In this document: positions 1 through 64,000 of the stretch, one piece after another
How positions within the stretch are numbered: position 1 is the first letter of the stretch
Layout: the number at the start of each line of letters is the position of its first letter
Assembly: GCF_014075995.1 (NCBI RefSeq)
Contig: NZ_CP055153.1
Location: 5,828,001 to 5,892,000 of the forward strand
Direction of reading: 5' to 3'
DNA length: 64,000 nt
Origin: Adhaeribacter radiodurans
Lineage (GTDB): Bacteria; Bacteroidota; Bacteroidia; Cytophagales; Hymenobacteraceae
Translations under genes and position numbers: made by a program
Notes under the pieces: model-generated
The model's database searches: none
What the model saw: only the letters and a program-made list of their open reading frames with translations
Told to the model about the DNA's origin: nothing

Positions 1-255
1 AATTATGATGAAGGGTATTTATATGCCAGAAATTTTAATGCAGTTGGGTTACGTGGCTTAGTAGGTTTAGATTATTATGTATTAACCCGCTTTTACCTTG
101 GCCTGGAGTTTGGCTATTCTGTGAGTTACAGCAAGTATAAAGATGTAAAAATAGTGCAGCAGGAACCCGCTACCGATGTAACGTTTAAAGGTTATTCCTC
201 CTGGAACTCGGGTGCTTATGCAAATTCTGGTATCAGAGCGGGGTTTGTGTTCTAG
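1..255 (+). CDS. Outer-membrane beta-barrel protein, C-terminal fragment
   Basis: The reading frame is open from the first base and ends in TAG at 253-255, so this is the last 84 residues of a gene that begins outside the window. The visible part alternates hydrophobic and polar residues (for example GLEFGYSVSYSKY) and ends in a phenylalanine after GIRAGFVF. A terminal aromatic residue is the usual signature for insertion of an outer-membrane barrel by the BAM complex. I cannot name the family from this fragment. A strong hairpin terminator follows, so the gene closes its own transcript. Confidence 0.7.
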   Translation, partial: NYDEGYLYARNFNAVGLRGLVGLDYYVLTRFYLGLEFGYSVSYSKYKDVKIVQQEPATDVTFKGYSSWNSGAYANSGIRAGFVF

Positions 256-282
256 AAAAAGTAAATATTATTCTTTGCAATG

Positions 283-312
283 CCGGTAAGCCTGAAAACT
301 ACCGGTTTTTTT
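283..312 (+). terminator. Intrinsic terminator after the partial barrel gene
   Basis: CCGGTA (283-288) pairs with TACCGG (300-305) and is followed at once by seven T (306-312). It lies 28 bases after the stop codon of the upstream gene. Confidence 0.8.
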
Positions 313-376
313 ATGTTTATAATATTCCCTTCCTGTTAAAAACTAAACCATCCTGTTCAGCCTGGTGTTTTCATTT

Positions 377-415
377 TATCTTTGCACCAGGATTTTATAA
401 TCTATTTTACCTTTG
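377..415 (+). promoter_or_regulatory. Two candidate Bacteroidota -7 boxes upstream of the DUF4403 gene
   Basis: TATCTTTG (377-384) and TACCTTTG (408-415) both match the TAnnTTTG box used by the Bacteroidota primary sigma factor. The gene they would serve starts at 440. I do not see a well-spaced -33 TTTG for either, so which one is used is open. Confidence 0.45.
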
Positions 416-439
416 CAGCATTTTTTGAACATAAATAAT

Positions 440-1891
440 ATGCGATTTATCATTCATTGTTATACTTTTTTATTTTCACTCGTTACCAGCGCTTTACTTA
501 TTTCGGGTTGTCAGCAAACGGCAACTATCAAAACAACGGCTCCCGATCAGAAGGTAACGGCTGCGCCGGCTTTTGAACGGAAACTGTCCACGATTACGGT
601 GCCCATTTCTTTTCAGGCTACTACCCTCGAAACCAAGCTGAATCAAGAACTAAGTGGTATTTTGTATAAAGACGATAACCTGGAAGGCGATAATATGGCC
701 ATAACTGTAAGTAAAATGGGTAATTTAGGTATGCGGGCCGAGCAGAATAAAATTTACTTTACATTGCCCTTGCATATTTTCGCAAAAGGACGCTGGAAAT
801 GGGAAGCCTGCAAAATATGTCCGGTAATTGATAAAACCGAAAGCACGGAATTTGATGTGGTAGTAAAAACCGAAAGTTTGCTTTCTTTTACTGAAGATTA
901 TAAAGTTAAAACCGTTACTACCGGCGATTTTGATTGGGGTGCCACCAAACCTACTCTAACGATAGGTCCATTAAAAATTGGTTTAGCCCGTTTTATAGAA
1001 CCCGCCATGCAGAACCAGATGGCGCGCTTATCGGGAATGTTGGATCAGGAAATTCAGAACCGGCTCAACATCCGGCAGTACGTACAGCAAGCCTGGTTAA
1101 AATTACAAGAGCCCATTCAGTTAGATAAAACGTATAATGCCTGGCTTACCGTTACCCCGCAAGACATCCGAATCTCCCCGCTGCAGGCTGCGAATGGTGA
1201 AATGAATATGCGCATTGGTTTTAACTCGTTTATCGAAACGGTAACGAATGGCAAACCGCAAGTAAAAGTAAATCCTAATTTACCCAAGCTTATTACAGAC
1301 AACCGCCTGGCCGATAATGTACAAATAGGCTTGATTGGCGAAGTACCTTACCCGCACGCTACCAAATTAATACAAGAACAAGTTGCTGGTAAAACGTTTA
1401 CTTTCGAGAACGGCAAACAACAAATTACAATCAACAACGCCGAGATAAGCGGTAGCGGCGATAAGTTAGTAGTAATGCTAGACGTGAACGGTAAAGCAAA
1501 AACCGGCCTATTTACTAAAAAAATTGTTGGTAAAGTATTTCTAAAAGGTATCCCTTACTACGATGCTGCTACTGCCAGTATCCGCATCCGCGATGTGGAT
1601 TACGATTTGCAAACGAAAGATCAACTATTAAAAACAGCTAGTTGGCTGGCCAAAGGCAGATTTATCCGGAACATTCAGGATCAAATTAATTTTCCGGTTA
1701 AAACGCAACTCGAGCAAGCCCGTACCTTGCTACAAAACTCTCTCGACCAATCGGCCCGCGTAAACGATGCTATTTTGCTTAAAGGTAACATCCGCTCCTT
1801 TACCCCGGATAATATTTACCTGACGCCAACTTCGATAAAAGCCGTAGTAAATGCCGAAGGAAATCTGACGGTTCAAATAGTAAAACTATAA
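440..1891 (+). CDS. DUF4403 family lipoprotein
   Basis: This is a predicted lipoprotein of 483 residues. The signal peptide ends in the lipobox LISGC (about residues 20-24), so the mature protein would be lipid-anchored, probably in the outer membrane. The body has the long alternating pattern and the repeated conserved segments (FQATTLETKLNQELSGILYKD near the N-terminus) that I associate with DUF4403, a Bacteroidota and proteobacterial family of unknown role whose fold may be of the lipid-binding BPI/SMP kind (inference). A longer reading frame begins at a TTG at 413, but that codon overlaps a -7 box and precedes the signal peptide by nine unlikely residues, so I chose the ATG at 440. It stands alone between a terminator and a new promoter. 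Confidence 0.75.
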   Translation: MRFIIHCYTFLFSLVTSALLISGCQQTATIKTTAPDQKVTAAPAFERKLSTITVPISFQATTLETKLNQELSGILYKDDNLEGDNMAITVSKMGNLGMRAEQNKIYFTLPLHIFAKGRWKWEACKICPVIDKTESTEFDVVVKTESLLSFTEDYKVKTVTTGDFDWGATKPTLTIGPLKIGLARFIEPAMQNQMARLSGMLDQEIQNRLNIRQYVQQAWLKLQEPIQLDKTYNAWLTVTPQDIRISPLQAANGEMNMRIGFNSFIETVTNGKPQVKVNPNLPKLITDNRLADNVQIGLIGEVPYPHATKLIQEQVAGKTFTFENGKQQITINNAEISGSGDKLVVMLDVNGKAKTGLFTKKIVGKVFLKGIPYYDAATASIRIRDVDYDLQTKDQLLKTASWLAKGRFIRNIQDQINFPVKTQLEQARTLLQNSLDQSARVNDAILLKGNIRSFTPDNIYLTPTSIKAVVNAEGNLTVQIVKL

Positions 1892-2071
1892 TTCTACTTC
1901 CTCTGGCTACAACCAGAGACAATTCACAAATTTTAAAGTTTAGCAACTTTCACTAATAACTTTTATCAGTAATAGTAATATCACTTTGCCTTACTACTTC
2001 CTATAAATAGGACACCTTAATTTTATACATTTTCGTTAAAACAATGTAACAGTTAGGGCTAGGGGACAACT

Positions 2072-2079
2072 TATCTTTG
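2072..2079 (+). promoter_or_regulatory. Candidate -7 box before the HMA/persulfide dioxygenase pair
   Basis: TATCTTTG matches TAnnTTTG and lies 28 bases before the ATG at 2108. The two following genes are only 36 bases apart and would share this promoter. No clear -33 element is seen at the right distance. Confidence 0.45.
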
Positions 2080-2107
2080 TGATAGAAAATACAAAATAGA
2101 ACACCTT

Positions 2108-2344
2108 ATGAAAACTTTAAAATTTAAAACCAATATCAATTGCAGTAATTGCGTAGCTACCGCCAAGCCATTTTTAGATTCTTTACCAGATAATACCACT
2201 TGGAAAGTAGATACAACTAACCCCGAGAAAATACTAACAGTACAGGGCGAAGGAGTTTCTACGGAGGAAGTGGTTGAAAAAGTAAAGCAAGCCGGCTTTA
2301 AAATAGAAGAACAGAAAAGCTTATTCGGCAAATTATTTTCATAA
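2108..2344 (+). CDS. Heavy-metal-associated (HMA) domain protein, copper-chaperone-like
   Basis: This 78-residue protein is a single ferredoxin-like HMA domain. The metal-binding loop is NCSNC (Cys13 and Cys16), i.e. CxxC. The usual preceding Met-x is replaced by Ile-Asn, a small departure from CopZ-type chaperones. The C-terminal half (VSTEEVVEKVKQAGFK) is the usual second helix. It lies 36 bases ahead of a persulfide dioxygenase/rhodanese gene, probably in one transcript. That suggests a role in thiophilic metal or sulfur handling rather than, or besides, copper delivery to an ATPase, and no such ATPase is nearby. The metal is not decided by sequence. Confidence 0.8.
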   Translation: MKTLKFKTNINCSNCVATAKPFLDSLPDNTTWKVDTTNPEKILTVQGEGVSTEEVVEKVKQAGFKIEEQKSLFGKLFS

Positions 2345-2380
2345 GTCGTATCTTGCCGCTGTAATGTAAAGCGGTTATTT

Positions 2381-3715
2381 ATGAAAATAGAGCAGTTCGA
2401 AGATAAAGGTCTGGCCCATTTCTCTTATATAATAAGTAGCGAAGGCCAGATGGCAGTAATTGATCCGGCCCGTAATCCGCAGCCTTATTACGAATATGCA
2501 AATTTGCACGATGCTTGTATTATAGCCGTAATAGAGACGCATCCGCACGCCGATTTTGTGAGCAGTCACCAGGAAATTGGGCATACCAAAGAAGCAACTA
2601 TTTATGCCAGTAAACTTACCGGTGCCACTTACGAACACCAGGCTTTTGACGAGGGCGATAGTATTCAGGTAGGAGAAATTACCTTGCATGCCCTTAATAC
2701 TCCGGGGCATTCGCCGGATAGCATTTCGGTGCTGGTAAAAGATGAAGCAGGCCAACCTGTAGCGCTATTTTCCGGCGACACCTTATTTATCGGCGATGTG
2801 GGGCGTCCTGATTTACGGGAAAACGTGGGCAGCATTACGGCGAAACGCGAAGAACTGGCCCGGCAAATGTATTATTCTGTCCGTGAAAAAATTATGCCTT
2901 TACCCGACGCTGTAGTGGTGTATCCTGCCCATGGAGCAGGTTCGTTGTGCGGCAAAGGCATGAGCGACGCTAAGCGCAGTTCTATTGGAGCAGAGAAAAA
3001 AAGCAACCCGGCCTTGCAGACTACTAGTGAAGCAGACTTTGTAAATTATTTACTCGCAGATCAGCTCTTTGTGCCTAAATACTTTGGCCATGCTGTTGAG
3101 TTAAATAAACATGGCGCTCCTACTTATAAGCAAGCTGTAAATCAAGTGCCCCACTTGCCTCCTCAATACCAACTAGATAAAAATACCTTAATAATTGATG
3201 CCCGGCCAGATAAATTATTTAAGCAAGGCCATTTTCCAGGGGCTATAAACTTGCAGGATGGAGCAAAATTTGAAACCTGGCTAGGTTCGGTAGTTGGGCC
3301 GGAGGAAAAGTTTTATTTGATTGTTGATTCTGTTTTAACTTTAGAAACTATTATTGCTAAAACGGCTAAGATTGGCTACGAACGCAATATTAAAGGCGCT
3401 TTAGTAAATCCGGAGAACCAAACCGAAAAATCGGAAATAACAGATACGGATGTTTTCAAATCAGATCCGGATGCTTTTACTATAATTGATATTCGGAACC
3501 ACAACGAAGTAAAAGAAGGAAAATTTTTCCCGACGGCAATTCCTATTCCTTTACCGGAACTACGCGAACGTATCAGTGAAATTCCAACTGACAAACCTAT
3601 CATGGTGCATTGTGCGGGTGGTTACCGTTCGGCGGCCGGCGCATCCATTATCGCCCGAAAAATCAAGAATCAACCGGTGTATGATTTAAGCGAGGCAATT
3701 AAAGATTTTAGCTAA
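2381..3715 (+). CDS. Persulfide dioxygenase-like metallo-beta-lactamase fold fused to two rhodanese domains
   Basis: The 444-residue protein has an N-terminal MBL domain (about 1-230) and two rhodanese-like domains (about 260-345 and 355-444). The MBL motif is THPHADF with His54, His56 and Asp58, followed by His110, Asp133 (FSGDTLF) and His184. Phe replaces the second-site His of typical zinc hydrolases, which fits the mononuclear-iron ETHE1/persulfide dioxygenase branch. The first rhodanese domain has lost its catalytic Cys (the loop reads YLIVDSVLT), whereas the second keeps HCAGGYRS with Cys411. Related bacterial fusions oxidise glutathione persulfide to sulfite and move sulfane sulfur between carriers. 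The protein has no signal peptide, so it is cytoplasmic. A sulfite dehydrogenase pair lies at 26.8-28.6 kb, which would be the next oxidative step. Confidence 0.85.
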   Translation: MKIEQFEDKGLAHFSYIISSEGQMAVIDPARNPQPYYEYANLHDACIIAVIETHPHADFVSSHQEIGHTKEATIYASKLTGATYEHQAFDEGDSIQVGEITLHALNTPGHSPDSISVLVKDEAGQPVALFSGDTLFIGDVGRPDLRENVGSITAKREELARQMYYSVREKIMPLPDAVVVYPAHGAGSLCGKGMSDAKRSSIGAEKKSNPALQTTSEADFVNYLLADQLFVPKYFGHAVELNKHGAPTYKQAVNQVPHLPPQYQLDKNTLIIDARPDKLFKQGHFPGAINLQDGAKFETWLGSVVGPEEKFYLIVDSVLTLETIIAKTAKIGYERNIKGALVNPENQTEKSEITDTDVFKSDPDAFTIIDIRNHNEVKEGKFFPTAIPIPLPELRERISEIPTDKPIMVHCAGGYRSAAGASIIARKIKNQPVYDLSEAIKDFS

Positions 3716-3796
3716 AAGCTATTTTTCAGATAAAAATATACCCCATTCATTTACTCAATTAGATCAAAGAATTACTAAAGCAGAAAAAAGTAAATT

Positions 3797-4219
3797 TTAA
3801 ATATCACCGGGCTTTAGTTTAAGGCGAGTGGCTTTTTTCTCGGCGTGGTGTTTTTTACTTTCTAAACGTTGTTGTTTGGCTGCCCGGCTGGGTTTAGTAG
3901 CTTTACGGGGTTTAAGGCGGGTAAAAGCTTTTTGCAATAATTCGTAAAACTTTTTCACGCACATTTCTTTGTTCGTTAACTGACTACGTTCGGTTTGACA
4001 GATTATCTGTAAATATCCGTCACCGGTAATACGATTAGCTAGTTTCTCCAGCAACATTGTTTTTTCTTCAGGAGTAAGTAGTTCGGAATTTGCTACGTGA
4101 AAACGCAGTTCTACCTTAGAGGCCACTTTGTTTACGTTCTGGCCGCCCGGGCCGCCGCTGCGCGACGTTTGAAAAATAAATTCAGGATAAAAATCCCGGT
4201 GTTTACTCGTTTGTATCAT
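3797..4219 (-). CDS. arfB: Alternative ribosome-rescue factor ArfB (peptidyl-tRNA hydrolase)
   Basis: This 140-residue protein hydrolyses peptidyl-tRNA on ribosomes stalled at the end of broken mRNAs. The catalytic loop SGGPGGQNVNK with GGQ at residues 25-27 is near the N-terminus, as in ArfB/YaeJ and mitochondrial ICT1. It is too short to be RF1 or RF2 and has no codon-recognition domain. The C-terminal tail is strongly basic (KATKPSRAAKQQRLESKKHH), matching the tail that enters the empty mRNA channel. It is transcribed alone, convergent with the upstream sulfur gene. Confidence 0.93.
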   Translation of the reverse strand: MIQTSKHRDFYPEFIFQTSRSGGPGGQNVNKVASKVELRFHVANSELLTPEEKTMLLEKLANRITGDGYLQIICQTERSQLTNKEMCVKKFYELLQKAFTRLKPRKATKPSRAAKQQRLESKKHHAEKKATRLKLKPGDI

Positions 4220-4383
4220 GTAAGGCTATTCAGGCGAATTTTGCGTTAATTCCATTTAGTAAATTGTTGTTCACTTTATCTTGATTTTAAAATCAATTAC
4301 CTAAAGCGAAAACAAAAATTAAAAAACAATTGTATTAAAACTGCTAGTTTACGTTACAGTTTACAAGTTTATCTTTTTTTATT

Positions 4384-4731
4384 ATGAGTAAACCTTTTGA
4401 TATACCGCAACAAGTTATTTACGTATGCGCCGGAAGTAAATGCAAAAAGCACGGTGGAAAAGATGTAGGCAAGCTTTTTCGGGAGCAGGCTAAAAGTGCC
4501 GGCCTGAAAGATTCTATAGAAATTATTAAAACCGAATGTACTGATCGTTGCAAATTTGCCCCTATCGTGAGCATTCAGCCGCAAAATGTTTGGCTCCACG
4601 ATGTAATGGAATACCAGGTACCCCAGTTATTTCGGCAATACCTTTTAACATCTCCTAAAACCCCCTCCCATACACCAACTTTTCCTGTATCTCACCCAAG
4701 TAACGCACCGGAAGGAAATATTGAACAATAA
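4384..4731 (+). CDS. Thioredoxin-like [2Fe-2S] ferredoxin
   Basis: The core (about residues 10-85) contains VCAGSKC and ECTDRC, the four-cysteine pattern of the thioredoxin-fold [2Fe-2S] ferredoxins related to the NuoE C-terminal domain. It probably transfers electrons in the cytoplasm. The last 30 residues (PKTPSHTPTFPVSHPSN and on) are Pro/Ser/Thr-rich and look unstructured; they are an addition to the family core. It stands alone. The partner reductase cannot be told from context. Confidence 0.8.
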   Translation: MSKPFDIPQQVIYVCAGSKCKKHGGKDVGKLFREQAKSAGLKDSIEIIKTECTDRCKFAPIVSIQPQNVWLHDVMEYQVPQLFRQYLLTSPKTPSHTPTFPVSHPSNAPEGNIEQ

Positions 4732-5168
4732 TTACTTAAAACTTTTCAAAACTAAGTTTTACTGCAACATAATAGTATTTAAACCTTAAACGGGTGCTTA
4801 CTACTAAAGTAGCATCCTTCCCGGAATAAATATTTACTTATTAAACACTTATCTGTATTTAATTTAGTATATTAACCCTAAGTAACTTAAAGCTTTATAA
4901 ATATTTTTATTCTGCTGTTTTACTACAACGAGCAACTTGTACTATTACCCTACTTTTCTCTTCGGTGATTTTAATCACGGTTAACTATTAAATTTTAAGA
5001 TTCTTCTGAAGTAATATACTGTTCTTAACTGTATTGTTGCTTGTTTAATGGTTTGCTTCCCTTTCCCAGGTTAAAGTTTTAATCTGGGTTTCCACATCTG
5101 GTGTTCTTTTTAACTACTTCGCCCGGCCATACTGGAGTGAGGCATTTACAAATTATCAGTCTTCTTTG
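4732..5168. other. Intergenic region before the PAS-LuxR gene
   Basis: AT-rich leader without a gene. The only structure I see is an imperfect hairpin at 5065-5088 (CCCAG pairing with CTGGG around an AT stem) about 80 bases before the start codon. No T-run follows it, so it is not a terminator. Confidence 0.4.
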
Positions 5169-5990
5169 ATGAAAACTTCAACTGGCGATTTTCTGGCAGA
5201 TACCACCATTGCCGCTCCCCGGCACCCGAATAATTTTGACGAGTTACTGCAAATATGGCAAAACCAATCGTACGATGATGTACGAATAAATTACGACGAC
5301 TTTATTCAGAGCAATTCTATTCTGCAAAAGTTTTTGAACATGGGCGCCTGTTTAACCTGGATTTTAGATGTCCGCACCATGCATTATACGTTTATCAGTA
5401 GTAATGTAAAACAAGTACTAGGCTACGAAGCGCACTATTTCTTAAATAAAGGAGCTCCGTTTATTTCGCAAATTATGCATCCCGGCGACCTGCCCAAAAC
5501 GCTAAAACTAGTTAAACTTATCTGGGACTTTTTACTAGCCTTACCGGTTACACAACGGCAAAAATACAGATTTAGTGGCGATTATCGCGTGGTTAAGCCC
5601 GATGGCACAATTGTCCGAATTTTAGAACAAAATAGCATATTGCAACTCGACCGCAAAGGAAATATTACGCATTTACTCGGTACTGGCTCGGATATTACTC
5701 ATTGGAAAAAAACCGACGATGTAGTTGCTTCGGTGGTTTGCACCGAAGATGATACGTCCTTTTTCTGCTCCTCCGAAGAGGACTACTTCAGACCGCAGGC
5801 CTTACTCAGCAAACGGGAACGGGAAATTGTTAAATTGATTGCCGAAGGATATAATAGTAAATACATCGCCGATAAATTGTTTATTAGTTTTCATACGGTA
5901 AACACCCACCGACAAAACATTATCGGAAAAACCCATACCAAAAACACGACTGGTCTTATTCAATTTGCCGTTTGCCATGGTTTAATATAA
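5169..5990 (+). CDS. PAS-domain LuxR-type transcriptional regulator
   Basis: The 273-residue protein has a PAS fold (about residues 55-180; it includes WILDVRTMHYTFISSNVKQVLGY and GTGSDITHWKK) followed by a C-terminal LuxR/FixJ helix-turn-helix (about 210-273; LSKREREIVKLIAEGYNSK, then HTVNTHRQNI). It lacks a receiver domain, so it is not a classical response regulator; the PAS domain would sense the signal directly. The ligand is unknown. The frame also opens at a TTG at 5166 immediately before the ATG at 5169; I use the ATG. The gene is monocistronic, and no target is suggested by its neighbours. Confidence 0.85.
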   Translation: MKTSTGDFLADTTIAAPRHPNNFDELLQIWQNQSYDDVRINYDDFIQSNSILQKFLNMGACLTWILDVRTMHYTFISSNVKQVLGYEAHYFLNKGAPFISQIMHPGDLPKTLKLVKLIWDFLLALPVTQRQKYRFSGDYRVVKPDGTIVRILEQNSILQLDRKGNITHLLGTGSDITHWKKTDDVVASVVCTEDDTSFFCSSEEDYFRPQALLSKREREIVKLIAEGYNSKYIADKLFISFHTVNTHRQNIIGKTHTKNTTGLIQFAVCHGLI

Positions 5991-6051
5991 GCAAGTAGTG
6001 CTTGGTAAGGAAAAGCTAATCAACAGAAAATCAAAAAAATAAAACCGGCAA

Positions 6052-6086
6052 ATAAAAAGCCTGTCTCCTTTGCTGGAAACAGGCTT
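6052..6086 (-). terminator. Terminator of the ferritin gene
   Basis: AAGCCTGT (6057-6064) pairs with ACAGGCTT (6079-6086), extended inward by partial TCC/GGA pairing. On the minus strand the stem is followed by a T-rich run. It lies 28 bases beyond the ferritin stop codon. Confidence 0.85.
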
Positions 6087-6113
6087 AAAAGCATTATTAA
6101 AGCAATACCTTAA

Positions 6114-6638
6114 TTAATCTTCGTATTTAACTTTAGGTATGGCTTTATCAATTTCGTAACGACCGGTACCTTCTTCGCCAATTACATCAAATAATTCGAG
6201 GGCACGACGGGCAACGTATTCTTCTTCAATTTGCTCTTTCAAGAACCATTGAATAAACTGAAAAGTCATAAAATCTTTGCTCTTGAAACAAGCATCGGCC
6301 ATCCGGTTAAATTGCTGCGTTACGTAAATTTCTTGCTGCAAAGCCTGCTCAAATACCGTCCGGAAAGATTCAAATTCCTGCGGAATATTTACTATTTCCG
6401 GCGAAATTGCATGACCGCCCATATCATTCACGAAATTAAATAACTTAAGCATGTGCTCCCGTTCTTCGCCAGATTGTTTCTGGAAATAACCGGCACTATA
6501 ATCAAATCCGTTGCGGTTACACCACGACGACATAGCCAGGTATACGGCTGAAGAGTGTGCTTCTACTTTTATTTGCTCGTTTAAGAGCGTTTCTATTTCT
6601 TCGGTAAGCGAAGTTCTAAGTCTGAGTAAGTCTTTCAT
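6114..6638 (-). CDS. ftnA: Bacterial non-haem ferritin
   Basis: This 174-residue protein is a four-helix ferritin that oxidises Fe(II) and stores it in a 24-mer shell in the cytoplasm. Ferroxidase ligands are visible in EQIKVEAHSSAVY (helix A), GEEREHMLKL (helix B, ExxH) and KEQIEEEYVARR (helix D). Length and motifs match FtnA rather than bacterioferritin or Dps. A hairpin with a T-run lies just 15 bases upstream of its start codon, so the gene is either isolated from, or attenuated relative to, the gene upstream (7166-6816). Confidence 0.92.
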   Translation of the reverse strand: MKDLLRLRTSLTEEIETLLNEQIKVEAHSSAVYLAMSSWCNRNGFDYSAGYFQKQSGEEREHMLKLFNFVNDMGGHAISPEIVNIPQEFESFRTVFEQALQQEIYVTQQFNRMADACFKSKDFMTFQFIQWFLKEQIEEEYVARRALELFDVIGEEGTGRYEIDKAIPKVKYED

Positions 6639-6652
6639 GATTATTCTATTTT

Positions 6653-6689
6653 CATAAAAAAAGTCAGGTACTACCTAAAGTCCTGACTT
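6653..6689 (-). terminator. Terminator between the small Cys-containing gene and ferritin
   Basis: On the minus strand AAGTCAGG pairs with CCTGACTT (genomic 6661-6668 and 6682-6689) and is followed by a T-run down to about 6653. It ends the 7166-6816 transcript and falls within the likely ferritin 5' leader. Confidence 0.7.
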
Positions 6690-6815
6690 AAATTTAACTT
6701 ATTTTTTTGAAAAATGTTTTAAAACCCTCTGGTTTTGACCAAATACAGATTTAATCTAAATAAAAGAAACTATGTAAAGTACTGGTAATAGAGGTATTTG
6801 ATAGTAAGGTCCCGT

Positions 6816-7166
6816 TTAAACCGCCATAGCGTGCAGGCTCTCATAAACTAAGCTGTTAAGCTCAATCATAACTTTAGCCCCTTGCAGTAAGTCCCGGAAT
6901 TGCAAAACATCGGTAAGGGTTAAAACAAAACAACGTTCTGAACGGTGCGGCATTAAAATTACTACATCGGCAGTACGATCTGGGTTTTGAACCATTTCGT
7001 TTACGTTAATGGCTTCGATATGCTTTTTGAGTAATTTAAAATCCTGACAAGAAAACGGCGATATTCCACCAGCAAACTCCACCCAATAACAGTTACGGCG
7101 GTTACATTGGTAAACGGCACCTTGCGCTGTCCGGAATATTTCAATCAAATTACATTTCGTACCCAT
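6816..7166 (-). CDS. Conserved small Cys-containing protein (possibly DUF6686)
   Basis: I recognise no function. The 116-residue protein has no signal peptide or membrane segment. It has an N-terminal cysteine cluster (KCNL, then YQCNRRNC, then FSCQDF) that could hold a metal, and a C-terminal half with alternating hydrophobic residues (ERCFVLTLTDVLQFRDLLQG). The layout resembles short Bacteroidota proteins of the DUF6686 kind, but I cannot confirm that here. It is read towards ferritin with a terminator between them. Confidence 0.6.
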   Translation of the reverse strand: MGTKCNLIEIFRTAQGAVYQCNRRNCYWVEFAGGISPFSCQDFKLLKKHIEAINVNEMVQNPDRTADVVILMPHRSERCFVLTLTDVLQFRDLLQGAKVMIELNSLVYESLHAMAV

Positions 7167-7528
7167 ACACTTACCTCAACCGGTCTCTTCTGCTTGTACC
7201 GGAATGATACAAATGTAATCACTGTTTAGAATTAGTCCAAATAAACTAAGAAAAAATTCTTTCCGCTCATAGTGTTATTTCTAACCATGAACTAATTACT
7301 TTTTAAAATGAATTGCCTGCCGCATCTCGTCACAAGTTTATGCCATTAATGGCTGCTTTCGGGTAAAATTTCGCACTTAAATATCTCACCTTTTGCGCTT
7401 TATATATCCACTTCCCTTAAACTCTACAACAAAGTAATTTGCATAAGAGTATCTTACTGCAAGCACCCAGTACTTTTAAGGAATTACTTCGCATAGGAGT
7501 AAAATAGTAATAGGTTAATTTTTGATTT
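7167..7528. other. Divergent intergenic region
   Basis: This 362-base spacer separates a leftward and a rightward gene and so must hold promoters for both. I see no convincing TAnnTTTG pair, repeat or hairpin in it. Confidence 0.4.
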
Positions 7529-8572
7529 ATGCAGGTTCTTTATTTAAAAAATTTCGTAAGTATTTGGTTAATAATTATGCTGCTTGCTTCTGCTTGCCAA
7601 CCCAAAACGAAATCTCCTGCAGTAGAAAAAACTAATCCGCATCACCATCTGTCTGCTATGCAAAGCACCCTTATCCGCCAGCAATTATTACTTAATTTAC
7701 CTTCAGCATCGGGCTTAGAAGTAATTGGGGATAAATTATTTATAATTGGCGATGATAGTCCGCTGCTCTACCAATTACAAGTTAATACCTGGGACTTAAC
7801 TACCACTTATTCTTTACTGAAAACCGAAGACTTTATTACCGGCCGTATTCCCAAATCGCTTAAACCCGATTTAGAATGCTTAACCAGTTTTACTTTTAAT
7901 AATACCACCTATTTACTTGCTTTTGGTTCTGGTTCTACTTCTAAGCGTGATATGGCTTATCTGGTTCCACTCGCCGATGCCTCAGAAACTCCACCAGTGG
8001 TTCAGGAAATTTCATTACGGAACCTCTACCAGGTTTTGCAAGCAGATACTACCATTACCACAGGTGGCAGTTTAAACCTGGAAGCTGCTGCCACTTCTTC
8101 GGAGCACTTGTATTTACTGCAACGGTCCATAAATAACGGGCCAGATGTTTTGCTTACTTTTTCGTTACCAGCCTTTATAACGTACTTGCTGCAGCCTACC
8201 GGCAACTTACCCAATTATACGGTAGTTCCGCTGCAATTACCCCAAATAAATGGGTACAAAGCAGGGTTTTCGGGTGCCAGCTTTTTCGATGACAAATTAT
8301 TTATTACTGCTTCCGTAGAAAACACGAATGATGCTTACCTAGATGGCGAAGTTTTGGGCAGTTTTGCCGGATATATTCCGATGAATCAAGCATCCGACCC
8401 AACCCTTTACACCGCTCGCCTGACAGATACAACCGGTCAGTTTTACCTGGGTAAAGTAGAATCTGTTCGTATTTTGCAGAAAATAGAAAATAATCAGTAC
8501 CGGGCTTTGGCCGTTACGGATAATGACGATGGGCAATCGGAACTACTGGAATTAGTGCTTACCTTACCCTAG
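7529..8572 (+). CDS. Secreted lipoprotein, beta-propeller-like (possibly DUF6929)
   Basis: The 347-residue protein begins with a lipoprotein signal (LLASACQ, lipid Cys near residue 23). The mature part shows short beta-strand repeats typical of a propeller: SGLEVIGDKLFIIGDDSPLLYQL, then YLLAFGSGS, then AGFSGASFFDDKLFITASVE. The pattern 'SASG-E-...-GDD' resembles the Bacteroidota DUF6929 family, of unknown role. It is probably anchored in an outer envelope membrane. The substrate is unknown. Confidence 0.6.
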   Translation: MQVLYLKNFVSIWLIIMLLASACQPKTKSPAVEKTNPHHHLSAMQSTLIRQQLLLNLPSASGLEVIGDKLFIIGDDSPLLYQLQVNTWDLTTTYSLLKTEDFITGRIPKSLKPDLECLTSFTFNNTTYLLAFGSGSTSKRDMAYLVPLADASETPPVVQEISLRNLYQVLQADTTITTGGSLNLEAAATSSEHLYLLQRSINNGPDVLLTFSLPAFITYLLQPTGNLPNYTVVPLQLPQINGYKAGFSGASFFDDKLFITASVENTNDAYLDGEVLGSFAGYIPMNQASDPTLYTARLTDTTGQFYLGKVESVRILQKIENNQYRALAVTDNDDGQSELLELVLTLP

Positions 8573-8702
8573 AGGGCGGTTTTGTTGCTATTCTGCTATT
8601 TCATCCCAAATAGAAATTATTCTGAAAATAAAAAAGCCAACCTACAAAACTCAACTCTTTATTTCGGTTCTCGTTTTCAAAATTAAACCTATTCTTACTA
8701 CC

Positions 8703-9152
8703 ATGGAAACCGCCGATCAAAAAGTAGTGGATATACTCCAAGAATTAACGCAGTTTATAAACGATGGCCACAAAGGGTACGAGCATGCCGCCAAAGAAAC
8801 GACTAATCCGCAACTCCGGCAGCTTTACCAAACTTTAGCGGGACAGCGGGCGGAGTTTGCGCAGGAGTTAAATGAAATAATTAAAAACCACGGAGGTACG
8901 GCCGAAACCAGTACAACCACCAAAGGCAAAATTTTTAGACAATGGATAGATGCCAAAGCGGCACTTACTAACCGCGACGATAACAGCATACTAGATTCTA
9001 ACCTTTTCGGCGAAGAGTGGGCCCAAAAAGCCTATAACAACGCCTTACAACAAACCAATTTACCGCAACCGATTCACCAAATGGTAGAACGGCAAAAAAA
9101 AGCTTTAGAGCAAACCTACCAAACCTTGCAAAAACTAAGAGACGCTGATTAG
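8703..9152 (+). CDS. PA2169-family (DUF2383) four-helix-bundle protein
   Basis: The 149-residue protein is almost wholly helical, with a ferritin-like, metal-ligand-poor bundle. It carries the family pattern of an early DGHKGYEHAAKE helix and a late EEWAQKAYNNALQQ helix. These proteins are common in Bacteroidota and pseudomonads and are often linked with stress or with ferritin and Dps genes, but no reaction is known. Ferritin lies 2 kb away. No signal peptide is seen, so it is cytoplasmic. Confidence 0.82.
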   Translation: METADQKVVDILQELTQFINDGHKGYEHAAKETTNPQLRQLYQTLAGQRAEFAQELNEIIKNHGGTAETSTTTKGKIFRQWIDAKAALTNRDDNSILDSNLFGEEWAQKAYNNALQQTNLPQPIHQMVERQKKALEQTYQTLQKLRDAD

Positions 9153-9304
9153 AAACACAAGTATTATGGCGGCAGATACTTAATTTACTTTTTTTCGGTA
9201 GAAAAATAAGTTTCCGCCTAGCTTACTCGTCTGTAGTTCTTAAAACTTATACCCAATCGTATTTAGAGGTTTCCTATTAAATGAAGTTTAAACAATAACG
9301 GTAT

Positions 9305-9337
9305 AAACCCGGCAGGTTTTGAAAACCTGCCGGGTTT
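9305..9337. repeat. Perfect 16-bp inverted repeat (CCCGGCAGGTTTT hairpin)
   Basis: The arms 9305-9320 and 9322-9337 are exactly complementary around a single G. On either strand the hairpin ends in only three Ts, so it is a poor terminator, although it sits between convergent genes. Its GC-rich core in AT-rich DNA suggests a member of a dispersed intergenic palindrome family. Confidence 0.85.
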
Positions 9338-9383
9338 GAACGAAGGAAGTCGCTTTTTACTATTTTGTATGCTCCAATCCCTT

Positions 9384-11492
9384 TTATTCAACCAGTACTT
9401 TCATCTGCTTTCGACCAGAAACGCCTTGGGCACTTATAATATAATAGCCGCGTTTAAAGCCTACGACCTGAATTTCAATTTTGCCAGCCCCATTAACGTC
9501 AGCGTTTAACGTTTTGGATTGAACAATTCTGCCTAGAACATCGTGCAGAGTAATGTTAACCGTTTCCTGACTGGTATATCCGCGCACTTGCACCTGAAGA
9601 ACACTTCCGGCAGTAGGATTAGGATACACCTGTAACTCTAATTGCTGTTTTTCCGGTGCTACTAAATTGCCAGTACCGGTTACTTTTCGGCTAGCCTGCG
9701 CTTGTGTGGCACTTAGCGGCTGGCTTCCGCTGGAATTAGTAACTTTAAACGTAATAGTTAAGGAAGTACCCGCCGTTCCGCTACCGCTGGCCCCAGAATA
9801 CGGCGTAGCCTGTAAACTATAACTTCCTAACCGGGGTACCCAAGCCGTGTAATTGCCATTGTTTTCTCCGAACAAGGCATACGGGGCACCATTTTCTATT
9901 CTATTTTGGGATTGAGCACCGCTTAAAACCAGTTTTACACTACCCACCGTACTAGGATTAGTATTGGCCCGTATGTTTAAGTTTTTAGTAGAAAAGTTAG
10001 CCAGGTTTACAATTGCGCCGTTGGAAATGGTTTGAATGTCTTTATCTGTATCGGCATTTACTAAAGTGTAGCTAATTATACGCTGACCAGTGGTGCTGCC
10101 ACCACCTACGGTTACGGTTACGCAAAAACTGGCGCTGGTAAAAGTAGTACCCGTTCCGGTTCCTCTAACTGTAATAGTAGCCGAGTAACTGCCCTTTGCT
10201 AAATTGGTAGCATCTATAATAGCTTCCATATCTACTCCGGTAGGAACCGCTAAACCGGTAGCATTTTTTGATATTTTTAGCCAACTGGCATTAGAAGATA
10301 AGCTATAGGTTTTTTGACCTTCAATGGTATAAAGCAAATTCTTGATGGTGGTTTTGGTATTAGAATTTACCGCTTTGCTCAAGCACTTGGCCACAAACCC
10401 AAACTTATAGGAAGTGTTACGGGTAAAAGAGGCCGAATATGTTTCTCTGCGCTCGTTAGAAACACTACCATTTAATGCTCCATGCGAGATTATTAGTTTA
10501 GTACCAACCACCTTCCCGGACATGCCAAAATAGTTACTCGGCAATTTAAACTGAGTAGCATTTGTCCAGGAACCAAGGCCATTGTTAGCATCTGGGTTTA
10601 ACACAAATACCGTATTTTGTCCTGCATTTCCTGGTCCTTGCCCACCCACCATGTATATTTTACCATCTACCGGAAAAGTACCCATTTCTGCATGCGAACG
10701 CGGAGCGGGTAAATTAGTAAGCCGGGTCCAGGCATTGGTTACCGGATTGTATGAGTGAACGTAAACTTGTTCGGTGGCATCGCAATCGTGCCGGTATTGG
10801 CCGCCGATAGCATATATTTTACCTCCCAACACAACGGTACTAAAGTGGTTACGCGGAATAGGCATAGGGGCACTTTTGTTTTCCCATTTAGTAGAACTTG
10901 GGTTAGCTAACCACTTATCTACATCTAAGGTTAAGTGGTATTTACTTTGATCTACGCAAATAGTAGGGGCAAATCCTCCAAAAACATGAATCGTTCGGCC
11001 AATTAAGGCGGCTCCACCACCACCGAGAGGCAAAGCACTTCCCGTAGCCGGATCTTTGAGTTGCGGACCATTTAGCCACCGGTTATTCGTAATATCGTAA
11101 ATAATTACCTGGCTGGTTACTGGTCCGTTAGTATCTCTTGCCCGCCCACCAATATGCCAGATTTTATCGTCAACTAACACTATTCCCTGGTGACTTACTG
11201 CTTTACCAGAAGGAAAGGAAGCTCGTAAGGTCCATTTATTTGCGGCAGGATCGTATACTTCGCTGGCTGGCTCAAAATTGGGATACTCCCCAAACCCCCC
11301 AAAAATGTAAATTTTATTCTTGTACAATACACTGGGGCACTCGGAGCGCTTGCGAAGAGCATCGGCTTTGCGGGTCCATTGAGCATAAGAAAAAGTAGCT
11401 TGAAAAAATAGTAGCCCTGTTAATAAAAGTGCAGGAGAAATCTTAAACCATTGCGGTGTTCTGCGTAAGAAATAGAGGTAAGCCTGTTCCAT
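9384..11492 (-). CDS. Secreted Kelch-repeat protein with T9SS sorting domain
   Basis: The 702-residue protein begins with a signal peptide (hydrophobic ALLLTGLLFF, cut after SYAQ about residue 37). Residues 40-340 form at least five Kelch blades (repeats of GGxxxxxxxxEVYDP type such as KIYIFGGFGEYPNFE, KIWHIGGRARD, KIYAIGGQYRHD, KIYMVGGQGPG). A middle region (about 360-600) looks like Ig/beta-sandwich modules. The end (LQVYPNPTAGSVLQV to KQMKVLVE) is a type-A C-terminal sorting domain, which sends proteins through the type IX system to the cell surface. The ligand is unknown. It is transcribed alone. Confidence 0.88.
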   Translation of the reverse strand: MEQAYLYFLRRTPQWFKISPALLLTGLLFFQATFSYAQWTRKADALRKRSECPSVLYKNKIYIFGGFGEYPNFEPASEVYDPAANKWTLRASFPSGKAVSHQGIVLVDDKIWHIGGRARDTNGPVTSQVIIYDITNNRWLNGPQLKDPATGSALPLGGGGAALIGRTIHVFGGFAPTICVDQSKYHLTLDVDKWLANPSSTKWENKSAPMPIPRNHFSTVVLGGKIYAIGGQYRHDCDATEQVYVHSYNPVTNAWTRLTNLPAPRSHAEMGTFPVDGKIYMVGGQGPGNAGQNTVFVLNPDANNGLGSWTNATQFKLPSNYFGMSGKVVGTKLIISHGALNGSVSNERRETYSASFTRNTSYKFGFVAKCLSKAVNSNTKTTIKNLLYTIEGQKTYSLSSNASWLKISKNATGLAVPTGVDMEAIIDATNLAKGSYSATITVRGTGTGTTFTSASFCVTVTVGGGSTTGQRIISYTLVNADTDKDIQTISNGAIVNLANFSTKNLNIRANTNPSTVGSVKLVLSGAQSQNRIENGAPYALFGENNGNYTAWVPRLGSYSLQATPYSGASGSGTAGTSLTITFKVTNSSGSQPLSATQAQASRKVTGTGNLVAPEKQQLELQVYPNPTAGSVLQVQVRGYTSQETVNITLHDVLGRIVQSKTLNADVNGAGKIEIQVVGFKRGYYIISAQGVSGRKQMKVLVE

Positions 11493-12209
11493 GATAATAA
11501 TAATTAATTCTGTAATAATTAGAAATTAGTTAAGAATTGAGGTTAAGAAAGAAGGGTAGAATTTTAATTAACAGTATAATTTTCTTATAATTAGCATAGT
11601 ATTTCTTGTTAAATAGCTACAAAAATCAAGAACACTGGTTTTAGTGTATCCTGATGGTGTAGTTGGGGAGAGAAGAAAGTCATTAGTACCAGCCAATTCT
11701 TATTTGCTGTACATTATAATAGGATTAAAGTAATAAAAATTTTTAATAAACAATAAATTTATTTTTATTTTTTCTGTTAAGGAACTGGACAAAATTTATT
11801 TATTACACATATTATGGAGATTATTGTAGTATTTTATTGTTATTCAATTGTTTAACTACATAAAAACCTACTAGCTTCTATCTTAATATTTTTATCTTTT
11901 TACTTATAAACTGCACCAATCGGTGGGAGTACTTACTAAATACACCAGTATAGGAGAATAAAATATATAAAATAGGTAGCTTTAGAAGCTATTAAAATTA
12001 ATCAACAGTTATTAACTAGCGCATTTTCATAATATTACAAGAAAAAACCTCTGTTTTACTTTCGATTTACTATCAACTTTACGTGCTTTTGCTTTTTACG
12101 CCGTAGCTTATTAAAAACCTCAAAAATATTTTTACCTGATTTTATTCGGTAAATTAGGCTCTTTTGTAGTACTTTTCTGCTTCCGGTTATTTATACTGCT
12201 ATTTACGAT
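11493..12209. other. Long AT-rich intergenic region, no gene seen
   Basis: This 717-base stretch lies between divergent genes and is among the most AT-rich parts of the window. I find no open frame with protein-like composition, no strong hairpin and no paired promoter boxes. It must hold promoters for both flanking genes. Confidence 0.5.
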
Positions 12210-13205
12210 ATGATTATTGAAGCCCGCGCTTATGCCAGAGCCGCTATTTTAGGAAATCCCTCGGATGGTTATTTTGGTAAAACAATTTCGCTGATTGTTA
12301 AAAATTTTGGTGCTCATATTTTACTTTATCAAACGCCGGAACTGGTAATTGAGCCTCAACCCCAAGACATTAATCAGTTTAAAAATATATTTCAGTTACA
12401 AGACCAGGTAAACTTAACGGGTTACCACGGCGGCGCACCCTTATTGAAAGCAGCTATTAAAAAATTTGTGGAATACTGCCAGCAGCAACAAATAAAGCTC
12501 GACAATAAAAACTTTACTATCCGGTATAATTCTTCTATTCCGCGCCAGATTGGGTTAGCAGGCAGTAGCGCCATAATTATTGCCACGTTGCGGGGCTTAA
12601 TGCAGTTTTATAACGTTCATATTCCGCAGGAGATTTTACCTAATCTGGCCTTGGCCGTAGAAACGGAAGAATTAGGCATTAATGCAGGTTTACAGGACCG
12701 CGTTATTCAAACGTATGAGGGCTGCGTGTACATGAATTTTGATAAGCATATAATTGCCGAGAAAAAACACGGCTTGTACGAACCATTGGATCCCGATTTG
12801 CTGCCTAACTTATATATTGCCTATAAAACGGAACTAGGTAAAGTTTCGGGCAAAGTGCTGAACGACATTAAAACCCGTTACGATAAAGGCGACCCCCACG
12901 TAATTAATACTTTAAACCAAATTGCCAGCCTCGCTGATGCGGGCAAAACGGCTTTGCTCGAACGCGATTATACCGCCCTGCACCAACTAATGAACGAGAA
13001 TTTTGATCAGCGCTGCCAGATTATGAAAATTAGCGATAGCAATATGGAGTTGGTTAATACTGCCCGAAAATGCGGTGCTTCGGCTACTTTTACGGGTTCT
13101 GGCGGCTCAGTAATTGGCATATACGAAAACGACGACATGCTAAATAAACTCGTTGCCGAAATGCGCAAGGTAAACGCCCGGGTTATAAAACCGACGGTGG
13201 TTTAA
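12210..13205 (+). CDS. GHMP kinase, glucuronokinase-like
   Basis: The 331-residue protein has the GHMP kinase layout. Its N-terminal strand RAYARAAILGNPSDGYFGK replaces the usual APGRVNLIGEH motif and closely resembles plant glucuronokinase (GlcAK). The phosphate-binding loop is GLAGSSA (residues 115-121), and the third motif is ATFTGSGGSVIGIY near residue 300. Plant GlcAK phosphorylates D-glucuronate at C1. The next gene is a GalU-type nucleotidyltransferase, so a kinase/uridylyltransferase pair leading to a UDP-sugar is a reasonable inference, although the sugar acid could differ. There is no signal peptide, so it is cytoplasmic. Other GHMP roles (heptose or mevalonate kinase) are less likely from the N-terminal motif. 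Confidence 0.75.
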   Translation: MIIEARAYARAAILGNPSDGYFGKTISLIVKNFGAHILLYQTPELVIEPQPQDINQFKNIFQLQDQVNLTGYHGGAPLLKAAIKKFVEYCQQQQIKLDNKNFTIRYNSSIPRQIGLAGSSAIIIATLRGLMQFYNVHIPQEILPNLALAVETEELGINAGLQDRVIQTYEGCVYMNFDKHIIAEKKHGLYEPLDPDLLPNLYIAYKTELGKVSGKVLNDIKTRYDKGDPHVINTLNQIASLADAGKTALLERDYTALHQLMNENFDQRCQIMKISDSNMELVNTARKCGASATFTGSGGSVIGIYENDDMLNKLVAEMRKVNARVIKPTVV

Positions 13206-13404
13206 AGATTTAAAGGTTTAAAAGTTGGAAGGTTGGAAAGTTGAAAGGCTCTTTAACGTTAGGTTAAACGCATTACGCTGTACGTTTTTCTACACCATTT
13301 AACACTTCAACATTTAAAGATTCAAAGCTTGACTATCGTCTAATATTATACTAAACATTTACAAGCTGTGGTCTGCCGACCATGGACTATGGACTAAAAA
13401 TAAA
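13206..13404. repeat. Degenerate intergenic repeats between the GHMP kinase and galU
   Basis: The spacer holds purine-rich short repeats (AAGTTGGAAGG, TTGGAAAGTTGAAAGG at about 13220-13250), a pyrimidine-rich counterpart (CACTTCAACATTTAAAG at about 13300-13325) and a GGACTATGGACTA unit (about 13383-13396) shared with 57.55 kb and 62.5 kb. It probably separates the two coding regions at RNA level only weakly, as no terminator is seen. Confidence 0.6.
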
Positions 13405-14280
13405 ATGGTAAAAAAAGCAGTAATACCCGCAGCCGGTTTCGGCACCCGTTTTTTGCCGGCTACCAAGGCGCAGCCCAAAGAAATGCTTCCAATTATTGAT
13501 ACACCTACCATTCAGTACGTGGTGCAGGAAGCCGTGGATAGCGGCATTGAAGATATTTTAATTATTACCGGCAAAGGCAAAGGCGCTATTGCCGATCATT
13601 TTGACCGCAGCTTTGAGCTGGAACAACGCCTGGAAGAAAAAAACGAGGAAGCGCTGTACAAAGAAATGCGCCGTTTATCTGAAATGGCTAATATTTACTT
13701 TATTCGCCAAAAAGAAATTAACGGTTTAGGCGATGCTATTTATCACGCTAAAAGCCACACTGGCAACGAGCCATTTGCGGTATTACTCGGCGATACTGTA
13801 ATCGATTCTATTATTCCGGTTACGCAACAGCTCATTGATATTTACCAGCAATACCAGGCTACCGTAATTGCCGTGGAAGTGGTGCCGCACGATAAAGTAA
13901 ATAGGTATGGCATAGTGGGTGGCCAGAATATCAGCGACTCCATTATGGAATTAAATACTTTAATTGAAAAACCAGCCGTAGAAACAGCCCCATCCAATCT
14001 GGCCATTGCTGGACGTTATATTTTAACGCCCGAAATTTACCGTTCTCTCGAAGAAACACCCAAAGGGAAAAACAATGAAATTCAGCTAACCGATGCCATG
14101 CTGCATTTACTAAATTCCGAAAAACTGTACTCCTGCTCTATCGAAGGGAAACGTTACGACATTGGCAATAAACTCGATTTTCTAAAAACCAACGTGGAGT
14201 TTGCCTTAAAACGCAAAGAATTTGCCGCTCCCTTTTTTAAATACCTGCAAGAAATTGTTCGTACGTACGAGCCGAAGTAA
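13405..14280 (+). CDS. galU: UTP-glucose-1-phosphate uridylyltransferase
   Basis: The 291-residue enzyme makes UDP-glucose from UTP and glucose 1-phosphate in the cytoplasm. The nucleotide-binding start VIPAAGFGTRFLPATKAQPKEML is intact (Gly-rich loop with catalytic Arg and Lys), followed by ITGKGKGAIADHFD, LLGDTVID (metal-binding Asp) and LIEKPAVETAPSNLAIAGRY. Length and motifs match bacterial GalU. It follows the glucuronokinase-like gene on the same strand with a 199-base repeat-rich spacer, so co-transcription is plausible but not shown. GalU relatives with relaxed specificity could accept glucuronate 1-phosphate. Confidence 0.92.
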   Translation: MVKKAVIPAAGFGTRFLPATKAQPKEMLPIIDTPTIQYVVQEAVDSGIEDILIITGKGKGAIADHFDRSFELEQRLEEKNEEALYKEMRRLSEMANIYFIRQKEINGLGDAIYHAKSHTGNEPFAVLLGDTVIDSIIPVTQQLIDIYQQYQATVIAVEVVPHDKVNRYGIVGGQNISDSIMELNTLIEKPAVETAPSNLAIAGRYILTPEIYRSLEETPKGKNNEIQLTDAMLHLLNSEKLYSCSIEGKRYDIGNKLDFLKTNVEFALKRKEFAAPFFKYLQEIVRTYEPK

Positions 14281-14422
14281 GAAGTTAGACACTCGATATT
14301 AGACACTAGACTTTAGATATTCTAAACCGGCCTGAGTGTTATGGAAATTTTACTAAAATAATTATCTTGTATTTAACAGTTTAATGTCTAGCGTCTAGTA
14401 TCTAGTATCTAACATCCAGTGT
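14281..14422. repeat. Inverted TAGACACT/AGTGTCTA repeat between convergent genes
   Basis: The left end carries TTAGACACTCGATATTAGAC (14285-14304) plus a second TAGACAC unit, and the right end carries tandem TCTAGTATCTAGTATCTA followed by CCAGTGTCTAA (about 14384-14424). The two sides are degenerate inverted copies built of 8-10 base units. The right end abuts the stop codon of the LpxR-like gene. Confidence 0.7.
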
Positions 14423-15469
14423 CTAAAAAGCAAAGCCCACGTTAAAGTGCATCCATTTGTGGCGACGGCTGCCTTTAAATTCCGGGGACATAAAATTTAC
14501 GGCGCTTTCCAGGCGTAAGCCTTTAATAATACAAACTAAACCAGCTTGGCTTTCTAACACCGTACGGGAAATTTCTTTGGCTGACAAGGTATAAATATTA
14601 TTTGAATTGAAAATTCCGCCTTGCATGGTAGCATTATATCCTACCAGCTTTCCTTGCGACCGCCCAAAGGCATAAAACTGAAATTTTCGTAAGTTTTCCT
14701 GGCTACGAGCCGTTTTGTTACTAATGCCTAAGTCGGAGAAATTACTATTCATCCAACCAAATCGCAGGTAAGTGCCTGCTCTCACATTGGTGTACAAAGT
14801 ACCTAAACTGGCTCCTCCTTCGCCAATCAATTCCAGCGGTTGGGTATGCACGAGCCCTTTCTGATACTCCAGGTTATAATTTAAAACTATATCGGTTTTA
14901 ATCTGGTATTTCCATCCTTGTGGTATCCCATGGTGCAGGTATTCGTGAATTACCCGTTGAAATTTACCCGCTCCGGTGGCTGGCCCCATTACCCCTAAAT
15001 CAAGAGAACTAATAAATCTTTCGTGACTACTTTTATGAGTACTACCCGCCAGTTGACTCACGAACATATAAGAAGCATACGGACGGTCCCCAATTCGAAG
15101 GTTAGAATCGCGAATATTAGTTGGAGTAAAACTATCGTGTTTAAATGCCAGGCCATAAAATTTTTCGGCGTAGGCACTACCCGGCTGTAGTAATACTTTA
15201 TTTAACAACGACTTCCGAAAACTTGGATTGTAATGCACAACGCCAATTCCTTGCGTATAATAATAATCTACCTTAAACGTGGCATCGTTATCGAAAATAA
15301 AGTAAAACAGCTTAGAAGGATTAATAGAACTAGAGTCGGCGACGGTGCTGGCCTTGGTTAACGGAGTAACCAATAAAAAGCTAAAAAGTAAAAGTATTTG
15401 TGATAACGATTTTAAAAAAATATTTCCGGTTATAAACGTAATGCGTACAGATGTTAGTAGTTGCTTCAT
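14423..15469 (-). CDS. LpxR-like lipid A 3'-O-deacylase
   Basis: The 348-residue protein has a hydrophobic signal (about residues 22-38) and a 12-strand barrel pattern ending in VGFAF, the aromatic terminus of outer-membrane proteins. The LpxR (DUF2219) signature FDNDATFKVDYYYTQG gives Asn61, Asp62 and Thr72, and the catalytic-type His lies in FQRVIHEYLHHGIPQGW (His175). LpxR removes the 3' acyloxyacyl chain of lipid A. A PagL-like enzyme for the 3-O chain is encoded at 62.5-63.7 kb. The gene is transcribed alone, convergent with galU. Confidence 0.85.
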   Translation of the reverse strand: MKQLLTSVRITFITGNIFLKSLSQILLLFSFLLVTPLTKASTVADSSSINPSKLFYFIFDNDATFKVDYYYTQGIGVVHYNPSFRKSLLNKVLLQPGSAYAEKFYGLAFKHDSFTPTNIRDSNLRIGDRPYASYMFVSQLAGSTHKSSHERFISSLDLGVMGPATGAGKFQRVIHEYLHHGIPQGWKYQIKTDIVLNYNLEYQKGLVHTQPLELIGEGGASLGTLYTNVRAGTYLRFGWMNSNFSDLGISNKTARSQENLRKFQFYAFGRSQGKLVGYNATMQGGIFNSNNIYTLSAKEISRTVLESQAGLVCIIKGLRLESAVNFMSPEFKGSRRHKWMHFNVGFAF

Positions 15470-15561
15470 AAAGTAAGTAAGCCAGGCAGGTAACCTTGTG
15501 GTTTATGCTTCAGCCATTGCGATACAAAAAACGTTATAAAAGATAAATAGTTAAAGTAAAA

Positions 15562-16065
15562 ATGCGGCCCACACCAACCACAACCACCACACTTTCTGAC
15601 GAGCGCTTAAAATGGGTAGAATCCCTGGCTCGTTTAATGGACAGTCAATTTAGATTACCTGGTACCCAGTTTAAATTTGGCTTAGACCCTATTTTAGGTT
15701 TTATACCTTTAGCGGGCACCCTTTCTACATACGCGGTTTCGGGAGCTTTGGTCTTTACCATGGCTCGACACGGTGTTAGCCGGAAAGTAGTTGTTTTAAT
15801 GCTGATTAACATTTTTCTGGACGCCTTAATCGGCAGTATTCCGTTAATCGGGAACATCTTTGATTTTGTGTACAAAGCCAATGATAGGAACGTGCGCTTG
15901 CTGCGCCGCCATTATCAGGAAGGTAAACACGCGGGCAGTGGCACCGGTATTCTCATTCTGATTGGGTTAACCTTATTGATTTTGCTGGGATTAATTTTTT
16001 ATGGCGTTTGGATGTTAAGCGCGTATTTATGGCAACACCTGCAACTTATTTTTAGCAGCTATTAA
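15562..16065 (+). CDS. DUF4112 membrane protein
   Basis: The 167-residue protein carries the DUF4112 core (about residues 15-120: LARLMDSQFRLPGTQFKFGLDPILGFIPLAG, then NIFLDALIGSIPLIGNIFDF and KANDRN). There are hydrophobic segments near 50-65 and 80-95 and a further transmembrane span at 133-155 (ILILIGLTLLILLGLIFYGVW). The function is unknown; homologues occur widely in bacteria and archaea. It is divergent from the LpxR-like gene with a 92-base gap. Confidence 0.9.
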   Translation: MRPTPTTTTTLSDERLKWVESLARLMDSQFRLPGTQFKFGLDPILGFIPLAGTLSTYAVSGALVFTMARHGVSRKVVVLMLINIFLDALIGSIPLIGNIFDFVYKANDRNVRLLRRHYQEGKHAGSGTGILILIGLTLLILLGLIFYGVWMLSAYLWQHLQLIFSSY

Positions 16066-16245
16066 ACCAGCTACAACAGAACTTATATCTGGCAGCATAC
16101 AATTTCTAACTCAAAGTTAATGTATTTAGCCACGCAAAAGTTGGCAGCAAGGGCACTAACAGCAGGCTTTAGGCAATTATAAACGGCCTGCTACTACGCC
16201 ACAGTTTGTGTCTTCACAAACCGGATTAAACTATGCCAATAAACA

Positions 16246-16278
16246 AAAACCTCTTGCTTTTAGTAAGCAAGAGGTTTT
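16246..16278. terminator. Bidirectional terminator
   Basis: A perfect 14-bp stem, AAAACCTCTTGCTT (16246-16259) and its complement (16265-16278), has A and T tracts on its outer sides. It serves the convergent genes ending at 16065 and 16312. Confidence 0.85.
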
Positions 16279-16311
16279 ACATGGATATACGTATTATGAT
16301 TTAATTATTTA

Positions 16312-16911
16312 CTATTCCGGGATTTCTGGTTTAGCCTGAACCCAGTTAATTTTTTGATACTCTGTTTGGATAGTTATATCTAATTGCTCCTTGTTATTAC
16401 TAAAAGAAACAAGCTCCTTATCAAAATGCCAGGTGCCTAAATAATGAACGGAACTATCCGTAACTCTAAAGGAGTATTGCTCTAAATTGTTTACCTGAAT
16501 TTCTCCTTTTTTAAGCTTATCCGCAACTTTTGATGATTCTATGCCTTTGAAGATATATTCGGTAAACATTTTTCCACCATACCATTTGCTTTCCGTCCAC
16601 CAGTAATTCAGGATTTTGTAACTACCTGGCTTAATGTAAAAACAAAAAGCATTTTCTTTCGCTGACTTAAATATTGGTTTAACCCGGAAGCTAAAAATTT
16701 CTTTAGTTTCTACGTTCATTATCCGAATATCCTGCGCAAACCCGCCGCTGCTAAAGCCTAGTCTTTGCACAAAACTCCCGTAAATAATTGCTTGGTTTTC
16801 CGGATTAGCATCTTGTTTCGAAACAGCTTCCAAAGATTTTATATTCTGTCCCTTCGTTACAAAAAAGATACAAACTAAAACAACAAGTAAAAAGTAAGAT
16901 TTCAATTTCAT
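16312..16911 (-). CDS. Secreted protein of unknown function
   Basis: I do not recognise this 199-residue protein. It has a clear signal peptide (YFLLVVLVCIFFVTKG, cut near residue 21) and then a beta-rich body with a likely carbohydrate- or lipid-binding look (FCFYIKPGSYKILNYWW, FRVTDSSVHYLGTWHFD). The phrase 'IKPGSYKI...' resembles small bacterial surface proteins that carry one beta-sandwich domain. It lies 30 bases downstream of the DUF2939 gene on the same strand, so the two are probably co-transcribed and act in the envelope. Confidence 0.6.
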   Translation of the reverse strand: MKLKSYFLLVVLVCIFFVTKGQNIKSLEAVSKQDANPENQAIIYGSFVQRLGFSSGGFAQDIRIMNVETKEIFSFRVKPIFKSAKENAFCFYIKPGSYKILNYWWTESKWYGGKMFTEYIFKGIESSKVADKLKKGEIQVNNLEQYSFRVTDSSVHYLGTWHFDKELVSFSNNKEQLDITIQTEYQKINWVQAKPEIPE

Positions 16912-16941
16912 TGGTTTTATAAATCAGAGCTAACCAAAATA

Positions 16942-17562
16942 TTAATCCAACAAATTCTTTTTCAGCTTTTGTGCTTGCAAACGAGCCACGCCTTTTAGGA
17001 TGTCATTAGTATTAGTAATTTCGGTAGCTTGCCAGTAGTCGCCTTTGTCCTGCATTTTCACTTCCAACACCAAAGTAGTATCGTAACGAGGTTGAGTAAA
17101 TTCTAAGCCTACCAATGCTGTTTCGCCTTCTTCGCGGGTATATTTTACTCCTTTAAACTGACTGTCTTCGCTTACTACTTTGTTCCACAAACCATTAAAA
17201 GAAATATCTACTTTTTTATCCCGGCTTGGATCTTTAGCAAAAGAACCTGTTTCTACGTATTTCTGCACTTCTTTACGGGCCACTCCCGCTAATTGCGGTT
17301 TCATAAATTGCAAAGCTTGCTTTAACACCATACTTCCTGGATTTAACATACCGATCCAGCCTTTCTGCTTCGACATGTCGTTTACCAGATTACCGGTAAT
17401 ACTTTCAACATTCACGTATTTTTCGAAAGCAGGCATGTCATGGTCTTGCAGAGCTTCGTGGGCCTGCAATAAAGAATACTTAGGGCTAGATACTAGATTC
17501 TGATAATAGAAATAACCACTTACAGCAGCAATCAGCACTAGGAATAGTAAAAATTTCTTCAT
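16942..17562 (-). CDS. DUF2939 family envelope protein
   Basis: The 206-residue protein has one N-terminal membrane anchor or signal (FLLFLVLIAAVSGYFYY) followed by SSPKYSLLQAHEALQDHDMPAFEKYV, the typical opening of DUF2939 domains (short helices with an SPxY-x-L...A...D...F pattern). The C-terminal part is beta-rich and ends in a basic helix. The role is unknown. It is the first gene of a two-gene leftward unit. Confidence 0.75.
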   Translation of the reverse strand: MKKFLLFLVLIAAVSGYFYYQNLVSSPKYSLLQAHEALQDHDMPAFEKYVNVESITGNLVNDMSKQKGWIGMLNPGSMVLKQALQFMKPQLAGVARKEVQKYVETGSFAKDPSRDKKVDISFNGLWNKVVSEDSQFKGVKYTREEGETALVGLEFTQPRYDTTLVLEVKMQDKGDYWQATEITNTNDILKGVARLQAQKLKKNLLD

Positions 17563-17934
17563 AAAATTTAATGAACGCTATTTTAATAATTTTCTCAGGC
17601 AAAGGTAAAACGCCTTTACAAATACCTGTTTACTAAAAAGGTAAAAAGCATTACATCACTAACATAAGCTTTTAAAAACACAGCAAGTTTCTTAAAATAG
17701 GTCAATTTAGTTTTTGCCCTATTTAAGGTAGGTAGTTAATAAGAAGCATGTGCTTGGGTAGAGGAATACTTTAAAAAAGAGTTCAAGTACTTTTTATTCA
17801 GCAGAAGTTTTATTCTGGTTGATTAAGAGTGTAAAAGACAGGATATGATAGTATTGTAAAAGCATTATTCGCCATAGGTAAGTCAATCAAAAATCAGCTT
17901 TAATAAAACGTCCAAATCAAAGTAGGCGAAGAAG
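17563..17934. other. Intergenic region, no gene seen
   Basis: AT-rich DNA between the divergent DUF2939 and BlaI-type genes. No open frame or hairpin is evident before the two operator palindromes at 17935-17981. Confidence 0.4.
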
Positions 17935-17981
17935 TACGAAAAATTTCGTATAATTTATTTGGAAGTACGAATTATTTCGTA
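17935..17981 (+). promoter_or_regulatory. Paired BlaI-type operators
   Basis: Two near-identical 16-base palindromes with half-sites TACGAA and TTCGTA lie at 17935-17950 and 17966-17981, 31 bases centre to centre, about three helical turns. They sit 46-92 bases before the BlaI-like gene. Dimeric BlaI/MecI repressors bind such palindromes in their own promoters, so autoregulation is likely. Confidence 0.8.
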
Positions 17982-18026
17982 TATGTTTGAATCAAAGTAG
18001 TTCTTCACTCTTTAACATTGTTATTT

Positions 18027-18416
18027 ATGGCTGATAATCAACCTGTAAAACCCACCGAAACCGAGTTGGAAATCCTGCAAATATTATGGGAACACGGACC
18101 TAACACGGTACGCTTTGTAAACGAGAAACAAAACGAATCCAAAGAAGTCGGTTACACAACCACGCTCAAAATCATGCAAATTATGGCCGAGAAAAACTTT
18201 ATCGCCGCCGATAAAAGTAGCCGCTCCCATGTATACCAGGTTTTGCTCCCCGAAGAAGATACCCAAAAACAACTACTCGATAAGTTTCTGGACACAGCTT
18301 TCCGGGGCTCGGCGAGTAAGTTAGTGTTACAAGCTCTGGGCAATCATCGCACATCCGAAGATGAGTTAAATCAAATCCGCCATTTATTAGATAAACTGGA
18401 AGGGGGTCAAAAATGA
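18027..18416 (+). CDS. BlaI/MecI/CopY-family transcriptional repressor
   Basis: The 129-residue protein has an N-terminal winged helix (KPTETELEILQILWEHGPNTVRFV; recognition region VGYTTTLKIMQIMAEKNF) and a C-terminal helical dimerisation part (KQLLDKFLDTAFRGSASKLVLQAL). This is the standard BlaI layout. It is inactivated by proteolysis when the partner sensor peptidase is triggered. The ATG at 18027 is preferred over an in-frame TTG at 18018. Its stop codon overlaps the start of the M56 sensor gene by four bases (ATGA), so the two are translationally coupled. The paired palindromes upstream are its probable operators. Confidence 0.92.
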   Translation: MADNQPVKPTETELEILQILWEHGPNTVRFVNEKQNESKEVGYTTTLKIMQIMAEKNFIAADKSSRSHVYQVLLPEEDTQKQLLDKFLDTAFRGSASKLVLQALGNHRTSEDELNQIRHLLDKLEGGQK

Positions 18417-20740
18417 ATTACTTACCCGCATTTATCACTCCCCGATTGGTAGAAGCCCTAGGCTGGACCATTCTGCACTCACTCTGGCAAGGTGCTTTAA
18501 TTGCCGTAACTTTATCGGTACTCATGATCTTGCTGCATCGCCACTCGGCCCGGGTTCGTTACGCCGTAGCAATCACCGCATTATTCTCCACGTTGGCTAT
18601 AGCCGGTATTACATTTATTCGTACTTATCAGCAGGTACAACAACCCGTTACAGTTACTATTCCCACCCAAAAAGTTACGCAGCCACTGGTAAATAACCCG
18701 GCCGACAAAACAACATCGGCTATAACCAATTCAAATCCTGGTAGTGCAAAATCGGTGCTGCGGGGGGCTATTTTAGTAAATTTTAAGTATTATTTCAGTA
18801 AGCATTTACCGGTAGTAGTACTTATCTGGCTGCTGGGTATGCTAACCATGCTACTGAAATTTTTAGGTGGTTTGGCTTACGTGCAACGGTTAAAACATTA
18901 CAAAACGTATGCTTTAGGAACCACCTGGAATACCCGGTTAGCAAATATGGCGCAAAGCCTGCGCGTAAATCAGCCCGTACAATTATTTGAATCGGCTTTA
19001 GTAAAAACACCGTTGGTAATTGGCTATTTAAAGCCTATTATATTATTACCTTTTGGTACCATTGCCAGTCTAAGCCCCGACCAGGTAGAAGCTATTCTGG
19101 CCCACGAACTAGCTCATATTTACCGGAAAGATTACCTGCTAAACATGCTGCAGACTTTAATCGAAATTTTGTTTTTCTTTAATCCGGCAATTTGGTGGAT
19201 GAGCGATTACGTGCGGGTAGAACGCGAAAACTGCTGCGACGATCAGGCCATTGCTTTATGTGGTAATCCGCTTGTTTACGCCCGGGCTTTGGCTAACCTC
19301 GAAACCATTGCCGTAAAAGCTCCGCGTTTAACTTTAGCTTTTGCCGGTAAAGATGGCTCTCTGCTTGGCCGCATTAAACGGCTGGTGCAGCAACCTAGTC
19401 GCCGGCCTACTTTTTCGGAAGGTTTTCTGGCGGCTTGCGTTCTTATTGTTGGCTTAACGCTTATTTCGGTTAGTGCCGTAGCTGGTTTTAATGTAGCGGT
19501 TAAAACAGTAAAAAAAGTAAACGTACCCATTCTAACAAAAGTAAGTGCCCCCGAAAAAGTACTTGCTACCCAACCCGAGGAAGCAGCCGGTAATTTAAAA
19601 GCTACCATTCTCAGCCTTACTGATTCTGTAAGTGGTAAAAAGAGTGATCTGGTAATTATAAAAAATAAAAAAGGCGATATTACCGAGCTCTACGTAGACG
19701 GCCAAAAGATACCAAAAGCCAACATTGCCGATTTCCGGAAAGAAATTGATGCTGCCTTAGAAGCTACCAAGCAAGCGCCGGTTTTAAAACCCGCCGCCGT
19801 ACCGCAGCAATTAGCCAAAACCAAGAAGGCATTAGAAAGATTAGAATTAGATCGCAACCAGCTTTCTTTCTCTTATAGCGGCGATTTCGATCACTTTTCT
19901 GATGTACCCGTTCCCCCGGTGCCCCCAGCATCACCTGTATATGCGGTTTTTCCTCCTATTCCACCTGTTCCACCTGTTCCGCCTTTTCCCGCTAAGGTAA
20001 AAAATCCATTAGAATACTTACGTTCCGATGAGGTAACAGATAAAACCCTGGTGGTAATTGATGGCAAAAAAACACACAAAGCCAAAGGCCAAAATTCGCT
20101 TCCGGGACTTACCGATGATAATATCCGGGGAATTAACATTTTAAAAGGAGAAGATGCTACCCGCAAATACGGCGACGAAGGCAAAGATGGAGTAGTGGAA
20201 GTATATACCGGAAAAGGAAAAGGCCACTTTTTCTATTATAATTCTGATGCAGATAGCACAACCCTACGGCAACACGCGGCTAATGTCGGTCGTGCCGAAG
20301 AAGAAAGACTGCATCATTTAGCCCGCATGCGTCAACACCTGGAACTACAAACTAAAGAAAACGAAAAGCGCATGCAAGAACAGGAAGTCCGCATGAAAGA
20401 GCTCGCTATCCGCATGAAGGCAGATGAAGGCAGACGGTTAAAAGAACATGAAGCCCGAATGAAAGAACACGAAATTCGGATGAAAGAGCATAAAGAGCGG
20501 GAAAAAGAACACAGAGCTAGGGCTGCGCAATTCGAAAAAATAAAGAAAGAGTTAATAAAAGATAAATTGATTGATGAGAATAGTAAAAATCTTTCGATTA
20601 ACATCAATCAGGATGGCTTTACTCTGAACGGCGTAAAACAACCCGCTGCCGTTTTCGAAAAATATAAAAAACTCTTCTTCCCGGACCGGAAAGATTGGTC
20701 AGGTTCTTTTAACCAGTCTATCAACATCAACGAAGATTAA
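18413..20740 (+). CDS. BlaR1-like M56 sensor metallopeptidase with a receptor-plug-like domain and coiled coil
   Basis: The 775-residue protein has an M56 membrane peptidase region (about 1-330) with transmembrane spans near 15-35, 45-65, 120-145 and 335-360. The zinc motif is HELAH (231-235), followed by ENCCDDQA. In place of the BlaR1 penicillin-binding sensor it has an extracytoplasmic region with a Pro/Val linker (about 500-525). This is followed by a segment like TonB-receptor plugs or STN-linked DUFs (about 530-605: TLVVIDGKKTHKAKG, IRGINILKGEDATRKYG, DGVVEVYTGKG). A highly charged Arg/Lys/Glu/Met coiled coil follows (about 620-720). It probably senses an envelope signal and cleaves the BlaI partner. 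The ligand is unknown. No beta-lactamase is nearby. Confidence 0.88.
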   Translation: MNYLPAFITPRLVEALGWTILHSLWQGALIAVTLSVLMILLHRHSARVRYAVAITALFSTLAIAGITFIRTYQQVQQPVTVTIPTQKVTQPLVNNPADKTTSAITNSNPGSAKSVLRGAILVNFKYYFSKHLPVVVLIWLLGMLTMLLKFLGGLAYVQRLKHYKTYALGTTWNTRLANMAQSLRVNQPVQLFESALVKTPLVIGYLKPIILLPFGTIASLSPDQVEAILAHELAHIYRKDYLLNMLQTLIEILFFFNPAIWWMSDYVRVERENCCDDQAIALCGNPLVYARALANLETIAVKAPRLTLAFAGKDGSLLGRIKRLVQQPSRRPTFSEGFLAACVLIVGLTLISVSAVAGFNVAVKTVKKVNVPILTKVSAPEKVLATQPEEAAGNLKATILSLTDSVSGKKSDLVIIKNKKGDITELYVDGQKIPKANIADFRKEIDAALEATKQAPVLKPAAVPQQLAKTKKALERLELDRNQLSFSYSGDFDHFSDVPVPPVPPASPVYAVFPPIPPVPPVPPFPAKVKNPLEYLRSDEVTDKTLVVIDGKKTHKAKGQNSLPGLTDDNIRGINILKGEDATRKYGDEGKDGVVEVYTGKGKGHFFYYNSDADSTTLRQHAANVGRAEEERLHHLARMRQHLELQTKENEKRMQEQEVRMKELAIRMKADEGRRLKEHEARMKEHEIRMKEHKEREKEHRARAAQFEKIKKELIKDKLIDENSKNLSININQDGFTLNGVKQPAAVFEKYKKLFFPDRKDWSGSFNQSININED

Positions 20741-20770
20741 AGATAGCTTTATTAATAGTTAATGTTTGCC

Positions 20771-20806
20771 CAAAAGGAGAAACCCAACGTTTCTCCTTTT
20801 GAGTTT
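20771..20806 (+). terminator. Terminator of the BlaI/M56 operon
   Basis: A perfect 13-bp stem, CAAAAGGAGAAAC (20771-20783) with its complement (20789-20801), is followed by a TTTT tract after AG. It lies 30 bases after the M56 stop codon. Confidence 0.8.
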
Positions 20807-21269
20807 TAATATGTTGGTGCAAGCGTTGCCGTACTTTGCAGAGAGGAGCTATCTTTATATCTTACTTTAAAGAAGAACCAACGCCCTGGTTTTACAAAAA
20901 TGTATTGCTGTTAATGTTCCTCTTTATACTGGTTTTTGACTTAACCTAAAATTTGCCTGCTTGCGCAAAAAAAGACATTTTACCCAGCATCTAATCTCCT
21001 CTAATTACTTTTATTACTTTTTAATTCTACTCTTTAAGGGTACTATCTTATATAATCCGCTATTAAATCTTGATTTTCCCGAATCTATTGCGGTGCTGCT
21101 TAGTATAATTTACTTATTTTTGACGCTTTATTATTTTTACTGTCAATCTATCGTACGTACAATATTTTAAGGCACAGGTATTTTAACTTTATAAAGCTGG
21201 CTTTACTTATGCTCGCCATTAGGGCAGGCATATTAAGTATTTTACTTTAATTTAACCTACTTATTGCTC
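20807..21269. other. Intergenic region with short hydrophobic frames only
   Basis: No gene can be supported. Two short hydrophobic frames that would need TTG starts (about 20836-20949 and 20961-21170) are AT-rich and without family resemblance. Promoter boxes are not obvious. Confidence 0.4.
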
Positions 21270-23414
21270 ATGCCGGTCTCTGTTTCCGAAAAATCAAAAT
21301 CCTTCATAAATATTAATTGGCAAGCTTATTTCTGGATTTACGTGGTCATGGCTTGGCTACTACCGCTGGCTGGTTTCGGCCAGGAAACCTGCTTGCTAAC
21401 ACCGGTTACTTTAGAAGAACGCTCCCGCGAAGCCAGTTTAATTGTAGAAGCCGAAGTAATAGGCCAGCAGGCGTATTGGGATGCGGCGCACCGAAATATA
21501 TACACCCGCCATACGTTACAACTTTATAAATTAATAAAAGGGAGTGCTCCCGAAACTCTGGCCATTGTTACCGAGGGGGGTAAACTAGGTGATTCGTACC
21601 ACGTTTTTTCCGGTACTTTACAGTTAAAAACCAATGATCAGGGTATTTTCTTCCTGAACCCGGCTCCATCTAAAGTATTACCAGCTAGCCAAAATCAAGC
21701 TTTATACACGGTTTACAGTAGTTCACAAGGTTTTATCCGGTACAATGTACTTACTCAGCAAGCCACGGAGCCTTTTAAAACTTATTCTACTATCATGCAG
21801 GAGTTGTACCCGGCTCTGCGGCAAGTAACCCAACCTAATTTTAAAAGTATTCGCCCGAATCCTTCCGTAAAAATGCCTGGTCTCAACCGATCTAGCAATA
21901 CGCAGGCACCCTCAGGCGCTTTGCGTACCCAGGCTGCACCGGCTATCAGCAGTTTTACCCCGGATACCCTTACGGCTGGTACTGGTAGTTTGCTTACAAT
22001 TCGGGGATCAAATTTTGGTAGTACCCGCGGTGCTGGTTCGGTGCAGTTCCGGAATGCTGATGATGGTGGCGGCAGCTTTATTGATATTCTGGCGGCCGAT
22101 TACATCTTCTGGACCGATACGGAAATCCAGGTGCGGGTACCGGGCAAGAATGGAAGCAATAATACTCCGGGTAGCGGCGATATTCAAATTACTAATAATG
22201 AAGGACTTACTGTTAACAGCACTCAGCGCCTGGTAATTGAATATTCTATATCGCAGGTAGTGCATGAGGATGCCTTGTTTTCGCCTCGTTTAGTAAATAG
22301 CAATGGTTTAGGCGGTTATACTTTTCAGTTTGCTCCTGATTTTGCCCAGAATGAACCTGCTAAAAGCGCCTTTACCCGGGCTTTAAATACCTGGTCGTGC
22401 CATACGGGCATTAACTGGAACACCGGAACAGTGGCTTCTCAAACCGTTGCTGCCGATGATGATATTAATTTAGTTTGTTTCGATGAGGATGATGAGCTGC
22501 CCCGCGGAGTACTGGCCCGCTGTATTAGTAGGTACTCCGGCTGCGGTGATGAAACGGCTGACCAATGGCGGGTGGCCGAAATGGATGTAGTTTTTAATCA
22601 ATCAACCCGCTGGAATTACAGTCTTGCTTCGCCGCAATCCTTGCAGGTAGATTTTGAAACAGTTACGCTGCACGAAATGGGCCATGGTCATCAGTTAAAC
22701 CACGTTATCAAACCTGGCACGGTTATGCACTACGCCGTAAACCGCGGCCAGGAAAACCGCATTCTGGATGCCCGTACCGATATTGCCGGGGGTCAGTTTA
22801 CAATGGCTCAAAACGTAATTTCTAACCAATGTGGTCCGGGCCGCATGATTCCGCAACCAGTTACTAATTGTTCGCCTGCAACGGAGTCGCTTACCTTTGC
22901 TGCCGAAGTAATTTCCGAAACAGAAGTACGTACCACCTGGACTCTCAATAATAATTCGGCTGCTTATTTTGTGGTGGAGCGCAGCAAAGATGCCGCTACC
23001 TGGCACGAACTAAGCACCATTAACGTTTCAGGCACTTCTACTCCTTACTCGTACTCCGATCTTAAACCTTTGCCCGGCGTAAGTTATTATCGGTTAAAAG
23101 TGGTTAGTGCCAACCAAATATTTGCTTATTCGCCCATTGCCCGTATTAGCCGGGAAGTACAAGCGGGTGTAGCCATTGCTCCCAATCCAGTAGAGGGCAA
23201 TACCTTGTGGCTCCAATACGTAACCCAGGAAAGTGGTCAGCTACAAATTTACGTGTACGATGTAGTAGGCAGGTTGCACCGAATCTATAACCGAGCCTAT
23301 CAGGCAAACAGCGATTTAATTGATTTAGATGTTTCAGGCTTGCAGCCAGGGCTTTACGTGCTGGTTTACGCCGATGGCCGCCAAACCCGCCAGGAGAAGT
23401 TTCTGAAGTTGTAA
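21270..23414 (+). CDS. Secreted matrixin-like metalloprotease with IPT/TIG and T9SS domains
   Basis: The 714-residue protein starts with a signal peptide (cut after GFGQ about residue 37), chosen at the ATG 21270 rather than a TTG two codons earlier. Then come an N-terminal domain (about 40-200), an IPT/TIG Ig-like domain (about 230-330: ISSFTPDTLTAGTGSLLTIRGSNFG) and a peptidase domain (about 345-535). The zinc motif HEMGHGHQLNH begins at His468 and fits HExxHxxxxxH, followed by the Met-turn-like GTVMHYAVN. A fibronectin-like module precedes a C-terminal T9SS sorting domain (IAPNPVEGNTLWLQYV to QEKFLKL). The protease is probably exported and surface-attached. The substrate is unknown. Confidence 0.85.
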   Translation: MPVSVSEKSKSFININWQAYFWIYVVMAWLLPLAGFGQETCLLTPVTLEERSREASLIVEAEVIGQQAYWDAAHRNIYTRHTLQLYKLIKGSAPETLAIVTEGGKLGDSYHVFSGTLQLKTNDQGIFFLNPAPSKVLPASQNQALYTVYSSSQGFIRYNVLTQQATEPFKTYSTIMQELYPALRQVTQPNFKSIRPNPSVKMPGLNRSSNTQAPSGALRTQAAPAISSFTPDTLTAGTGSLLTIRGSNFGSTRGAGSVQFRNADDGGGSFIDILAADYIFWTDTEIQVRVPGKNGSNNTPGSGDIQITNNEGLTVNSTQRLVIEYSISQVVHEDALFSPRLVNSNGLGGYTFQFAPDFAQNEPAKSAFTRALNTWSCHTGINWNTGTVASQTVAADDDINLVCFDEDDELPRGVLARCISRYSGCGDETADQWRVAEMDVVFNQSTRWNYSLASPQSLQVDFETVTLHEMGHGHQLNHVIKPGTVMHYAVNRGQENRILDARTDIAGGQFTMAQNVISNQCGPGRMIPQPVTNCSPATESLTFAAEVISETEVRTTWTLNNNSAAYFVVERSKDAATWHELSTINVSGTSTPYSYSDLKPLPGVSYYRLKVVSANQIFAYSPIARISREVQAGVAIAPNPVEGNTLWLQYVTQESGQLQIYVYDVVGRLHRIYNRAYQANSDLIDLDVSGLQPGLYVLVYADGRQTRQEKFLKL

Positions 23415-23427
23415 TTTAAAAATAATT

Positions 23428-25398
23428 TTACTTTTTTCGTAAACGAACCAAATAACCACCACCCGGTGCCATGTTAATAGGAAGCGAACTAGTATTAGAA
23501 ACGGTTTGAGTACGTAAAATATAATCAGAAGCGTAACGGTCGGCATTTACTCCATCTTCGCAAATAGTAGCTTCGTAGGTGCCAGCAGGTAAAAAATCCA
23601 GATTTACAGTAAATTGCCGGTTGGTCCAGTCGGTCATGCCGCCGATGTACCAATCAGCGCCTTTTTTACGTGCCGTTATTATAAAATCGCCTACTTTGCC
23701 TTCCAGTACTCTGGTAGTATCCCAAACCGTAGGAATACTGCCCAGTAGTTCCATAAAAGCAGGCTCCAAGAGCCCTTGCGAAGGATTACCGGAGAAGAAT
23801 TGCATAGGACTATCGTATACCACAAACATGGCTAACTGATGGCAACGCGTTCCCTGCGACATAACTTTTTCATTTATTGGCCGGAAGGTTTTAGCGGTAG
23901 CGTTATCCAGTAAACCGGGTTCATAATCCATCGGGCCGGCCGTCATCCGGATAAAAGGCAATTGCACGTTATGTTCCGGAGTAGGTTTGTGGCTCCAACC
24001 ATTAAATTCGGAACCTAATACTCCTTCGCGGGTAAGCGCGTGGGGCCAGGTACGGGTAAAACCAGCCGGCTTAAATGCTCCGTGAAACATGAGCATAATT
24101 TTATGATTCGCACAAGCGGCAGCAATTTTATGATAGAAATCAACTGCTTTCTGATCGTCGCGGTCAATAAAATCAGTCATAATAAAATCTACCCCCCATT
24201 TATTAAATTGGTATAAGGCAGGTTCCAGATGTTTTTCTAACGTTAGAGCAAGCGTCCACATACATATTTTAATGCCTTGGGCGCGGGCATATGCGGTCAG
24301 CTCGTTCATGTTCAGGTTCGGATTAATTTTAAACAAATCCTGGTTATCGCTCCAACCCGCATCCATCATAATCCGATCAAAACCAAATCGTTTAGCAAAA
24401 TCAATATAGTATTTGTAGGTAGCCGTATTTATTCCTGACTTAAATGGTATATTAAATAAATTAATCCCGATTATCCATTCGTCGGTTCCTTTACCCGGTT
24501 GAATCCAGGAAACATCTTTTACCCGCGAAGGCGAAGCCAATCGATAAACCAAATCGTTCACGGGTAAATCTTTGTCTTCGGGTGCAATTAATAACACCCG
24601 CCACGGGAAAAAACGACTGCCAATTGATTGGGCAATAAAGTTGTGCCGCTTGGTAACAATGGCTTGCGGAAATTCGCCGGCAGTAATTTTTTCTTCTTGC
24701 GGGTAAGGCGCGAAATCGGCGGTTAATTTATTTTTACCGGTACCCCGCAGAAACATGCCAGGATATGTCTCTAAATCTGACTCGGTAATGCTGATTTTTG
24801 GGCCTTGTTCCGGGGCAACTAAAGTAGGCGTAAAAATCAGGTGTTCGGTAGTAATACTATCCAGGGGTTTAGCCTGATAAAGCTCCTCAAAACTGGTATG
24901 GTAGATATCCGCATCGTCTCGTTTCTTTACCGGCGAAAAGTATACTTCTTCCAACTCCGGGAAATTGAATTCGGCCAGTTCACTCTCAATCTGGATACTT
25001 TTTTTAAAATGGGTTTGCCACCGCCAGGCTACTCCATCGTTATAAACGCGCACTATTAAGCTAAATGGTTGCTGAAACCGGACGGTGAGTTCGCGGTAAA
25101 CATCCGGAATAATTTTTCGCTTTTCCGGTACCGGTGGCTCAATGGTTGATTGCTGCGTGCGTACCGAAGTTTTCTTGACAGTTAGCTTATGGGTTCGGGG
25201 AGATAAGTTGGCTACATTTAATTTAATAGCCGAAGGCAACAACAGCGCTTTATCTTTATAATAAACAGCATAATACAGCTTATCTTTATTCTCAACGACT
25301 ACTCGGGTGGCTCCATCCGGCGAAACAACACTTACGGAATCTGCCGCCCAAAGGCGCACCGGCAAAAACAGTAACAATAAACAAAGCGCTACTCTCAT
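23428..25398 (-). CDS. Glycoside hydrolase family 97 alpha-glucosidase/galactosidase
   Basis: The 656-residue protein begins with a signal peptide (ALCLLLLFLPVRLWA) from the ATG at 25398; a TTG seven codons upstream gives a worse start. An N-terminal beta-sandwich (about 25-280: VVSPDGATRVVVENKDKLYY, VRVYNDGVAWRWQ) is followed by a TIM barrel (GFDRIMMDAGWSDNQDLF, KWGVDFIMTDFIDRDDQKAVDFYH, MLMFHGAFKPAGFTRTWPHALTREGVLG, SEFNGWS) and a C-terminal beta domain. This is the GH97 layout of SusB. Retaining and inverting members differ at the catalytic acid, so the linkage is not decided. It is probably periplasmic. It stands alone, without a SusCD pair. Confidence 0.92.
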   Translation of the reverse strand: MRVALCLLLLFLPVRLWAADSVSVVSPDGATRVVVENKDKLYYAVYYKDKALLLPSAIKLNVANLSPRTHKLTVKKTSVRTQQSTIEPPVPEKRKIIPDVYRELTVRFQQPFSLIVRVYNDGVAWRWQTHFKKSIQIESELAEFNFPELEEVYFSPVKKRDDADIYHTSFEELYQAKPLDSITTEHLIFTPTLVAPEQGPKISITESDLETYPGMFLRGTGKNKLTADFAPYPQEEKITAGEFPQAIVTKRHNFIAQSIGSRFFPWRVLLIAPEDKDLPVNDLVYRLASPSRVKDVSWIQPGKGTDEWIIGINLFNIPFKSGINTATYKYYIDFAKRFGFDRIMMDAGWSDNQDLFKINPNLNMNELTAYARAQGIKICMWTLALTLEKHLEPALYQFNKWGVDFIMTDFIDRDDQKAVDFYHKIAAACANHKIMLMFHGAFKPAGFTRTWPHALTREGVLGSEFNGWSHKPTPEHNVQLPFIRMTAGPMDYEPGLLDNATAKTFRPINEKVMSQGTRCHQLAMFVVYDSPMQFFSGNPSQGLLEPAFMELLGSIPTVWDTTRVLEGKVGDFIITARKKGADWYIGGMTDWTNRQFTVNLDFLPAGTYEATICEDGVNADRYASDYILRTQTVSNTSSLPINMAPGGGYLVRLRKK

Positions 25399-26041
25399 GC
25401 AGTAATTTTTAAAGATCAATTGCTTAAAGTAGTAAGATAAATTTAAAGCTAAAACCTCCCTTATTAGAAATTATTTACTAAACGTAGCTGATTTTATTCT
25501 GACCCTGAATAACTGAATGACAATTACTCTTTTCCGAAAAACTAAAGAGGATTCTTTGCCTTTAAATTGCTATTCTTTTTTACTAAATCGATTGTTCCTG
25601 TTTCTCCCCGCTAAGAGATTAATAACTATAATTTCATTTTTGAAAGATAAAATAAGAAACAACTTAGGCTGGTAGCTTCTTTTCATTCGTCGGCTTGATT
25701 CACTAATTCAGCGAGTTAAGTAAGCAGTTAACCTAAATTAATCCAGTTAAATATAAAATAAGTTGAATATATATTGACTTTAATAAATATATTCATCTAT
25801 TTTACACTATATTTATTATTACAAATATTATATAAGTGCTGATAGCAGTATCATGGATAATATAATGTTTAGGATTTAAACCATAAAAATTAAAGATTTA
25901 AATAACTCTATTATGACCAGAACAATTACTCTTACCAAAAAGCAATACTTAATTTACTTGTTTTGGTCCTTGTTTTCTAAATAAAGAATTACCCGATTAT
26001 TCTGTAACAAGCGCTACCAGCAAACACCAACCAACTTACCA
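25399..26041. other. AT-rich divergent intergenic region
   Basis: This 643-base spacer has no supported gene. One tiny frame of 23 codons (25913-25984, starting MTRTITLTKKQYL) has an ATG and precedes the next gene by about 57 bases. It could be a leader peptide, but nothing else supports it. TATA-like runs are frequent, and no paired -7/-33 boxes were found. Confidence 0.4.
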
Positions 26042-26401
26042 ATGAAGAAATTTTTTACTACCGCCTTATTGATTGTATCCTTCACGATTGCCCAAGCCTC
26101 TGCGTTTACTTTTGTAAAAAAAGATAGAGGGAATGAAGAACGCTTAAAAACTCAGGCAATTGATCAAACCCGCCAGTTAGCGGTTAAAATCGGGTTAAAT
26201 GAAGCCGATTATATTCGGGTTAAAAACATTACTTTTCAGAAACTAGTAGCTACTCAGGAAGTAGAAGAAATGTACGCGAATAATCCGGAAATAAAGGCCA
26301 AAAAATTATTGCTGATTGAAGACCAATTCAATCAGCAATTAGCAGGAGCCATTTCGGCCAAACAGCATAAAATGTATTTGTCTTTAGCTTCGGTGAACTA
26401 A
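26042..26401 (+). CDS. Small secreted helical protein
   Basis: The 119-residue protein has a signal peptide (FFTTALLIVSFTIAQASA, cut near residue 20-22) and an amphipathic, Lys/Glu/Gln-rich mature part (RGNEERLKTQAIDQTRQLAVKIGLNEADYIRVKNI, then KAKKLLLIEDQFNQQLAGAISAKQHKMYL). The spacing of helices recalls short periplasmic Spy/CpxP-type stress chaperones, but the LTxxQ motifs are absent, so the family is unproven. An internal 13-bp inverted repeat (26308-26339) lies within the last third. Confidence 0.6.
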   Translation: MKKFFTTALLIVSFTIAQASAFTFVKKDRGNEERLKTQAIDQTRQLAVKIGLNEADYIRVKNITFQKLVATQEVEEMYANNPEIKAKKLLLIEDQFNQQLAGAISAKQHKMYLSLASVN

Positions 26402-26721
26402 TACTACTTTGTTTCAGGTATCTTAAAATTCTTACTTTAAAGCTTTTCAAACTTCCGTTTAGCAGTACTAATGCGACTTTGCTAGTAGCTAGTATGCTTT
26501 GCTGTTGGTAGGCCTGATTTAATTCTCTCGCACTTGTTCTTCCTTTCTTCGACTTTGTCCATGGAACCATGACAACTTGCCAAGACCAGAACGCTAGCGA
26601 GTGCTCCATAACCAACCTGGTGTCAGTTATTTGTGACTATCTAATTTTAACAAGTAACGGAGATTGAATTAGTAAATTATTTTTTCTTATTGCCATTTGA
26701 TTTGACTTAAATAGCCATAAA
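26402..26721. other. Intergenic region with no recognisable gene
   Basis: Part of it (about 26470-26620) is less AT-rich than the other spacers and has a long frame on the minus strand with unnatural composition. It might be a decayed gene or repeat, but I recognise nothing in it. Confidence 0.35.
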
Positions 26722-26778
26722 AAAATTAAATAATCCGCGAAGAAGCCATAGGAGAGAATGCCTTCTTCGCGGATTATT
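26722..26778 (-). terminator. Strong terminator of the sulfite dehydrogenase operon
   Basis: A perfect 17-bp stem (26729-26745 with 26762-26778; AATAATCCGCGAAGAAG and complement) is followed, on the minus strand, by a T-rich run. It begins 18 bases beyond the cytochrome gene stop. Confidence 0.88.
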
Positions 26779-26795
26779 ACTCTTTTCTTTATTGT

Positions 26796-27233
26796 TTAAT
26801 TATTTAGTTTATACCATTCCGGCGTTTTAAGCAAAGGCCGGCGACCTTCGTTTTTAGGTGCGTAATTTTTAGCTAAATAGTCTAATATAACCGGTTCGTC
26901 TTTACCTAAATCCCACAGACCTTGGGTTTGTTGCATCCACCGGATAGTAGCGAGCCATCCTTCGCGAGTAGCCCGCTTTTCGGTAATCAGCTTGGGCGAA
27001 TGACACCGAACACAAGTAGTACTTATTATTGCAAAGCCGGGAGCTAAAACTAAACCGGTTTTAGTGTCCAGGCTATCTTTTACTGTTTCCGTACGACTTA
27101 TAGAACCGTTAAGGGGCATTAATTCTTGCTCCCTGGAATGGCTGGTTGTAACACTAGATAAAGTTATAAGTAAAGCTGCTGCCCAAAATAGAGCTAGTTT
27201 CGGTTTAAGCCTTTGATAATTTATTTCTTTCAT
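26796..27233 (-). CDS. Monohaem cytochrome c, SorB-like subunit of sulfite dehydrogenase
   Basis: The 145-residue protein has a signal peptide or anchor (LALFWAAALLITLSSVTTSHS) and one haem site, CVRCH (CxxCH), with surrounding IISTTCVRCHSPKLITEKRATREGW. A likely distal Met is present in WLATIRWMQQT. It follows the Moco sulfite oxidase gene by 49 bases on the same strand. In SorAB-type sulfite dehydrogenases the c-type cytochrome subunit takes the electrons from the molybdenum centre. The role is therefore supported by haem motif and neighbour together. It acts in the periplasm. Confidence 0.82.
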   Translation of the reverse strand: MKEINYQRLKPKLALFWAAALLITLSSVTTSHSREQELMPLNGSISRTETVKDSLDTKTGLVLAPGFAIISTTCVRCHSPKLITEKRATREGWLATIRWMQQTQGLWDLGKDEPVILDYLAKNYAPKNEGRRPLLKTPEWYKLNN

Positions 27234-27282
27234 ATTTATTCCTTCTCTTTCCTATCCTGTTTTACTGCCTGCATCTAAATGC

Positions 27283-28569
27283 TTAAATAATTTGAACAGC
27301 AATACGATGGCAGGCATTATTTAAATAGCCACCCGGGTTCCAGGCGGGTACCAACATGGGCTGCATTTTATCTTTACTATCGGTAGCACGAGCCCAAACT
27401 TCGTAGTACCCTTTATCCGGAAAATCTATTTGAGCAGTCCAATGTTGCCAACAATTGCGGTTACGCGGTTCTTTTAAACTACATTTTTGCCAGGTAGCCC
27501 CAAAATCAATAGAAACATGCATTTCCTTCACTTGCAAATCACCTACCCAAGCATGACCGCGCACTTCTAAAGGTTTTCCGGCAATTACTTGCGCTCCGGT
27601 TTTAGGGTAAGTAATTAACGATTTTACCGGCATGGCTTCAATTATCCGGAAATGCTCGTTATCCTCCGGTATTTTAGCGCCGGGCGCAATCGGGTGAATA
27701 GGTAAGCGGTAATCATGGCCATTCATTTTAGCGCCGTCGTGTACTTTATTGCGGATAGAAATACGGGTTAACCATTTACCGCTGGTAGAAGCCGGCCAGC
27801 CGCCAAATAGTACCCGCAACGGATAGCCGTGCACGACCGGAATATCTTTTCCGTTCATAGCCCAGGCAATTAAAGCTTCGTCTTCTAAGGCTTTACGCAT
27901 GGGTACTCCCCGCGAAATAGGCACTTCACCGGGCTTACCGCTCAGGTGGGTATCCTTTCCGTAATAACCAATATACACGGCATCGTCTTTTATACCAGCC
28001 GCTTCTAAAACATCGCGCAAGCGTACTCCTGTCCACTCGCAGCAACCCACGCCTCCGGTAGTCCATTGATTTCCTCTGCCGGCTGGGCTAAACTCCGAAC
28101 GACCATTGCCCGCGCATTCGTGCACCAGTTGGTAAGTATAATGCTTGAATTTCTTTTTCAGGTCTTCCAGGGTAAATACAGTTTTCTTTTTCACCGATTC
28201 CCCGTCTATGGTTAGAGTCCAGGATTTTACGTCGATATTAGTGGGCTCCAAACCGTTATTCCGAATAAATAATTTATCCGCCGGCGTAATAGCATCGTCG
28301 AGTAGGTGCGGCGGCGTTTCAGCATTTAAAGGCTTATCGCTTAATAGTATTAAATCCGGATGTTTGCCAGCGGGTAAGGGCGATTTATCAGGCAAAAATT
28401 CCGGAGAGACCTTTCTTTCAGTCGCTAGCGCCTTCTGCTTTCCTAACATTCCCCAACCCAGGGATAATGCCGCTACCTGCGCCGATTTAAAAATAAACTT
28501 TCGCCGGTTAAGACTTTGGCTTAGCTTTAACTGCTCTATCTGGCTTTGATTATTTTCTTCAGTATTCAT
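27283..28569 (-). CDS. Molybdopterin sulfite dehydrogenase/oxidase, SorA-like
   Basis: The 428-residue protein belongs to the sulfite oxidase family and oxidises sulfite to sulfate. A twin-arginine signal (NRRKFIFKSAQVAALSLGW) directs the folded Moco enzyme to the periplasm. The Moco domain holds the molybdenum-ligand Cys in HECAGNGRS (Cys152) and the further family motifs GGVGCCEWTGVRLRDVL and HGYPLRVLFGGWPA. The C-terminal Ig-like dimerisation domain includes VRGHAWVGD and NCWQHW. I start at the ATG 28569; an upstream TTG at 28602 adds an unlikely extension. The partner is the cytochrome downstream. An MsrP-like catalytic subunit is less likely, as that protein is shorter and lacks this C-terminal domain. 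Confidence 0.9.
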   Translation of the reverse strand: MNTEENNQSQIEQLKLSQSLNRRKFIFKSAQVAALSLGWGMLGKQKALATERKVSPEFLPDKSPLPAGKHPDLILLSDKPLNAETPPHLLDDAITPADKLFIRNNGLEPTNIDVKSWTLTIDGESVKKKTVFTLEDLKKKFKHYTYQLVHECAGNGRSEFSPAGRGNQWTTGGVGCCEWTGVRLRDVLEAAGIKDDAVYIGYYGKDTHLSGKPGEVPISRGVPMRKALEDEALIAWAMNGKDIPVVHGYPLRVLFGGWPASTSGKWLTRISIRNKVHDGAKMNGHDYRLPIHPIAPGAKIPEDNEHFRIIEAMPVKSLITYPKTGAQVIAGKPLEVRGHAWVGDLQVKEMHVSIDFGATWQKCSLKEPRNRNCWQHWTAQIDFPDKGYYEVWARATDSKDKMQPMLVPAWNPGGYLNNACHRIAVQII

Positions 28570-28940
28570 AATTAGAATAAAAATATTATTGCTGTAAAAC
28601 AAGGAAAATTAACTATTCCCGTTTAGTAAACGGAATTACTTTTCCTTTGGTAGTAAACCGGCAATTTATATAGATCTACCCTATCTTTTTCTAAAATTCA
28701 CCATCGTTTCTGACTACTAAATCATTATTTTTTTTACGAAGACAAATCTATCCAGGCTTAAATATTTGAAATTACTTGAGTTAATCACTATTTTTAAACT
28801 TTACTCACTTTATGCTATGCGTAAATAAATACACTTTTGTGTAAATTTGTTTCCCATCCAATCCCGAAGAACTATCAGCTACAATACTAATTTATTTATC
28901 TTCAGCCCACTTTTAAATTTTTAATTATTCCAACGCTTTT
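28570..28940. other. Divergent intergenic region
   Basis: AT-rich spacer between the sorA-like gene and the M16 genes. TAAATTTG at 28842-28849 is a possible -7 box for the M16 operon, 92 bases before its start codon. No gene is seen. Confidence 0.4.
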
Positions 28941-30260
28941 ATGAAAAGAAAATTTATTACCTGTCTGTTGCTTTGCACAGCTTTTTTGGCGCAGGCGCAA
29001 AGCAATAAGATTAACTTTACTGAATATACCTTAGATAATGGTTTGCACGTAATTCTGCAACCCGATAAATCAACCCCTATTGTGGCTGTATCGGTAATGT
29101 ACCACGTAGGTTCTAAAAACGAACAATCGAACCGTACCGGGTTTGCCCATTTTTTTGAACACTTAATGTTTGAGGGTTCCGAAAATATTAAACGCGGAGA
29201 GTATGCCAACTTAGTACAAACCGCAGGAGGATCTTTTAACGCGAATACCACCCAGGACCGCACGTATTACTACGAAGTATTACCTTCTAATCAGTTGGCT
29301 CTGGGCTTATGGTTGGAATCGGAGCGGATGCGGAGCGCCAAAATTGACGAGGCTGGCGTGGAAACCCAGCGTAACGTAATTAAAGAAGAAAAAAAAGAAC
29401 GCATTGATAACCAGCCTTACGGCACCATTCTGGAGAAAACCTTTGCCAATGCGTTTTCGGAACATCCGTATCGTTGGGTTCCTATTGGCTCCGCCCAATA
29501 CATTGATCAGGCCTCGCTGAGTGAGTTCATTGATTTTTACAAAACTTTTTACGTGCCCAATAATGCTACCCTAAGTATTGCCGGCGATATAGATATTAAC
29601 CAGGCCAAAGAGTTAATTCAAAAATACTTCTCCCCCATCCCCAAAGGCACAAAAGAAATTCCGCGGTTAACTGTAAAAGAACAACCTAAAACCCAGGAAG
29701 TACGCGAGATTGTATTTGATAATGTTCAGTTGCCAGCCGTAGTACAAGCCTACCATATTCCGGAACAAACCAACCCGGATTACTACGCTATTACCATGCT
29801 CACCAACTTGCTTACTGGTGGCGAAAGCTCCCGCCTGAATAAAGCATTAGTTGACCAACAGCAAAAAGCCGTGTACGTGGGTGCGTTTCCGATGCAGCTC
29901 GAAGACCCAGGTTTATTTCTGGCATTTGCCGTAGCTAACGCTGGGGTAAACATTGATGAAGTAGAAAGAAGCATGGATGCCGAAATAGAACGTGTAAAGA
30001 AAGAACAAATTAGCGAAGAGGAGTTTCAGAAGCTGCGTAACCAAATAGAAAACACTTTTGTGCAGAAAAACTTTACGGCCGCCGGCCGGGCGGAGCAATT
30101 AGCCAATTACTACCTGTTCTACAAGGATACCAATTTGATTAATACCGAGCTGCAAAACTTTTTAAAAGTAACCAAAGAAGATCTGGCTCGTGTAGCGAAC
30201 CAATATTTTACCCGCGAGAATCGGGTGGTATTGCACTATTTACCAAAATCAAATAATTAA
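28941..30260 (+). CDS. M16 zinc peptidase, catalytic subunit
   Basis: The 439-residue protein has a signal peptide (ITCLLLCTAFLAQA) and the inverted zinc motif HFFEH (His70 to His74, HxxEH), preceded by VGSKNEQSNRTGFA. The next acidic ligand is probably in IKEEKKE (about 145-151). The size matches half of a processing-peptidase clamshell, so it needs a partner subunit. That partner is the next gene, 81 bases downstream, which lacks the zinc motif. Such pairs act in the periplasm on small peptides. Transcription is probably joint. Confidence 0.92.
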   Translation: MKRKFITCLLLCTAFLAQAQSNKINFTEYTLDNGLHVILQPDKSTPIVAVSVMYHVGSKNEQSNRTGFAHFFEHLMFEGSENIKRGEYANLVQTAGGSFNANTTQDRTYYYEVLPSNQLALGLWLESERMRSAKIDEAGVETQRNVIKEEKKERIDNQPYGTILEKTFANAFSEHPYRWVPIGSAQYIDQASLSEFIDFYKTFYVPNNATLSIAGDIDINQAKELIQKYFSPIPKGTKEIPRLTVKEQPKTQEVREIVFDNVQLPAVVQAYHIPEQTNPDYYAITMLTNLLTGGESSRLNKALVDQQQKAVYVGAFPMQLEDPGLFLAFAVANAGVNIDEVERSMDAEIERVKKEQISEEEFQKLRNQIENTFVQKNFTAAGRAEQLANYYLFYKDTNLINTELQNFLKVTKEDLARVANQYFTRENRVVLHYLPKSNN

Positions 30261-30341
30261 TTTTTAGCAAAAGTATTTGGCTCTTCTTAGCCTTCTTGTT
30301 CTTCTGCCAGGAGAGCCTTCTCATTACTCAATTAAATAAAA

Positions 30342-32408
30342 ATGAAACGCATATTTTTCGGTTTACTTCTTTCTGTATTTTTTTCATCGGCGTTACAAGC
30401 GCAAAATCAAACCCCGCCTCCTCCCGGTCCGGCTCCCAGCATCCAAATAGGGCAAGCCGAATCGTTTCAACTTAAAAATGGTTTAAAAGTTTTTGTAGTC
30501 GAAAATCATAAACTACCGGTCGTTTCTCTATCGCTGGTGTTAGATAATGATCCTATTGTACAAGGCGATAAAAACGGCTACGTAGATATTGCCGGCACTA
30601 TGCTGCGTACCGGTACCAAAACCCGCAGCAAAGAAAAACTCGATGAAGAAATTGACTACATTGGAGCTAGTTTAGCTCCTTCGGCCAACGGTTTGGCGGC
30701 TTCATCTTTAAAGAAACACTTGAATAAATTAATGGAATTGGCCTCGGATGTAGTGCTCAACCCTAACTTTAAACAAGAAGAACTGGATAAAATTAAAAAA
30801 CAGACCTTATCTGGTTTAGCAGATTCTAAAGCAAACCCTAATATAATCCAAGGTTTGGTGCGTAGCTCTTTGCTGTATGGCAAAGATCATCCGTTTGGTG
30901 AGGTTCCTTCCGAGCAATCGATTAATAATATTACTTTAGCCGATGTTCAGGGATATTATAATACTTACTACAAACCCAATGTAGGTTATTTAGCCATTGT
31001 GGGCGACATTTCGGTGAAAGAAGCTAAATCTTTGGTAAAGAAATATTTTGGTTCCTGGAAAAAAGGCGAAATTAAACGCAGCACTTTACCTACTCCAACT
31101 CCGGCTGCGGGAACGCGCGTGGCCATTGTCGATAGACCAGCAGCCGTGCAAAGCGTTATTTCGGTAGCGAATACAGCTAATTTAAAACCAGGCTCGGAAG
31201 ATGCAGTTACCAGCCGCGTTCTAAATAATCTATTGGGCGGTAGTTTCTCGCGTTTAACTCAGAACCTGCGCGAAAAACACGGCTATACGTACGGTGCTTA
31301 TTCCGATTTATCCCCTAGTAAATACATTGGCGAATTTTCGGCGAGTACCAACGTGCGCAATGCCGTAACCGATAGTGCCGTACAGGAGATTTTGTTTGAA
31401 TTGAACCGTTTGCGTACCGAAAAGGCCAGTGCCGAGGAAGTACAAAAAACCAAGAATATTGTAACCGGTGAATTTGCCCGCTCTCTGGAAGTCCCTAATA
31501 CGGTAGCTTTATTTGCGATTAATACGGCCCGTTACAATTTGCCTAAAGATTATTACCGCGATTACCTCAAAAAGGTAGCAGCCGTAACTCCCGAAGCCAT
31601 TCAGCAGGTAGCTCAAAAATATATTACCCCCGACCAGACAGTTATTTTGGTAGTTGGTAACGCCGACCAGATAGAAGACCGCATTAAACGCTTTGACAAA
31701 GATGGAACCCTAGAATATTATTCACCTTTGGGCGAAAAGGCCGAGCGTACTACTCTGGCATTGCCCGCTGGAGCTACCGCAGATAAAGTGTTAGATGCCT
31801 ACGTGCAAGCCTTAGGCGGTCGCGCCAATCTGGATAAAGTAAAAGACATGACTATTAAAAGCACCATTACTTCTACGGGGGCAAATTTAACTTATACACA
31901 ATACTTTAAAGGTCCGGATAAAATGGTGCAAATTATTAAAGTAGGGGATCTGGAAATTCAGAGAACCATTATTAATGGTAACAAAGGCAAAGTTATAAGT
32001 CAGAACAGTACGAAAGTAATGAGCCCGGAAGAAGTACAGGAGCAAAAAATACAATACGGCCTGAACAACTTTTTGCGGTATAATGCTTTAGGTGTAAAGA
32101 AAAACTTATCTACTTTGGAGCGAATCAATGGTCGTCGGGCCTATCGCTTAGAATTATCATTACCGAGCGGTCAGCACCTTCTTCAGTATTATGATTTAGA
32201 AACTGGTTTAAAGATGCGCGAAATTGTGGTTACCGCTACCGATTTAGGCAACGCCACCCAGGTAACCGAAGTAACCGATTACCGCGATGTAAATGGCATA
32301 AAATTCCCGTACTTAACCCAATTGCACGCCGGCAACCAACTTATCAGTACCACGGTGCAAAGCGTAGAAGTTAACAAGAACCTGAAAGACGATTTATTTA
32401 AACTGTAG
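30342..32408 (+). CDS. M16 peptidase-like non-catalytic subunit with C-terminal LolA-like extension
   Basis: The 688-residue protein has a signal peptide (FGLLLSVFFSSALQA), a Pro-rich stretch (TPPPPGPAPS) and an M16 fold at about 30-460. The region that should hold HxxEH reads GYVDIAGTMLRTGT, so zinc cannot be bound there. The Arg/Tyr substrate-binding motif typical of the second half is present (FSRLTQNLREKHGYTYGAYS). The last 220 residues (DAYVQALGGRANLDKVKDMTIKS onward) look like a lipoprotein-carrier, LolA/LolB-type beta domain. The arrangement fits a heterodimer with the upstream peptidase. The extra domain may bind a lipidated or hydrophobic ligand (inference). Confidence 0.85.
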   Translation: MKRIFFGLLLSVFFSSALQAQNQTPPPPGPAPSIQIGQAESFQLKNGLKVFVVENHKLPVVSLSLVLDNDPIVQGDKNGYVDIAGTMLRTGTKTRSKEKLDEEIDYIGASLAPSANGLAASSLKKHLNKLMELASDVVLNPNFKQEELDKIKKQTLSGLADSKANPNIIQGLVRSSLLYGKDHPFGEVPSEQSINNITLADVQGYYNTYYKPNVGYLAIVGDISVKEAKSLVKKYFGSWKKGEIKRSTLPTPTPAAGTRVAIVDRPAAVQSVISVANTANLKPGSEDAVTSRVLNNLLGGSFSRLTQNLREKHGYTYGAYSDLSPSKYIGEFSASTNVRNAVTDSAVQEILFELNRLRTEKASAEEVQKTKNIVTGEFARSLEVPNTVALFAINTARYNLPKDYYRDYLKKVAAVTPEAIQQVAQKYITPDQTVILVVGNADQIEDRIKRFDKDGTLEYYSPLGEKAERTTLALPAGATADKVLDAYVQALGGRANLDKVKDMTIKSTITSTGANLTYTQYFKGPDKMVQIIKVGDLEIQRTIINGNKGKVISQNSTKVMSPEEVQEQKIQYGLNNFLRYNALGVKKNLSTLERINGRRAYRLELSLPSGQHLLQYYDLETGLKMREIVVTATDLGNATQVTEVTDYRDVNGIKFPYLTQLHAGNQLISTTVQSVEVNKNLKDDLFKL

Positions 32409-32427
32409 TTTTTTAGTTTTCTTGAAG

Positions 32428-32470
32428 AACAAAAAAAGGAGTCGATGTAAAATTGACTCCTTTTTTTGTT
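32428..32470. terminator. Bidirectional terminator
   Basis: A perfect 16-bp stem, AACAAAAAAAGGAGTC (32428-32443) and complement (32455-32470), with A/T tracts on both sides. It ends the M16 operon and, on the other strand, the DUF72 gene. Confidence 0.88.
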
Positions 32471-32534
32471 TATCTAATGCAGCAGATTTAATACCAACCA
32501 ATACTCACACTTTTAAAATCTGATTGCTTTTTAT

Positions 32535-33452
32535 TCAGTCAAAAAGAGAGCCCTGTACTGGTTGCGGAATGGGTTTAGCGCCTTCGGCTGGTACGCCGCT
32601 CGCCGCAGCCAATTTCTCCAACATATACCGGATTAATTTAGGCGAATGAATAATTTCTTCGTAGTGCACAAAAAAGTACAGAGTTTGCAAGCCTTGTTCC
32701 ATCCAGGTAGTTAATTGTTCTATCCAGGTATCGGCGCGGGCATAATCAGTAGCAGTATGCAAATACCCATTAAAACGAATAAAAGCCGTAGCGGTAGTCA
32801 GGCGTTGGTGCAGCACATTGCGGCGCCCAGCCACATCCGTAATAACTGTACTTACTTCGCAAGCTTCTAATAAAGCGCCTAATTCCGCAAACGCCACCTG
32901 GTCGGTAAACCACGCCGGATGGCGTAACTCCACCGCCAATGGAACTTCCCGCGGCAAACCAGTTAAAAACTTATCTAATACCTCAAATTGATTTGGTCCA
33001 AAATTAGGTGGCAGTTGCAAAAACGATACTCCCAGATTTTCTTTAAAGTTCAGTAAAGCGGTACAAAAAGCTTCTGTGGCACTTTCTACGCCTTGTAGTT
33101 CCTGCTCGTGGCTAATTTGTTTGGGCCATTTGGGACAAAACTTAAACTCCGGGGTAACAGCATTGCACCACTTAGCTACGGTAGCTTCGTCGGGTATACG
33201 GTAATGAGTAGTGTTTAATTCAATCGTATTAAATTGTTGGCTGTAGTAAGGCAGAAAATCTTTGGCCGATAATCCGGCCGGATAGTAGGTTCCCAACCAA
33301 GATTTATTCGCCCAGGTAGGACAGCCTAAATAAATTTTCGGTTTTAGGTAAGTAGCATGGGTTAGTTGCGCCAATAAGGTTGGAGTAGCCGGAGAAGCAG
33401 GTGGTAATTCGAAATTTACTATTTCAGGGTGCGATACTTTACCAAAATCCAT
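32535..33452 (-). CDS. DUF72 (YecE-like) TIM-barrel protein
   Basis: The 305-residue protein carries the DUF72 pattern: IYLGCPTWANKSWLGTYYP (about residues 40-58), FNTIELNTTHYRIP, FKFCPKWPKQISH, LQLPPNFGP, LAVELRHPAWF and YFFVHYEE. The fold is a TIM barrel; the reaction is not known with confidence. The N-terminal 38 residues before the barrel are an extension on the usual family start, but the only plausible start is the ATG at 33452. Convergent with the M16 genes. Confidence 0.9.
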   Translation of the reverse strand: MDFGKVSHPEIVNFELPPASPATPTLLAQLTHATYLKPKIYLGCPTWANKSWLGTYYPAGLSAKDFLPYYSQQFNTIELNTTHYRIPDEATVAKWCNAVTPEFKFCPKWPKQISHEQELQGVESATEAFCTALLNFKENLGVSFLQLPPNFGPNQFEVLDKFLTGLPREVPLAVELRHPAWFTDQVAFAELGALLEACEVSTVITDVAGRRNVLHQRLTTATAFIRFNGYLHTATDYARADTWIEQLTTWMEQGLQTLYFFVHYEEIIHSPKLIRYMLEKLAAASGVPAEGAKPIPQPVQGSLFD

Positions 33453-33765
33453 AGATTTATAACTGAAAGCGGCCGATAAAATCTGGCGTTATCACCAGAC
33501 AAATTCTTCATTTATAAAATAAATTTACTTTTTTTACAAGAATACTAATAGTACGTTTAAGATTACTTCTTAGGCGCTATTTACCTTAAAAAAGCTTCTA
33601 AATAGCTCTTATCTAATAAAAATACTGGATTTAAACCCGTACAATGCGCTATCTAAAAAGTGCCGTATCTACCACGTCCCTTTTCACAAAGCCACGCAAA
33701 AGGGCTATAATGTAGTTTTTATAAAATTTTATTCTATCTTTGTTTTTACACCAATTAATGAAGAC
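33453..33765 (+). promoter_or_regulatory. Divergent spacer with a -7 box for rlpA
   Basis: TATCTTTG at 33735-33742 matches TAnnTTTG and lies 23 bases before the rlpA start. No gene lies in the 313-base spacer. Confidence 0.5.
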
Positions 33766-34473
33766 ATGATGTTAAACAAACTACCTTATGTATTCAGCCT
33801 TCTTATTATCGTTTTTTGTGGCCTGACGAGCGAGGGATTTGCTCAAAAAAAAGGTTCATCCGTTACGGGTTCTGCCACCTGGTACGGCTCTCAACATCAA
33901 GGCAGAAAAACCAGCAGCGGGGAAAGATTTAATAAAAATGAAATGACCGCCGCCCATAATACTCTCCCCTTCGGCACCAAAGTAAAAGTTACCAATATAG
34001 CCAACAATGAAAGCGTTGTGGTGCGTATAAACGATCGGGGTGGTTTCTGGAGAAGAGGCCATATCATTGATTTATCAGAAGCTGCTGCCCGCCGGATAAA
34101 TGTAACGGGTACCAGTAAGGTAAGAGTTCAGGTATTAAATAATGAAGAGGCTACTGATTTAATGGCCTTAGATGATACTGAAGAAAAAGAATTACTTACT
34201 CCCATTGCAAGTCCTCTTCTTACAAATTATTACTTTGTTATACAAACCGGTTCTTTTGCCGATCCGGATAAGGCTAAGTTGCACTCCAATAAAATCAAAA
34301 ACTTTACTCAACAGCTACCCACTATCATGAACGAAGATACCGTAAATGGTAAAAAAGTACACCGGGTAGTAACAGGAAAATTTACCAATCGCTCGGAAGC
34401 CGAAGAAGTGAAAGCGCAATTAGAAAAGAACGGTATCTCGGGCATGGTTAAACAAATAAGCGCCGGCTCTTAG
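33766..34473 (+). CDS. rlpA: RlpA-like septal lytic transglycosylase with SPOR domain
   Basis: The 235-residue protein has a signal peptide (LPYVFSLLIIVFCGLTSEGFAQ), a double-psi beta-barrel at about 30-125 (GSATWYGSQHQGRKTSSGERF, AAHNTLPFGTKVKVTN, VRINDRGGFW) and a C-terminal SPOR domain at about 150-230 (YYFVIQTGSFADPDKAKLHSNKI). RlpA cleaves glycan strands that lack stem peptides, and SPOR targets it to the division septum. The lipobox of E. coli RlpA is absent, so it is probably soluble in the periplasm. Two tandem ATGs occur (33766 and 33769); either can serve. Confidence 0.9.
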   Translation: MMLNKLPYVFSLLIIVFCGLTSEGFAQKKGSSVTGSATWYGSQHQGRKTSSGERFNKNEMTAAHNTLPFGTKVKVTNIANNESVVVRINDRGGFWRRGHIIDLSEAAARRINVTGTSKVRVQVLNNEEATDLMALDDTEEKELLTPIASPLLTNYYFVIQTGSFADPDKAKLHSNKIKNFTQQLPTIMNEDTVNGKKVHRVVTGKFTNRSEAEEVKAQLEKNGISGMVKQISAGS

Positions 34474-34564
34474 TTTACATCCGCCAATAAAAGGCATTTC
34501 CCTTATTTAATATTTTATTTCTGGTTAAGTTCCGTGCGGCTATTCAATCTTACTAAATTTCTAT

Positions 34565-34595
34565 TTACCTGATCTTTGAACGGATCAGGTAATTT
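34565..34595 (+). terminator. Probable terminator after rlpA
   Basis: A 10-bp stem, TTACCTGATC (34565-34574) and GATCAGGTAA (34583-34592), is followed by TTT only. It lies 92 bases after the stop codon, so it is a weak candidate. Confidence 0.5.
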
Positions 34596-34925
34596 GCTTA
34601 TGTAAAGGCGGGTATTCGTCAGCGAGCTGGGACAATTAAATAACACTACCATCCGGATTTACTAAAAGAATCAAGGATGAATACTTGCGTCATATTTTTG
34701 GAAAGTACAATACGATATCCGAGAATGTAATTTCTGCTATTTCTGGCAATTGTGAATTACTAATTCAGGTAGTTTTTTCCTGAGTAATGCGCCGCCTTAT
34801 CTATCTTACGGAGCAAGGTTTTTATAAGCTTATCAAATACTCTCTCTTCTTCCCGGTTGAAAATAAAAAAGCTTACCTTTGCACTCCTTTGTAACCAAAT
34901 TTGCCTTGCTCCGGAATAAACACCC
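34596..34925 (+). promoter_or_regulatory. Spacer with a -7 box before the CDF gene
   Basis: TACCTTTG (34874-34881) matches TAnnTTTG and is 45 bases before the start codon. The nearest upstream TTG (34857-34859) is too close for a standard -33 element. No gene is seen in the spacer. Confidence 0.45.
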
Positions 34926-35822
34926 ATGACCCAACCGCGTACCACTTCTGCTCATCCCGTCGAAAAAGGTTTACGATCTACCTTGTTGGGTATTATAGCT
35001 AATCTGGGCATGGTAGCTATAAAAGCCTTAGCAGGTTATTTTGGGAATTCGTACGCGCTTATTGCCGATGCCATTGAATCGGCTTCAGATGTGTTTACTT
35101 CATTTATTGTTTGGATTGGTTTGCAAGCGGCTTCTAAAAAACCAGATTCTAACCATCCGTACGGCCACGGTAAAGCCGAACCCTTAACAGCTATTGTAGT
35201 AGCTTTATCTTTAATTGCAGCGGCTATTTTTATTGCCATCCAAAGCGTGGAACATATTCTTACGCCCCACGTTACGCCGGAACCCTTTACCTTAATTATT
35301 TTAGTAATTATTGTTTTAGTAAAGGAAGGCATGTACCGTTATACCAACCGGGTAGGCTCCGAAATAGAAAGTGCGGCGGTAAAAGCGGATGCCTGGCACC
35401 ACCGCTCCGATGCTATTACTTCTTTAACGGCTGCTATTGGTATTGCTATTGCTTTAATCGGGGGGCCAGGCTACGAAAGCGCCGATGATTGGGCGGCTCT
35501 TATTGCCTCAGCGATAATTGTTATAAATGCGTATCGCATTTTTATGCCGGCTTTTACCGAAATCATGGATGCGGCACCTCCTTCTGAGTTTGCGAACGAA
35601 GTGCGCCTTATTGCGGCTAAAGTTCCTCAAGTACAAGGCTTAGATAAATGTTTAGTTCGTAAAATGGGCTTCGAGTATTTCGTGGATTTACATATTATTG
35701 TAGATGGCGATTTATCGGTACGTGAAGGACACGATATTGCCCACGCGGTAAAAGCCGAAGTTATGCGCCAGAAACCTTCGGTGTACGATGTACTCATTCA
35801 CGTAGAACCTACCCAGCCCTAA
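34926..35822 (+). CDS. Cation diffusion facilitator (FieF/CzcD-type) transporter
   Basis: The 298-residue protein has six predicted transmembrane spans and a cytoplasmic C-terminal domain (about 215-298). It exchanges divalent metal for protons across the inner membrane. The transport site in span 2 is E51-S-A-S-D55 (ExxxD rather than the HxxxD or DxxxD of zinc transporters), and in span 5 it is HHRSD. The loop motif HPYGHGK and a final HVEPTQP, typical of the C-terminal metal site, are present. The Glu for His/Asp change makes the metal preference uncertain (Zn, Fe or Mn). It stands alone. Confidence 0.9.
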   Translation: MTQPRTTSAHPVEKGLRSTLLGIIANLGMVAIKALAGYFGNSYALIADAIESASDVFTSFIVWIGLQAASKKPDSNHPYGHGKAEPLTAIVVALSLIAAAIFIAIQSVEHILTPHVTPEPFTLIILVIIVLVKEGMYRYTNRVGSEIESAAVKADAWHHRSDAITSLTAAIGIAIALIGGPGYESADDWAALIASAIIVINAYRIFMPAFTEIMDAAPPSEFANEVRLIAAKVPQVQGLDKCLVRKMGFEYFVDLHIIVDGDLSVREGHDIAHAVKAEVMRQKPSVYDVLIHVEPTQP

Positions 35823-36319
35823 ATATTTTTTTCAAACCTACCTTATTTCTAGTACTTTATCCGTTAGCTATTTAGCTACTTGGATTCCTCTAATTCTTAC
35901 CTCATAGCCCAGGCATAGCTTATTTTCAACCTAAGCTTTTTATATTAAACGGAAGAAATAAATTCCTTGCTTTAAGGTTACTCTACGTTGGCTAACCTGG
36001 TGGCAAATAGTAAATAGTGTTTCGATCTTGAATTACAATAAGCACTAATAATTGCTTTTACTAAACTTACCTAACAGGAATAAAAAAGATAACCAGAAAG
36101 CATTTTACTTCTTTGTAAATCAACAAGATAAAGTACATTAAGTAAAATCATTACAGACTTTTTTCTTCCTTGGTGCAGTGATTACACTTTTAATTTAGTA
36201 TTAACCAGAATTATTTTTATTACTGTTTTCTAGTAAAGGTCTTGGTGTTGACTAAGAGGGAAGCAGTTTTATTTTATTAATAGTAACAAGGCACTACTAT
36301 CTCTAAATTTTACTAAATT
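35823..36319. other. AT-rich intergenic region, no gene seen
   Basis: The 497-base spacer lies between two rightward genes. I find no hairpin with a T-run directly after the CDF gene, no open frame and no clear promoter box pair. Confidence 0.45.
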
Positions 36320-37753
36320 ATGGCTGCTACTTTCCGCTTTTTATCAGGTTGTTTGCTGTTATTTTTCCTGGTGGTTCTACCCGCCAAGGCTACGCATTTA
36401 TTGGGTGGTCAGCTTACCTATCAAGCCGATACTACGGCTGGAGCTAACCCGCTCCGCTATTTCTTTAAGTTGGTAACTTTTACTGACAGGAATAGTCAGG
36501 CAAACGAACCGGCGGCTACCTTGTATTTAGGCGATGGAATTAAAATTACTTCCGCCCGAACAAGTAAAATCGCGATCTCTAATTCCTGTGGTTCTATTTA
36601 TCAAAATTTGTATTTCTTTGAATATACTTTTTCCGGACCAGGCACCTTTACAGCAGTTTACTATTCCCCTAGCCGTACCAATAATATAGTTAATCTTACT
36701 AATTCTGATCAGCAAGCTTTAACCATTAAAGCGCAGTTCTCAATCGATCCGTTTGATGTTACAAACCATTCACAGCTTTTTATCATGGGTATGATTCCGT
36801 GCGCGGTGCAAAATCAAACGTTCCGGCACAGTTTGGCTACCTTTGATTTAGATGGTGATAGCTTAGTATACGAACTTATAACTCCTTTAAGTGGCGCTTT
36901 AAACGACAATGGCATTGGCCTAATACAAAATGTAAAAGGCTACACCTTACCACCGCAAGTAAGTATTAACGCAAAAACCGGCGAATTTATCTGGGACAAA
37001 CCGGAGCAATTAGGAAGATACAGTTTTGCGGTGCGTGTAAACGAATACCGGAACAAACTCCTGGTGGGCACCATTATGCGCGATTTTATTATTAACGTTA
37101 CTCCCGCCCCGGATAATTTCACTCATTCCTTCTCCATCGAAAACCGTTCGGAATTATCTATTACCGATGAAAACCAGATCTTTCTTACTGCTGGGCAGCC
37201 TATTAAAATAAAAGTAAAATACAAAACTACCGGCCAGGCAAAAAACCTGTATGCTTACTCCGAGTTATTTTTTGATTCTGCCTCTATACCAATGGACACC
37301 ATTGCTACGGAAGATGGTATTTTAGCTGAAATAACCTTAAACCCCGAAGAATCGTGGGGACGAAGCCAGCCGTATATATTAGTTTTACGCGGTATTTCCG
37401 AAGTAAATGGCATTTTAATCCAGCAAGATTTTACCCTTACTCTGGTAGCTACACCCCCATTAGTAAGCGGCGGCCTTGGGGAAGGCCCTGGCATCTCTGA
37501 CCCAGGCACAGGTGAGTTGTTTACGGCTTATCCTAATCCGGCCCGGGACTTTGTTTGGGTAAAGAATAAACTCGAGGTACCCCGGGTGCAGTACCGGCTG
37601 TATAATGCCCTGCAACAGGTTATCCTGCAAACCAAATTAAACGCCGGCAATACCCGCATTAAACTACCGCCCGTTACCACCGGAATTTATTTTTACCGGA
37701 TTTTAGCTGACAATGGTAAGGTACTGCAAAGCGGCAAGTTACTTATTGAGTAA
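36320..37753 (+). CDS. Secreted T9SS-dependent surface protein
   Basis: The 477-residue protein has a signal peptide (FLSGCLLLFFLVVLPAKA), then ATHLLGGQLTYQAD, the opening seen in a Cytophagales family of large surface proteins. A cadherin-like or Ig-like beta region follows (FDLDGDSLVYELITPLSG, then SINAKTGEFIWDKPEQLGRYSFAVRVNEY). It ends in a type-A T9SS sorting domain (TAYPNPARDFVWVKNKLEV to GKLLIE). The function is unknown; adhesion or surface assembly is the likely theme. The last five codons overlap a short frame on the other strand. Confidence 0.82.
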   Translation: MAATFRFLSGCLLLFFLVVLPAKATHLLGGQLTYQADTTAGANPLRYFFKLVTFTDRNSQANEPAATLYLGDGIKITSARTSKIAISNSCGSIYQNLYFFEYTFSGPGTFTAVYYSPSRTNNIVNLTNSDQQALTIKAQFSIDPFDVTNHSQLFIMGMIPCAVQNQTFRHSLATFDLDGDSLVYELITPLSGALNDNGIGLIQNVKGYTLPPQVSINAKTGEFIWDKPEQLGRYSFAVRVNEYRNKLLVGTIMRDFIINVTPAPDNFTHSFSIENRSELSITDENQIFLTAGQPIKIKVKYKTTGQAKNLYAYSELFFDSASIPMDTIATEDGILAEITLNPEESWGRSQPYILVLRGISEVNGILIQQDFTLTLVATPPLVSGGLGEGPGISDPGTGELFTAYPNPARDFVWVKNKLEVPRVQYRLYNALQQVILQTKLNAGNTRIKLPPVTTGIYFYRILADNGKVLQSGKLLIE

Positions 37754-37903
37754 ATTATTATGCCAGCTTCCTGAAAATAAGCCTCGAATTACGATAGCCT
37801 CTTTTATTGATTCGGGGCTTATTTCCTCTATTTTACAAACAGATTGAATAGCATTCCGGGTTTGTCCAATCTCATCTAAGTTTAACCTTTTACCTGGTAG
37901 CAT
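37739..37903 (-). CDS. Possible small protein of 54 residues
   Basis: The frame runs from ATG (37903) to TAA with a natural-looking composition: MLPGKRLNLDEIGQTRNAI at the start and an Ile/Glu/Lys-rich middle. It has no signal peptide or membrane span, and I recognise no family. It overlaps the last 15 bases of the T9SS gene on the opposite strand, and I see no promoter or ribosome site. It may be chance or a remnant. Confidence 0.25.
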   Translation of the reverse strand: MLPGKRLNLDEIGQTRNAIQSVCKIEEISPESIKEAIVIRGLFSGSWHNNLLNK

Positions 37904-38017
37904 AATTAAAAAAATCAAAAGTCTGATGCGGTTGTTAATTTGTTAATATTAGCCTGATATTTAAATTTTTCACAAGAATATACCTTAAGCTCCTATTATT
38001 TATAAATACATCTGGTA

Positions 38018-38049
38018 TTTGCACAATAAAAATCAGCGTGTTATCTTTG
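38018..38049 (+). promoter_or_regulatory. Bacteroidota promoter of the metH riboswitch transcript
   Basis: TTTG (38018-38021), then 20 bases, then TATCTTTG (38042-38049) match the -33/-7 pair of the Bacteroidota primary sigma factor. Transcription would begin just at or before the first base of the SAM aptamer. Confidence 0.75.
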
Positions 38050-38054
38050 CCAAA

Positions 38055-38210
38055 CTTATCAAGAAAGACGGAGGGACTTGGCCCGTTGATGTCTTAGCAA
38101 CCCTGGCTGGCAGGGTGCTACTTCCAGCCCCGAACGGTGCACACCGTGGGGGAAGATGAGGGTAGAAAAGGCTTTCCGCCTGAAAAACTCAGCTCAAAAC
38201 TCTTGATAAG
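38055..38210 (+). promoter_or_regulatory. SAM-I (S-box) riboswitch
   Basis: The core reads GGAGGGACTTGGCCC then GCAACC, the hallmark of S-box aptamers. P1 pairs CTTATC (38055-38060) with GATGAG (38155-38160, one G-U). P3 is CCCTG with CAGGG, and P4 combines CCCC/GGGG with CGGTG/CACCG. Downstream, TCTTGATAAG (38201-38210) is an exact 10-base complement of the 5' end of the aptamer, and a T-run hairpin follows. Binding of S-adenosylmethionine should lower metH expression. The insert between P1 3' and the second complement (38161-38200) is longer than in simple S-boxes. Confidence 0.93.
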
Positions 38211-38250
38211 CAAAAAATTACGCCCTCCAGAAGGGTTAATCTTTTTTTGC
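38210..38250 (+). terminator. Riboswitch terminator
   Basis: The stem pairs GCAAAAAA and ATTA..CCCT (38210-38226) with AGGG..TAAT and TTTTTTTGC (38232-38250). The loop is CCAGA, and seven T lie in the descending arm. It ends 11 bases before the metH start codon, so read-through is needed for expression. Confidence 0.85.
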
Positions 38251-38260
38251 TTATAACACG

Positions 38261-41200
38261 ATGACACGCATAGAAGAAGAAGTTAAAAAACGCATCCTGG
38301 TGCTGGATGGCGCTATGGGTACGCAAATTCAAGGCTACCAACTCACCGAAGAAGATTACCGCGGCGAACGTTTCCGGGATTTCCCGCACGACCTGAAAGG
38401 CAATAACGATTTACTATCCATTACCCGGCCCGATATCATCCGGGAGATACACGCTAATTACTTTGCCGCCGGCGCCGATATTGCCGAAACCAATACCTTT
38501 AGTTCTACTACCGTGGGTATGGCCGATTACCACATGGAAGACCTAGTGTACGAACTCAATTACGAGTCGGCTAGAATTGCCCGGGAAGTAGCCGATGAAT
38601 ATACCGCGCAAAATCCGGACAAGCCGCGCTTTGTGGCTGGTTCTATTGGCCCGACCAACCGCACGGCCAGCATGTCGCCGGACGTAAATAACCCGGCTTT
38701 CAGGGCTATTACTTACGACGAATTAGTAGAAGCCTACACTGGCCAGATAGAAGGCTTGGTAGACGGGGGTGTTGATGCTTTGTTAGTAGAAACTATTTTT
38801 GATACACTCAACGCGAAAGCGGCGCTGTTTGCCATTGACCAATACTCGCAACGTACCGGTAAACGCATTCCGATTATGGTATCGGGTACGATTACCGATG
38901 CCAGCGGCCGGACTTTATCAGGTCAAACGGTAGAAGCATTTTTATTCTCCATCTCGCATTTACCTTTATTGAGTGTAGGCTTAAACTGCGCTTTAGGGGC
39001 CAAACAATTACGGTCGCACTTACAAACCTTGGCTAAAGAAGCTAAATTTTACGTGAGTGCGCACCCAAATGCTGGTTTACCAAATGCTTTTGGCGAGTAC
39101 GACGAAACGCCGGAGCAAATGGCCGCGCATATTCATGACTTTCTGGAAAATAATTTTGTAAATATCATTGGTGGTTGTTGTGGCACCTCGCCGGCACACA
39201 TTAAAGCTATTGCTCAGGAAGCCGCTAAATACCCACCCCGCGCCATTCCGCAATTGCCGCCCTTGCCTAAACTCAGCGGTCTGGAACCACTCACTATTTT
39301 TGAAGGCTCTACCTTTGTAAATATTGGCGAACGCACCAACGTAACTGGTTCCAAGAAATTTGCCCGTTTAATTCTGAACGAGCAATACGAAGAAGCTTTG
39401 GCCATTGCCCGCGAACAAGTTGAAAATGGCGCTCAGATTATTGACGTGAACATGGACGAAGGCATGCTCGATTCGGAGAAAGCCATGGTTCATTTTTTAA
39501 ATTTAATTGCCTCCGAGCCCGATATTTCCCGCGTCCCCATCATGATTGACTCCTCCAAATGGAGTGTAATTGAAGCGGGTTTAAAATGCGTGCAAGGTAA
39601 AGGCATTGTTAACTCCATCAGCTTAAAAGAAGGCGAAGAAAAATTTAAAGAAGTTGCCCGCAAAGTTTTGAGTTACGGCGCCGCCGTGGTGGTAATGGCT
39701 TTCGACGAACAAGGTCAGGCTGACAATTACGAACGCCGCATCGAAATTTGCCAGCGCGCTTACAACATACTCACCCAAGACGTGGGCTTCCCGGCCGAAG
39801 ACATCATCTTCGACCCCAATATACTCACCGTGGCTACGGGCATGGAGGAGCACAACAATTACGCCATCGACTTTATTAATGCTACCCGTTGGATAAAAGA
39901 AAATTTACCGGGCGTACGAGTAAGCGGTGGAGTAAGTAACGTTTCCTTCTCCTTCCGGGGTAATGATCTGGTGCGCGAAGCGATTCACACGGTATTTTTA
40001 TACCACGCTATTAAAGCGGGCTTGGACATGGGCATTGTGAACGCCGGCCAGATTGAAGTGTATGAAGAAATTCCGAAAGACCTGCTTCAGTTAGTAGAAG
40101 ATGTATTGTTTAATCGCCGGCCCGATGCCACTGAGCGTTTAATTGAACACGCCGAAAAAGTAAAAAACAAAGGCAAAGAAATTGTAAAGGACGAAGCCTG
40201 GCGCAACGCTCCTGTGCAGGAACGTTTAACGCACTCGCTGGTAAAAGGTATTACCGATTACATTGATATTGATATTGAAGAAGCGCGTCAACAATACGCT
40301 CGTCCTTTGGAAGTAATCGAAGGCCCGTTAATGGCAGGTATGAACGTGGTTGGGGATTTATTTGGGGCAGGTAAAATGTTTTTGCCACAGGTAGTAAAAA
40401 GTGCCCGTGTAATGAAAAAAGCAGTGGCCTACCTCCTGCCCTACATTGAAGCCGCCAAACAACCCGGCGACGAAAGTAAGAATGCCGGTAAAGTATTACT
40501 GGCTACGGTAAAAGGCGACGTACACGACATCGGAAAGAACATTGTAGGTGTGGTGTTGGCTTGTAATAACTACGAAATCGTGGATTTAGGCGTCATGGTA
40601 TCCTGCGATAAAATTTTGCAGACGGCTATCGATATTAACGCGGACATTATTGGTTTAAGCGGTTTAATTACGCCTTCGTTGGACGAAATGGTGTTCGTAG
40701 CCAAAGAAATGGAACGACTGAATTTTAAAACACCGCTCATTATTGGCGGCGCTACCACTTCGCGGGCGCACACGGCCGTTAAAATTGATCAGAATTACAG
40801 TGGACCGGTAGTACACGTACTGGACGCATCGCGCACGGTACCCGTAGTAGGGAACCTGTTGCAACCCGAACAAAAAGAAGCCTACGCTAAAAATGTAAAG
40901 GCTGAATACGAAGTACTGCGCGACAGCTACCTGAACCGCAAGAAAGACAAGCAGTTTGTGACGTTGTCCGAAGCCCGCGCTAACAAGTTTCCGATTGAAT
41001 GGCGCGCCGAAGACGTGTACACGCCTAAAGTACTGGGCACTCAGGTTTTTACCGATTATCCGCTCAACGAAATTGTAAATTACATCGACTGGACGCCGTT
41101 TTTCCAGGCATGGGAACTGCACGGAAAATATCCTAAAATTCTCTCGGACGAAGTAGTAGGAGCTGAAGCCGTGCGGGTTTTCGAAGATGCGCAGGTACTG

Positions 41201-41938
41201 CTTAAAAAAGTAGTAAAAGAAAAATTATTGCAAGCCAATGCTGTAGTTGGCATTTACCCGGCAAATTCCGTTAACGACGACGATATTGAAGTGTATACCG
41301 ATGAAAGCCGGGAACTAAGCCAGGTAACTTTCCGGACTTTACGGCAGCAAGGCAAGAAGGGCGGCAGCGTAGCCAATTTAGCGCTTGCTGATTTTATTGC
41401 TCCGAAAGAAAGCGGATTAAACGATTACATAGGTGGCTTTGCGGTAACAACTGGACTCGGTATCGACAAATTGATTGCCCAATACGAAGCCGACCACGAT
41501 GACTACAATAGCATCATGATTAAAGCCTTGGCCGACCGTTTGGCCGAAGCGTTCGCCGAGTTAATGCACGAAAAAGTACGGAAAGAATTGTGGGGTTACG
41601 CCCCGCAGGAACAATTGACCAACGATGAGTTAATTGCTGAAGAATATCAGGGTATTCGTCCGGCACCCGGTTACCCGGCCTGCCCCGAGCACAGCGAAAA
41701 GCTTACCTTATTTGAACTGCTGCAAGCCGAAAAACATACCGGCATTACCTTAACCGAAAGCATGGCCATGTACCCAACTGCGGCAGTATCTGGCATGTAT
41801 TTTTCGCACCCGAAAGCGCGTTATTTTGGCTTAGGTAAAATAGATAAAGACCAGGCCGAAGATTACGCCAAGCGCAAAAACATGACTTTAAGTGAAGCCG
41901 AACGCTGGCTGGCGCCTAACTTGGGGTACGATAATTAA
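38261..41938 (+). CDS. metH: Cobalamin-dependent methionine synthase
   Basis: This 1225-residue cytoplasmic enzyme transfers the methyl group of 5-methyl-tetrahydrofolate to homocysteine through cobalamin. All four modules are present. The homocysteine domain (about 1-330) has [11 protein letters not shown] and zinc cysteines in LNCALG and GGCCGTSP. The pterin domain (about 345-620) has [18 protein letters not shown]. The cobalamin module (about 650-880) has DVHDIGKN with the cobalt-ligand His755. The AdoMet-dependent reactivation domain (about 900-1225) has [17 protein letters not shown] and [12 protein letters not shown]. It lies directly downstream of a SAM-I riboswitch and upstream of metF, which makes its methyl donor. 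Confidence 0.98.
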
Positions 41939-41944
41939 ATAAAT

Positions 41945-42042
41945 TAAAAATTGGGAATTAGAAATTAGAATTGCTGGAAGATTGTTACTATAACAACAAT
42001 TTAGGCCATTCTTAATTTCTAATGCCCGATTCCTAATTCCCG
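41945..42042. repeat. Degenerate inverted GGAATTAG repeats between metH and metF
   Basis: The left side is a run of GGGAATTAGAAATTAGAATT units (about 41952-41971), and the right side is AATTTCTAAT..TCCTAATTCCC (about 42015-42040), an imperfect inverted copy. The two would fold into a long AT-rich hairpin. No T-run follows, so metF may still be co-transcribed with metH. Confidence 0.65.
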
Positions 42043-42044
42043 AC

Positions 42045-42998
42045 ATGAAAGTAACCGAACATATAGCAAACGCGAAAAAAACGCTTTTTTCTTTTGAGAT
42101 TTTACCGCCGGTAAAAGGTACCAGCATTCAGTCTATTTACAACGGCATCGATCCGCTCATGGAGTTTAAGCCGCCGTTTATTAACGTTACCTATCACCGC
42201 GAAGAATACGTGTTTAAAGAACGGGAAAATGGCTTGCTCGAAAAGATTAGTATTCGCAAACGGCCGGGTACCGTTGGTATTTGCTCCGCTATTATGCACA
42301 AATACAATGTAGATGCCGTGCCGCATATTATTTGCGGGGGTTTCAGCAAAGAAGAAACTGAAAACGCTTTAATGGACCTTAACTTTCTGGGCATTGATAA
42401 CGTGCTGGTATTACGCGGTGATTCCATTAAAACCGAAACCCAGTTCCGGCCGCACCCCGATGGCCATGCGTACGCCTCTGAACTACTAAAACAAGTATGT
42501 AACCTAAACCAAGGCCTTTACCTCGACGAAGATATTGCGAACCCGGTTCCTACAAATTTTTGCGCCGGAGTAGCCGGTTACCCCGAAAAGCACAGCGAAG
42601 CCCCCAATCTGGAAATCGACTTAAAATTTTTAAAAATGAAAGTAGACATGGGCGCCCAGTACATCATCACACAAATGTTTTTCGATAATCAAAAGTATGT
42701 CAACTTTGTAAAAGCTTGTCGCGAGAACGGCATCAACGTACCTATCATTCCGGGCATCAAACCACTTACCGTGAAGAACCAGTTGCGCATGTTGCCTAAT
42801 TTGTTTCACATCGATATTCCTAATGATTTGGTGCAGGCCATTGATAAAGCGCAAACGCCACAAGCTGTTCGCCAGGTAGGTATTGAGTGGGCTACGCAGC
42901 AATGCAAAGAATTGGTACAGTTTGGGGTTCCGTGCCTGCACTTCTATACCATGAGTAAATCGGAAGCTACCGCGGCCATCGCTAAAGAAATTTTTTAA
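42045..42998 (+). CDS. metF: 5,10-methylenetetrahydrofolate reductase
   Basis: The 317-residue FAD enzyme reduces methylene-tetrahydrofolate to the methyl form used by MetH. The TIM barrel has SFEILPPVKGTSIQSIY (Glu in the FAD/folate site), FINVTYHRE, VLRGDS, FCAGVAGYPEKHSEA and YIITQMFFDNQKYV, all standard. It lies 106 bases after metH on the same strand with repeats in between. It is therefore probably under the same riboswitch, although no separate promoter is ruled out. Confidence 0.96.
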   Translation: MKVTEHIANAKKTLFSFEILPPVKGTSIQSIYNGIDPLMEFKPPFINVTYHREEYVFKERENGLLEKISIRKRPGTVGICSAIMHKYNVDAVPHIICGGFSKEETENALMDLNFLGIDNVLVLRGDSIKTETQFRPHPDGHAYASELLKQVCNLNQGLYLDEDIANPVPTNFCAGVAGYPEKHSEAPNLEIDLKFLKMKVDMGAQYIITQMFFDNQKYVNFVKACRENGINVPIIPGIKPLTVKNQLRMLPNLFHIDIPNDLVQAIDKAQTPQAVRQVGIEWATQQCKELVQFGVPCLHFYTMSKSEATAAIAKEIF

Positions 42999-43084
42999 AA
43001 ATTTATTTCTTGCAGGCTTAAGAACACAGTTGTTTGGTGAAGACACCAACCAAGGCGCTAAAATTTATCTCTACGTAACTCTAC

Positions 43085-43121
43085 AAAAGGCAGGTATCCA
43101 CCAGAATACCTGCCTTTTCTG
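43085..43121 (+). terminator. Terminator of the metH-metF transcript
   Basis: A perfect 13-bp stem, AAAAGGCAGGTAT (43085-43097) with its complement (43106-43118), ends in TTTT. It lies 87 bases after metF and closes the methionine transcript. Confidence 0.85.
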
Positions 43122-43144
43122 CTTAAAGACAAATCCTATTACTT

Positions 43145-43420
43145 CCAATTTGGCAGCAGCAGAAGCTAAAAGCAAAGACACCAGTTTGGCTGTTGAGCGC
43201 CTTGTAGACTTCCGGTGCCGAGGAACGAGGCATTCCGCAGCGGAGCGAGGAAAGGAGGGATACACCGCGCGAAAGAGCCAAACGAGGCCCGCCGGCCAGG
43301 AGGCAAAACTTGAAGCTCGCCAGTTAGATATCACCAATGCATGGAGGCGGGCACCGGCTCTAAGTAAAGCTTGAAAAGACTCCAAAGAAAAACATGTCCT
43401 CCTTTCGTCTAAACAATCTA
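43145..43420. repeat. GC-rich intergenic element, probable dispersed repeat
   Basis: This 276-base stretch stands out from the AT-rich spacers by its many GC-rich words (for example CCGCAGCGGAGCGAGG and GCCCGCCGGCCAGG). A long minus-strand frame runs across it but has Ser/Arg/Trp-heavy, non-native composition. Such blocks recur between genes in related genomes as far as I recall, but no second copy lies in this window. Confidence 0.4.
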
Positions 43421-43479
43421 TTACAACTTCTACCCTCCATAATAAGTACTCGATAAAACGCACTTACCCGAGCTGTATT

Positions 43480-44208
43480 ATGCTGCAAAACTTTATTAAC
43501 CGCGCCATTCCAACTTCGGAATTAATCTGGCAATTGGGGCCATTTATCTTTGGCTACGTATTGGTGGTATCTATATTGGTTTCTTATTTAAAAAAACAGC
43601 ACCAGGTCCGCACGGCTTATACGCGTAAAATATTTCATTTTTTAATTTTTTCTACTGCCAGCATTTTTCAGGTAAAGTACGGCTTACCCGCCGTTATTTT
43701 GTTCGGCAGTATTGTAAGTTTATTTGTGTTGTTCGCGGTTGTTAAAGGCGATAACTTTTCGTTTTACGAGGTAATGGCCCGCGAATCGGATCGACCGCAT
43801 CGCACATTGTTTATTTTAATCCCTTTGGTAACAACGGCATTAGGCGGCGTTTTATCTAACCTCTTTTTTTTAAAATTTGCTTTTATCGGGTACTTAGTGG
43901 GTGGTTGGGGCGATGCCGTAGGAGAACCGGTGGGTTCGCGCTGGGGCAAACACCGCTACCAGGTACCTTCGCTGCTGGGCGTAAAAGCCACCCGCAGTTT
44001 AGAAGGTTCAGCGGCGGTGGCAGTTGTGAGCATTGTAGTATCGTTTATGGGGCTTTACTTTATTGGCTACTCTTTGCCGGATTGTTTAAAAACCGCCGTA
44101 GTTTGTGGATTAGGCGGAGCCGCCATTGAATCTGTAAGCAACCACGGGCTCGATAATTTAACGATGCAATTTACAGCGGCTGGCCTGGCTTATTGGCTGT
44201 TGGTCTGA
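43480..44208 (+). CDS. Polyprenol/phytol/diacylglycerol kinase-like membrane protein
   Basis: The 242-residue protein has about six transmembrane spans and resembles the CTP-dependent lipid kinases SEC59 (dolichol), DGK1 and VTE5/VTE6 (phytol). Recognisable parts are the basic start of a conserved helix (AYTRKIFHFLIF), GYLVGGWGDAVGEPVGSRWGKHRYQVP with the Asp and Gly-rich loop shared with CDP-alcohol enzymes, and KATRSLEGSAA. The acceptor lipid is not known. It lies 1.8 kb before eboA on the same strand. A prenyl-phosphate made by such a kinase could feed the EboC prenyltransferase (inference). Confidence 0.7.
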   Translation: MLQNFINRAIPTSELIWQLGPFIFGYVLVVSILVSYLKKQHQVRTAYTRKIFHFLIFSTASIFQVKYGLPAVILFGSIVSLFVLFAVVKGDNFSFYEVMARESDRPHRTLFILIPLVTTALGGVLSNLFFLKFAFIGYLVGGWGDAVGEPVGSRWGKHRYQVPSLLGVKATRSLEGSAAVAVVSIVVSFMGLYFIGYSLPDCLKTAVVCGLGGAAIESVSNHGLDNLTMQFTAAGLAYWLLV

Positions 44209-44391
44209 ACCAGCCTCAAAAATTCACCTCCGAAAAAATCAGTATAAATAGCAGCTTCGTGCCTAAGTTTTCTAACGGAATAATTACTATACTTGTACCG
44301 GTTCGTTTTTTTTCAACCATAGTTTAGTAAGTAATTAATTTGCTCACACTTAAAAACCTGCTCATTTTTAAATTTCTACACTTTTAATCGT

Positions 44392-45204
44392 ATGCGTAAA
44401 TTGCACTCTTTTCTACTACTGGCCTTTGCTGGTATTTTAATTGTTTCTGGTTGTAAATCTGGCTCGGGAGCACAATCCTCCGCTGGTACTTCTGCTGTGC
44501 CCGCGGCTGCCCGCGATACCCGGATTTTTGAAATGCGGGTTTATTATGCGCATCCAGGCAAATTAGCCGATCTGGAAAACCGTTTCCGAACCAATACTAC
44601 CCGGATTTTTGAAAAACACGGCATGACCAACATTGGCTATTGGTTGCCGCTGGAAAATCCGGACAATAAACTGATTTACATTCTGGCTTACCCGAACCGC
44701 GAAGCGCGCGATGCTTCCTGGCAAGCTTTCGGCTCCGATCCAGAGTGGAAAGAAGTAGCTTCTAAATCGGAAGAAAATGGCAAATTGGTAGCCAAAGTAG
44801 ACCAATTGTTCATGGAAACTACCGATTACTCGCCGGCTATTACATTAAAGCAAGCTAGTCCAGAGCGTACTTTTGAGCTGCGTACGTACACCACTACACC
44901 TAATAACTTAGTAAACCTGGATGCCCGTTTCCGGGACCATACCATGGGCTTGTTTAGTAAATACGGTATGGAGAACATTGTTTACTTCCATCCGGTAGCA
45001 GGTCAGCCCGGCGCGGATAATACGTTGGTTTATCTATTAGCGCATAAAAGTCAGGAAGCCGGTTTAGCCTCTTTTGAAGCTTTCCGGAACGACCCAGAAT
45101 GGGTTAAAGTAAAAGCAGCTTCCGAAGTAAAAGGCGGCGGATCTTTAACCACCAAAGTAGAATCGGTTTACATGAAACCTACCGATTACTCTCCTATAAA
45201 GTAA
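44392..45204 (+). CDS. NIPSNAP-domain lipoprotein
   Basis: The 270-residue protein is lipid-anchored (signal LIVSGCKSG, Cys21). It contains two tandem NIPSNAP (dimeric alpha-beta barrel) repeats at about 43-145 and 155-265: RIFEMRVYYAHPGKLADLENRF with DPEWKEV, and RTFELRTYTTTPNNLVNLDARF with DPEWVKV. NIPSNAP domains resemble small mono-oxygenase or sensor folds, but the role is unknown. Its duplication within one chain makes a self-contained barrel dimer. A strong terminator follows. Confidence 0.9.
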   Translation: MRKLHSFLLLAFAGILIVSGCKSGSGAQSSAGTSAVPAAARDTRIFEMRVYYAHPGKLADLENRFRTNTTRIFEKHGMTNIGYWLPLENPDNKLIYILAYPNREARDASWQAFGSDPEWKEVASKSEENGKLVAKVDQLFMETTDYSPAITLKQASPERTFELRTYTTTPNNLVNLDARFRDHTMGLFSKYGMENIVYFHPVAGQPGADNTLVYLLAHKSQEAGLASFEAFRNDPEWVKVKAASEVKGGGSLTTKVESVYMKPTDYSPIK

Positions 45205-45245
45205 TTTTTTAAATACCTGGTATAGTAATCTATATGCAGGCTAGT

Positions 45246-45289
45246 AAAGCAAAAAGCACTTACTTTCTAAGGTAAGTGCTTTTTGCTTT
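45246..45289. terminator. Strong hairpin terminator after the NIPSNAP gene
   Basis: A perfect 18-bp stem, AAAGCAAAAAGCACTTAC (45246-45263) and its complement (45272-45289), closed by a short loop. It lies 42 bases after the stop codon. The U-tract is within the arm. Confidence 0.85.
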
Positions 45290-45457
45290 CTAGTCCGGAA
45301 CGTTCTAAAAAGAAGAAAACTGTACTGAGTATAAGAACAAGGTTAAATCTCTGATTAAATTAAAAAACAACTATCAATTCAAAGAAGTAAACCTTATTAT
45401 TCTTTCATTTACTTATGTTAAAAATTCTATTAGCTATAAAACAAACGGCTGTTGCCT

Positions 45458-45680
45458 GGTGCAAGAACTGACGCTAAACTGTTTGAGCGGTCAGCGAGTT
45501 TTTAGCGTCTTGACTTTTTTGGTTCTTTTTGTGTCAAGACAAAAAGAACAGAACCCAAGCAATGAAATAACTCCACTAAGCAATCAAAGCAACTGCTGCT
45601 GCTATGCGAACGAGAACTTTTTAAGTTTACCTATCTGCATTAATCTGTAAGTCACGGAAGTAACTTCCGCGCCATAGTAG
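45458..45680. repeat. Compound intergenic repeat with three hairpins
   Basis: Three structures follow one another: a 9-bp stem GACGCTAAA/TTTAGCGTC (45470-45478 with 45501-45509); a perfect 11-bp stem GTTCTTTTTGT/ACAAAAAGAAC (45522-45532 with 45539-45549); and a 7-bp palindrome CGGAAGT/ACTTCCG (45655-45669). A frame of 63 codons crosses it without family resemblance. Its compact design suggests a dispersed repeat carried between genes. The rest of the 786-base spacer (45205-45990) holds a terminator at 45246 and nothing else I recognise. Confidence 0.5.
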
Positions 45681-45990
45681 GGCCATAGTAGAAAATAAAG
45701 TTATTCAATCAGCTATGTGACCACAAAACTAATTCTGTTGCTTACTAACCAGAAGGATTCAAAAATCAAAAAATTTAATAATTTATGGTTTTTGAACCCA
45801 GGCCTAAAGACAATGATAAAGATCATTTATAATATAAAAGAAACCTAATATTTTGCCGTTCCAAAGTAAATGAAGTAAATATTATTACATTTGAAGTGCT
45901 AAAGTAAATAATCAATACCTTTTAGGTGGCAAAATGCGTATGCATTTACCATTGAAAAGCTGCTTTCACTTAAAACTGTTCTTTTCTGAT

Positions 45991-46878
45991 ATGCCAACAG
46001 CTGACCAAGAATCTGTAAAAAACTTTTTAACGGAACTTCTTACCCGCGCCACCACGCCCCAAGGAATTACCTGGCTCGAAAAACAATTAGCCGAAGCGCA
46101 AACCGAAAGCAAATTTTTCCAGGCTTTTAGTACGGTGCCCCGTTTTGTTGGGAAAAAGAAATTAGAAGTTACTGAAACCGATATAGCAACTGCCGAAGCT
46201 TTACGCCCGGGTTTTAATCCCCAAGGCTGGACGGCCGACCAAGTCGCCCGTACTTTATTAGCTTTATCGTTGCCGCACCAATCGCCGGAAGAATATGTAA
46301 AAACGCTGGATAAATTGTTTGCCACCGCCGATGTAAACGAGCTGGTAGCCTTATACGCTGCTTTGCCCATTTTGCCTTATCCGGAGAAACTTGTACCACG
46401 CATGGCCGAAGGCGTGCGGACTAACATGACTTTGGTTTTTGAAGCCGTAGCGTTGCAGAATCCGTATCCGCACGATTACTTGCCCGAAGAAGCCTGGAAC
46501 CAGTTGGTATTAAAATCTATTTTTACCAGCAGGCCTTTGTACCGGATTTATGGTCTAGAAAATCGCCGGAATTTAAAATTAACGCAAACGCTTTCGGATT
46601 TTGCTCACGAACGCTGGGCCGCCGGTCGTACCCTGAGCCCGGAAGTTTGGCGCAACGTAGGGCCGTTCGTAGACGAAACTATTTGGCCGGATATTCAGAA
46701 ATTATTTACGCAACCCAACGAACTGGAACAACAAGCCGCTGCTTTAGTTTGCGCTGAAAGTAATTTTCCGGAGGCTAAAACCATGCTCGAAACGGTGCCG
46801 GATTTAAAAGCTAAAATTGCCAGCGGCGAACTTACCTGGAATACCATCGGCGAAGCCGTAGCTGCTCAATCTGTATAA
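45991..46878 (+). CDS. eboA: EboA domain protein
   Basis: The 295-residue protein matches EboA, the first gene of the eustigmatophyte-bacteria operon (ebo). Conserved stretches are LPILPYPEKLVPRMAEGVRTNM, FEAVALQNPYPHDYLPEEAWNQLVLK and DFAHERWAAGRTLSPEVWRNVGPF. It is helical, without a membrane span. The gene could open at a leftward ATG (45934), but that would prepend an unnatural 19-residue tail, so I use 45991. Its biochemical role is unknown. In cyanobacteria, ebo genes are needed for export of the scytonemin monomer to the periplasm. It is followed by eboB-eboC-eboD. Confidence 0.88.
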   Translation: MPTADQESVKNFLTELLTRATTPQGITWLEKQLAEAQTESKFFQAFSTVPRFVGKKKLEVTETDIATAEALRPGFNPQGWTADQVARTLLALSLPHQSPEEYVKTLDKLFATADVNELVALYAALPILPYPEKLVPRMAEGVRTNMTLVFEAVALQNPYPHDYLPEEAWNQLVLKSIFTSRPLYRIYGLENRRNLKLTQTLSDFAHERWAAGRTLSPEVWRNVGPFVDETIWPDIQKLFTQPNELEQQAAALVCAESNFPEAKTMLETVPDLKAKIASGELTWNTIGEAVAAQSV

Positions 46879-46949
46879 TTAAACTTCAGGCAAGTATTTT
46901 TTAAATTTTCCTGATTCTTATCTATTTATCATCTTATAATATAAATAAT

Positions 46950-47885
46950 ATGAACATTACTAGTCCTTTCCCGCTAATAGACCCCCACATCCACATGACC
47001 TCGCGCACCACCGACGATTATGAGGCTATGCGCCGAGCCGGCATTGTGGCGATTATTGAACCAGCTTTCTGGATGGGGCAACCCCGCACCGAAGCCGGCA
47101 CCTTTAAAGATTATTATAGCCATTTAATTGGTTTCGAGCGTTTCCGTTCGAGCCAATTTGGCATTAAACATTACTGCACCATTGGTTTAAATTCGAAAGA
47201 AGCCAATAACGAAGCGCTAGCCGAACAAGTAATGGAATTGTTGCCCTTGTACGTAGCCAAAGAAGGCGTAGTGGGCGTGGGTGAAATTGGGTACGACGAC
47301 CAAACTGCCGCTGAAGATAAATACTACCGCTTGCAGCTCGAAATCGCTAAAGATGTAAACCTGCCGGTACAAATCCATACGCCGCATCGCGACAAGAAAA
47401 AAGGCACCCTGCGCAGCATGGAAGTAGCTCTGGAGCACGGCATTGATCCGGGTATGGTAATCGTGGACCACAACAACGAAGAAACCGTGAAAGACGTCTT
47501 GGATCGGGGTTTTTGGGCCGCATTTACTATTTACCCGCACACCAAAATGGGCAACGAACGCATGGTAGAAATTGTAAAGCAATACGGCCCCGAAAGAATC
47601 ATGATTAACTCAGCGGCCGATTGGGGCATCAGCGATCCTTTAGCAGTACCTAAAACAGTAGCCTTAATGCTGGAGCGCGGGATACCAGAAGAACAGGTGC
47701 GTTTGGTAAGTTACGGCAATGCCTTGGCTGCTTTTGGCCAAAGCGGACAAATGCCGGAAAGCGATTGGCTCGAAGCGCAACCAGTTGACCAAAGTCAGAA
47801 GTTTTCCGGAAGTTCGATTTTACGCGGGGGCCAAACGCCTCGTATTGATGAGCCGAATACGCCTACTTCTAACATCATCCGCTAA
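46950..47885 (+). CDS. eboB: EboB, TatD-family metal-dependent hydrolase
   Basis: The 311-residue protein has a TIM-barrel amidohydrolase pattern: IDPHIHMTS (metal His-x-His), EGVVGVGEIGYDD (bridging Glu), VQIHTPHR, MVIVDHNNEE and MINSAADWGISDP (late Asp). All metal-binding residues appear present, so it should be catalytically competent. The substrate is unknown. The C-terminal tail after about residue 265 is Ser/Thr/Pro-rich and probably unstructured. It follows eboA by 71 bases; a perfect 28-bp inverted repeat separates it from eboC. Confidence 0.9.
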   Translation: MNITSPFPLIDPHIHMTSRTTDDYEAMRRAGIVAIIEPAFWMGQPRTEAGTFKDYYSHLIGFERFRSSQFGIKHYCTIGLNSKEANNEALAEQVMELLPLYVAKEGVVGVGEIGYDDQTAAEDKYYRLQLEIAKDVNLPVQIHTPHRDKKKGTLRSMEVALEHGIDPGMVIVDHNNEETVKDVLDRGFWAAFTIYPHTKMGNERMVEIVKQYGPERIMINSAADWGISDPLAVPKTVALMLERGIPEEQVRLVSYGNALAAFGQSGQMPESDWLEAQPVDQSQKFSGSSILRGGQTPRIDEPNTPTSNIIR

Positions 47886-47895
47886 GCCATGTAAT

Positions 47896-47965
47896 TAAGC
47901 TTTATGCTGTAAATATTAAGTTTGCTTATTAAAGGATAAACTTAATATTTACAGCATAAAGCTTA
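47896..47965. repeat. Perfect 28-bp inverted repeat between eboB and eboC
   Basis: Arms 47896-47923 and 47938-47965 are exact complements of 28 bases around a 14-base loop. It begins 11 bases after eboB and is AT-rich, with no T-run at its 3' end, so it is not a standard terminator. Confidence 0.9.
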
Positions 47966-48046
47966 TTCTAATTTTTGCTCTATCCGGAATAGGATAAACG
48001 TAAAACTTATTACTTAGAACTTACTACTTTCATACTCTTTTCGCTT

Positions 48047-48967
48047 ATGAACCGCATTTTTGCGCATTTGGTGCTTATGCGCCCGGCTAATATTGTTACC
48101 GCTGTGGCAGATATCTTGGCGGGTTTTGCCGCAGCAGGCGCCGTACGCTTGATTCAGCAAGAAGTTGGTTCGGCTTACGGTTCTTTGTACCACCCGCTTG
48201 CGTCAGACTTGGGCTGGCTGGTTTTATCTACCATTGGTTTATACGGCGGAGGGATAGTTTTTAACGATGTTTTTGATGCGGATTTAGACAAGATAGAGCG
48301 ACCGGAACGACCTATACCTAGTGGAGCAGCCTCGAAGGCCAGCGCTACCATTCTGGGGGCTTTATTACTTATTCTCGGCATTGGAGCGGCTTTTATCGTG
48401 TCTACCACCAGCGGTATTATTGCGGCAGTGGTGGCTGGTCTGGCTTTGTTGTACGATGCCTGGGGCAAACACCAGGGTTTTCTCGGGCCGATTAACATGG
48501 GCGCTTGCCGGGGCGGCAATTTACTACTAGGTATGAGCGCTATTACGGCCAGTCTGGAGCATTACTGGTATCTGGCTTTTATTCCGATTGTGTATATTGC
48601 CAATATAACGGTCATCAGCCGGGGTGAAGTGCATGGCGGTAGCCGGCCTATTTTACAGGCCACCGTGGCTTTATACATTTTAGTTTTTTTAAGTATTGGT
48701 GCTTTAACCTTCTTACCGCACTTTTCTCTAATAACGGCCTTGCCTTTTGCCTTGCTTTTTGCTTATTTAATAATGCTGCCCTTATTAAAAGCCGTAAAAA
48801 CCTTGCAACCAAAAGAAATACGATTAGCGGTAAAAGCCGGCGTTTTATCTTTAATTATCCTGGATGCTACTCTGGCAGCGGGCTTTGCAGGATGGTTGTA
48901 CGGACTGGCAGTATTATTGCTTTTTCCGGTATCGCGGTTTATGGCTAAACAATTTGCTGTTACTTAA
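48047..48967 (+). CDS. eboC: EboC, UbiA-family prenyltransferase
   Basis: The 306-residue protein has eight to nine transmembrane spans and the UbiA Asp-rich motif NDVFDADLDKIERPERPIPSG, which binds the Mg-prenyl-diphosphate. The second motif region is LLYDAWGKHQGFLGPINMGACRGGN. UbiA proteins join a prenyl chain to an aromatic or sugar-like acceptor in the membrane. Its genomic setting (after eboB, before eboD) identifies the subfamily as EboC. The acceptor is unknown; a cyclitol made by EboD is a possibility (inference). Confidence 0.92.
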   Translation: MNRIFAHLVLMRPANIVTAVADILAGFAAAGAVRLIQQEVGSAYGSLYHPLASDLGWLVLSTIGLYGGGIVFNDVFDADLDKIERPERPIPSGAASKASATILGALLLILGIGAAFIVSTTSGIIAAVVAGLALLYDAWGKHQGFLGPINMGACRGGNLLLGMSAITASLEHYWYLAFIPIVYIANITVISRGEVHGGSRPILQATVALYILVFLSIGALTFLPHFSLITALPFALLFAYLIMLPLLKAVKTLQPKEIRLAVKAGVLSLIILDATLAAGFAGWLYGLAVLLLFPVSRFMAKQFAVT

Positions 48968-49105
48968 CTATAAACCCAGCGGTTGCTAGCAGATTAAATT
49001 TTAATTAAAAAAACGTTTCCTATAAAACCACTTTTTTATTTTTAAATTTGTTATCTGTACAATAACAAGCCGTAAAGCAAGCGGCATTTTTTAGAATTTT
49101 TATTC

Positions 49106-50281
49106 ATGCAGATATACCCCATTCAGCAAACATTTCAGGTAACGTATAATTATACTGTTCACTTTACCGAAAACTTATTTTCACTCCGGAACCTATTGCT
49201 TCGTGATGTAATTGCATCGGGCGGTGGAGAAGGCCGGAAGGTTTTATTTGTCCTGGATCATCACGTAGCTGAAGCGCTTCCCACATTAACACAGGATATA
49301 AAAAATTATACGTCGCAGTACGCCGATGTTTTACAACTCGCTGCCGAGCCTATGGTTATTCCGGGTGGCGAGCAATGTAAAAACGATCCGATTTACACGG
49401 AGCAAGTAATTGATGCCATTAACGAAAAAGGAATCGATCGGCATTCCTACGTATTAGCTATTGGTGGTGGCGCTTTGTTAGATATGGTAGGTTATGCATG
49501 CGGTATTGCGCACCGGGGTATCCGCCACATCCGGATTCCTACTACGGTATTATCACAGAATGATTCGGGGGTAGGTGTAAAAAACAGCATTAACGCTTAC
49601 GGTAAAAAGAACTTCTTGGGCACCTTTACCCCGCCTTTTGCCGTAATCAACGACTTTCATTTTCTGCGTACTTTAACGCATCGGGAATGGCGTGCTGGTA
49701 TTGCCGAAGCCATAAAAGTATCGCTCATAAAAGACGCCGAATTTTTTAAATTTATACAAGAAAATACGCATAAACTGGCTGAACGCGATATGCCAGCTAT
49801 GCAGTACCTGATTCATCGGTGCGCTGAAATGCACGTACAGCACATTGCCAGCGGCGATCCTTTTGAAAAAGGTTCTTCCCGCCCCTTAGATTTTGGTCAC
49901 TGGTCGGCGCATAAAATGGAGCAATTAAGTAATTACCGTATCCGCCACGGCGAAGCTGTTGCTATGGGCATTGCCCTGGACTCAACGTATTCGTATCTCA
50001 AAGGCATGATTACCGAAGACGAATTAAAACAAATTCTGGAAGTAATTACCGGTGTTGGTTTTGAATTATTTGCCCCCGAAATGCTTTCGCACCTCGAAGA
50101 TGATACACATCCTAAAAGTTTACTGCGCGGTTTACAGGAGTTCCGCGAACACTTGGGTGGTCAGTTAACTATTATGCTGCTTACTAAAATTGGCAAAGGG
50201 GTAGAAGTACACGAAATTGATAACGAGTTAATGATTGCCGCCATCGAACAACTCCGGCACCACGCCGAGGCTACTGTTTAG
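49106..50281 (+). CDS. eboD: EboD, 3-dehydroquinate-synthase-like sugar phosphate cyclase
   Basis: The 391-residue protein belongs to the sugar phosphate cyclase superfamily (DHQ synthase, 2-epi-5-epi-valiolone synthase). The NAD-binding loop is AIGGGALLDMVGYACGIAHRG, the metal/substrate region DFHFLRTLTHREWRAGIAEAIKVSLIKDAEFF, and RPLDFGHWSAHKMEQLSNYRIRHGEAVAMGI gives the zinc His ligands. It differs from AroB in key positions (EWRAGIAEAIKVSLI rather than ExxxGxAExxKxxxI with a DHQ-type pattern) and has a longer N-terminus. It probably converts a sugar phosphate such as sedoheptulose 7-phosphate into a cyclitol. A strong terminator follows, so eboE and eboF are not in this transcript. Confidence 0.9.
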   Translation: MQIYPIQQTFQVTYNYTVHFTENLFSLRNLLLRDVIASGGGEGRKVLFVLDHHVAEALPTLTQDIKNYTSQYADVLQLAAEPMVIPGGEQCKNDPIYTEQVIDAINEKGIDRHSYVLAIGGGALLDMVGYACGIAHRGIRHIRIPTTVLSQNDSGVGVKNSINAYGKKNFLGTFTPPFAVINDFHFLRTLTHREWRAGIAEAIKVSLIKDAEFFKFIQENTHKLAERDMPAMQYLIHRCAEMHVQHIASGDPFEKGSSRPLDFGHWSAHKMEQLSNYRIRHGEAVAMGIALDSTYSYLKGMITEDELKQILEVITGVGFELFAPEMLSHLEDDTHPKSLLRGLQEFREHLGGQLTIMLLTKIGKGVEVHEIDNELMIAAIEQLRHHAEATV

Positions 50282-50298
50282 ATAAATTTTTAATTTTT

Positions 50299-50350
50299 AA
50301 AGCTGGTTAAACATTGTTCAACAGATGGAAGTGTTTAACCAGCTTTTTTA
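50299..50350. terminator. Bidirectional terminator after eboD
   Basis: A perfect 15-bp stem, AAAGCTGGTTAAACA (50299-50313) and complement (50332-50346), has a T-run at its right end and A/T at its left. It ends the ebo transcript and the mutarotase gene on the other strand. Confidence 0.88.
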
Positions 50351-50363
50351 TTTAGTAAAAAAC

Positions 50364-50714
50364 TCAAGCCTTTTTTGCACCGGACTGGAATATTTGATCC
50401 ATTAATACCCATTTCTCACCTTCTTTGGCCCAAGGCAAAGGCACCTGGTATTTCCACATGAGTTTTTCCCATTCCTGCACTTTCGGCACCGTAGCATCTA
50501 ATGCTGCTTTTTTATCGAAGGTAAAATCATCGTCGGTGTCCATGATCATGAACATGCGGTTACCAGTCCGGTAAATTTGCAAATTAATAATGCCGGCATC
50601 TAGGTCGTTCTTCGTTACTTCGGGCCAGTCGTTACCAGGGCTATGGTAATTTTCGTATTCCCGGATTAACTCCGGATCATCTACTAAGTCTAAAGCAAAG
50701 CAAAATCGCTGCAT
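50364..50714 (-). CDS. L-rhamnose (or L-fucose-type) mutarotase
   Basis: The 116-residue protein is a small dimeric alpha-beta barrel of the RhaM family and interconverts alpha- and beta-anomers of a 6-deoxy sugar. Family motifs: RFCFALDLVDDPELIREYENYH, then NLQIYRTGNRMFMIMDTDDDF and MWKYQVPLPWAKEGEKWV. It is the last gene of a leftward unit that also holds an aldo/keto reductase, a zinc alcohol dehydrogenase and a TIM-barrel isomerase. In Bacteroidota homologous pairs are often found in L-fucose oxidative catabolism, so the true substrate may be L-fucose. Confidence 0.88.
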   Translation of the reverse strand: MQRFCFALDLVDDPELIREYENYHSPGNDWPEVTKNDLDAGIINLQIYRTGNRMFMIMDTDDDFTFDKKAALDATVPKVQEWEKLMWKYQVPLPWAKEGEKWVLMDQIFQSGAKKA

Positions 50715-50739
50715 ATTTTGGGAGTGGTTTGAATACTTA

Positions 50740-51558
50740 CTAATTTTTAAAAAATTGGTTAAAAGCTGTTATAGTTTGTTGGGCGGCATCGTCCGGGTTA
50801 GGCCAGGGAAATGCCTCGGCAGATAAATAGCCATCGTAGTTTATTTCTTGCAATGCCGCTGCAATTTCAGGTACCGAAGTATGACCGTAGCCAACTGGTC
50901 GGCGGTTACTATCGGCAAAGTGAATGTGCCCAATAGCGGCTCTGTTATTACGGATGCTTTCCGGCAAAGAACTTTCTTCGATGTTCATGTGGAACAAATC
51001 GGCTAATAGCTTTACGTTCCGGGTATTTAAAGAATTTAAAAATTTAGCGCCGTCGCTCAGATTATTGATTAAATTCGTCTCGTAGCGGTTTAGTGGCTCA
51101 TAGATTAAGTTTACTTCGTTGCTTTCGGCTATTTTTCCTAAAGTGGTCAATCCTTCTGCCAGCCATTCCAGCGTTTGGGACCGGTCTCCGCTTGGCGCTA
51201 CATTACCTTGCATGGAGCCAATAATAGCGGGCGCTTTAAATTTTGCCCCAAACAAAATCATATCCGAGATAAAAGCAACGGCCTGTTTTCGGATTTCCGG
51301 ATTGGGATCGGTTAAAGTAAGTCCCTGGATAACTTTTCCGGCACCGGTACCCACCGCCGCTAAATTTAAACCGGAACGTTCCAGTAATTGAGTTAAAGTT
51401 GTTGTATCTACGGCATCCGCCGAAGCGGTAAAAAGCTCAATCGCATCAAACCCAAGTTGGGCTGCTTTTGTAATGCTAGCCTCTAAATCTTCCCAATATA
51501 TCCAAGGTCCGGTTTTTATTTGCGGAACGAGGGCAATAGTAACGCAGGATTTTATCAT
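50740..51558 (-). CDS. Sugar phosphate isomerase/epimerase (xylose isomerase-like TIM barrel)
   Basis: The 272-residue protein has the AP-endonuclease-2-like fold: QLGFDAIELFTASAD, AAVGTGAGK, NEVNLIYEPLNRYETNLI (metal Glu), LLADLFHMNIEE (metal Asp/His), IGHIHFADSNRRPVG (His) and GYLSAEAFPWPNP (final Glu). All metal ligands expected for this family are present. The substrate cannot be told from the sequence; tagaturonate, erythrulose, or a 2-keto-3-deoxy sugar are possible. It is 25 bases from the mutarotase gene and clearly co-transcribed with it. Confidence 0.85.
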   Translation of the reverse strand: MIKSCVTIALVPQIKTGPWIYWEDLEASITKAAQLGFDAIELFTASADAVDTTTLTQLLERSGLNLAAVGTGAGKVIQGLTLTDPNPEIRKQAVAFISDMILFGAKFKAPAIIGSMQGNVAPSGDRSQTLEWLAEGLTTLGKIAESNEVNLIYEPLNRYETNLINNLSDGAKFLNSLNTRNVKLLADLFHMNIEESSLPESIRNNRAAIGHIHFADSNRRPVGYGHTSVPEIAAALQEINYDGYLSAEAFPWPNPDDAAQQTITAFNQFFKN

Positions 51559-51653
51559 GAAAGGAGGATGTTCTACGTTGTAATTTATAAGTTTTAAATG
51601 GGGAATTCTTTAGTTAATATTTATAACAACTTAAGCCGCAAGGCTACTTAGTT

Positions 51654-52673
51654 CTACTTTTCAAAATCTACCATTATTTTGGTGATGGGTCCCGGATTAT
51701 CTGACCAGGCGGCTAGAGCCGCGCCCGCTTCATCAATGGAAACTGTTTTTGAAATAACCGTCTCTACCGGAAATTTGCCGGACTCTAGGTAGCTAATTAC
51801 TTCCGGAAACTCGCCCAGGCAATTACGGGAGCCTAGAATTTCAATTTCTTTGCGCACAAAAATGCCCGTATTAAATTCAGCTGGCTTTTTAGCATAGCCA
51901 ATGCAAACAACCCGGCCGGTGTAGGCTACTTCTTCTACTGCGGCCCGATACGTTTGCGGACTTCCCACTGCTTCTATAATTACATCGGGGCCGTCGCCGT
52001 CGGTAATTTCGGCTAAAGCCTGGTGCAGATCTACTTTGGTAGTGTTAATAGTATGCGCTACGCCTATCTTCTTAGCAATTTCCATTTTAGAATCATCAAT
52101 ATCAATGGCAATTACTTTAGCACCCCGGTTAACCGCAGACGCAATCGCTCCCAGCCCTACGATTCCGCACCCAATTACAGCTACTGTATCATTTTCGGAA
52201 ACCCGGCCCCGGGCGGCCGCGTGAAACCCTACGGTAAGTGGTTCCACTAAAGCTAGTTCCCGGAGCGATAACTTATCAGATGTAAATAGATTCTTCCAAT
52301 GAATGCTGATGTAGTCCGTCATGGCACCAGGCCGGCGCACGCCCATGGTTTTATTATCCTGACAAGCATTCGGGCGGCCTTTCCGGCACGACACGCAAGT
52401 ACCGCAGTTTAAATACGGGTAAACCGTAACGCGCATGCCGGGTTTAAACTCCGCCGGTACCTGGTTGCCCACTTGTTCAATTGTAGCCCCTACTTCGTGG
52501 CCCAGAATATTTGGGTACTCCTGCAATTCAAATAAACCCCGATATCCATTTAAGTCGCCGCCACAGAACCCCACCATTCCAATCCGTAACAGAACTTCTT
52601 CGGGTGCTGGTTTTACGGGTTCTATAGTTCTTACTTCCGTTTTACCGGGTTCCACTAAAAATAAAGCCTTCAT
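51654..52673 (-). CDS. Zinc-dependent alcohol dehydrogenase (sorbitol/threonine-dehydrogenase-like)
   Basis: The 339-residue MDR enzyme oxidises a secondary alcohol with NAD(P). The catalytic zinc site is GFCGGDLNGYRG with GHEVGATIE, and structural zinc cysteines lie in NCGTCVSCRKGRPNAC (four Cys). The Rossmann loop is VIGCGIVGLGAIASAVNRGAKVIAIDID; an Asp at its end favours NAD over NADP. The start codon is the ATG at 52673; the longer frame starting at a TTG adds three residues. It lies in the small sugar operon, so a polyol or 2-keto-3-deoxy-acid dehydrogenase role is likely. Confidence 0.85.
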   Translation of the reverse strand: MKALFLVEPGKTEVRTIEPVKPAPEEVLLRIGMVGFCGGDLNGYRGLFELQEYPNILGHEVGATIEQVGNQVPAEFKPGMRVTVYPYLNCGTCVSCRKGRPNACQDNKTMGVRRPGAMTDYISIHWKNLFTSDKLSLRELALVEPLTVGFHAAARGRVSENDTVAVIGCGIVGLGAIASAVNRGAKVIAIDIDDSKMEIAKKIGVAHTINTTKVDLHQALAEITDGDGPDVIIEAVGSPQTYRAAVEEVAYTGRVVCIGYAKKPAEFNTGIFVRKEIEILGSRNCLGEFPEVISYLESGKFPVETVISKTVSIDEAGAALAAWSDNPGPITKIMVDFEK

Positions 52674-52777
52674 GTTTAGCAAGTTGTATGTTGTAAGTAA
52701 TAGGTTGTAAGTCCATTGCAGAGTATTTCCTCATTAAGCGCAGTAGATACTACACAATATTCATTTTTTAAATTTTT

Positions 52778-53731
52778 CTATTTCCCCGAAGATGATTTTG
52801 GGATATTATTTTCTGATTTGCCTTCGAACCACATCTGGTTTTTTACCGGAGTTACAATTTTTAAAATTTCCTCCATTAAATCAGCCGGAATCTCTAAATC
52901 CAGAGCTTTTATGTTCTGTTCTACGTGCTTCGCTTCCCACATACCCACAATGGTTGTGGTAATAGCCGGGTGATCTACGGCGTACTTAATGGCTACATCA
53001 CTTAACCGCACGCCGTAGCTTTCGCATAATTGTAGCAGTTTGGGTTGCACGTCTTTAACATCCTGCGGCGAGCGGTGCCACTCGGGCAAAGGCGCATCCG
53101 ACAAAATACGTTGCATTAAAGGGGCGGCATTCATTAAGCCAAAGCCTTTTTCTTTGGAAAGCGGTACTAACTCTTCGTTAATTTCATCTTCCAGCAAATT
53201 ATAATGCGCCCACGAAAGTACCGTATCCAGTTCTACTTGCCGGGCAATTCCGGCGAGGTAGCGTACCGGTAAACCCGTAATGCCTATAAAGCGGGCTTTC
53301 CCGGATTCTTTAATTTTCTGAACTGCCGGTATAGCTTCATTTAATATCTGACTCTTATCCACAAACTCAATATCGTGGAGTTGCAAAACATCTACATAAT
53401 CGGTTTTAAGCCTTGTTAGCGATTCATCAATGCTTTTCAGAATTCGGTTATACGAAAAATCAAAATCTTGTAAACCGTAACGGCCACATTTGGTAGCTAA
53501 AATTATATCCTGGCGTTTTCCTACCAAGGCTTTACCCAGTCGTTCTTCGGCCAGGGTTAAACCATAAAAAGGAGAAACATCAAAAAAATTAATTCCCTGG
53601 TCAATGGCATAATGCACCGCTCTTGCGCCTTCTTGTTCGTCGGCTACATCAAACACGTTACCTAAAGGCGAAGCACCAAATCCAAGAACTGATACATTTA
53701 AGTTGGTTTTGCCAAGTTTGCGATAATTCAT
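52778..53731 (-). CDS. Aldo/keto reductase, L-fucose/L-galactose dehydrogenase-like
   Basis: The 317-residue TIM-barrel enzyme carries the AKR catalytic tetrad pieces: FFDVSPFYG (Asp and Tyr), ILATKCGRYG (Lys) and LQLHDIEFV (His). It opens with YRKLGKTNLNVSVLGFGASPLGNVF. The pattern and its neighbour mutarotase resemble L-fucose dehydrogenase and plant L-galactose dehydrogenase, which act on C1 of aldoses. The start is taken at ATG 53731 (a TTG two codons upstream is in frame). It is the first gene of the leftward operon. Confidence 0.85.
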   Translation of the reverse strand: MNYRKLGKTNLNVSVLGFGASPLGNVFDVADEQEGARAVHYAIDQGINFFDVSPFYGLTLAEERLGKALVGKRQDIILATKCGRYGLQDFDFSYNRILKSIDESLTRLKTDYVDVLQLHDIEFVDKSQILNEAIPAVQKIKESGKARFIGITGLPVRYLAGIARQVELDTVLSWAHYNLLEDEINEELVPLSKEKGFGLMNAAPLMQRILSDAPLPEWHRSPQDVKDVQPKLLQLCESYGVRLSDVAIKYAVDHPAITTTIVGMWEAKHVEQNIKALDLEIPADLMEEILKIVTPVKNQMWFEGKSENNIPKSSSGK

Positions 53732-54086
53732 AGGCAATTAAACTGCAAAGTTATAAAGTTAAAATAATACAAGCTCGGGCATCTGTTCTGTTGCTCCGGG
53801 CTAAGGCTCCCCAATGCTAAAAAATAAATAGATACAAAACCAGAAAATACAGAACTGTTTACCTGGTTTTTGGCAAAAACAAGCAACAACAATCTTTAAA
53901 GTAAAATGTAAGAAAGCCAGACTTTCCCTAACGGTTTAACAAGAAACTAAAGCTGAATCGAAAAGGGTAAAAAATTTACTAAAATACTTTAACGCAGGGA
54001 GGCACCGAAAAGCAAAAAGTTTAGTAATTAAACCTAGGCAAATTATTCTGAATGGTAACTTTTGTGTGAGAAGAAAAATTTAGGGC
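53732..54086. other. Intergenic region upstream of the sugar operon
   Basis: The 355-base AT-rich spacer before the AKR gene holds its promoter. I see no gene and no clear operator or box pair. Confidence 0.4.
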
Positions 54087-54127
54087 AAAAAAAACAGGTA
54101 AGAGAACTATACTCTTACCTGTTTTTT
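54087..54127 (-). terminator. Terminator of the small membrane protein gene
   Basis: A 14-bp stem, AAAACAGGTAAGAG (54091-54104) and complement (54112-54125), is followed on the minus strand by an uninterrupted run of eight T. It lies 20 bases beyond the stop codon of the leftward gene. Confidence 0.88.
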
Positions 54128-54146
54128 CAGCTACAAAGCATATTTA

Positions 54147-54593
54147 TTATTTATGATGAAGAAATGGAAGATTAAGGTGACTTAACTCATGAAGTGCAAA
54201 AGTAAAAGCTACTCCCCAGAAAATAGCGCTCCAGAGCATATGCAATAAAATATGACGCTGACTGGCTCCCAGTACCGTGGCCATGATAGTACCAATTACC
54301 GGACTAAATATAACGGGTGTTAAAAAAGCAATACCCTGGATACCAAACTTTTGCCAAATCCGGACAATTTTCCGGCTTTTTTTTGTAAAAACCGGTTTAT
54401 TCTTAGCCCGGTGTTTTTCAACGTACCACCTCGATACCATCATACCTATCTGCGAAAAGATAAATACACTCGTCATCATGCCGGTTACGCTCAACAATAA
54501 GGTCATCCAGAAAGATAAGCCCATGGATACCCCCGCCAGCGGTCCGCCAAAAAACTTAACCATGCTCAGGAGGTAAACAGATAAATATTTCAT
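54147..54593 (-). CDS. Small multi-span membrane protein (possibly small multi-drug export family)
   Basis: The 148-residue protein has about four hydrophobic segments (VYLLSMVKFFGGPLAGVSMG, WMTLLLSVTGMMTSVFIF, GIAFLTPVIFSPVIGTIMATVL, LHMLWSAIFWGVAFTFAL) and a basic loop (YVEKHRAKNKPVFTKKSRK). The spacing of Gly/Pro residues recalls the small multi-drug export/YqxK-type family, but the match is by eye. A much longer start (TTG at 54692) would add a non-conserved tail, so I take the ATG at 54593. Confidence 0.55.
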   Translation of the reverse strand: MKYLSVYLLSMVKFFGGPLAGVSMGLSFWMTLLLSVTGMMTSVFIFSQIGMMVSRWYVEKHRAKNKPVFTKKSRKIVRIWQKFGIQGIAFLTPVIFSPVIGTIMATVLGASQRHILLHMLWSAIFWGVAFTFALHELSHLNLPFLHHK

Positions 54594-54734
54594 TATTCCA
54601 GCAGCCAGATGTTGCACTAGTTTATTTATTAAGTTGTAACTTATATAACGTACTAAGTACGTGTAAAAATTGTAGTGCGGATTGTTACACAAGAAAAGTA
54701 CCAGACTTTTTGTTAAATAAAAATATTACTATTT

Positions 54735-55391
54735 TTAAATCTTTGACCCAAAAGATAAATCACCGGCATCGCCTAACCCGGGTACAATGTAAGAACGGTC
54801 ATTCAGATGGTCGTCTAAGGCACCCAACCAGAGCCTGGCATGAGGAAGTTGCTGCCGGATATGATTTACTCCTTCGGGGCTGGCGATGGCGGCCGCAATA
54901 TGTACCTGGCTAGGTGTACCAAACCGCAACATAGCCTTATAGGTAAGCGCCAGCGACGTGCCCGTTGCCAGCATGGGATCTACGAGCAGTAAAACGCGCC
55001 CCTCCAGCGAAGGCGCAACTAAATACTCCACGTTTACGGCTATTTCGGAAGTAGCTTCAATCCGGTAAGCGGCTACAAATGCACTCGGCGATTTATCAAA
55101 ATAATTTAAAAACCCTTGGTGAAAAGGCAATCCGGCCCGCAATACTGTAGCTAAAATGGGGTAATCAACCAGTAATTGTTGTTCGCAGATAGCCAGTGGG
55201 GTTTGAATTTGTTGCGGAGCGTAAGTTAATTGGGTTGAAATTTTATAAGCCATTATCTCTCCTAGCCGTTCCAGATTACGCCGGAACCGCATACTATCTT
55301 GCTGCACCTCCACATTACGCAGTTCAGAAATAAATTGACTGGCCACTGATGGCTCTTGAGTAAGAATATTAACAGAATCTGAAGGCATCAT
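54735..55391 (-). CDS. upp: Uracil phosphoribosyltransferase
   Basis: The 218-residue protein recycles uracil to UMP with PRPP. The PRPP loop reads LLLVDPMLATGTSLALTYKAM, and the uracil-specific C-terminal part contains ASPEGVNHIRQQLPHARLWLGALDDHLNDRSYIVPGLGDAGDLSFGS, the usual GD-G flap. Upp is preceded by helices with the conserved ELRNVEVQQDSMRFRRNLERLGEIMAY. Two tandem ATGs (55391 and 55388) can start it; the frame continues upstream only to a TTG. It is transcribed alone. Confidence 0.95.
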   Translation of the reverse strand: MMPSDSVNILTQEPSVASQFISELRNVEVQQDSMRFRRNLERLGEIMAYKISTQLTYAPQQIQTPLAICEQQLLVDYPILATVLRAGLPFHQGFLNYFDKSPSAFVAAYRIEATSEIAVNVEYLVAPSLEGRVLLLVDPMLATGTSLALTYKAMLRFGTPSQVHIAAAIASPEGVNHIRQQLPHARLWLGALDDHLNDRSYIVPGLGDAGDLSFGSKI

Positions 55392-55625
55392 ATATAATAA
55401 GTCTTGATATAAAAAGAAATGTGCAGAAATTGCGCTACCCAAATTTAATTGGCTTAAAGAATGGTACGCTAATTTATACCGGAATGAATTAAACTATGCG
55501 TTCTATTTTATAGTATATCCTTATTTTAATATTGTAGATTTTACTTTATGCCGAGCATAAAAACAGAAGGCAGAAAAGTAAATTTTGGATTGTAAAACTT
55601 TGGTTGTTACCTTTTTTCCTTCTCT

Positions 55626-57302
55626 ATGAGATTACTAGTTACATTATTTTTCTTATTATTTTCTGTTTCAGCAGCATTTGCTCAAAGCACTTATGTACCA
55701 CTCGACACCGATACGTATCATAAAATAGAACGTTTTCAGATTAAATTCAGCAAGCAGGCTCCTAACCTGCATACAGGTATTAAACCATACTTCCGGAAAG
55801 AAGTTGCCGACCTGGCACAGGCAGCTTTCCGGCGAAGCGACTCTCTCTCCCGCTCTGACCAATTTAATGCTACTTATTTACTTAATGATAACTGGAATTA
55901 TACCGACCGGGTAAACCAAACTAACTTCGGTAAACCGTTTTTGCGTTATTTTTTCCGGCAGCCCGCCGACTTATATTCCGTAGACATACCCGATTTTACT
56001 TTACGCATTAACCCAGTTATTCATTTTGAAGGAGGCTTGGACTCGGATGTAGAAGGCTTGCGCTACGTTAATACCCGCGGCATTCAGTTAGAAGGCCAAC
56101 TCGACGATAAATTAAGTTTTTACACATTTGTAACCGATAACCAGGCCCGGTTTCCGGAATACGTAAATGACCGGATTGTGCGGGATACCATTTTACCACA
56201 CGAAGGCTATTTCAAACCTTTTAAATCAGTCGGTTACGATAAAACTGCAGGTTATGATTTTACTACCGCCAGGGGTTACCTTAATTACGCCGCTTCTAAA
56301 CACGTAAGTGTACAACTGGGCCACGACAAAAATTTTATTGGTAATGGCTACCGCTCCCTGGTACTTTCAGATTATGCACCCGCTTATTTTTTCTTAAAAT
56401 TTAACGTGAACGTCTGGAAGTTACAGTATACTAATTTGTTCACCGAAATGAATGCTGATTACGATTTTAGGGATCAATTGCTACCCAAGAAATACTTCGC
56501 TTACCACCACCTCGGTATTAATTTTACGCCCAATATTAACGTGGGTGTTTTTGAATCGGTCGTTTACGCCCGCGACAAAGGTCATTTTGAGTTAGAATAC
56601 CTGAATCCTATTATTTTTTACCGGAGTATAGAACTTATGCTGGGCAGTAACGACAATGCCCTGTTAGGCTTCGATTTTAAAGCTAATTTGTTGCAAACGG
56701 CTCAGGTATACGGCCAGTTAATGCTCGATGAATTTTCGCTAACGAACGTGCGGGCCAGGAACGGCTGGTGGGGTAACAAGCAAGCTTTTCAATTAGGTGC
56801 CAAATACCTGGATGTGGCTGGAGTAGATAATCTGGATGCCCAAGCCGAATTTAATTTTATTCGCCCCTATACGTATCAGCACGAAAATAAATTTACTAAT
56901 TACCAACATTATCAACAACCCCTCGCCCACCCGATGGGCGCTAACCTGTACGAATGGATTGGCATTGTACGCTACCAGCCTGTAGGACGTTTAAACTTAA
57001 CCGCTAAAGCTATTTACACCCACTACGGAGCTGATACCGATACCATAAATTATGGGAATAACGTGTTACTATCCTACAACTCCCGGGCGCAGGAATACAA
57101 TAATAAAGTTGGGCAGGGAATTACTACCAATCAATTGCACATAGACTTAACGGCTTCGTGGCAATTACGGCACAACATGTTTCTGGATATAAAACAAATC
57201 TTCCGGAAAGTAGATAGTCAACTGGCTATACGCTCTACCAATACGGCTTATACTACTGTGGCTTTCCGCTGGAATATTCCCCAACGATTGCATGAGTTTT
57301 AA
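55626..57302 (+). CDS. Wzi/RemB-like outer-membrane beta-barrel
   Basis: The 558-residue protein has a signal peptide (LLVTLFFLLFSVSAAFA), a short helical N-terminal domain and a long beta-barrel ending in Phe. The family pattern resembles Wzi capsule-assembly proteins and gliding motility protein RemB of flavobacteria: DFTLRINPVIHFEGGLD, NTRGIQLEGQLDDKLSFYTFVTDNQARFPEYV, VSVQLGHDKNFIGNGYRSLVLSDYAPAYFFLKF and KGHFELEYLNPIIFYRSIEL. Such barrels hold or export surface polysaccharide. No capsule genes are next to it, so the partner is unknown. Confidence 0.72.
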   Translation: MRLLVTLFFLLFSVSAAFAQSTYVPLDTDTYHKIERFQIKFSKQAPNLHTGIKPYFRKEVADLAQAAFRRSDSLSRSDQFNATYLLNDNWNYTDRVNQTNFGKPFLRYFFRQPADLYSVDIPDFTLRINPVIHFEGGLDSDVEGLRYVNTRGIQLEGQLDDKLSFYTFVTDNQARFPEYVNDRIVRDTILPHEGYFKPFKSVGYDKTAGYDFTTARGYLNYAASKHVSVQLGHDKNFIGNGYRSLVLSDYAPAYFFLKFNVNVWKLQYTNLFTEMNADYDFRDQLLPKKYFAYHHLGINFTPNINVGVFESVVYARDKGHFELEYLNPIIFYRSIELMLGSNDNALLGFDFKANLLQTAQVYGQLMLDEFSLTNVRARNGWWGNKQAFQLGAKYLDVAGVDNLDAQAEFNFIRPYTYQHENKFTNYQHYQQPLAHPMGANLYEWIGIVRYQPVGRLNLTAKAIYTHYGADTDTINYGNNVLLSYNSRAQEYNNKVGQGITTNQLHIDLTASWQLRHNMFLDIKQIFRKVDSQLAIRSTNTAYTTVAFRWNIPQRLHEF

Positions 57303-57534
57303 TCTGGTTTTTAGCCCGCAGTCCATTGACGATAGCCATAGCCGTATTTATTTGATTATTAATCAATTTTAGTTTATCAATTCGTCATCTTTAAATCAAC
57401 TTACCATTAGGATTAACTAAAGTACACTTTTTTGATATTACCGCTATATGCTCTGATAAGCCATATAATTGTCCGTTCAGAAAATAATTACACTTAGTTT
57501 AAGTCTTAGCGTTCTAAAACACTATGGTCTGTCA

Positions 57535-57566
57535 TCTGTGAACCATCTACTATTGACTATGGACTA
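57535..57566. repeat. GACTATGGACTA repeat copy upstream of the ABC exporter
   Basis: GACTATGGACTA (57555-57566) lies in a short block of degenerate 7-base units (CTGTGAACC, ACTATTGACTATGGACTA), related to the copies at about 13.38 kb and 62.5 kb. Part of it forms the -33 region of the following promoter. Confidence 0.55.
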
Positions 57567-57581
57567 ATTATATTACCTTTG
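57553..57581 (+). promoter_or_regulatory. Promoter of the MsbA-like exporter, nearly leaderless
   Basis: TTG (57553-57555), 18 bases, then TACCTTTG (57574-57581) fit the Bacteroidota -33/-7 arrangement. The ATG begins at 57587, only five bases after the -7 box. The transcript therefore would have almost no 5' leader. Confidence 0.65.
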
Positions 57582-57586
57582 CCGGC

Positions 57587-59434
57587 ATGAAAACCTATTG
57601 GCGAATTCTGCAGTTTGCCCGACCATTTAGTGGGTTTGTACCGCAGTATTTTATATTTACTTTTCTCGGAATCGTTTTTGGCTTATTTAACTTTGCCTTA
57701 CTTATACCTCTGCTCGAAGTTCTTTTTGGAACCGTAGATACTTCAAAAGCTCAAGTTATTCTTCAAAAACCGGAGTTTTCCATCAGTCTTGATTTCGCTA
57801 AAGAATATTTTAATTACTATTTCGGGAAGATAATTCAGGAGGGTGGAAAAAGCGGAGCTCTTCAATTTGTTTGTATTTTAATTCTGGTATCAAACTTACT
57901 CGCCAATTTATTCCGATACCTGAGTTTGCGCTTAGATGGAGCTATCCGGGCCAAAGTAGTGCGCAACTTACGTTTAACCGTTTACGAACGCCTTACGCAA
58001 TTGCAATTGGGCTTTTTCTCCAACGAACGCCGGGGCGATATAATGACCCGCCTGACTACCGACGTGCAGGAAATTGAAAATTCCGTTATCAGTACTTTAA
58101 ACGTAGTATCACGTGAACCGCTTACTATTGTGGGTTTATTTGCCATGCTATTCACCATGTCGGTTAAACTTACCTTATTTACGGTATTGGTAATGCCGGT
58201 TTCAGGATACATTATTTCAGCTATTTCTAAAAAATTAAAACAACGAGCTGTAGAAGGGCACGAGTCTTTGGGTACTATTCTGAGTATAATCGATGAAACC
58301 TTAGGCGGTATGCGTGTGATTAAAGCCTTTAACGCCCAGGAATATGTTATTGATAAGTTCAGTCAACATAATAACCGGTACGCCCGCATAATTACGTCCA
58401 TTACCAATAAACGCAGCTTAGCTTCTCCTATTTCAGAATTTATGGGGGTAGCCGCCGTAGCGGGCATTTTGTTTTACGGTGGTACGCTGGTTCTCAATCA
58501 ACAATCCGATTTATCGGCGAGTGAGTTTATTACCTACATTGTGCTTTTCTCGCAGGTACTGGTGCCCGCCAAATCTATTTCCACGGCTTTCAGCAACATT
58601 CAGCGCGGTTTAGTTTCGGGCGATAAGATATTGGCCATTATTGATACCCAGCCGCAAATCAGAGATTTACCTACCGCTAAAACATTACCCACTTTCAGTG
58701 ATTCGATTACTTTTCACGATGTTTCTTTTGCTTACGGCACCGAACCGATATTGCAGCATATTGACCTTACTATTCCGAAAGGGAAAACCATTGCTTTGGT
58801 AGGTCCTTCGGGAGGCGGCAAATCTACGTTGGCTGATTTACTACCGCGCTTTTACGACCCCGCCTCCGGAGTTATTACTATTGATGGCGTAGATATTAAA
58901 ACTTGTACCCTGCACTCCCTACGCGACCAAATGGGCGTAGTTACCCAGGAATCTATCTTGTTTAACGACACCATTTTTAACAACATTGCTTTTAATAAAA
59001 CGGGTGCTACCGAAGCCGAAGTAATTGCCGCCGCTAAAATTGCCAATGCCCACGACTTTATTTTACAAACCCCTGACGGATACCAGACAATCATTGGGGA
59101 TAGAGGCGGTAAATTATCGGGTGGACAGCGGCAACGGATTAGTATTGCCCGGGCAATTTTAAAGAATCCGCCTATTTTAATTATGGACGAAGCTACTTCG
59201 GCCTTGGATACTGAGTCGGAGAAACTGGTACAAGAAGCTTTAATTAACCTGATGAAAAACAGGACTTCGCTGGTAATTGCGCACCGGCTGAGTACTATTC
59301 AGCACGCCGATGAGATTATTGTGCTGCAAAAAGGTAAAATCCGGGAGCGCGGCACGCACGAAGAATTGTTACGCGAAAATGGTTTATACGCCCGGCTCAA
59401 TCAAATGCAAATTACCAACAGCGTAATTTCTTAA
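57587..59434 (+). CDS. MsbA-like lipid/multidrug ABC exporter
   Basis: The 615-residue half-transporter has six transmembrane spans (about 15-340) and one ATPase domain (about 370-615). Key motifs are Walker A GPSGGGKST (from Gly406), the signature LSGGQRQR (about 510), Walker B ILIMDEA and the switch His in LVIAHRL. Homodimers of this type flip lipid A-core (MsbA) or export drugs. Lipid A-related genes elsewhere in the window (gmhA, LpxR- and PagL-like) make an MsbA role plausible, but the sequence alone cannot exclude drug export. The likely promoter leaves almost no leader. Confidence 0.85.
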   Translation: MKTYWRILQFARPFSGFVPQYFIFTFLGIVFGLFNFALLIPLLEVLFGTVDTSKAQVILQKPEFSISLDFAKEYFNYYFGKIIQEGGKSGALQFVCILILVSNLLANLFRYLSLRLDGAIRAKVVRNLRLTVYERLTQLQLGFFSNERRGDIMTRLTTDVQEIENSVISTLNVVSREPLTIVGLFAMLFTMSVKLTLFTVLVMPVSGYIISAISKKLKQRAVEGHESLGTILSIIDETLGGMRVIKAFNAQEYVIDKFSQHNNRYARIITSITNKRSLASPISEFMGVAAVAGILFYGGTLVLNQQSDLSASEFITYIVLFSQVLVPAKSISTAFSNIQRGLVSGDKILAIIDTQPQIRDLPTAKTLPTFSDSITFHDVSFAYGTEPILQHIDLTIPKGKTIALVGPSGGGKSTLADLLPRFYDPASGVITIDGVDIKTCTLHSLRDQMGVVTQESILFNDTIFNNIAFNKTGATEAEVIAAAKIANAHDFILQTPDGYQTIIGDRGGKLSGGQRQRISIARAILKNPPILIMDEATSALDTESEKLVQEALINLMKNRTSLVIAHRLSTIQHADEIIVLQKGKIRERGTHEELLRENGLYARLNQMQITNSVIS

Positions 59435-59628
59435 AGTACAAATCAGCGTTTTAAAACTTATTATCTTTATTTTTCCAACCCTATTTAGTTTTGTCTTTTT
59501 TCTTGATTAACAGTCACCTATAAATACTTACATCAGGATAAAATTATAATCCTTAAATAAATAACTATTACCCGAAGCAAAGCATTTACGTATTATAACT
59601 AAAGCATCACTCATAAAGAAAAATCCTT

Positions 59629-60054
59629 ATGGAAGCGATAAAGAAATTTGTAAACGTACTTGTAATTATATACCTAATAGCTGCCACCCTGATTTATCTG
59701 GATGTATTGAAAGTAGGCCAGGATGCTAACCCTAACTTTAATACTACTTTTTATATTGTAGGCGGAGTTATTTTGCTACTCGAACTCCTCGTAGAAAATC
59801 TGTATATTGCCACCCTGAAACGCGATCAGGTTCATACGCAACACAAAATAAACGAACTAAAAGCTTTACTCTACGACCAGAAACAAGAGATGCTACAGTA
59901 TAAAAGCAGCCGAACTACCGATAGCAGTACTGGTGCGGCCCCTTTGAATTCGTCTACTCCTGTTTACGATCGCAATACAATAATTGTAAAACCTGGTTTT
60001 TCAACAGGTCAGGACCCCAACCGGTCATCGCCTAAAAACTCTGACCCTATTTAA
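59629..60054 (+). CDS. Small membrane protein with coiled coil, unknown function
   Basis: The 141-residue protein has two N-terminal transmembrane spans ([20 protein letters not shown] at about 8-27 and [22 protein letters not shown] at about 39-60). They are followed by a coiled-coil segment ([29 protein letters not shown], about 64-92) and a disordered Ser/Thr/Pro-rich tail. I recognise no family. It ends four bases before gmhA starts, so the two are co-transcribed and probably act together in envelope biogenesis. Confidence 0.6.
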
Positions 60055-60058
60055 TTGC

Positions 60059-60646
60059 ATGTCTACTTTTTCTAATACTATTCTGGCCGAATTAAAAGAG
60101 GCCCAAAATTTACTAAATTCTTTTATCGCCCAGCCGGAAACAACGGCACGCATTGAGGCTGCGGCTCAGCTCATGAGCCACGCCATTAAAAACAAAGGCA
60201 AAATTTTATCTTGCGGCAACGGAGGTTCTATGTGCGATGCGATGCACTTTGCCGAAGAATTGTCTGGCCGTTACCGCCACGACCGGCAGGCTTTGCCCGC
60301 TATTTCCATTTCTGATTCTAGCCACCTGAGCTGCGTAAGTAATGATTACGGTTACGATTCTGTTTTTTCGCGCTACCTCGAAGCCTTAGGAAATCCCGGA
60401 GATGTTTTACTGGCTATTAGTACCAGCGGCAATTCCGGTAACGTTTTAAAAGCTGCCGAAACTGCCCGCGAAAAAGGTTTAAAAGTAGTTAGCCTTACGG
60501 GTAAAGATGGTGGTAAACTCGCCTCCCTGAGCGACGTGGAAATCAGGGTTCCTCATTTTAGCTACGCCGATCGCATTCAGGAAATTCACATTAAAGTTAT
60601 TCATATTCTGATTTTACTAATCGAGCAAAGTGTAGTAGGCAAATAA
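60059..60646 (+). CDS. gmhA: Phosphoheptose isomerase (D-sedoheptulose 7-phosphate isomerase)
   Basis: The 195-residue SIS-domain enzyme starts the ADP-heptose pathway for lipopolysaccharide core by turning sedoheptulose 7-phosphate into glycero-manno-heptose 7-phosphate. The signature [30 protein letters not shown] is nearly identical to E. coli GmhA, followed by [15 protein letters not shown] and the metal-binding His near HIKVIHILI. Sedoheptulose 7-phosphate is also a possible EboD substrate. It is the second gene of a two-gene unit. Confidence 0.95.
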
Positions 60647-60922
60647 GCTTTGTAACCATATTGCAAATTTTAGATTTATTACCAAACAAGCTGCGGTGGC
60701 ACATATTTATCTTTTGGCACAGGCTCCGCAATAAGCTTGTGCTTTTGCTTTTTAAAGTATCCAAGTGGTAAAGGCTGTGGATAGATTTAAGTAAAACTTA
60801 GCTTTAATTATATCTGATTAAATACTTTCCCGGAAATTAAATTTCTGGAATTTATTTACCTTATTTCCTGTTCCGCTTCCAATCATACCTAATTCCCTAT
60901 ATTCTAACTTATACGCGATTTC

Positions 60923-62461
60923 ATGCTCGTAAAAACATTTGGTAGCGCTGTGCAAGGCGTAAATGCCTACACCATTACCATGGAAGTAAATGTTACTCCC
61001 GGCACCAAGTATTATATGGTTGGCTTACCCGATAATGCGATTAAAGAAAGTGAGCAACGCATTGAATCCGCGCTGAAGTACAATGGCTACCGCATGCCCC
61101 GTCAGAAAGTGGTTATTAATATGGCTCCGGCGGGTATTCGAAAAGAAGGTTCCGCTTACGACTTACCTATTGCTTTAGGTATACTGGCCGCCTCCGACCA
61201 AATGCGCGGCGAACGTTTAGGTGAGTATGTTATTATGGGTGAGCTATCGCTCGACGGCACTTTAGGTCCGGTAAAAGGAGTGCTGCCTATTGCCATTCAG
61301 GCTCGCAAAGAAGGTTTTAAAGGATTTGTATTGCCCGTACAAAATGCCCGCGAAGCAGCAATAGTAAATAATTTAGACATTATTGGGGTTGAAAATATAA
61401 AACAAGCCATTGATTTTTTTGATGGCAAAATAGATATTACGCCCTTAGTAATAGATACCCGCGATATTTTTCAATCTACGGTTAACCAATACGAAGCCGA
61501 TTTTGCGCACGTACAAGGCCAGGAAAATATTAAGCGAGCCCTGGAAATTGCGGCCGCCGGTGGTCATAACGCCATCATGATCGGACCTCCAGGCGCTGGT
61601 AAAACCATGTTAGCAAAACGCTTGCCTTCTATTTTACCTCCACTTACCATGCACGAGGCTTTGGAAACCACTAAAATTCATTCGGTGGCCGGTAAGCTTG
61701 GCGAATCAGCTTCTTTGCTTTCCACGCGGCCTTTTCGGGCACCGCACCATACTATTTCAGATGTTGCCTTAGTAGGTGGCGGCGGGGTACCGCAACCCGG
61801 CGAAATTTCTTTATCGCACAACGGGGTTCTTTTTATGGATGAATTGCCGGAATTTAAACGCACGGTACTGGAAGTAATGCGTCAGCCGCTTGAAGAAAGA
61901 AGAGTATCTATTTCCCGGGCTAAAATGACCATTGATTTTCCGGCTAACTTTATGCTCATCGCCAGCATGAATCCGTGTCCGTGTGGTTACTACAATCATC
62001 CGGATAAAGATTGCGTGTGTGGTCCAGGGGTGGTGCAGCGTTATTTAAATAAAGTGAGCGGGCCTTTGCTGGACCGGATTGATTTGCACGTAGAAGTAAC
62101 GCCGGTAACCTTCGACCAAATGACAGAATCGCGCAAAGCTGAAAGCAGCGAAGCCATTCGGGAGCGGGTAATAAAAGCGCGTAAAATTCAGGAAGAACGC
62201 TTTAAAGAATTTCCGAATATTCACTCCAATGCCATGATGCCTTCGCAAATGGTGAAAGAAGTTTGTGAGATAAACGCGGGCGGCAAAGCTTTACTTAAAA
62301 CCGCTATGGAACGCTTAGGTTTATCGGCGCGCGCTTACGACCGTATTTTAAAAGTAAGCCGTACTATTGCTGATTTAGCTGATTCTCCAGATATCCGTAT
62401 AGAACATTTAGCTGAAGCCATCCAGTACCGGAGCCTCGACCGCGAAGGTTGGGCTGGATAG
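60923..62461 (+). CDS. comM: YifB/ComM-family Mg-chelatase-like AAA ATPase
   Basis: The 512-residue protein has an N-terminal ChlI/Lon-type fold (about 1-190: MLVKTFGSAVQGVNAYTITMEV), the AAA ATPase (about 205-420: Walker A GPPGAGKTM, Walker B VLFMDELPEF) and the zinc-like Cys cluster NPCPCGYYNHPDKDCVCGP. A C-terminal helical lid ends it (RAYDRILKVSRTIADLADS). ComM is a hexameric helicase that promotes branch migration during natural transformation. The role here is inferred from family only; other competence genes are not seen. Confidence 0.93.
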   Translation: MLVKTFGSAVQGVNAYTITMEVNVTPGTKYYMVGLPDNAIKESEQRIESALKYNGYRMPRQKVVINMAPAGIRKEGSAYDLPIALGILAASDQMRGERLGEYVIMGELSLDGTLGPVKGVLPIAIQARKEGFKGFVLPVQNAREAAIVNNLDIIGVENIKQAIDFFDGKIDITPLVIDTRDIFQSTVNQYEADFAHVQGQENIKRALEIAAAGGHNAIMIGPPGAGKTMLAKRLPSILPPLTMHEALETTKIHSVAGKLGESASLLSTRPFRAPHHTISDVALVGGGGVPQPGEISLSHNGVLFMDELPEFKRTVLEVMRQPLEERRVSISRAKMTIDFPANFMLIASMNPCPCGYYNHPDKDCVCGPGVVQRYLNKVSGPLLDRIDLHVEVTPVTFDQMTESRKAESSEAIRERVIKARKIQEERFKEFPNIHSNAMMPSQMVKEVCEINAGGKALLKTAMERLGLSARAYDRILKVSRTIADLADSPDIRIEHLAEAIQYRSLDREGWAG

Positions 62462-62571
62462 TTTATTAGTTCATAGTCCACGGTCCACAGTCGATAGTCG
62501 ATAGACGATAGACTATAAATTTTAATCAATAGTGAGCTGTGGTCTATGGACTATCGACTGTGGACCGTGGA
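62462..62571. repeat. GACTATGG-type inverted repeat block between convergent genes
   Basis: The left half has tandem TAGTC/GATAG units (CACAGTCGATAGTCGATAGA, 62485-62504) and the right half inverted GGACTATCGACTGTGGACC (62548-62566). The two halves are imperfect inverted copies. The last 28 bases lie inside the following minus-strand gene and encode its final residues. Confidence 0.7.
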
Positions 62572-63686
62572 CTGTTTTTCTTCCTCCAAAAGCGAAATCC
62601 TAACCGATATTCAATAACATCGGCTTTAATCAGGTCGTGTAATTTTAAACCGGCAGCCAAGTAAATATTGCGGGTAAGCGGATAGCGGGTCTCCAGCCGC
62701 TGGTAAAACGCAGCATCTGATTTATACGGCCGGTAGGCATACCAGCCCACATACGTGCCAAATCCTAATTTACCAATGGCTAATTCATGACCAAAATTCA
62801 ATGCTACTCTCCGAATATCCGGCGAAGTACCTGGTTCTACCCGCGGATCCCAGTTGCGTCGCGGAATGAGCGAAGGATCATAAAACCCTTCCAAACCAAT
62901 TAGTAGAGTGCTTTTTGGGTTTAACTGCCGCATGGCCGAAAGCGCAACCGACTTAACCGTGTAAGTAATTGTATCAAAATCGTCACGCTGCTTTATACCG
63001 GCACTACCACTAATAGTAAAAGAAAGCTTATTTCCGGGGGGAGGCCATGCTTGTACCAGCGGTTCAAACGAACGTTGGCTATAGTAGTTTAAACCCAGAC
63101 TAAGGGTACCTATATTAATTCCCAAATTAGGCTTGGCATTACCACCGTTTGAATAATGATTAATTCCGGCAGCCAGCAAAAGTGAGAACTTCGGACTAAG
63201 TATTCGTTCGTACTCTGCTCTAAATTGAATAACAGCATTTAAAGGAGCACTAATTACATTATTGGTAGCATTTAACCGCCAGTCGAAGTGATTGCTAAAA
63301 TAGGCCAATCCGGTGCCTACCCGTATACTTATTTGATCCTGAGCCCGATGATAAACATATTTATTCAGGTAAATACTGGCTGCCAGGGACTTCCCTAAAA
63401 TAGGTTTTTGGTAATCGAAAGCAATAAGTGAAATACCAATGCGTGGGTACTTATATAATTGATGCCAAAATTTAGTGCCGGTAGTTTGGTATTGCAGATT
63501 TATCTCGGCTCCAACAGGATTTACTCCTTGTAAGTGCCTTATTTTAGGGCTATGTACCAGCACGGAGCCTTGCAAATAAGATGCACCGATACTAATTGGA
63601 ATCTTCTCCTGAGCAAAAGCCAGTAGGCAGCTAAAACATCCTAATACAATAAACCACAACCTAAGTATTAGGCAGTTTCTGATCAT
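62544..63686 (-). CDS. PagL-like lipid A 3-O-deacylase (acyloxyacyl hydrolase family)
   Basis: The 380-residue protein has a signal peptide (IVLGCFSCLLAFAQ) and an outer-membrane barrel body. The active-site motif is HYSNGG (His177, Ser179), equivalent to HxSNxG of PagL, which removes the 3-O acyl chain of lipid A. The barrel would naturally end at the aromatic RLGFRFW, but ten further residues (NSPRSTVDSP) are encoded almost wholly by the intergenic repeat at 62.5 kb. That tail hides the terminal aromatic residue used for membrane insertion, and may be a recent read-through of the repeat. The protein is longer than PagL because it has two barrel-like halves. Confidence 0.75.
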   Translation of the reverse strand: MIRNCLILRLWFIVLGCFSCLLAFAQEKIPISIGASYLQGSVLVHSPKIRHLQGVNPVGAEINLQYQTTGTKFWHQLYKYPRIGISLIAFDYQKPILGKSLAASIYLNKYVYHRAQDQISIRVGTGLAYFSNHFDWRLNATNNVISAPLNAVIQFRAEYERILSPKFSLLLAAGINHYSNGGNAKPNLGINIGTLSLGLNYYSQRSFEPLVQAWPPPGNKLSFTISGSAGIKQRDDFDTITYTVKSVALSAMRQLNPKSTLLIGLEGFYDPSLIPRRNWDPRVEPGTSPDIRRVALNFGHELAIGKLGFGTYVGWYAYRPYKSDAAFYQRLETRYPLTRNIYLAAGLKLHDLIKADVIEYRLGFRFWRKKNSPRSTVDSP

Positions 63687-63981
63687 TTTTGATTATTGGC
63701 ATAAAATTAGCTTCAAATTAGTAAAAATATCCTTTCTGTTTCTTACGCTTGCTGGTAAAGCAAGTGGTACAAATGTCTATTGTCTCTTAAGTATAAATTA
63801 CTTAAGTGCAAATTAGCTAACTTCCACTTATTCTCAATTTAAATAAAAATAACATTTATTTGGTCTAAAACGCAACATTTTATTTTATGTACGTATACCT
63901 ACCATAATACACAATATAAGTTTAATACAATATTCAATTAAGACTAACACCAATTAACCGATTAACTTAAATTTTATTACT
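63687..63981. other. Upstream region of the last gene
   Basis: The 295-base AT-rich divergent spacer has no gene, strong hairpin or clear promoter box pair. Confidence 0.4.
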
Positions 63982-64000
63982 ATGAAAAAGATTGCTTTTT
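63982..64000 (+). CDS. Start of a gene, probably secreted, cut by the window end
   Basis: The ATG at 63982 opens with Met-Lys-Lys-Ile-Ala-Phe, the usual beginning of a signal peptide. Only 19 bases are inside the window, so nothing more can be said. Confidence 0.4.

Follow-up and report, generated by a model that had tools for sequence, protein, structure and literature searches.

The genes at positions 45991 to 50281 of the window, the 64,000-nucleotide stretch of the Adhaeribacter radiodurans genome that was analysed, are, with a probability of about 0.95, one half (eboABCD) of an ebo pathway that has all six genes but is split in the genus Adhaeribacter. That this complete and split pathway also works jointly is, we infer, very likely.

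The ORF listing contains four plus-strand genes in the order eboA-eboB-eboC-eboD, exactly where the preliminary description had placed them, and both the reading frames and the profile scores bear out the identities and the canonical order proposed there. The eboA product (45991..46878, 295 aa) scores 176.7 bits with NF035938 (cut-off 50) and 286.8 bits, and thus below the cut-off of 320, with the narrower EboA_family model NF035937. The start at 45991 is consistent with three named relatives. The AlphaFold model of EboA is mostly helical and of low confidence (pLDDT 66.4), and helical-repeat proteins make up most of its best structural matches, at E values of at least 0.16; at this low confidence the predicted fold can be called mostly helical, and nothing beyond that. 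The second gene, eboB (46950..47885, 311 aa), encodes a TatD-like metal-dependent hydrolase (Pfam TatD_DNase PF01026, 60.9 bits, cut-off 27), and its nearest solved sequence is the uncharacterised 3guw. The motifs HxH, GEIGYDD, IHTPHR, VDHNNE and NSxxDWG are kept in all 14 rows of an alignment in which two rows represent one gene of genome G014 and genome G002 has no row. Ebo-specific NCBIfam models match neither EboB nor EboD; gene order and conserved motifs agree in supporting EboB as a probable member of the ebo family.

The product of eboC (48047..48967, 306 aa) is a UbiA-type membrane prenyltransferase, which clearly exceeds the cut-off of NF035940 (396.6 versus 250 bits), carries the aspartate-rich motif NDVxDA[DE]LD in 14 of 14 aligned rows, and has a digeranylgeranylglyceryl phosphate synthase as its best match among solved sequences. 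The last gene, eboD (49106..50281, 391 aa), encodes a sugar phosphate cyclase with a score of 595.5 bits for the EboD-type model NF004852 (cut-off 333). EboD matches both AroB and the ValA-type cyclase 4p53 in sequence, and it retains the residues that we take to be the three metal ligands. However, it is distinct from AroB, because His replaces an AroB lysine and Asp replaces an AroB asparagine in 14/14 EboD rows, and a separate AroB is encoded in the same genome. The passages of PMC4426668 consulted contain no tabulated active-site residues of the cyclases.

The genes 3' of eboD are located on the minus strand and have sugar-related Pfam and NCBIfam profiles (a PF05336 mutarotase-type protein, a xylose-isomerase-like TIM barrel protein, an alcohol dehydrogenase-type and an aldo-keto reductase-type protein), in agreement with the unrelated sugar operon that had been reported at this place. 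The terminator that had been assigned to the end of eboD can be retained as a terminator-like hairpin (50299..50346, -23.9 kcal/mol for the stretch), with perfect 15-bp arms at 50299-50313 and 50332-50346 that are followed by T residues. It is absent from the list of a generic terminator scan, probably because its loop exceeds the limit of 8 of that scan.

The search of the remaining genome for eboE and eboF, which the preliminary description had recommended, revealed both genes in tandem on the minus strand of the same contig (C2:6608712-6611491). The gap between eboD and eboE spans 732,044 bases, and the two halves lie on opposite strands. EboE, a TIM barrel protein, scores 513.9 bits with NF035939 (cut-off 250). 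EboF, a phosphodiesterase-like protein, is encoded by a 463-aa ORF directly 3' of eboE; it matches no Ebo-specific NCBIfam model and is 62-75% identical to full-length eboE-adjacent matches from other genera. Therefore, the earlier statement that eboE and eboF are not here is correct for the four-gene locus, but not for the genome, and the claim that the cluster is reduced to eboA-B-C-D is wrong genome-wide. One contiguous six-gene operon, which is the ancestral form in Bacteroidetes, is absent here. In the sampled genomes of the family, eboE is detached from eboD in 8/8 Adhaeribacter genomes, as in the relative G029 with a gap of 345 kb and both halves on the plus strand, whereas it is adjacent to eboD in 40/40 other carriers. 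This distribution points to a single rearrangement at the level of the genus rather than to a loss. A detached eboE-eboF pair has been described for A. aquaticus (Yurchenko et al., 2016, PMC5133447), which has the same six genes eboA-F with eboABCD kept together. The genome analyzed here is a further one of the genus, in which the halves lie 732 kb apart and on opposite strands. As the detached pair is among the published variants, the membership in the ebo cluster family stands.

The occurrence of the Ebo proteins was analyzed in a sample of 150 genomes of the family and a sample of 345 genomes of the phylum, with the carriers G000 and G011 common to both. The same 48 family genomes carry EboA, EboC, EboD and EboE above cut-off, and for EboD it is NF004852 that exceeds its cut-off in exactly these EboA-bearing genomes. 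An eboF match was found in all 48 carriers, although the match in G034 covers just 38 residues at the end of a contig; beyond these carriers, eboF occurs alone in G104. In the phylum sample, EboA and EboE are held by the same 28 genomes. Co-occurrence among related genomes does not represent independent evidence. EboA and EboE are encoded on opposite strands in seven sampled genomes and are 11-15 kb apart in two, and therefore one operon is not a rule. The identical distribution of EboA and EboE agrees with the idea of the Ebo proteins as one working unit.

All six ebo genes look constrained, as judged from sequence comparisons. Versus the relatives G009 and G014, the approximate dN/dS values range from 0.015 to 0.071 across the six genes, and they are rough because dS is high (0.47-1.90). 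No dN/dS could be obtained for the ebo genes from a third relative, G029, because of saturation, and in the relative G003 the frames of eboA and eboD are short or match late. A decaying remnant is unsupported, because the reading frames used are open and dN/dS is low versus G009 and G014. An intact second operon with another copy of eboA-D, which had been considered in the preliminary description, was looked for as well: EboA, EboC and EboD have one match each above cut-off, so that the genome showed no further copy of their genes, and every ebo gene counted (A, C, D, E and F) is present in a single copy. Plasmid-borne ebo genes were also rejected, since a plasmid search at E 1e-30 gave a single match for EboC, in Aureibacter tunicatorum (43.5%), and none for the kinase-like protein described below.

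The gap between eboB and eboC contains a 28-bp perfect inverted repeat (47896..47965). A dispersed repeat was rejected, because the only genome matches with up to three mismatches are these two arms. A hairpin is present in this gap in four of the seven Adhaeribacter genomes examined, and the gap is only 9-20 bp long in the other three. Scans for sigma-70-type promoters and terminators returned no more matches than shuffled sequences. The Bacteroidetes promoter motif TAnnTTTG occurs no farther than 250 bp from each of eboA, eboC and eboD, without the upstream element, and 5' of eboC it falls inside the inverted repeat; it is weak evidence for putative promoters.

Upstream of eboA, two plus-strand genes are found. 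The first (43480..44208, 242 aa) is a candidate prenol kinase gene, which encodes a membrane protein and is a conserved neighbor of eboABCD in Adhaeribacter. The second (44392..45204) has two NIPSNAP stretches (PF07978), and its product has an N-terminus that we take to resemble a lipoprotein signal. The kinase-like gene is present in 8/8 Adhaeribacter genomes, in each of them at most 2.6 kb from the eboA match, and in none of the 142 other family genomes sampled. The order kinase-like gene, NIPSNAP gene, eboA is kept in 7/7 genus genomes examined (G034, with too short a stretch, is omitted from this count), within three differing upstream contexts. The accessible text of PMC5133447 does not mention these neighbors.

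For the chemistry, a tentative scheme can be proposed. EboD would form a cyclitol by ring closure of a sugar phosphate, for which sedoheptulose 7-phosphate is a candidate, and EboC would add a prenyl chain in the membrane. Hydrolysis, isomerisation and phosphate steps would fall to EboB, EboE and EboF, and the complex would be held in place by EboA. The resulting prenylated lipid would aid the passage of a small metabolite to the periplasm. As a whole, this scheme has somewhat less than an even chance of being correct. The prenylated cyclitol suggested in the preliminary description is plausible; neither this idea nor the split layout is new, as both are contained in Yurchenko et al. (2016, PMC5133447), who proposed an isoprenoid-cyclitol ebo product. 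No ebo product is known from the accessible parts of the ebo literature. In Nostoc punctiforme, the monomer of scytonemin stays cytoplasmic in every ebo deletion studied, eboD not being among them (Klicki et al., 2018, PMC6282210). The families EboA, B, C, E and F, including a UbiA-type EboC, are common to both systems; in Nostoc, the cluster is tied to scytonemin genes (PMC6282210).

Three other explanations have to be weighed. A naturally reduced four-gene pathway, in which EboE and EboF would not be needed for a separate product, is suggested by the layout of the locus with its hairpin and the opposite-strand operon after eboD. However, it is contradicted by eboE and eboF in the same genome, and no EboA carrier without EboE exists among the 48 carriers of the family sample (150 genomes) and the 28 of the phylum sample (345 genomes), so that this explanation is extremely improbable. 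Alternatively, EboC might mainly farnesylate an aromatic metabolite of the quinoline or indole type, which the cluster would export or decorate, with the cyclitol of EboD as a small tag or an aromatic precursor. Ubi-297 of marine Flavobacteria is the EboC of their ebo clusters, and three EboC homologs were found to farnesylate 8-hydroxyquinoline-2-carboxylic acid (8-HQA) in vitro (Amiri Moghaddam et al., 2022, PMC9235831); the prenyl transfer itself is in line with the scheme above, but the EboC acceptors demonstrated so far are aromatic compounds, not cyclitols (PMC9235831), which counts against that scheme. In addition, the scytonemin monomer and tryptophan-derived indoles have been linked to ebo/EDB clusters (PMC6282210, PMC9655573). 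Ubi-297 shares the aspartate-rich motif with the EboC described here, but its activity has been demonstrated, whereas EboC of Adhaeribacter is known by its sequence. However, the acceptor used in vitro is not established as the natural one in the accessible part of PMC9235831, and an R145A change occurred without loss of activity (PMC9235831). Taken together, this alternative is possible, but rather doubtful.

It is unlikely, but worth considering, that the ebo locus is enlarged in Adhaeribacter by the kinase-like and NIPSNAP genes, and that the kinase phosphorylates a free prenol, e.g., farnesol, and thereby supplies or recycles the donor of EboC. In addition to the conserved neighborhood, the protein has the RKxxH clamp of prenol/polyprenol kinases (VTE5, FOLK, SEC59, PolK), and R49, K50 and H53 are invariant in 23/23 rows of an alignment of the window protein with those of 22 of 23 loci (L076 was left out). 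Its model (pLDDT 94.7) has eight long helices, and an Arg-Lys-x-x-His clamp together with eight helices has been described for Plasmodium PolK (PMC10849223). Distant relatives were found to adjoin a UbiA-type gene at 27 of the 29 loci, and in one case this neighbor was identified as a bacteriochlorophyll c synthase. Loci were retrieved for the top 30 of 112 genomes with a match, among the matches listed. The kinase-like protein could, as far as its sequence and gene neighborhood go, feed the prenyltransferase EboC, but here the gene pair is parted from eboA by a hairpin (45246..45289, 21-nt arms, 95% complementary, -32.8 kcal/mol), which is perhaps a terminator and is absent from the list of the generic scan. 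Moreover, no ebo match (E 1e-4) was found within 6-21 kb at the 20 non-Adhaeribacter loci listed, which encode 45-61% identical proteins, and several of them encode the domain as a fusion with a phosphatase-like protein, next to glycosyltransferase and HEAT genes, a context that may suggest another role for the kinase-like domain. The similarity searches also argue against this idea: the best Pfam match has an E value of 0.088 and belongs to an unrelated family, Foldseek gave no match with E < 0.001, and no relative was found among solved-structure sequences (best E 0.43). As for the CTP-transferase-type fold with eight transmembrane helices of such kinases, CDP-DAG synthase holds ranks 1-4 in Foldseek, but at E 0.029-0.088 and a TM of about 0.3. 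That the prenol kinase and the NIPSNAP lipoprotein were recruited beside eboABCD by horizontal transfer appears to be a slim prospect.

With the complete, split pathway as the preferred explanation, a false lead, the four-gene ebo pathway, has been removed. EboA and EboE are found in exactly the same genomes in both samples, even when their genes are far apart, and the two separately movable halves of Adhaeribacter represent a simple genetic test of the Ebo unit. The kinase-NIPSNAP neighbors are a new lead, which offers a testable idea about the lipid of EboC, a gap so far. If the recruitment were true, the donor of EboC would be made or recycled from free prenol, and the lipid half of the ebo product, which is still missing, would be revealed.

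The ebo pathway of Adhaeribacter radiodurans is complete, and it is split into two halves. One half, in the window, is a plus-strand run of four genes: eboA (45991-46878), followed by eboB (46950-47885), eboC (48047-48967), and eboD (49106-50281). Judged by profile searches, support is strong for EboA (NF035938, 176.7 bits versus a cut-off of 50), EboC (NF035940, 396.6 bits versus 250), and the EboD-type cyclase (NF004852, 595.5 bits versus 333), and general for EboB, which has matches to TatD-type and related hydrolase models only. With the narrower EboA_family model the score of EboA was 286.8, below the cut-off of 320. The cluster is real, and the preliminary description had named its genes correctly. 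It had also described a terminator after eboD and unrelated sugar genes on the minus strand beyond it, and both were seen: an inverted repeat with perfect 15-bp arms and T residues closes the group (50299-50346), and the opposite-strand genes 3' of it have the look of sugar metabolism in profile searches, encoding L-rhamnose mutarotase-type, xylose-isomerase-like TIM barrel, alcohol dehydrogenase-type, and aldo-keto reductase-type proteins. A perfect inverted repeat with 28-bp arms lies between eboB and eboC (47896-47965). The same gap contains a related hairpin in the sampled genome G009 and hairpins of unrelated sequence in G019 and G024, and is 9-20 bp long in three further genomes.

The other half was found when the organism's own genome (6.94 Mb, two contigs) was searched. 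The claim that the cluster is reduced to eboA-B-C-D is wrong for the genome, because the same contig carries a single EboE match (513.9 bits versus a cut-off of 250; C2:6610319-6611491, minus strand) and, directly 3' of it, eboF as a reading frame of 463 amino acids. The distance from eboD to eboE along the contig is 732,044 bases. EboA had one match in the genome, and EboC and EboD had one each over the cut-off; therefore, the search gave no second copy of eboA, eboC, or eboD, copies having been counted for these three, eboE, and eboF. The window cluster makes up one half of a known system that is complete here, in a layout already known for Adhaeribacter: a detached eboE-eboF pair has been reported for A. 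aquaticus (Yurchenko et al., 2016; PMC5133447). Among the papers listed in literature searches, no later study of ebo in Adhaeribacter was found.

Within the family sample, the same 48 of 150 genomes were over the cut-off for EboA, EboC, EboD, and EboE, and all 48 also had an eboF match, although in G034 this covers no more than 38 residues at the edge of a contig. One further family genome, G104, has an orphan eboF (64% identical, positions 7608-9008 of locus L083), but EboA and EboE gave no match there, and neither EboC nor EboD passed the cut-off. eboE is detached from eboD in all eight Adhaeribacter genomes, in contrast to all 40 carriers of other genera, in which it lies on the same strand at most 260 bases from eboD. 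The two halves are 345 kb to 4.3 Mb apart in four of the eight, 10 kb apart on opposite strands in G014, and on different contigs in three. In the sampled phylum, presumably Bacteroidota, the same 28 of 345 genomes carry EboA and EboE. Their separation exceeds 20 kb in the window's genome alone, is 11-15 kb in two carriers, and is small with opposite strands in seven. In G326 the eboE match (C1:3566071-3567236) is in two overlapping pieces, which may reflect a disrupted gene or an error in the sequence.

All six genes look to be under constraint. Approximate dN/dS values versus G009 and G014, respectively, were 0.064 and 0.071 for eboA, 0.015 and 0.028 for eboB, 0.038 and 0.061 for eboC, 0.019 and 0.037 for eboD, 0.058 and 0.055 for eboE, and 0.056 and 0.053 for eboF; these figures are rough because dS was high (0.47-1.90) and the comparison with G029 was saturated, yielding no ebo value. 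However, the eboA and eboD frames of G003 are short or match the profile late.

EboD retains the three residues that we take to bind the metal in sugar phosphate cyclases. In an alignment with three AroB sequences of the family, His replaces the AroB Lys and Asp replaces the AroB Asn in 14 of 14 EboD rows, whereas the AroB encoded in the same genome carries Lys and Asn as usual; therefore, EboD is most likely not the shikimate enzyme. Alignments also showed that the aspartate-rich motif of EboC is kept (14/14 rows), as are metal-type motifs of EboB. The closest solved relative of EboC by sequence is digeranylgeranylglyceryl phosphate synthase. The predicted model of EboA is of low quality and shows a mostly helical protein, nothing further. 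In Nostoc, ebo deletions are described as stopping a scytonemin precursor from reaching the periplasm (PMC6282210), EboC homologues as farnesylating 8-hydroxyquinoline-2-carboxylic acid in vitro (PMC9235831), and an ebo-containing cluster of Pseudomonas as repelling nematodes (PMC6282210 and a review). Joining two published proposals, we infer that the pathway would make a prenylated cyclitol lipid that aids metabolite traffic.

Two further genes lie upstream of eboA. The first (43480-44208) encodes a 242-aa kinase-like membrane protein and the second (44392-45204) a NIPSNAP protein whose start resembles that of a lipoprotein; in the window's genome a hairpin separates the second from eboA. 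The block of both genes and eboABCD is kept in all seven Adhaeribacter loci examined, around which the upstream genes vary in three ways and the downstream genes vary too where visible. The kinase-like gene is present in 8/8 Adhaeribacter genomes, each time at most 2.6 kb from the eboA match; a search of the remaining 142 family genomes did not find it. Residues R49, K50, and H53 are among those invariant in 23 of 23 aligned rows, and their spacing is that of the Arg-Lys-His clamp described for a Plasmodium prenol kinase, the model of which has eight transmembrane helices (PMC10849223). The confident model of the kinase-like protein (pLDDT 94.7) likewise has eight long helices. The first four Foldseek ranks are CDP-DAG synthase, at E values of at least 0.029 and TM scores of about 0.3, and the best matches were only E 0.088 in Pfam and E 0.43 among solved sequences.

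Among the best 30 of 112 matching genomes, distant relatives of the kinase-like gene elsewhere in the phylum have a UbiA-type neighbour in 27 of 29 non-own loci, which are close kin of one another and not independent cases; the remaining two loci are truncated. The sole UbiA-type gene identified in the set L026-L053, probably from green sulfur bacteria, is the bacteriochlorophyll c synthase of L026. No ebo genes were found at E 1e-4 near relatives outside Adhaeribacter in 20 loci of 6-21 kb each, several of which have the domain fused to a phosphatase-like protein, beside glycosyltransferase and HEAT-repeat genes. In L058 (8474-10723) the domain forms the C-terminus of a longer protein that carries the phosphatase-like motif HCxxGxxR and is encoded beside HEAT and family 2 glycosyltransferase genes. 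The hairpin before eboA, these ebo-free loci outside the genus, and the poor Pfam and solved-sequence matches count against a link to ebo. A conserved neighbourhood in one genus is weak evidence, and it is rather unlikely that the kinase-like and NIPSNAP genes belong with the ebo pathway.

The part of the finding most worth following is the kinase-like neighbour, as a lead on the lipid donor.
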